Source: Lota lota
Lineage: Eukaryota > Chordata > Actinopteri > Gadiformes > Lotidae
Reading direction: 5' to 3'
Length of the DNA stretch: 64,000 bases
NCBI GenBank assembly: GCA_026745465.1
Contig: JACYXH010000107.1
Span: 38,247-102,246, forward strand
Shown: piece by piece, positions 1 to 64,000 of the stretch
Layout: each line of letters opens with the position of its first letter
Position numbering within the stretch: position 1 is the first letter of the stretch
Position numbers and translations under genes: made by a program
The notes under the pieces: model-generated
What the model saw: only the letters and a program-made list of their open reading frames with translations
The model's database searches: none
Told to the model about the DNA's origin: nothing

Positions 1-11015
<11,015 letters not shown>

Positions 11016-13454
11016 CTTGCCCTGGGGTCAGACAGTCACAATATCGATATACATTCAATCATTACAGGACGCTAGTCTCGAACACTGGGTCTGCCACAAG
11101 CCCCCCCCCCCCCCCCTGTGCAAATGCATTGCACTTGTCATGTGGAGTCTGTGAGCCTGTCCCAGAGGTGCCGTTAGCAGCTAAATCTCCTACGTCTCTG
11201 ATCTCAAAGGATGGAGCCTGTAAAGGACATTTTCGAAACAGGGATGAACAGGGACTTGACTTGAAATGTAATTTACTGTGGAAACTACAAAGTAGCCAAA
11301 AGGGAGACGCAAGATGGCAAGGGAGGTGGGGGTCTATGTGTGATTTATAAACTCATTGAAAGTCAAGCAAAAGTTATGGAAATGATTAGTGCCCTCCTTG
11401 TTGTGAGTGCAGCAGTAAACATGGAACTATCTGAGAGACACTTGTGTCAACACTGCATGGAGGCATTGAAACTACAAGTGCTATTGGTTTGTGTATGAGC
11501 ATTGTAGTTCATTCAAAGCTGACAGCAGGGTTGCATTTTAGTCGTCTGTTGGTCGTGAGATGATCTGACAGCCCATAAGCATGCACGTAACCCGGCTTAT
11601 AGATGTCATTGAAGATACACAACGGAATATATCTGAAGACGATGCCCAAACGTTAACTAATGTTTTGGCTGCTCTCAATATCACGACCATCCTTTCTTTC
11701 ATTGGATAATGCGGCTGGTTTACATCAATGTGTGTTAATGAATTATATTTTCACGGAGACATATCGCGTATCTTACCTCAATGTTTGGATACTTAAGCTG
11801 CTAAAAAATATGTAAGAAATGTACATAAACATTCGTCATAAAATTGAATCGCTAGACTGTTGTGTTCTCACATATTTTCTTTTCTTCATATCCACTTTCC
11901 GCTTCCGCCGTGTCACCAGGGGGAACCACGCTGCGCTTCGTTTGCGCATATTTATAGTTAGTCGGCTGCAGGAAGGGTGAGTGTATAATACATCAACTAA
12001 ACATATACATTTACTTTGTAATATTTTATTGGGAACAAGTTAAGCACATTTAATTCACTGCACCCTTCACAATTGTTTATTTTGGCTCTAGGATCAATAA
12101 AATATTATTTTAATTGATTTATTTGCATAGTGGGCTACATTCAGAAAGCCAAGGGAGACAGTATACGAGAATCTCAACACATTTTTGTTCATCCACAAGG
12201 CCTGCATCAACTCACTTTTTGGTTAACACCCAACGCGACATCTTTTATGCAATCTTCAATCGTTTTGGCACGGTCAGTTTAGCACTTTTTATTAAATGTA
12301 CTTTTTATTTCTTGCACAGTATTGTCTGAAACATGTCTCGGCAAATGCTAAATAAAAGTTACATAAAAAAACGTATAACAAAATTAAAACATTGAAAATT
12401 AAAATAAACAAATTTATGTTGAGGTTGTGAATGAGAATCTACGGCATGAGCCAAGAATGACATCTAGCTGAATACCGCCACTTTAGTTCTGGTCTTAGTA
12501 CCTGTGCAGAGACCTGACATTTTGGTGTGTACCACATCCTTAACAAACCAGTTCAAAAGCAGAAACAACATAGAAGCACATTTCTTGGACATCAGTGTTC
12601 TAACATTAAGATGAACAGGCAATAGGCTGGAAATGGTGACAGTTGGAAACATTTTCTCTGTCCGCCCAAGGGCATTTCTCTTCAAGGACGTCAGCCTTGT
12701 ACAGAAATGCAATTTGCTTTATTCACGTTACAGAATCTGAATTAAAGTGTCTTTAAATAATCTGTTGCAATCCCAGTGTTTTCTAACGGTACGCCCCTCC
12801 CCAAAACCGCCTCCTCTTCTCCTCACTGACCACAGCCAACCTCCAGGCAACAAATAGAAAGAAACTGTAAATATATTATAATTACAAAACAAAAACCAAG
12901 AGCACATTTAGGAGTCACAATGAGAATCTGAGAATGAGAATGATCTTTCAGAGAGCTGAGTGGGCAGAGAACTTTTAACCTTGCATGGATGTCTCATGTC
13001 ACCACATCACAACACCTATTTCACAGGAATGTAAAGACAAGAGTGGCCGACAGTTATAAACATTAACAGGACTCATTTGTACACTGACAGTTTACAACAA
13101 ATCAATAACGCCAAGAGGGTGAATAACACTCAGTATACTCATTGACTTCTCCCAGACAAGCAAGTCACTGGATGCTCAGTAAAATCTGCACTCCCAAACT
13201 TTTAAAACCCAGACGTTGAGTTTATTTGTCTGACGAGGATGCGTTTTTAAAGGAGAACTTCAGAACCAGATAGCTGTTATGGTGGGCTGTGGGTGGAGCA
13301 GATCTTTGTTTAAAATCCATCGGGTTAATCTGTGCTCCAGTGACATCATCATCCGTCCGTTGGTCTCCAGATGAATGAAGAGCGTTGAGCTTGACCTTTC
13401 ACACAGGGAGTGAAACGCCACCAAGTGTTTTGGGGAGGGGGGTGGTGGTGAGGA
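11016..13454. other. Intergenic region between INTS8 and DPY19L4
   Basis: Holds the INTS8 5' flank on the right side of 11015 and the DPY19L4 3' UTR on the left side of 13455. Candidate poly(A) signals for DPY19L4 (AATAAA on the minus strand) are at 13221-13226 and 12718-12723. A poly-C run lies at about 11101-11116. No other gene, RNA or transposon was recognised; reading frames here are short and without similarity I know. Confidence 0.6.
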
Positions 13455-16400
13455 TCAGTACTGGAAGGAGATGACGGCGTTGACCCGGTAGATGTGGTAC
13501 GAGCGGTTCCAGAACACACGGGTGAAGTAGTTGGTGTAGGGGGAGTAGTTGAGCTTAATCTCGCTGCAGAAACGCCCGTGCTTGGAGAAGGAGTAGATCT
13601 CTCCTCGGTCGTACACCACCTGATCACCAACCGGCGGAGAGGGAAAAACAAAGTCGACCTCAGACCAAAAGAGCATATCAAAAACACATTTATCTGTATT
13701 GAATTCTCATTGTCAAGGCTTGTTGGAAGAGCTTCAAGATTGATTCATAGATCAAATAATAATCATCTTTATTTATCAAGCATATTTTGAATTGTGTGTA
13801 ATAATGACAATATGATAAAAAGACAGAGGAAAAACAAACAGATGGCACTATGGGGCTAAGAAAGGAACATATGGATGCTGAAATCTAGTTTGGGCCACTG
13901 GCACAAATATACTTTTGACAACAGATATGCGTGAGTGAGTGAGTGAGTGAGTGAGTGAGTGAGTGATTGACTGAATGAATGAATGAGTGCCTGAACGAAT
14001 GAATGAATGAACGAGTGACTAAATGAGGGAGTGGGTGAGTGAAAGAGTGAATGAGTGAGTGAGTGAATGGATGAATGAGTGACTGAGAATGAATGAATGT
14101 GCAAGTGACTAAATGAACGAGTGTCCCTTCACCCACGTGTCCGTTGGAGATATCCAGCAGGTCTTTCATGCGGCAGGCAGGCTTGTGTGTGTACTCGTTA
14201 CAGAGGGCGTCCTCTATGATCACGTAGTTGGTCTTCTGGGAGGTCAGTATCTTGTACACGTCCTCAGCTGACCTCCTGGCGTACACCTGGCAGGTCTGGT
14301 AGAGCGAGCCCAAGAGAAACACAGATCAACTTTCAGGTGAACAAAACCGCTTCTTTTTTGTTAAAAGGGGAGTGTAATACTGCACTTAAACCGCAATTTA
14401 ACACGGTTCAGATATAACACGGCGCACCGTTGGACCCCAATTTGTCGGTACGTGAATTTTAGAGCGGTGATTTCGCCACCAAATTGCCTATAAAATGCGC
14501 AAGTGAAGGATCGAAGGATTTACGGCAGAGCAGATACGATGCAGCAGAGCGGAGACTCCCGCCATTGGCTGGTGGGAGGTGTTCGTTCTGAACCCTCATT
14601 CAACCTTCATATGCAGGGTCAGGGGTGGGCACTCACGTCCTCGCTCCTCCTGAGCAGGCTGAGGTCAAAGTAGAGTGGGAGGCTGGTCACGGCCAGCCCC
14701 GTGCACAGCTTCACCACCCCCATCACCTGGGGACTACCCCCGAACACCGTCCCTGCAGGGGCCTGGGACCTGCACACAGGTGGAGCACCACGGTGGGTGG
14801 AGGAGGAAGAGTGAGTAAGAGAGTGTGAGTGAGTGAGAGAGTGAGTGTGTGTGTGTGTGTGTCAGAACTTGGCTGAAGAGCGCCAATATGCACATGGCTT
14901 ACCCTTTACCTTAAATCCTTGACCACCAGTAAATTGGATAAAGCAGGCACAAGTTATTCTCCTTTCTGATCAATATTCTTAGAGGTTTTCAATTTGAAGT
15001 CTCACCTGATCCAGTTGACCAGTTCCACTGTATCTGTGTCGTAGATCTCCTGCAGCTCAGACAGCTCCCCTAGCACCCGGGGGAAGTACTGCAGCCCAGC
15101 AGAAGACGAGATGGACGAGAGGATGATGAGACAATAACACTAAAACCATACGCACTGTGTATATATGCTGTAGTACAGGAAGCTCACCTCTCTCCACAGA
15201 CTGAAACCAATAATGGTGGGAACGGCTGTGCTTAATATCAAGGCCTGGAGAGAGCAAAAAGAATACATAAATGATCAAATATAATAAATCATGAAACAAA
15301 CCATGTGGGGGTGATTTCACTAGGTATATATATGGATATTACACTCCCTAGGACAAAGCGCATTTCCTTGCTATTCTGACTCAACAGGGGATTATGCTAG
15401 ACTTCATTATGATAGGGACCGTTCAGGGTGAGAGTCCTACCAGAACTACGGGGTGTATGGACCGGAGCCTCAGCCACCTGAACACGGTCATCCAGAGGTC
15501 AGGGGAGCACACGCCAAACGCCGTCAGCATGCACACATGAGGCGTCCACAGGTACTTCATCCTGGGGGGGAGAGGGAGGCCGTGAACGGAGGGCTTTAAC
15601 TAATAACTGGCTAACTAACTGCAATACAAAAGGTCGACACTGGTGTCAGTAATGCTAAATAAGGGAGAATTTTTATTCTTTGGGTTTTTATATATTATTG
15701 GGCTTTTATAACTCTGAATTTTATAGTGTTTATTTACATTATACAGTCAAACAATGTCTTGCTGTACTTGTACTGGTAATTTACATTTCACATTGTTTAT
15801 TCCTTTTTTATAGGACTTTGATTTTAACTGCTTTGGCAATGCAAGTGTTTATTTTCCATGGCAATAAAGATCTTTTGAATTGAATAGTAGAGAGCGAGAC
15901 AGAGACAGACCTACCCCTCAGACACCATGGCCAGCCCTCCAAACAACAGTGTGTGGACAACGTGGTAGGCCACTTCAGGCTGCTCTCCTATTTGTCCGTC
16001 CTCAAGCCTGAGGTTCTTCTTCATTGGCTGTCCCCTGTAAAGCAGGAAGCAACCCCCAGAATAACCGAGAGCAGGGTTGTTAAAAAATGTTGGTGAACCA
16101 CTCGCAATTCACTTGGAATGGGTTCGAAATGGCCGTGCATCAACAAATCGTTGTATCATTAGCCATACTTAAATTTACCTCCACAGCTTAACGATCAATA
16201 ACAAAAGCTTTCAGGCACACGTGTAGCAGTGTGAGCTACCTCAGCCTGGCGTAGATGGTCTGCAGTGTGGACACCAGGCACACGGACAGCACCAGCAGGT
16301 AGAAGGGCAGGACCGAGGCCTGGGTCAGCCGCAGGAACAGCTCCTGGCTGGGGGACTGGAAGCCATCTTGGCACAGCAGGAAGTTGGTCACAAAGTCCCT

Positions 16401-16479
16401 GCAGGGGGTCCATAAAGACAGCAAAACAAGCATGGCTAGTTAGCTTTAAATAAAAAGCTGGCGTTTCAAAGATAATGTG

Positions 16480-16535
<56 letters not shown>

Positions 16536-19500
16536 CAGATAGATCCTTTTAAATGTACGTTTACATCTTTTAGCCAAATAAGCCATTGAAGCGAACACAT
16601 AAGGCTACATATATTTTTGGTTTGTAGAATATTTGCAGTAGTGAAGTATAAATCACATTTATACTCCTTACGTTGTTCTGTTGAAGCCAAACTTCACTTC
16701 TAAGAACTTCAACAGGAAGTCACCGTCACTGGCTGGAAGGAGTTTCTGTGAAAATAAAAGATATCGATAAATATTAACATAGAATGATTCTCACTATTAC
16801 TGTTTACTACCATTAAGTCATGTAGCAGATGCTTTTATCCAAAGTGACTTATACAATATGTATTCAGTTTGTGTGCTTTAGAGAAAGTAGGGGAGCATTT
16901 CAGTTAAAAAAAATTAATACATAGAAAGCGTGTTTTGAAAGGTTTTAGGGATTAACCCAGTTACAACCTCGACCCTAATTTCATGTCATTTCCATTCCCT
17001 CTTTAGTTGTACAGTCTTCTCTAGTGTTTCTTGCTCCAAAGTGTCCTTGCTGGTCCCCTATAGCCGTCACCATGCCGACCGCAGGGCAGGTACCCCAGTC
17101 TCACCTTGACCAGGTAGCTGAAGGATATTCCTGTGGTGAACACCAGGTAGAAATGGAAGAACAGCTTCAGCAGTCGGGCAAAGATCGGACCCACCTTCAT
17201 GTTTTGCTGAAATTACAAAAATAAAAAAAAGTATGTTTAGTTACTGTGCTATTGACACCAACTGTCACCCGTAGCCCTGTAGGCGGGACATACTCTCTTT
17301 AGCTATGATTGGCTTATTTATTTTCTAAATGGAAACAAGGAGTGGCCATTATAGGAATGTACCAATTGAGGTAGATTTTTGCCACCAGATTAATTAACAG
17401 CAAAGTTTAATCCACAACAAGAATACTTAATAGCTATAATGTTAATTACAAATATATATCATTAAATCATTCCAACTCAAGTGGAAAGGGCACTGCGCCA
17501 CAAATATTTCAAATACTTCACTATTGACCGATTTATTTTCCCATATTTTTTAAAAGCCCAATCATCCCTCCATCATTAGATAAAATATACTTAATTAAAT
17601 CCCAAAAAGTAAATGAGAAAAATGTCGCTATTCTTGATGTGAGAGAGTAGCTAACTACCTGGAAGTACCTGGCCAGCAGGGAGCCAATCAGCAGGCAGAG
17701 CAGAGGGCAGCTGAGGAGGCTTTGACTCTGGAAGCGGATCATGTAGACCAGGGCCAGAGAGCTCAGGTACACCCGGTGGATGTCCACAACCTGCAGGGTA
17801 CCATAGCAACAGGGGACAGGAGAACAATAAGGGCTTTAATATGCCTAATAAGGTCATAAACAATGTATCCATCAATCTCAAATGTTAACATCACTGCTTA
17901 GTTTCAACCTTGCGCGTGGGCACCAGATCAAAAGCGTCCAGCAGGAGGAGACACAGCGCCTGGATGAAGAGCACGTAGTGGCTGTGCTCCCACAGCAGCA
18001 GGAAGGAGAACGTGGTGGCACTCACGGTCAGGTGGCAGAACAACTACGGGGGAGACGAACAGACAAGTGTTTCCCATTAGCAGACTGCAAAATCCCTCCC
18101 AATCTTCCCAAAAGATCGGAATTACCAGCCTCCTCTTCCGAGAACATCTTGTCTCGAATCTGCACAGCTCAATGAGAGCAGCTGTGCCCTTTGTAGCTGA
18201 AGCTCTCGTGTTGAGGTTAGGAGTTACGTCCTGTTGGGATGCACTCGGATACATAAGCTCCTATTATGCACTTGACTACCACTAATACAATTGTAATTTT
18301 TATAAATCTACTAACCTTGTTTTTACTAAAAGGCACCCGTGTCCTTTGTTTGCAGTTACTCAAAGGTTGATTGAATGCTTTGAATGTTCCCTTTGTGCGT
18401 CGCGTTGGGTAAAAGCGTCTACTAAATGATTAAGCCTAAATGTAGGACTGTGGTGACCAGAGCTCAATTTGTCCCAGCCTACTATTAAAAAAGAAGTTGT
18501 AGACACACAATGAAAACAAACTAGACATTTGTTCGTTTATAGAAAAGTAGAAAGTTAGTGGATCAAGCCAATCCTGTGTATAACACCATCATGCTATTCG
18601 TTTACACATGTAATACACATCCACGCAGAAGATATGGACTACATGTGTCACATGTCAGTGAGACAAACAGTTGATTGGCTAATATGGTCAGTTGCTTAGA
18701 TCCAAAACCACCAGAGACGGAGCCTCACCTCTTGGGAGGGGCCGATGCTGTTGCTGAGGAAGCCGGTGAGGGCTGCCACCTGCCAGGAGAAGTACGGCAG
18801 CGCCCAGTTCTCCCGCAGTGGAATGGCTTGGTCCAGTTGGGTCGTATCTGACCTACAAACCACACAAGAGATCGATCCTCTTGATTATTATCAGCTTGAT
18901 ACGTTTGAAAAGGTGGAGAAGCCACCAGGGGCAGTGGCTAGTGCGTGAAAAACTTCACAACCTGTGCATATTTTCAAATGATACTAATGTCTAAATGAAT
19001 AAATGTTTTTTGCTGGAAAGGTTAACTGACAACGGATGTGTATCTTTTTGGCAGTTGGTCTCTGCGCTCACTTGTTGATGACAAACCACGCCACGGCTAG
19101 CATGCCAGCCACCCAGGTGCCGCTCATCACCCAGCTGGTGACGAACAGGGCGGTGACGTAGAGTGCCTGCAGACAGAACACAGCCCCGATGTAGAAGCAG
19201 ATGGGCTCCATGAAGTCCTGAGGTCGGGGGGGGAGAGAGAACAGGGTGTGCGGTTATGTCAATGCACTCAGGAAGTGACTGGAAGATATGGTTCTATGAT
19301 TAGTAATGTGAGTGAGTGAGTGGAAGTGAGTGAGTGAGTGAGTGAGTGGAAGAGATTTAGAGAAAAAGGGAAATACAGATAGACAGAGTGAGTGGAAGAG
19401 TTTTAGAGAAAAGGGGAAATACAGATAGAGTGAGTGGAAGAGATTTAGAGAAAGAGGGAAATACAGATAGACAGACCGCGAGGTAAAATGTATGACTCAA

Positions 19501-20925
19501 GAGTAAAGGAATGCTACTCCTCTGTTGGTGTGAATATGTCGTGACATGTACATCCCCAGCCCTCTGAAAATAAAACTCCAGATCCTGATTTTAACGTTAA
19601 CTAAATAAATCACATTAAAACCTGACTCACCTGGCTTTCTGTGACTCTGTATACGAACGCGGTGATGATCTCTGGGTACAGAGACAGGCGCTCCACTGCA
19701 TTGATGGTCTCACCAGAGATAGTCCTGTTATCTACTGTAAGCTCCAACACTCCTGGAAGACCACACGTAAACACAGAGGAACAAACGTTTGAGTAACATG
19801 ACTTAAACCAATTGGCTATGGATGTGGCGTGACATTCAATTCTAATAAAAAAAAATAAAAAACACTTTACCCATTTCAAAAGAAGGTGCAGACAGCATGT
19901 GTTTGAAGTAGTAATAGTAGAAGCCACTGCCTCCCTGTAACGAGATCTCTCGCTCCAGCTCCTAACATACAACACAATGAAAATTGCATCCAAAAAACGT
20001 ATTGTTCATCATCAATCATCTCCATCCATGAGTAAACAACAAAAGATTGACTAAGAGGAAGTCTAACAGAATGCTGTCAAGTGAAAGCATATCACGTAAT
20101 GCTGCACACCTGGCGACTTGAAAACCAGAACTTCCTGTCATGGTAGGTGGACAGGTAGCCAGTGTAGACCACGCCACACGCGACCGCTGCCAGGCACCCG
20201 AAGAACAGCTTCACGGCACGCTGCAGAGTGCTCGCTAGTTGGAGAGAGACAACCGTTGATATAGAAATGTTAGATGTATTTTGTTTCTATGGGAATGTGT
20301 GAGAGAGACCTGGAACAATTGTTAGTAACACAAACGTTGACATGGATCAGGGCGTTTTTGGAGTTTTTGGGGCCAATAGTGAGCATCAATATAGTGACAT
20401 TGGATGAACGACTACTTACTTACTAACTACGACTAAAATATCAATAACCTAGTACGTGTTCAAGGAACTCAATCGGACAGGAGTGACACGGATTACCTGG
20501 TAGTATTTATGGCTACATACTTACACTTTGAGCTGCTGTTACACTTTTTATCAGAGGACTTTTCGGTGGTAACTTCACTCTCCTGCGCAGCATCATGCTC
20601 CTCTCCATTAGGCTCCTTCTTGCCCTCGTCCTCTGTCACCTCTTCGCCACCTTTCTCGTCCTCTTGGTTCCTCTCCGTCGAACACTCATCCACAACTGTT
20701 AATAAAACAGACTTGTTCAGAGAAACTAGTAGTTATCACGGTCTGAAAAGGACTCATTAACACCAAGTGTAGGGTTCAACGTTGACTAGTTGCAGTGGTT
20801 AGTGAAGTTAGCATATTAGCATAGCCTAACTTACGTCCAGTTGGAGAGTTTAGATCCGTCTGCGGCTCTTCGTCTTCTTCTTCCCCGGCCATTGGGTTTA
20901 TTTTTCGGCATCTTAATTCAGCCAT
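13455..20925 (-). CDS. dpy19l4: DPY19-like protein 4, multipass ER membrane protein
   Basis: DPY19 proteins are multipass ER membrane proteins; family members include tryptophan C-mannosyltransferases, but activity of the L4 paralogue is less certain. Exons, 5' to 3': 20835-20925, 20525-20695, 20110-20234, 19871-19961, 19631-19752, 19072-19217, 18729-18852, 17909-18043, 17659-17790, 17105-17206, 16672-16745, 16240-16398, 15915-16034, 15441-15561, 15188-15244, 15006-15088, 14637-14769, 14137-14295, 13455-13619. They give 769 aa with consistent phases and a TGA stop; the human protein is about 723 aa. The start ([12 protein letters not shown]) is the first in-frame ATG. Hydrophobic segments recur from exon 3 on ([35 protein letters not shown]). 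Diagnostic regions are [12 protein letters not shown] and the C-terminal [18 protein letters not shown]. Exon 2 encodes a 57-residue highly acidic stretch that I do not remember in human DPY19L4. It sits upstream of INTS8 on the same strand, as in human 8q22. Confidence 0.95.
13928..14100. repeat. (GAGT)n / (GAAT)n microsatellite
   Basis: Degenerate tetranucleotide array of GTGA, GAAT and TGAG units in the last DPY19L4 intron. Confidence 0.9.
16484..16531. repeat. (AT)n microsatellite
   Basis: About 24 TA units in the DPY19L4 intron between exons 11 and 12. Confidence 0.95.
16812..16850 (-). repeat. SINE tail fragment
   Basis: 'agcagatgcttttatccaaagtgactt' type sequence is the reverse complement of the common fish SINE 3' end. 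Only the tail is recognisable. Confidence 0.5.
18395..18432 (+). repeat. SINE tail fragment
   Basis: 'ttgggtaaaagcgtctactaaatga' type sequence is the common fish SINE 3' end in plus orientation, in a DPY19L4 intron. Confidence 0.5.
19305..19480. repeat. Short tandem minisatellite, unit about 43 bp
   Basis: Starts as (GTGA)n, then three imperfect copies of a unit beginning GTGAGTGGAAGAG and ending in AAATACAGATAGA, in the DPY19L4 intron between exons 5 and 6. Confidence 0.8.
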
Positions 20926-22550
20926 TTCCTGAATATCACACGCAAGGACCTCGTCCTGCTCCGGGAGAACACAGCATGCTATGGCATTAGCATTTGTACG
21001 TCAAGCGAACACCTCTTATCACTACGGTATTTCAAGTCAATACTACTCCTGGTGTCATGGAGCTAATGTGCGCGGCGGTTCCGCCCGCTGTGGGTCGCGA
21101 ACAGCGGCTTAAGGTTGTGTATCAGGACGAGGATAACTTTGCATGCTACTAGCTGCAACAACTGCAGCCATCCGGTGAATATGTCGAGCTGCACTTGACT
21201 CAAAATAACACTAGTGTTCATGGAGGAAATAGCAATGGCATATTGCTGTTCCATAGCCAGGGACTATGGAACAGATGCTTTGCAAATCTCCATCGAAATG
21301 ACGGGGTGTCAGCGTTTGTTGTTATTCGTACGTGGTGTGTCATGGCCTAGGGGAGTGCTAGGGTTGAGGATGGTGACCCACTAAGTGCTTATTAACTTTG
21401 GAAAACGGGGGTGAGAGATAATATTGACGTTCAGTCGAACATTATTGCTGCGCCCCATTTTAAAGAACCAGTTGCATCACGTTTTTGGGCCCCAGAATCA
21501 CTCAACAAGAATTATTATACAAACGATGAAATGTAATTTTCTGAAAGGTTCTATTTAGTATTTTCTTTTTCATTCATCTTGGTTGCATAGTATGACACGT
21601 CATATTATATTAAGTGAATGAGAGGCTGCCGGAAACGAATCAACGTATGAAAGTGAATTTATTACTTTTGAATGACAAATCATTGTTCACTTTTAAAAAC
21701 CCGTGTAAAGTTATTGTGCAAATGTACTTATGTGACATACTATTTGGACAATTGTATAGCGACCCTGCAGGACTAACATGGGAGAGGCTCTTGGGGAGTT
21801 CATGGGGGGAGACGTTGCCCCTAGTTCAGCTGATAGGTCAGGTTCAGAAAAGGGGAGGGGCTGAGAAGGGAACAGGGAGTTGGAGGGAAAACGACGAGAG
21901 ACAAAAAGGAAAGCCTGAAGAGAGACACCTTGAATGTTACTCCCAATTATTACCTAAGTAGCTAGTTTCGGCTACCATCCTTTTTGTTGTTTTGGGCACT
22001 CTTCCAACCCCGTTATTAGCCTGTATTTTAGGGTAATAAACCCGGTTCTCCGGTTAAACTTCAGCCACCGTTTCATCATTCAGCTAGCTAGCAAGCCGTG
22101 CGGCGGAGCCGCGAGCGCTACAATATATAAAAGGATGCACAAATCGAAATAAAAGATGCACAAATCGAAATAAAAGATGCACAAATAAAATCACACGGAA
22201 TAAAATGTTCCAGTACAATACAATTTAAAAATGATAATTAAAATCATAAATGTCTTTATCAATTGAATTTTACAAAACATTTACAGATTTTCTTTGCCTA
22301 ACTACCTCCAAATTTATGAAATGCAACACTAATTGCTCTAACCCTATCCCACAATGCATTGGTGTAGTAGGCTTCCTCATTCTTTCAAAGCTGTCGTTTC
22401 TGGTTCAATGGGCCCTACGAACCAGTCCCAGTGTTGGAAAACAAGATGCATGTGAATAAAGATTGAAATGAGATGCATGTCAATCTTCTAAGCAACAATC
22501 CTCTTAAAATGTATGTTTTCGTTACACCGGCTGTAGTTTTACCTGTGCCT
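20926..22550. other. Intergenic region upstream of DPY19L4
   Basis: Holds the DPY19L4 promoter side (right of 20925) and the 3' flank of the SSDDEPL-repeat gene. At 22127-22190 there are three tandem copies of a 21-bp unit (GATGCACAAATCGAAATAAAA). A 115-codon plus-strand frame at 21614-21961 has no similarity I recognise and no splice or promoter context, so it is not called. Nothing else was identified. Confidence 0.5.
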
Positions 22551-25500
22551 TTACAGTTGCTTCCCAAAATCCTTAACCTTACACCGCTCCACCATCACCT
22601 TCAGAAACATGGTCACGTGAGGATTCTTGGCGATCTTGACCAGTGGCTCGTCATCGCTGCTGTCGCTCGATGACCCTTCATTAAAGCAACAACATTTGGT
22701 AGTCGATAAATCACCAGTGAGGCTGGCGACAATCAACTCATACAATCAATATTGAATTGTCATGTGATTAATTTCATATAAATATCAGGGTCAGGTAAGA
22801 ATATTTCCACAACGCGCCTTGACTATATTTAACTTTCTTGCTGATGCTTTCATTAAGTTGCAATTCATTTAGCAGAGGGTTCTACTAAGCATGTGCGAAG
22901 CTATTAGGAACCACACTCTAACATGCTAATGTCATAGTAACATGCCAGCTATGTCCTCTGGGCCTCTGTTTAATTGGTGAACTGAAACCTCTGTTGTATT
23001 TGATATATTCGAAGTCAAGGAGTCCCTAGTTCTTGTTCACACAAAGCAGCGCAACCTGAATTCACCTCTAATTGGGTCGCTCTGTTACCATTATTGCATG
23101 CACTCTGTCTTTTCATCTTCTTGGTGACTGTGGCCTTTCCTGATGCTCCTTGTTGGTTATTCGTGGGAGTTTGGCCTCTCTTCTCGGGCCTCTTGCCATT
23201 CCCTTGCGGCAGACTTGTGTTTGTCGCGTCTTTCAGTGGCTTTTTTAACAGGTTGATCAGAGGTTCATCGTCCGAGCTCTCAGCTGCGATTGCTGTTCAA
23301 CAGAAATCACAACAGTCACATCGGGAAAGGGGGTCTTCTGATCGGTAATACAAGGGGACATCGGTGCAAAGTAAAACAACCAAAATAACCACAAAGGAAA
23401 CACTGACATCTAACTTTAGATTCTTGTTGGTTCCGTCCTAGGAGAGCTGTTTTTATTATTATTACTTGAACTAGCATTATGTAGCTGTAATACCATGCGT
23501 CTTGTTTGCCATTGTGGGGGGCTTTGATGTAGACCTCTGGGCCGGTGTGGACGTAGTCTTGGTCTTGGTGGTGGTCTGGTCCTGCTTCCTGATCAGGTTC
23601 ACCAGCGGCAGGTCATCATCAGAGCTTCCATCCAAGGACACTGTGTCTGGGAAATGACAAACGCATAGACCAGCTGATATCAGCTGATACTCTTTGAGGT
23701 AGGGCCGGACAGGACTCCCAGCCAAAAGGCACTGGGTTCGATCCCCAATGGTTGTAGCCTGAGTGTAGTCATCCTGCTCCTTAAAGATCAGTATCTCAAT
23801 TCACTGTAAGACGCTTTGGATATACGCATTTGCTAAATGAAGAAATACTCAAATAGTATTCGCAAAACTAAATTATATAGTCAAACCTTGTGAGTCCATT
23901 ATTTTCCTTATGAACATAATTAATAATGTAGTTTTGGTGGCTACCTTTTGGCATGTCTCTCTGAGGTTGTGGTTTAGGTTTCCAGCTCTTCGGTGAAGGC
24001 CTGTGGGCTGATGGGCCCTTGGTCTTCTTATGCGTCTCGCAGTCCGAGTCGTCACTGGAAGACACTTGATATGGAGGGAAAAACAACACACTTTTCAAAT
24101 ACTGTTAAGAAAATGTATACATATATACGACGACAATAACATTGGCATTCAGTCACGTGAGACTATTAAAGACCAAGTCAATTGCTCTTAAACAATCCAA
24201 GCATACAATTACATTCGGAGTCATTTAAAAAAAGTGCTGCACTATCAAGTTTTGAAAGGAGAAAAAATCGAATGGTCCAATTGCAGAGTAATCCTTTGAC
24301 AATATAGACCTCACTTAGAGGTTCATCATCTGAGGACGAGGCATCCTCCACAGGTTCTGTGTTGGACAGGAGAGGAAACGAGCCAACGAACACATGAGCA
24401 CCACAGGATGTGATGTAGGTAGGTCCTCTATTTAAATTCAAGGCAGGTCAGAATCAGATTTATTTTGTAATTTAGTTTTGTAAGTAGACCTACCCATACA
24501 AGGAATTTGTCACAGTATGCTGGTTTAAGGTAGAGAAATACAAACAAATGTATTATATAAATACACAGTAATACACATTTTTTAATAAACAATATGAAAT
24601 TAAACATTAAATTAAACATCTGAGATTTTGGAACTTCTCAAGGCTGAGAAATAATGAAGATTTATTTTCAGATTATAAAGTATTTCCACAATAAAAATCA
24701 AGTTTAGTGGTAAAGAAGAGTCACATATGTGGAGTAATGCTATCATTTATTCTCAAGTGTAAAGACGACTTCACCTGTTCTTTTGTAAGTTCTGCGGCTG
24801 CTCTTCAACTTGATCTGATTTGCTTCTGTTTTCTTTGCAGGACGAGACTTTGTAAATTTGCTCAATGGTTCGTCATCTGAGGAATCATCTGTCCAACGCA
24901 ACACAAAGAAGTGATAGAAAAGCTACGACATTATGAATCAAAATCAAACCTGGAAACAGCTTATGGCTAAAAGGGTGAAATATATCCTTGCAGTTTCCCT
25001 GTACAGTATGCCTTCACAATAATAAAACGTTATTCAAGAAGTTTACAGTGAAACCCAGGATGTCTTTATTCCACCTACCATCATGTTGTGTTTGTGGCGC
25101 CTCAGAGAGGAGGGTCTGATCTGCTGTCTTCTCAGACGGTTTCTCATCCTTTGGCCTCTTCAGTAAGTTCACCAGAGGAACATCATCATCAGAACTGTCC
25201 AGAACTGGGAGGACCAAACGGATAACAGATTACCAAAGGCAGTGATATCCAACACAAGGCAACACTGAAACTATGACTTTCTGTCATTACATTCATGTTC
25301 TGCGGTTGTGTTCATTTACTTTTTAAGCGCATTACAAATAAAACAATTGTTGCAAAGAGCTTTACAAAAACCTAAAATATATAATGTATTTAAAAGGCAT
25401 TATGCTTTACTTATTGGACAAGTACCATTTATTTAATATTTGTGACATTTGTCAAATATATATATTTTTATCATATTATATTTGTTACTTTTAATAAATA

Positions 25501-28472
25501 AAACACGTTTACACTTTGACTTTAATGTGTAATTTGTCAAATTTAAAGAGGCGTCACCTGCTGTTATTTTACACATATGGACGCGTCTAGATCGGTTCTG
25601 ATTGGCTTTCTTTGCTGAGCAACGCTTAGCTACTTTGGACAAGGGTTCGTCATCTGAGGAGTCTCCTGTCCAACACAACACAGGGAATATACAGTTATGG
25701 ACACATAAATAAATCTAGTATGAAATGTAACACATCCTGGAAACAGCTTAAGACAGCTAAATTGAAATGTACCCGTGTCATTTCACTGTAGAAGATTATT
25801 TACAATATTGTGAAAGGAGTAATGTAAATAATGTATTATCAGGCACTATGATTATTGTTATTTTATTCCACCTACCCTCATGTTGTGTTTGAGGAGCCTC
25901 AGAGCCGAGGGTCTGACCCGCTGTCTGCTCAGATGGTTTCTCATCCTTTGGCTTCTTCAGTAAGTTCACCAGAGGAACATCATCTTCATCAGAACTGTCC
26001 AGAACTGGGAGGACATAAAATGGTAGATGATCAATGATCAAAGCCAATAACATCTGATAGAATTTATTGGTCGTATTGAAACTTGATTTAAATTCCTTCC
26101 ATTACGTTCACACTCTGTGTTTTGCTCATTATATTCCTACGCATGTTGTAATAGAAAATAGTAGAAAATAGCTTTAAGAAAACATAAATATGTATAATGT
26201 ATTTAAAAGGGCATCATTATGTTGTACACTGACTGTATACACAGTAACGCAGTGACTTGAAATACAATTACATTTTCTTCAAATGGTGTTACGTTTAAGA
26301 GGCTTTACCGGCAGTTTTTTTACTCCTACGGCTGGTCACTTTGTTCTGATTCTCTGCTGCTTTCTTCGCTGAATGGGTCTTGGACGTCTCTGCCAAGGGT
26401 TCGTCATCTGAAGAGTCGTCTGTCCAATGAACACAAAGAAGATAAACTGGTTGGACCCATGACGTCTTAAAACTCACACCGTCAAATGTTTTATTCCACC
26501 TACCCTCATGTTGTGTTTGAGGAGCCTCAGAGCCGAGGGTCTGACCCGCTGTCTTCTCAGGAGGTTTCTCATCCTTTGGCCTCTTCAGTAAGTTCACCAG
26601 AGGAACATCATCTTCATCAGAACTGTCCAGAACTGGGAGGACATAAAATGGTAGATGATAAATGATCAAAGCCAATAACATCTGATAGAATTTATTGGTC
26701 ATATTGAAACTTGATTTAAATTCCTTCCATTACGTTCACACTCTGTGTTTTGCTCATTATATTCCTACGCATGTTGTAATAGAAAATAGTAGAAAATAGC
26801 TTTAAGAAAACATAAATATGTATAATGTATTTAAAAGGGCATCATTATGTTGTACACTGACTGTATACACAGTAACGCAGTGACTTGAAATACAATTACA
26901 TTTTCTTCAAATGGTGTTACGTTTAAGAGGCTTTACCGGCAGTTTTTTTACTCCTACGGCTGGTCACTTTGTTCTGATTCTCTGCTGCTTTCTTCGCTGA
27001 ATGGGTCTTGGACGTCTCTGCCAAGGGTTCGTCATCTGAAGAGTCGTCTGTCCAATGAACACAAAGAAGATGAACTGGTTGGACCCATGACGTCTTAAAA
27101 CTCACACCGTCAAATGTTTTATTCCACCTACCCTCATGTTGTGTTTGAGGAGCCTCAGAGCCGAGGGTCTGACCCGCTGTCTGCTCAGGTGGTTTCTCAT
27201 CCTTTGGCCTCTTCAGTAAGTTCACCAGAGGAACATCATCTTCATCAGAACTGTCCAGAACTGGGAGGACATAAAATGGTAGATGATAAATGATCAAAGC
27301 CAATAACATCTGATAGAATTTATTGGTCATATTGAAACTTGATTTAAATTCCTTCCATTACGTTCACACTCTGTGTTTTGCTCATTATATTCCTACGCAT
27401 GTTGTAATAGAAAATAGTAGAAAATAGCTTTAAGAAAACATAAATATGTATAATGTATTTAAAAGGGCATCATTATGTTGTACACTGACTGTATACACAG
27501 TAACGCAGTGACTTGAAATACAATTACATTTTCTTCAAATGGTGTTACGTTTAAGAGGCTTTACCGGCAGTTTTTTTACTCCTACGGCTGGTCACTTTGT
27601 TCTGATTCTCTGCTGCTTTCTTCGCTGAATGGGTCTTGGACGTCTCTGCCAAGGGTTCGTCATCTGAAGAGTCGTCTGTCCAATGAACACAAAGAAGATG
27701 AACTGGTTGAACCCATGACGTCTTAAAACTCACACCGTCAAATGTTTTATTCCACCTACCCTCATGTTGTGTTTGAGGAGCCTCAGAGCCGAGGGTCTGA
27801 CCCGCTGTCTTCTCAGGTGGTTTCTCATCCTTTGGCCTCTTCAGTAAGTTCACCAGAGGAACATCCTCTTCATCATCAGAACTGTCCGGAACTGGGTGGA
27901 CATAAATAAAATGGCATACAGCCTAAATGATCAAATATAGCTAAATATAGGCAATAAGAGATATTATTCCGCTTTATGTGAAACGACTTTCTTAAAGTGA
28001 AATACATTTTTATCAATGTTCCGTTTTCATTCCACTTTTGTCACTTCCCGCTTTTTCTTTTTACAATAGCCTGTTTTTGCATTCTATTTACACATTTGTT
28101 TTTCGCAGTTCTCCGGTTTCTTACGCAAATCCGACAAGAGCACAGCCTCATCATCTGAGGTGCAGGGGTCTAACCGCAAATGGAGCCCTATGGATGTGTT
28201 AAAGAGAGCACAAGGATGAGAGGTAGCTCATCATTTGTATTTTATAAACAAACCGCATCCAAGGATATCATGTATTCGATAGAAAGCAATATTAATGCGA
28301 GGCTTTTCATGTGGATTAAAATAACAAAAATATGCATATTAGAAATGTAACCCACATGTTATTGTGCTGTTACATAGGATAGGTTCACTCAATAACGTTA
28401 CAAGCTATTGAATGATTTACCTGAATTGTCTTCTTTCCGATGAGTATGGGATTTGTCTGTGACTTCATCCAT
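22551..28472 (-). CDS. Unidentified SSDDEPL-repeat nuclear-type protein with amplified exon pairs
   Basis: Function unknown. Exons, 5' to 3': 28421-28472, 28125-28187, A1 27760-27891, B1 27565-27675, A2 27132-27260, B2 26937-27047, A3 26504-26632, B3 26309-26419, A4 25876-26004, B4 25558-25665, A5 25079-25204, B5 24775-24888, 24315-24356, 23945-24064, 23494-23646, 23089-23292, 22551-22675. They give 652 aa starting MDEVTDKSHTHRKEDN. Every internal exon is phase 1-1, and each from exon 2 on carries an SSDD-type acidic cluster. A exons read DSSDEDDVPLVNLLKRPKDE; B exons read DSSDDEPLAETSKTHSAKK. The clusters fit casein kinase 2 consensus sites, followed by Lys/Arg-rich linkers; no enzyme domain is visible. 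The last exon ends SSDDEPLVKIAKNP then a short helical-looking tail. SSDDEPL also occurs near the C-terminus of the chromatin protein DEK, and human DEK neighbours KDM1B, so a DEK-derived origin is possible (inference). I see no SAP domain. Exon structure is my hand model. Confidence 0.75.
23698..23843 (+). mobile_element. tRNA-derived SINE
   Basis: A B-box-like GGTTCGATCC lies at 23734-23743, and the tail resembles 'gacgctttggatatacgcatttgctaaatga'. It sits in an intron of the SSDDEPL-repeat gene. Confidence 0.7.
25876..27891 (-). repeat. 628-bp tandem duplication array carrying exon pairs
   Basis: A-type exons begin at 25876, 26504, 27132 and 27760 (low-coordinate ends): three spacings of exactly 628 bp. 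B-type exons at 26309, 26937 and 27565 show the same 628-bp spacing. Introns are copied too, nearly base for base, for example 'aagccaataacatctgatagaatttattggtc' type text near 26041, 26669 and 27297. Copies differ by only scattered substitutions. Confidence 0.95.
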
Positions 28473-29452
28473 TTTAAGCAGCATAGACAGCAGGGGACAA
28501 AACGAGGTATTAAGAACGACACTTTTTATTTGAATTTAATTTTATTCACCATAGAAGGCGGTTTAAAAAGTTTAAGCGCCCTGTCGCACTTTGATGACGC
28601 ATAACGACAGTACTTCTGTGGACATCAACACATTACGTCATGTAATGACCGCGTATCATGAAACAATGGCGTCATACTGTATTCAATTTAATATATTTAT
28701 TATAATAAAGTATTGAGGCAGGGATGCGTTGGCAGTTATAAGCTTTTTTTTTATTACACACATTCAGAACAAATAGTGTATGATAGGCCATGGTATAAAT
28801 TATTTGAAAGGTGTAGCCTTTCCCTGATTTTCTTTAAGATGGCCTTTGAGCACATCCAAAAAAGGAAGCATTATTATGGATGTAGTGCTGGTATAATCAC
28901 TTAAATAGGAAAAACAAAATAACCAAAATCAAAAAGTGCTATAACAGAAATACTATTGCTTCTAAACGTGTGGTCTTTTCTGTTCACAACACATGAACAT
29001 TACCAATTTAATGTTTAACGGTATTTCAAACAGCCTGGTTCCCCAAACTTAAATCGTCTAATCTCTCCGCTACAAAAGGGTATCTAGTACACTATTCACT
29101 AAACTGGAAATACAAACTTTGTTTCTATTAGATGGGCTTCCTAATGAACATAAATATTTTCTTTCCCCCATCAACCGAATATTACATGGGTAATAGTTTG
29201 AGACTTGAGAAAGTGCTATAATCCTTGCGGAAATAAATAAAGAGCTAGCCCCTGACATACATGATCTTCTTCATGTTGGAAACAGTTTTCTGCCAGTCTG
29301 TACACATATTACAATAAGAGTAGCAAAAACACTGTTTTTAAAGAGGAACAATCCAAATGTAACTCAGTACAGGTTGAACAACAGTGGCTTGTGTCGTACT
29401 GTGTGACCCGTGAGTGTGTGCTGGTGTTACGGGTGCCTTGTGGGGTCAAGTT
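28473..29452. other. Intergenic region: KDM1B 3' flank and SSDDEPL-gene promoter side
   Basis: KDM1B ends at 29453 and is transcribed towards lower coordinates. AATAAA on the minus strand is possible at 28750-28755 and 28696-28701. The 5' flank of the SSDDEPL gene follows. AT-rich; no further gene was recognised. Confidence 0.5.
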
Positions 29453-39341
<9,889 letters not shown>

Positions 39342-39548
39342 GCCTGGTTTATATCCTTTTTTGCGTCGTATTAACTGCGATACAAGGTTGTTGTTTGCAG
39401 ACGTGAAAAGCAATAAACACTTCTTTAACGTTGTGCAGGGAAATCAATGCGGTTTTGTAACCCATACTACTTCCGGTTAGGGGAAGGAACTGGGCGTGTT
39501 GTTCACGTGGTGTTTGGTCCACGCTGCTTTCCGTACTGACGAATCACC
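39342..39548. promoter_or_regulatory. Putative bidirectional KDM1B/CFAP69 promoter
   Basis: Only 207 bp separate the two divergent start codons. Visible motifs are an ETS-like ACTTCCGG at 39469-39476, an E-box CACGTG at 39504-39509, and an X-box-like ATCACC-AT-GGCAAC at 39543-39556 overlapping the CFAP69 ATG. X-boxes bind RFX factors and mark ciliary genes. No TATA box is obvious. Promoter function is inferred from spacing and motifs. Confidence 0.65.
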
Positions 39549-41121
39549 ATGGCAACGGCATACGCATCTGATTCTGGCAAACATAAAAGGACTCATTTGG
39601 ATCGTTTCCCAGTAATCCGGTTCTTTGATGGTATCTTTTAAAAAGAAATTATCGTCTCATGTATCTGCTCTTCATGCAACAACAGACAAAGTCAGTACGG
39701 GCAGATTGAACGACGGATACAAACGACGTGGCCCCATGAACCAGCGATGCTTGCCCCTCAGATTGTCATAACAAAAAGTTATTTGACAGCTGAAAATGGA
39801 TTCAAGCAAAGTTTTGCAAAGACGAAAACCTGAAGCCCCATCGATGAGGCCTGTACCATCCACGGCAGAATCCTCAATATCTGTGCGGAGAGAGCAAAGG
39901 TCCATCCCGAGTATGTCTCTGTGTTGTGTGACGCACTCAAAATCTGTAGGTAAGATTCTCCCTCCAAACGGGGTAACAACACTCTTTGACCCCAGCAGAA
40001 TTCTTCAGCAGAGCACCAATAACAAACTGAAAATATCTTCCCATCTTCTTTGCCAGTCTTCCCTTCCTGAAGGAGAGGGCGTCCGATGAGATCACCTACG
40101 TGTACGATGTCAAAGAGTTCCTCTCTGTAATGGGTATACAACTGTTTTCTAAAACTTTTTAAAAAATAAGATGTATGGGCCTATTCGTTAAATACCTACG
40201 GCAAACTGGCTGACTGATATTGTTGTGGTTCATTTATTTCCTAGGCTGTTTGATGAGAGTGCCCAGCGCGGAAGTGAGACATGAACTGTGTAGTTCTCTC
40301 AAATCCTTCTACAGTCATGTGGCTCCCAGACACCTGCTAGATGGTATGGGGGGCCCCGCCGCGACAGCCACTTCATCTCTCAACTCTAGCAACAGATTCT
40401 CTAGACTCTCCTCCAGTGAGACCCTCTCATTGCTGTGGTGGTGATGTTGAGGCTACTTTCTCTCTTTCTTTCTCTTTTTCTTTCTTTCTTTCTTTCCTTG
40501 TTTGTTTCTTTTATACTTTCTTTCTTTTTTTGCAATGAGACCGTGTGGTGATGCTGAGGTTCTCTATTTCTGTTGATTTTCTTTGTCTTTCTTTCTTTAT
40601 TTTTGTCTTTTGTCAAACGCTCCCATGTTGAGGTTTCTTTCTTTTTGTCTTTCATTCTTGTTTATTTTTTGTGTTATTATTTTGTTCTTTCATTATTATT
40701 ACATTTTTCATACATTCGATCATTCAAGGCTCATCGAATATTGCATTGTATTGTAATTCTTTTCTACATCATCAGTCTGTATCATGGTTGGTGTCGTCTC
40801 ATTTAAACCCTCCTCGGCAGGATGAATGCAGTCTTCTTCTGGTGATCTGGTGTCTACTGTTCCGTAGGATTCCAGCCCTCCAACCCGGGATACAGGCTCC
40901 AGGTGCTGGAGCAGAGCGGCGTTGCCGAGACGATGGTCCTCTCCATGGCAACCCTAGAGGACCAGCCCGCCGTCAGACTTAAAGTCCTGCAGACCCTGCA
41001 GATGCTGACCAGCACCTCAGGTGAACACACACACAAACAAGCATACACACACATACACACACACAGACACACACACGCACACACACACACACAAGCATGC
41101 ATGCAAACATACTCAAAGACA

Positions 41122-41161
<40 letters not shown>

Positions 41162-41648
41162 TATTTTCCAGTGCCTCTAACAAATGACTGCATACGTGTT
41201 TATCCATCACACACACACACACACACACACTCACTCAAACACACACACACACACAAAAACACAAATTGCCTCTTTCATTAAGTAAAGCGAACCGCGACCC
41301 TCAAGAACGGACAAAGCATCTCATTACCCGGGGCACAATCAGGGGGGAGAACCCCATCAGAAACGTCCCATCGCTGAGTGTCCTTGTCCCAATGTCAACG
41401 GGTCATCGCGTCACCGTTAATCAGGGCCTGACGGTGTGTCCTGTTTCTCTCGCTCCTACCCCGGCCAGATGCGAACTGTGCTCTGATAGTGAGGGCCCGC
41501 GGGGCCGAGACCGTCTGTCTCCACATGAACCGGCCCGACCCGTCCGGCCAGGCGCTGTTCCGCTCCTCCGAGGTCCTGTGGAACCTGCTGGAGAGGGGCT
41601 GCAGGGAGGCGGTGACCCGGCAGCTGAGCAGCATGGAGTGTATCGTGT

Positions 41649-41697
<49 letters not shown>

Positions 41698-44600
41698 GCG
41701 CCTGTGTGTGTGTGTGTGCTGTGTGCACGGTAATGTTAATGTTCATGTCATTTTAACGAGTGTATATCAATATATATAAATGTGTTATGACGATGAGGAT
41801 GATGTTAATGATTATTATTATTACTATATCGAGTTCTAGTATATAGTATATGTATTTTTATTGATTTATTTTGAATGTTCTGTTTATTATATTATATCTT
41901 ATATTTTTTACAAATTTCATTGATTATTGTTTTTCATTGATTATGCAGATATTATTCTATTACATTTTCGAGTTCAAATCGACACACTCTTGTTGTTGAG
42001 TGTAAGAGTGGACCGTCGGTTTGAGAAAGCCTCCCTCCCTGTGTTGCGTGTCAGGGCTCTGAAGGAAGCCTTCTTCCACCAGCTGCTGCACGGCTCGCGG
42101 CAGTACGACCTGCAGCTCAGGAACGACCTCCTCGTCATCACCACCCTCATCGCGGAGAACCCCAAATCCCCCCTCATAGTACGCAGGGGATGTTTGCTCT
42201 TATGTCACACCTTCACACCAGTATATTCTCTTAAAGTCCCAACGTGTACGATTGAGCCCCTCCCAGTTAGTAGGCGGGAGATTTTCAGAAGTCAAAAAAC
42301 TCAAAGGACAATGTTCAGGCCACTCTCACTGGCTGTGCAACTGTTTGACGCTTTTTTTGGGGGGGGGGAAATGATTTTATTTTATTGATGACATCATTGA
42401 AATCCCCTTTGATCAGCATTGACTACAGATATGTCCAGGTTACTTTAAGCTACGAGCTAGTTGAAATGTTACACATTGCGTCTTTAATATATATAATAAT
42501 ATCTTTACATATCTAAATGAATGGGTCTCAAATGAACACCTACCACCAGCCAAAGATGGATAGATTTGACTATTTGGCGGTTAAGGAAAATCAGGGTTGC
42601 GTATTAAATCAATTGCCTGGTCGGTAGATCCTTCCCCTCAGGCAGGTAAAAAGACAATATTCTAAAAGTGAATTTTGGACCAAAAATACATTCTCTCTTG
42701 TATGGTATTGCGTTCTGTATTTGTAACTGATTGTCTGTGTTTGTTTGACAGGAAAGTTTGTTTGCGAAGCAACTCGTCCTTTTCGTCACATTCCCCGAAC
42801 GTGAGAACATCCTTTTCTATTTCATCATTGAAATAACTAATCATTCATGATTATTTAAGAGGATAATTGACTATAATAAATCAATAGGTTGTTATAATTC
42901 AACTGTGTGTGTGGGTGGTGAACTATTATAGCTGTATTCATTCATTTATTTTCAGTAAAAAGTCACAACCCTTTGGTCCGCAACCTGAAGCTAAGCTACA
43001 ACAGCGAGGACTTTGAGATGAAGACTCTGCTCCTCAACTGGTTGGTCTGCATGTCCAAGGACCTCTCGGCCCTGCAGGTCAGTGGGGGATCCCCCGGTCT
43101 CACCTCCTCCGGTCACTTGACCCACGTCCCCATGTGACTCGGCCTGAACATCTGATACATAGAGCGAGTCAAGCCGTGCAGCGTCTTGAAGAGACTCACT
43201 ATCTTTTTTATCAGTCGTTTTGGCGTCTGGTTCTTAAATATTGTTTTTGTTCTTACTCATGATCTGACTTTTATGCTGTTTTTTTTCCAGTTTTACTTTT
43301 TATTCATGTTTCTACAAGCCTTTGTTTGCACCTGTTACGTTTGTTAATTACCTGTTACTCGATAATTTTTGAAATTATTGATTAAGCTATCATTATTAAG
43401 TTTATTATTTATTATCTTGTTGTTTCTGTATGCTAGCTCTTCAGGGAAGGCCGGGTCATGCTAGCCCTGCTAACGCTGTCCAAGGCTCCGCGTAACCACG
43501 GCGACCGCCAGTCCGGTGGCAGTGGTGGGCGCCACTGGTCCTCCGGGCAGCAGGAGGCGCTGCAGCTGCAGGCCCTGGCCACGCTGGCCCTCGTGGGGCC
43601 CCTGCTGGTGGAGGACTACACCAGCTGCCAGGGAAACACCTGCCTGCTGCTGCTGCTGGAGTGGTGCGCAGGGCAAGGTGAGTCTGAACTGTGGGCATCC
43701 TTTACAGGCCCCCTCACCCCCTACCCTACCTCCTTGATGACATGTAACATTTGCATTCACTGTAAGTCTTTTTGGTTAAAAGGGTCATTTAAATGACCAA
43801 TAATATAATAAATAGTAATAGTACGTGGTCATATATATACAAGTAGCGTACTAAATACGTTTCAAGGCGTTCATAGGCCTGTTGTCATATCCAGAGTATG
43901 AGTAGTAACCAGGAGACACCTTACGCGTTACGCAGACACCTACTTCGGCCAGGGCCACAGTTTCCACGGCACCGGGGGGCGGGGCTCTAAGAAGGCCCAG
44001 ATGCGCTACTGTGTGCGGGCGCTGCGCTCCATGACAGCCCTGGGGGACGAGCTCATCCACCAGGACCTCTGCGACCAGGGGGCCATCGGACAGCTGCTGG
44101 GTAACGTAACCACACGGACCGAGGGCCGGACAGGCAGACAGGCCGGTAGACCGGTAGGGCGATTGGGACGGTAGGCGGACAGACGGGTAGGAAGGCAGGC
44201 GGACAGACCGACAGACAGACAGCCAGACACAAGGGTAGGAAGGCCGACAGAAAGACAGACAGACAGACAGACAGACAGGTAGGAGTGCAGACAGACAGAA
44301 AGTCAGACAGGGAGGCAGACAGATTCGGAGGCAGATAGGTGAGATGGACAGGCAGGCAGTAATACAGATACACAGGTAGAGACAGACAGACAGACAGGTA
44401 GGAAGGCTGACAGGTACACAAACAGACATGCAGGTGTAGACAGACAGACAGACAGACAGGTAGGAAGGTAGACGGACAGACAGGCAGACAGACAAGCAGA
44501 GAGGAAATTAAAATGAATGTAACCTATATAATATTTATCAATAAAATAACTTTTCATATTTGCCAATCGGGCTCTGTTCTCTTTATTAATATACATACAT

Positions 44601-47600
44601 TATCATTCAACCGAACAACATGTGTCCCTCCACTAACCTCACTGCCCCCCTCCCCCCCAGGGGTCCTGATGCAGATGGAGGATGGGACCCCTGAGGAGGA
44701 GCAGGACCCCATCAGCCTGGAGATCAAGTCGGACATCCAGCTGGTGCTGTCTGCCCTGTGTGAGACGGACCTCCACAGGAAGGTAGGGACGGCTGACCCG
44801 GACCACTTAGGGGGCCCCCTGTAAGCTGTGACAAGCCATTACGAAGCCATTTCACATGACTCCAGTGACATCACAATGTGGGAGTGTCCACCCAGATGAT
44901 TGTACAATCAATAGATAGCTCAACCAATCAGTTCGACTGATCTATCCATCGTATATCTGGGGGGACAGTCCCACGTGTGATGATGTTACACTATAGGGTA
45001 GGTTTTGATGGCTAGGCTTTGAAATGGCTTGTAGTGGCTGACCAACGTCATACCTGCTGGTGAAATAGGGGTCCTTTAACACATGACCCAAAACAACCCC
45101 CTGATGTAGTTGAAACATTAGCGAATGTCTCTGTGGAAGAATACAGCTCTGCTACTGAAATGTCGGTTTGTTCATCGTTTTTGAACACAGCTCAACTGTT
45201 GGTGCGTTTTTAATTTAAAGTTAAAGCCCCACCAGTAAAACGATGGTTAATTGATCCTTTTAACAAAGCTGCACAACCGTTGGTGAGTCATTTGATGACA
45301 CTCTGCTCCTGCGTCAAAGATAATCACCTCATTACTCAAACCCTGGTAATGTTTCACTTTAATGAAACCGCTCAACCCTTGGGTCAGTTTATCAGTTTAA
45401 ATGACGGCTCCACTCTCAAAGCTGAAGTGGAGCGTTTGTCATTAAAACAAATATATCTGCTGTTGAAACATTGAGGGGCCTTGAGCACCAGAATCTATCT
45501 ATGATCTTGGGAGGCTCTGTAGAGACAGAGATGCGATGTGTCCCGTGTTGTCGTAGGAACTGTTTGGAACCGAGGGAGTGGAAATGGCCGTGCACTTCCT
45601 GAAAGTGAGCCCAGAGAAGTTCCACAGCGGCCTCGGACACAACAGACTCATCCTCTCCACGGTGGACTGTGTCTGGTCAGTCCGTACACATTCTCACCTG
45701 ACTTTCTGGTTGTTCCCCTCGTGAAGCGCTGCTTCCTCGATTGATTTATTGAATAATCTGGAGATACTTTAGCAGGAAGTTGTCAACGTGTGATACCGAA
45801 AAGCGATTTTCCTTCTTAAGAATGGTCAGTTATTGTCAGTTATTTGTGAATAATTTGGTCCGAATTTAGCGTTTGCTGCTAAAGGTGACAGTTATTGCGT
45901 TTGTCCCTGACGACAGGTCCTGCATCGTGGGATGCTACACTACAGAGGACTACTTCCTGGCCAGAGAAGGGATTTTCCTCCTGCTCGATCTGCTCAGCGT
46001 GAGTTCGGAAACCACCAAGTTTGATTTGGCAAAAGGAAGCGGATCATTTACTCAACAATACAGGGCTAGTTTTTGCCCTGTATCGTTTTTCAAACTTCGA
46101 AATCATGTTTTTGATTCAACTTTCAACTGAACCTTTTGGGAAATGGGATTTTGATTGATTATATGAAAGCTCAGGGAGACAGAGGGACCTGCTCAGCCAG
46201 CTGCCTCAGTGTTCTCACCCTGGTGTTGCTGTGCTGAATGTTCCCCAGTGGAGCCCCAGGTGCATGCGGGGCGTGGTCCTAGCCACACTGCTGGACCTGT
46301 GTGACAACCCCAAGACCCTGTCCCACGTCATGACCTGGACCGGCGCCGGGGGCCAGACCGCCCCCGCCCTCCTGCTCCACCTTTGGAGGGAGGAGGAGGC
46401 GGAGCTGGGGGTGGGCCGGGACCAGCATGGACGCATATCAGGTCAGGCCCCTCCCCGCAGCCATAATCACAACAAGATTTGAGATATTCAGTATATATTA
46501 TATGTACTTTCTGCGACTTCAGATACAACTAGGGCATCCTTGCTCTAGGATACCTACAGGTTGTGGGGATTGAACCCAGCACCTCTAGGCTGGGATTCAA
46601 CCCCCCCCCCCCCCACACCCCCACCCTTTTTGCTACAAAATGAGAAACTCTTAAACTCTTGTCACTGAGGTCAAACTTCTGTTTGTCTTCGTCCTGGGGC
46701 GCTGAAGACCCCGCGAGGCCCCTCCTCAGCTGCTACCAGGCCGCGTCCGACACGTCCTTCACCGTGGGTCAGCCCAGCGCCGCCGTGTTGGACGTGTCGG
46801 AGAACCTCCGGGCCAAGGTGTTCTCCGTCTTCTGCAAGCTCGGTAACGGAACCGCAGAACCGAGCAGTAACAGTGGTATTGTTTTAAATGATCAGACGAA
46901 CCGGTAAAAAAAAACTAACAACAAGGTGTGTGTTTGGACCCTTCCTGTGTTCTGCTAGGCGTCCACAACCTTCATGGATTGTCCACAGCCGACCACGTGA
47001 CCCTCAGCATCGTCAAAAGATATCTGGATTTCAAGGTGGGGGAGGGCCCCGTTTAGGATGCCGCGTACACTCCCTTGTATCTCTGGGTCGTAGTTTCTGA
47101 TCGCTTCCAGTGGTGTCAGATCCACGTCATTAAAGAGCAGGTAGGGGTTAGGGGGGAATCTTGCTCAAGCATACCTACAGGTAGACTGAGGGCTATGGGG
47201 ATCCGGGATCGAACCCAGAACCAGTGCTTTTTGGCTGGGAGGGGACACCAACCCTTAACCCACTGGACTATCACGAACTGCCATGTGGATCTTGTTGTTC
47301 TTAAAAAGCTTCCTGTGGTCGGCTCCCGTACTAAAACCAATATGGCGCTGTAGGTGGGCGAGGTGTGGGGCGAGGTCATCCAGGAGCTGGCGCTGGACGG
47401 CGTGCAACCCGTCAGGACGGACGCCGCCGCCCTGGAGGCCATGCGGAGGATCGCGGAGGACACGGCGAGCAGGGTGGCGGAGGAGCAAACCGCCATTTTG
47501 GAGCGCCAGGAGAAGGATGACCTCACTCAGGAGGAGCTGGTTTACACGGAGGTTAGGAAAACCAAAAGGAAGGTTTTTTTGCAAACATTTTGTTGGTATT

Positions 47601-48074
47601 TAGGGGAAACACAGGATTTACTTTTATATTCTTGTACTTGTTTTTCTTAACTACCAGTTGAAAAGATATTTGAAGACTAGGCCGGACTTTAAACCACATG
47701 GACAGGGATAGCCATTCACAAGTGTTTCTATAACCGGTTCAGCCTGTAGATGGTGCTGTCACCTTGGTTTGATTTTAGGGTTCAATTACTCTTCAATCAT
47801 CAGATTGCACTGTATTGACCTAAACCAAAACGATTTTGGTTTAGGTTTTTCGCCACGGTCTAATCCGAAATGACGGACATTTAAAAAGAAATGTGGTTTA
47901 GGTTTTCGCCCAACGTCCCGGTCTTTCTGTTTCACAGATCAAGTCTCGTCAGAAGCAAAAGGAGCTCAACGCCCAGTTATGGGACCAGTACGTCTCCAGG
48001 ACTTCAGACTACAAGATCCTACAGGTTGTCTCATACTGCCATCACAACAACCCTTCACCTCTAATAGTGTACAC

Positions 48075-48116
<42 letters not shown>

Positions 48117-48120
48117 CACG

Positions 48121-48215
<95 letters not shown>

Positions 48216-48866
48216 GCACACACACACACACATATGCACACACACACACACACACGCACGCACGCACGCACGCGCACACACACACACACACGCACACACA
48301 AACAAGGTCGCCCCTCATTAACTCTGTGCCTCTTTCCCCAGGAAGTCAGATCTCAGAGGGAGAAAACAATGGAGCTGTCCCGGTCCAAACCCGACAGCGA
48401 TGTCATACACCCGTCGGAGGTCTGTGGGCTGGTCACCACGTCATGGATTTAGATCCATTGTGTTTCATACTGGCATTAAATGGCTGCTATGGCCTCATAA
48501 ACACACTGGATCCCTTTTTCAAATGGGGAAAGAAATCATTTGTTGTTCCTGTATTTGTATTCATTAAAGCGACATCATTCAGAGTTCACCAAAGACAGAA
48601 CCGAGGCAAAATTCACATTGACGGTGGCACAGACTTTGCCAATGTGATATAAAAGACTAAATAAATGTAACATATTATACATACATGGGGGGTATAAACA
48701 ATGTAGGCGTTACCGTGTGTTTCAGAACTTCTTAGGCCGGGTGTTGAACCTGGAGAACGGTTCGGAGCTGACCCTGGAGAGAGTGCCCTTCCGTGGGGTA
48801 GCTCAGCAGGAAGGCCCCGCTGCCGGCGGAGAACCAGAGTACTTAAGCGCCGTGTCGGTCCAATAA
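39549..48866 (+). CDS. cfap69: Cilia- and flagella-associated protein 69
   Basis: Armadillo-like protein of motile cilia; mammalian loss gives malformed sperm flagella. Exons: 39549-39630, 39686-39764, 39836-39949, 40057-40133, 40245-40343, 40868-41020, 41469-41646, 42055-42178, 42752-42800, 42956-43077, 43437-43677, 43936-44100, 44661-44782, 45557-45675, 45917-45998, 46249-46441, 46708-46842, 46959-47035, 47354-47551, 47938-48024, 48342-48419, 48726-48866. They give 904 aa (human 941), phases consistent, stop TAA. Diagnostic segments: PDPSGQALFRSSEVLWNLLE, QYDLQLRNDLLVITTLIAEN, HSFHGTGGRGSKKAQMRY, LDVSENLRAK. Exons 4-22 are secure. Exons 1-3 are tentative: they align weakly (VIRFF, CLPLR, RILNICAERAK against VIKLL, GLPLR, KILNLCSGK) and need introns of 55 and 71 nt with a weak donor at 39765. 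A frame starting at 39796 is a different frame and is not the protein. A poly(A) signal AATAAA lies at 48964-48969, another at 49240-49245. The gene is divergent from KDM1B. Confidence 0.93.
40450..40690. repeat. T/C-rich polypyrimidine tract (TTTC)n
   Basis: Degenerate CTTT/TTTC-rich stretch within CFAP69 intron 5. No coding signal. Confidence 0.8.
41022..41260. repeat. Imperfect (CA)n arrays
   Basis: Three CA-rich blocks separated by short unique DNA, starting directly at the donor of CFAP69 exon 6. Confidence 0.95.
41648..41720. repeat. (GT)n microsatellite at CFAP69 exon 7 donor
   Basis: The donor GTACGTGTGTG runs straight into a GT array of about 22 units, then a shorter second block. 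Confidence 0.95.
44125..44500. repeat. (GACA)n/(GGCA)n degenerate tetranucleotide array
   Basis: About 375 bp of GACA, GGCA, GGTA and GGAA units right after the donor of CFAP69 exon 12. Long minus-strand Cys/Leu/Ser-rich frames across it are repeat translations. Confidence 0.95.
44828..45055. mobile_element. Foldback MITE, about 100-bp arms
   Basis: The left arm 'acaagccattacgaagccatttc...gtgacatcacaatgtgggagtgtcc' is matched in reverse complement by the right half ('ggacagtcccacgtgtgatgatgtt...aaatggcttgta'), centred near 44940 (ATCAGTTCGACTGAT). It shares family text with the element at 3687-4475. It lies in CFAP69 intron 13. No coding capacity. Confidence 0.75.
46527..46605 (-). repeat. 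SINE fragment
   Basis: Minus-strand read of 'gctgggttcaatccccacaacctgtaggta' type sequence, followed by a poly-C run (46602-46614). Short partial copy in a CFAP69 intron. Confidence 0.5.
47135..47280 (-). mobile_element. tRNA-derived SINE, minus orientation
   Basis: On the minus strand it starts 'gtgatagtccagtgggttaaggg', contains a B-box-like GGTTCGATCC, and ends 'aacccctacctgctctttaatgacgtgg'. It lies in the CFAP69 intron before exon 19. Confidence 0.7.
48079..48302. repeat. (CA)n compound microsatellite
   Basis: CA blocks broken by TATATA and GCAC units, between CFAP69 exons 20 and 21. Ends about 40 bp before the exon 21 acceptor. Confidence 0.95.
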
Positions 48867-51299
<2,433 letters not shown>

Positions 51300-52354
51300 A
51301 TGATCATCAGGCTGGGCAGGCTGACCCCCGGGTACTTCCGCCTGCTCCAGGTACCGTCAATCAGCCTTGAGTTCAACTCAATAGTAAACTGAACTGAAAC
51401 GGTATTGAGGAGAAATATTCCATGGGCGGAATGCTGTAGTGGCTGGGGTGACTCCCTTACCGAAAGGTTGTTGGTTAGATCCCCACAGTTTACCTGGAGG
51501 CATCGTAGATAAAGCAAGATGTCCTAGCCCTTGCCTGATCCTAAATGACACGTAACTAACAATTCCCTTTAAATTGCCTTTCATTGCACCTGCAATGACT
51601 GCTAAAGAAAACTAATTAATATTGAATTGTGTAATGTTTGGTTTTTGGATAGTTTTAATATACCAGGCAACAGTCAACCATTTAATAGAGAAAAGTTCAC
51701 CAACTAATAGTTATGTAACTTTGACATGGTTGTTGTTGTTGGATTAAAATGGGTCAGGGAATCACGTAATACTTTGCTTCGTCACAGAGTCAGGCTCTGG
51801 AAACTGATAGAAATTAATTTTTCATAGACAGCCACTGCATTGTGGGCTACATAGAGAGATGACGTTATGTAACATCAAGATGGCTTAAGGGTACTGCTCC
51901 TTGTTATATAGGATAGAAACACTATTACCTCCTTATTAGTTTGCATATGTTGCATATTCCGAAAATGTATCAAACAAAAAGAAATGTTGATGTGGCTTTC
52001 TCCATTTGAGTCCAATTAAATCAGTGAATCCCTATTTGAGGTTGTGACTTGTTTTATGTGTGCACCTTGACCTAAACAAATTCCTGTATGACTTTTTCCT
52101 ATGGGTAATATTTCAGATCCTGATTCAAGCAATCCATATTTTGACTCAGTCTCATCATATCTTTTCTCCTCCGATGTCTTCCATCTCTCCATCTCCTCAT
52201 CCAGAGGCAGGTCTCCGGGGAGGTCCAGATGCAGCCCCAGACCAGCTTCGTCAACCTCATCGCCATGACGATGGCCACCATGGGCATGGGGGTGTCTCTG
52301 TACAGTGCCAGGAGGATGGCCGAGAGAGTCCAACTGAAACCATCCGTGATCTAA
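51300..52354 (+). CDS. Unidentified 66-aa single-pass membrane microprotein
   Basis: Two coding exons, 51300-51350 and 52205-52354, joined in phase 0. The donor is CAG|GTACCG and the acceptor ATCCAG|AGG. The product starts MIIRLGRLTPGYFRLLQ and continues RQVSGEVQMQPQTSF. It then has one hydrophobic segment of about 20 residues (VNLIAMTMATMGMGVSLYSA, residues about 33-52), followed by a basic end (RRMAERVQLKPSVI). The layout of an Arg-rich N-terminus, one helix and positive residues after it is common in mitochondrial inner-membrane and other small integral membrane proteins; location is inference. Poly(A) signals AATAAA are at 52680-52685 and 52709-52714. I do not recognise the family. Support is the clean splice pair, phase, high GC in the exon against AT-rich surroundings, and a plausible 3' UTR. 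A noncoding transcript remains possible. Confidence 0.65.
51424..51600 (+). repeat. Degenerate SINE
   Basis: 'tgtagtggctggggtgactccc' then 'aaaggttgttggttagatcccc' resembles the A/B-box region of the other tRNA-derived SINEs here. It lies in the microprotein gene intron. Confidence 0.5.
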
Positions 52355-53630
52355 CGCTGCACCTAAATGTAGACACACTCGAGTGTAAAAGCGGGGTGGA
52401 TCACCGCGTGGTCACGATGGATTGGGCTGCTTTCATTAAACTCGTTTTGTGCCCCCTGTCACCACTTAGAATCAGAATCAAAATCAGAATCAGAGTTGCT
52501 TTAGTGCCACGTTGTTTTTGTATGAGACTGGTTGTTTGTGAGTCTTGAGTCTTGAAAAAGGTTTAAAAGGTTTTTGTAAATGGAAAATATAGTCAGATAA
52601 AGAACTGGTTTGATGAAACAAAGGTTTGTCCCTTGCACTGCGATGTGAAGGAAAATGAAGGAAGCGTTGACATTTGAAAAATAAATGGTGGCCATCATAC
52701 AATAAGGAAATAAAGAACTGCTTACCTTAGAAATAGTTTGTCACCACTTTTTGTCAAAAACAAAGTGACCACACAGAAAGTTCTTGAAAGTGAATATCTT
52801 CTGTCCCGCTCACTATATATTTTCCTGTACTTTTTTGTGATTCATAATGTTTTCATGTATTTCTGTTGATGTTAGCTAACCTCACAGATGTCCCTTAAAC
52901 TGTTTATAATCTCTGGATATAGTCTAGTCTACTAGTCTGACTCTGTTGTATATAAACTACTTCAATCCCTTTGATATCAAATATTATCAGTTTAATCAAA
53001 TTAGTTATTGATGCAAACACTTCCATTAGTTATTTGTAATTAATTTCCATGAATGGTTTGAAATTAAACAAAAACATTGAAAAACAAAATGTGATGTTTC
53101 CTTTAACTGGTCAGTAGGTGAACGGATAGATTGGCTGATATATATGAAAGGAGGGATTCACCGCATCGTCCATGTGGAAATGGCTGTGAGGACAGACATT
53201 GTCCCGCTGCCGGTCGACTGCACACACTGTGTAGAGGAATTCATGTGAATGAGACAGGGACGAGGGGAATTGAACTTCACCCTGAGACTCAGACACTGAG
53301 TGAATGAGATGTGACATTAAAAGACCCCTGTGGTTACAGCTAACATCAAAAGACCCTTGCTGTTAGCCAGCTCATGTCTTTGGGTAACACTTTTACCTGT
53401 TTGGTTTTGGCACAAATGAGCTGATTATAAAGAAAAAAATGAAATAAACAACCAAACAGTAAACGAAATAGCTTTTGTTTTTAAGTTATGTCTATATAGA
53501 AACATGGGGTGATCTAAAAAGAAAAGGTTTTATGAAGTTTAATTTTCAGTACTGTGGTGGTGATGCATGTGAAGTGTAAACACTGTCTCTTGACATAAGA
53601 AAAAAACATGCCTGCAGTGTGTGTGTGTGT

Positions 53631-53697
<67 letters not shown>

Positions 53698-54672
53698 CGT
53701 GCGTGCGTCTGTGTGTGTGTGTGTGTGCGTGTGTGTGTGTGTGTGTGTGTGAGCCCTCAACCATGCAGGACAGAAGCAGGTGAATACGATTTATGGACAT
53801 ATATATAGCCATCCATCCGTTTATCGGTGTGTCCTAGATGGACAGACCGATAAAGGGATAGACAGAGAGTTGGGTGGTCAGACAGGAAGCCCAGCCAGAC
53901 TGCAGTGGGAAGAGGAGCCATCTGGGTGTGGGAACAGCCTGATGTTGTTAGAGGGAGAGAATGTGTAATCACCCGCTGTCATCCCCTTGGTACAACGTGG
54001 TGGTTTTATCTTATGTTGTACATCCTCATTCATTATTCAATTTGATAAACCGCCAAAGTTGGAAGAAATAAAAAAGAGAAGTGTGTGGTTACGTGATAAA
54101 CAGTCAATATTTTGTGTGTGTGTGTGTGTGCGCGCGCGCCTGCCCGCGCACGTGTCTGTGCGTATATACGTTTCGTTGGTGGGTGGGCATGTTCGGCCGT
54201 TCGTCGCTCCTCCAATCCAGCAGAGGTCCCTTATCACTGCTCGGTTCGGAACCCAATCCCAAACCTCGTGCAGAGTAAGACACACGGCGCTCTGCGTGGT
54301 GTTGCAGCTCAGTGATGTTGTGCACACTCTAAGTTTCCAGTGTGCAGAAGAGAGACTACTGCTGTGATCACCAGCGATGTAACGGAAGCCGAGTTAACAG
54401 GCATTCAGCGGGAAAAGAACCCCCACAACTATTCCAACTTCTGAGGCGCATATAGCATTCGTATTTTACTTACTTAGTTTCGGATATGATTCTTAAATGT
54501 AAAATGCCATTTGAGTATTTGCGTAAAAGTGGGTCTTGCTGCAGGCTGCACCGCCGTCATCACTTGCCGTGCTATCATCATCTTCGTCGGATTTCCACTT
54601 GATCACGAGGAGGACGATAGTATTTTTGGGAGTTTGGGGGAGACCGAGTGCTCACCTGTCGACCCCTCTGTG
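52355..54672. other. Region between the microprotein gene and SLC9A1
   Basis: Microprotein 3' UTR to about 52730, AT-rich DNA, the GT array at 53616-53752, then the SLC9A1 5' flank and probable 5' UTR. The frame upstream of 54673 stays open to 54511 but lacks a signal-peptide-like start. No other gene was recognised. Confidence 0.5.
53616..53752. repeat. (GT)n microsatellite
   Basis: About 65 units with a short GCGTGC interruption; intergenic. Confidence 0.97.

Positions 54673-64000
<9,328 letters not shown>

Follow-up and report, generated by a model that had tools for sequence, protein, structure and literature searches.

Recent in-frame amplification of a 628-bp exon pair in a Lota lota gene encoding a putative multi-module CK2-type scaffold

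Introduction

Two described systems come closest to the gene reported here. The first is that of Treacle and NOLC1: exons 6A-16 of TCOF1, the Treacle gene, are described as encoding 11 CK2/PKC motifs (PMC7957619), and KBTBD8 is reported to bind CK2-phosphorylated motifs in TCOF1 and NOLC1 with an affinity that rises with the number of motifs; in competition only fragments with at least six motifs were retained, and NOLC1 function needed at least seven (PMC6057744). The condensation of Treacle is described as being governed by charge distribution (PMC11996177). The second is the KIV-2 repeat of LPA, in which two exons plus their introns are arranged in tandem, with reported copy numbers per human allele ranging from 1 to over 40 (PMC6314250).

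Here we draw attention to a gene family of fishes, with automatic names only in the entries compared, by way of a member in Lota lota that, judging from its anatomy, appears to unite these two designs. As in Treacle and NOLC1/Nopp140, disordered serine-acidic CK2-type modules are predicted to alternate with basic stretches in its product, and as in LPA KIV-2, a frame-safe two-exon unit is repeated in tandem. The unit is of 628 bp in Lota as against 5.6 kb in LPA KIV-2, and the kringle is a folded module, in contrast to the probably disordered module of the Lota protein. No sequence relation of Treacle and NOLC1 to that protein was detected: LisH, Treacle and SRP40_C (the latter two being the names of domains of the TCOF1/NOLC1 family) are unmatched in 26 members of the fish family at E<=1. 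How the number of motifs matters in multisite phosphorylation has been explored with truncated or mutated proteins, e.g. those of TCOF1 and NOLC1. A natural and repeated addition of exon-encoded modules, one set of which is possibly still polymorphic, would make the effect of module number testable both within and between species.

Results and discussion

A single open frame from symmetric exons

The gene lies on the minus strand of the 64-kb window (the whole stretch of Lota lota DNA analysed, to which all coordinates refer), and its 17 predicted exons join into a single open frame of 663 residues, or 664 codons counting the stop (Table 1). Each of the 16 introns is of the GT-AG type. The length of every one of the 15 internal exons is a multiple of three, and all of them are in phase 1-1, the phase given in the original prediction. 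Thirteen exons (3-14 and 16) are candidates from an automated search for symmetric exons flanked by plausible splice sites, in which alternative ends were frequent, while the positions of exons 1, 2, 15 and 17 were set by reading, each resembling the sequence of relatives. The nearest AATAAA on the same strand is found 888 bp beyond the stop codon, which, like the weak donor of exon 15, is counted against the gene model, and the 2 kb scanned past the stop codon contain no ATTAAA.

Given the uniform 1-1 phase of the internal exons and the similarity of adjacent units, exon pairs can be added or removed without damage to the frame, be it by unequal exchange or by replication-based tandem duplication. 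That units could be gained or lost in this manner had been claimed beforehand, and it is borne out at the sequence level: removal of exons 5-11 in silico leaves the frame open, with 383 codons counting the stop. Judged by its sequence, the locus encodes a functional protein, its exons presumably being spliced as predicted; that it is a pseudogene or a non-spliced repeat with an accidentally open reading is scarcely credible in light of the 663-residue frame, the homologues and the constraint described below.

Table 1. Features of the Lota lota gene and of its surroundings in the window
Feature	Positions	Strand	Remarks
Whole gene	22551..28472	-	17 predicted exons
Exon 1	28421..28472	-	start codon, MDEVTDKSH..., context AAAATGG; placed by reading; N-terminus resembles Muraenolepis MDKVTD by eye
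Exon 2	28092..28187	-	TSDDEAVLLSDLRKKPENCEK; placed by reading; resembles Muraenolepis SEDDAVPLSELLKKLEKNCEK by eye
Exon 3, VNLLKRP type	27760..27891	-	3' part within young array, 5' part older
Exon 4, SSDDEPLAE type, young	27565..27675	-	identical to exons 6 and 8
Exon 5, VNLLKRP type, young	27132..27260	-	
Exon 6, SSDDEPLAE type, young	26937..27047	-	identical to exons 4 and 8
Exon 7, VNLLKRP type, young	26504..26632	-	
Exon 8, SSDDEPLAE type, young	26309..26419	-	identical to exons 4 and 6
Exon 9, VNLLKKP type, young	25876..26004	-	
Young tandem array, 628-bp register	25861..27875	-	~3.2 units
Short introns of young units	27676..27759, 27048..27131, 26420..26503	-	84 nt each
Exon 10, older SSDDEPL type copy	25558..25665	-	
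Exon 11, older VNLLKRP type copy	25079..25204	-	
Exon 12, older SSDDEPL type copy	24775..24888	-	
Exon 13, 42-nt	24315..24356	-	ASSSDDEPL; hardly more than a single SSSDDEPL cluster
Exon 14	23945..24064	-	SSSDDSDCETHKK
Exon 15	23494..23646	-	SSDDDLPLVNLI; weak donor CATG/gtattaca; placed by reading; aligned with relatives' DDVPLVNLI
Exon 16	23089..23292	-	ESSDDEPLINLLKKP; 53/66 residues identical to P0069
Exon 17	22551..22675	-	stop codon; conserved C-terminal segment KNPHVTMFLKVMVERC; placed by reading; helix predicted here in one relative
Lota gene with amine-oxidase gene	22551..36758	-	Lota gene directly downstream
19-bp minisatellite	33249..34517		~67 copies
Tc1-like transposase pieces	55387..56482	+	first piece 55387..55878

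A young tandem array of exon pairs

Four exons of the PLVNLLK type and three of the SSDDEPLAE type recur within this model in steps of exactly 628 bp throughout, and each added exon-pair unit contributes 80 amino acids in frame. The 628-bp register has a sharp boundary at 25861 and extends to about 27875 (Table 1), in-register identity being at background beyond; at the right-hand edge a 3-bp length difference breaks the register, and diverged homology continues out of register by eye. The three full units differ pairwise at 7, 6 and 3 of 628 sites, with 3, 4 and 1 differences in the 388 intronic sites (0.8, 1.0 and 0.26%), 4, 2 and 2 in the 129-nt exon and none in the 111-nt exon. Beside the array lie exons 10-12 as older, diverged copies; nucleotide identity (gaps counted) is 67-68% in the SSDDEPL type, and copies of the VNLLKRP type are 88-91% identical. 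The original prediction had described just such a recent in-frame amplification within an SSDDEPL-repeat gene, with four A and three B exons at 628-bp spacing, introns copied almost unchanged and older A and B copies alongside; its coordinates and steps are correct, and the near-identical units, the open 17-exon model and the homologues all agree with it. It requires adjustment at the outermost A exon (exon 3), whose 3' part belongs to the young array and whose 5' part lies outside: this exon is one codon longer than the other VNLLK-type exons of the array and its upstream intron is diverged. The homologues, the purifying selection on the old copies and the apparently independent amplifications elsewhere in fishes go beyond that prediction.

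Near-identical tandem units are a generally recognised hazard in assembly, and the extra units might be the product of mis-joined repeats or merged haplotypes. We regard this as very improbable: every young unit has private variants, the array is only 2 kb long and thus below long-read length, and internal repeats are present in the database proteins of several relatives, themselves assembly-derived. At one variable site the four copies read G, T, G, T in turn, a pattern that could have come about by the duplication of two units as a block, by exchange between units or by recurrent mutation. Divergence between two alleles in the herring is given as 0.32% (PMC5894186), and the youngest unit pair, at 0.26% in its introns, does not exceed this figure, whereas the other two pairs lie above it. 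Since the youngest pair is no more diverged than two alleles of a large marine fish population, it is plausible, from the single assembly at hand, that the number of units segregates among individuals.

The short intron of the young units, being 84 nt long and thus a multiple of three, has no in-frame stop, so that its retention would keep the frame too. Its older counterparts are 210 nt long with five stops and 190 nt long with one.

Selection on the exon copies

The old exon copies are under purifying selection. Between exons 9 and 11, nonsynonymous differences (6/95 sites) are rarer than mismatches in the introns flanking the older pair (102/455 aligned sites, gaps left out; p 1.7e-4), and synonymous divergence (4/28) shows no difference from those introns (p 0.48). 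Between exons 4 and 10, synonymous differences (14/21) exceed nonsynonymous ones (17/75; p 3.5e-4), and the same test gives p 8e-4 for exons 4 versus 12 and p 0.009 for exons 10 versus 12, synonymous and nonsynonymous counts having been rounded before testing throughout. Among the three full young units, three of the four variable exon sites alter the protein, and no protein-level constraint is detected over these four sites; the new copies may therefore be neutral.

These observations bear on a competing explanation that we consider a real possibility, though not a probable one, namely that the gene is genuine and its disordered region can accommodate modules in any number, the count wandering by unequal exchange with no functional effect. 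Besides the protein-altering changes in the young units, such drift would accord with a module count that spans 4 to 14 over the 45 labels compared below and with the rapid change of the remaining protein, whose mean column identity is 26% over 26 sequences. It is opposed by the selection on the old copies, and by certain module residues that vary little or not at all across 26 and 31 sequences.

An uncharacterised family of fish proteins

A search with the predicted protein recovered 57 proteins at E<=1e-3, the best being from Muraenolepis orangiensis (E 2.2e-56); the 51 named matches are all from fishes, presumably all teleosts. A profile search for distant relatives, which scored only the 7982 candidates with most shared words, yielded 41 proteins, and a shortened query 65; the named matches of the profile search are likewise from fishes, except for a topoisomerase 1 entry (P0068, E 9.9e-4), with which a further match (P0067, E 2.8e-6) has a Pfam accession in common. 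The open frame from ENA that matches exon 16 (P0069) continues, by eye, into sequence like that of the introns of the Lota gene; with the Muraenolepis match it would point to a gadiform-like fish. On the basis of these sequence matches, the gene is a member of an uncharacterised fish family, "nucleolar protein dao-5-like" by automatic name, with conflicting names across its database entries (dao-5-like, nucleolin, NOLC1, DEK-like and even Msh3).

Serial SSDDEPL-type modules are common to the Lota gene and to relatives such as Muraenolepis NHX12_023327, Epinephelus LOC117263011 and salmonid "DEK-like" entries. Many members also have in common with it SSDDDVPLVNLI and ESSDDEPLINL modules close to the end, and the family and the Lota gene share a C-terminal segment of the HPQVTKILRIILERCD type. 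Both features that characterise membership, i.e. the series of modules and the conserved C-terminal segment with RC, are present in the Lota protein, the feature list having been drawn from the compared proteins themselves. A pattern for this segment, written after some of the sequences had been viewed, was matched by all but three of the 58 proteins; among these three the segment can be recognised by eye in the Lota protein and P0003, and P0002 lacks it. The C-terminal alignment comprises 15 C-termini.

Known domains offer little by way of classification: 26 members matched 12 Pfam families at E<=1, none of them in more than 3/26, and 31 members had no match in NCBIfam, which is built for bacteria and archaea. 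The CEP152 PLK4-binding region (PF25769) scored 24.3 bits (cut-off 21) in the Lota protein, with no single stretch passing and with a match in 1/26 members, and was set aside as a probable effect of composition. No paper on a fish dao-5-like protein was found, the sole match concerning shrimp neuropeptides, and the family is absent, going by titles and the opening of abstracts, from the matches listed on exon duplication and tandem repeats.

Repeats and module counts across fishes

Self-comparison of 58 proteins (the 57 relatives and the Lota protein) identified long internal repeats in 11, from seven sources: the Lota gene, Muraenolepis, three Epinephelus species, Anabas and one further contig. 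For comparison of counts, one record per label was retained (45 of 77) after removal of isoforms, partial records, topoisomerase-like records and most unnamed ones. The internal repeat score is at least 27 in six of these 45 labels and at most 14 in the other 39. By one pattern the Lota protein has 14 acidic-serine modules, the highest of the 45, as against 4-13 in the others (4-9 in 40 of the 44); a second cluster pattern gives 15 clusters in the Lota protein.

The repeating units also differ. The Lota protein has its own 80-residue unit (97% identity over 204 residues). In Muraenolepis the repeat offset is 116 residues (99% over 203 residues), the Epinephelus proteins have offsets of 185-219 (88-93%), and the Anabas protein one of 82 (97% over 30 residues). 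Identity among VNLL modules is 83-96% inside the Lota protein and 64-83% between these and the modules of Muraenolepis, which are themselves of two types with 66-100% identity to one another. This difference in unit make-up between lineages, with the relatives' proteins taken as database gene models, argues for separate amplification events and suggests recurrent amplification in Muraenolepis, Epinephelus and Anabas. The three groupers may reflect one common event.

Protein character and proposed mechanism

The Lota protein is acidic, predicted to be disordered, and probably nuclear. Of its 663 residues, 123 are acidic and 110 basic; it has 40 S/T-x-x-D/E sites, and its charges are segregated (z 8.4 against 200 shuffles; the 45 records span 3.1 to 11.0). 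Disorder is read from the fold prediction for a relative, P0007, made with 30 others in the alignment, in which mean pLDDT is 45.4 and none of 399 residues reaches 70. The single predicted helix of at least four residues in that model (350-363), itself of low confidence, falls inside the conserved C-terminal segment.

Nearly every internal exon of the model encodes one module, consisting of a CK2-type acidic serine cluster (e.g. SSDDEPL or SSDEDDVPL) followed by a basic linker, and the recent run of near-identical 628-bp, 80-residue units in Lota lota would have arisen by the exchange or tandem duplication discussed above. The predicted product is a disordered scaffold with patterned charge that is probably located in the nucleus and has a short, conserved helix at its C-terminus. 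CK2 might phosphorylate the SSDD clusters, partners might bind the phosphorylated clusters multivalently, and the number of modules might then set avidity or a threshold, as demonstrated for TCOF1 and NOLC1. By this analogy, the protein would be a multivalent CK2-dependent scaffold that gains two clusters with each duplicated exon pair. On balance we consider it somewhat more likely than not that the locus is a functional gene for a disordered scaffold of exon-encoded CK2-type modules, similar to Treacle and NOLC1 without membership of their family, and subject to frame-safe change in copy number. A dosage dial for CK2 phosphorylation or chromatin binding, as put forward in the original prediction, would be plausible on this view. 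A more far-reaching proposal, which we think unlikely, is that exon-pair number acts as a segregating and fast-mutating dial: alleles would differ by whole CK2 modules, the passing of a threshold in module number (six to seven for TCOF1/NOLC1) would alter partner capture or condensate behaviour, and the dial would have been turned independently in several fish lineages.

Relationship to DEK and genomic neighbourhood

Binding of the SSDDEPL modules to histones or chromatin partners in the manner of DEK, with more modules allowing more binding, is an alternative that we find doubtful. The C-terminal profile matches Protein DEK chains at SEDSSDDEPLIKKLKKPP (E 0.0011), the motif common to DEK and the Lota gene being SDDEPLIKK, and some salmonid entries are named DEK-like; this match, however, covers only 18 residues, and the Lota sequence alone gives E 0.17. 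Further, DEK's own domains, SAP and DEK_C, are not among the 12 Pfam families matched by the 26 members at E<=1, and the full profile matches no PDB chain at E<=0.1. Membership of the DEK family was accordingly rejected, leaving only the 18-residue motif.

The surroundings of the gene also bear on DEK. In a Pfam scan of 10 six-frame pieces of the window, seven matched models: INTS8 TPR, Dpy19, amine oxidase, Na/H exchanger and Tc1-type transposase HTH scored above the cut-offs, and one Rossmann-type and one SWIRM piece below them. We take the neighbours to be INTS8, DPY19L4, KDM1B and SLC9A. The Lota gene lies between the Dpy19 and amine-oxidase genes. The latter, which contains the SWIRM piece and is presumably KDM1B-like, is situated directly upstream (Table 1). 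Human DEK adjoins KDM1B; this neighbour and the SDDEPLIKK-like module together make a DEK-derived origin of the fish gene possible. No paper was found that links DEK with SDDEPL, nor one on DEK/KDM1B synteny.

Other features of the window include a minisatellite inside the KDM1B-like gene region, with long open frames in several phases, and two Tc1-like transposase pieces, of which the first has HTH_Tnp_Tc3_2 above the cut-off and HTH_SB just below, and the second is known from its translation only. The window has 45 tandem-repeat rows, partly overlapping, and perfect short repeats make up 3.4% of its bases; codfish genomes are described as repeat-rich (PMC5894186), with which the simple repeats of the window agree.
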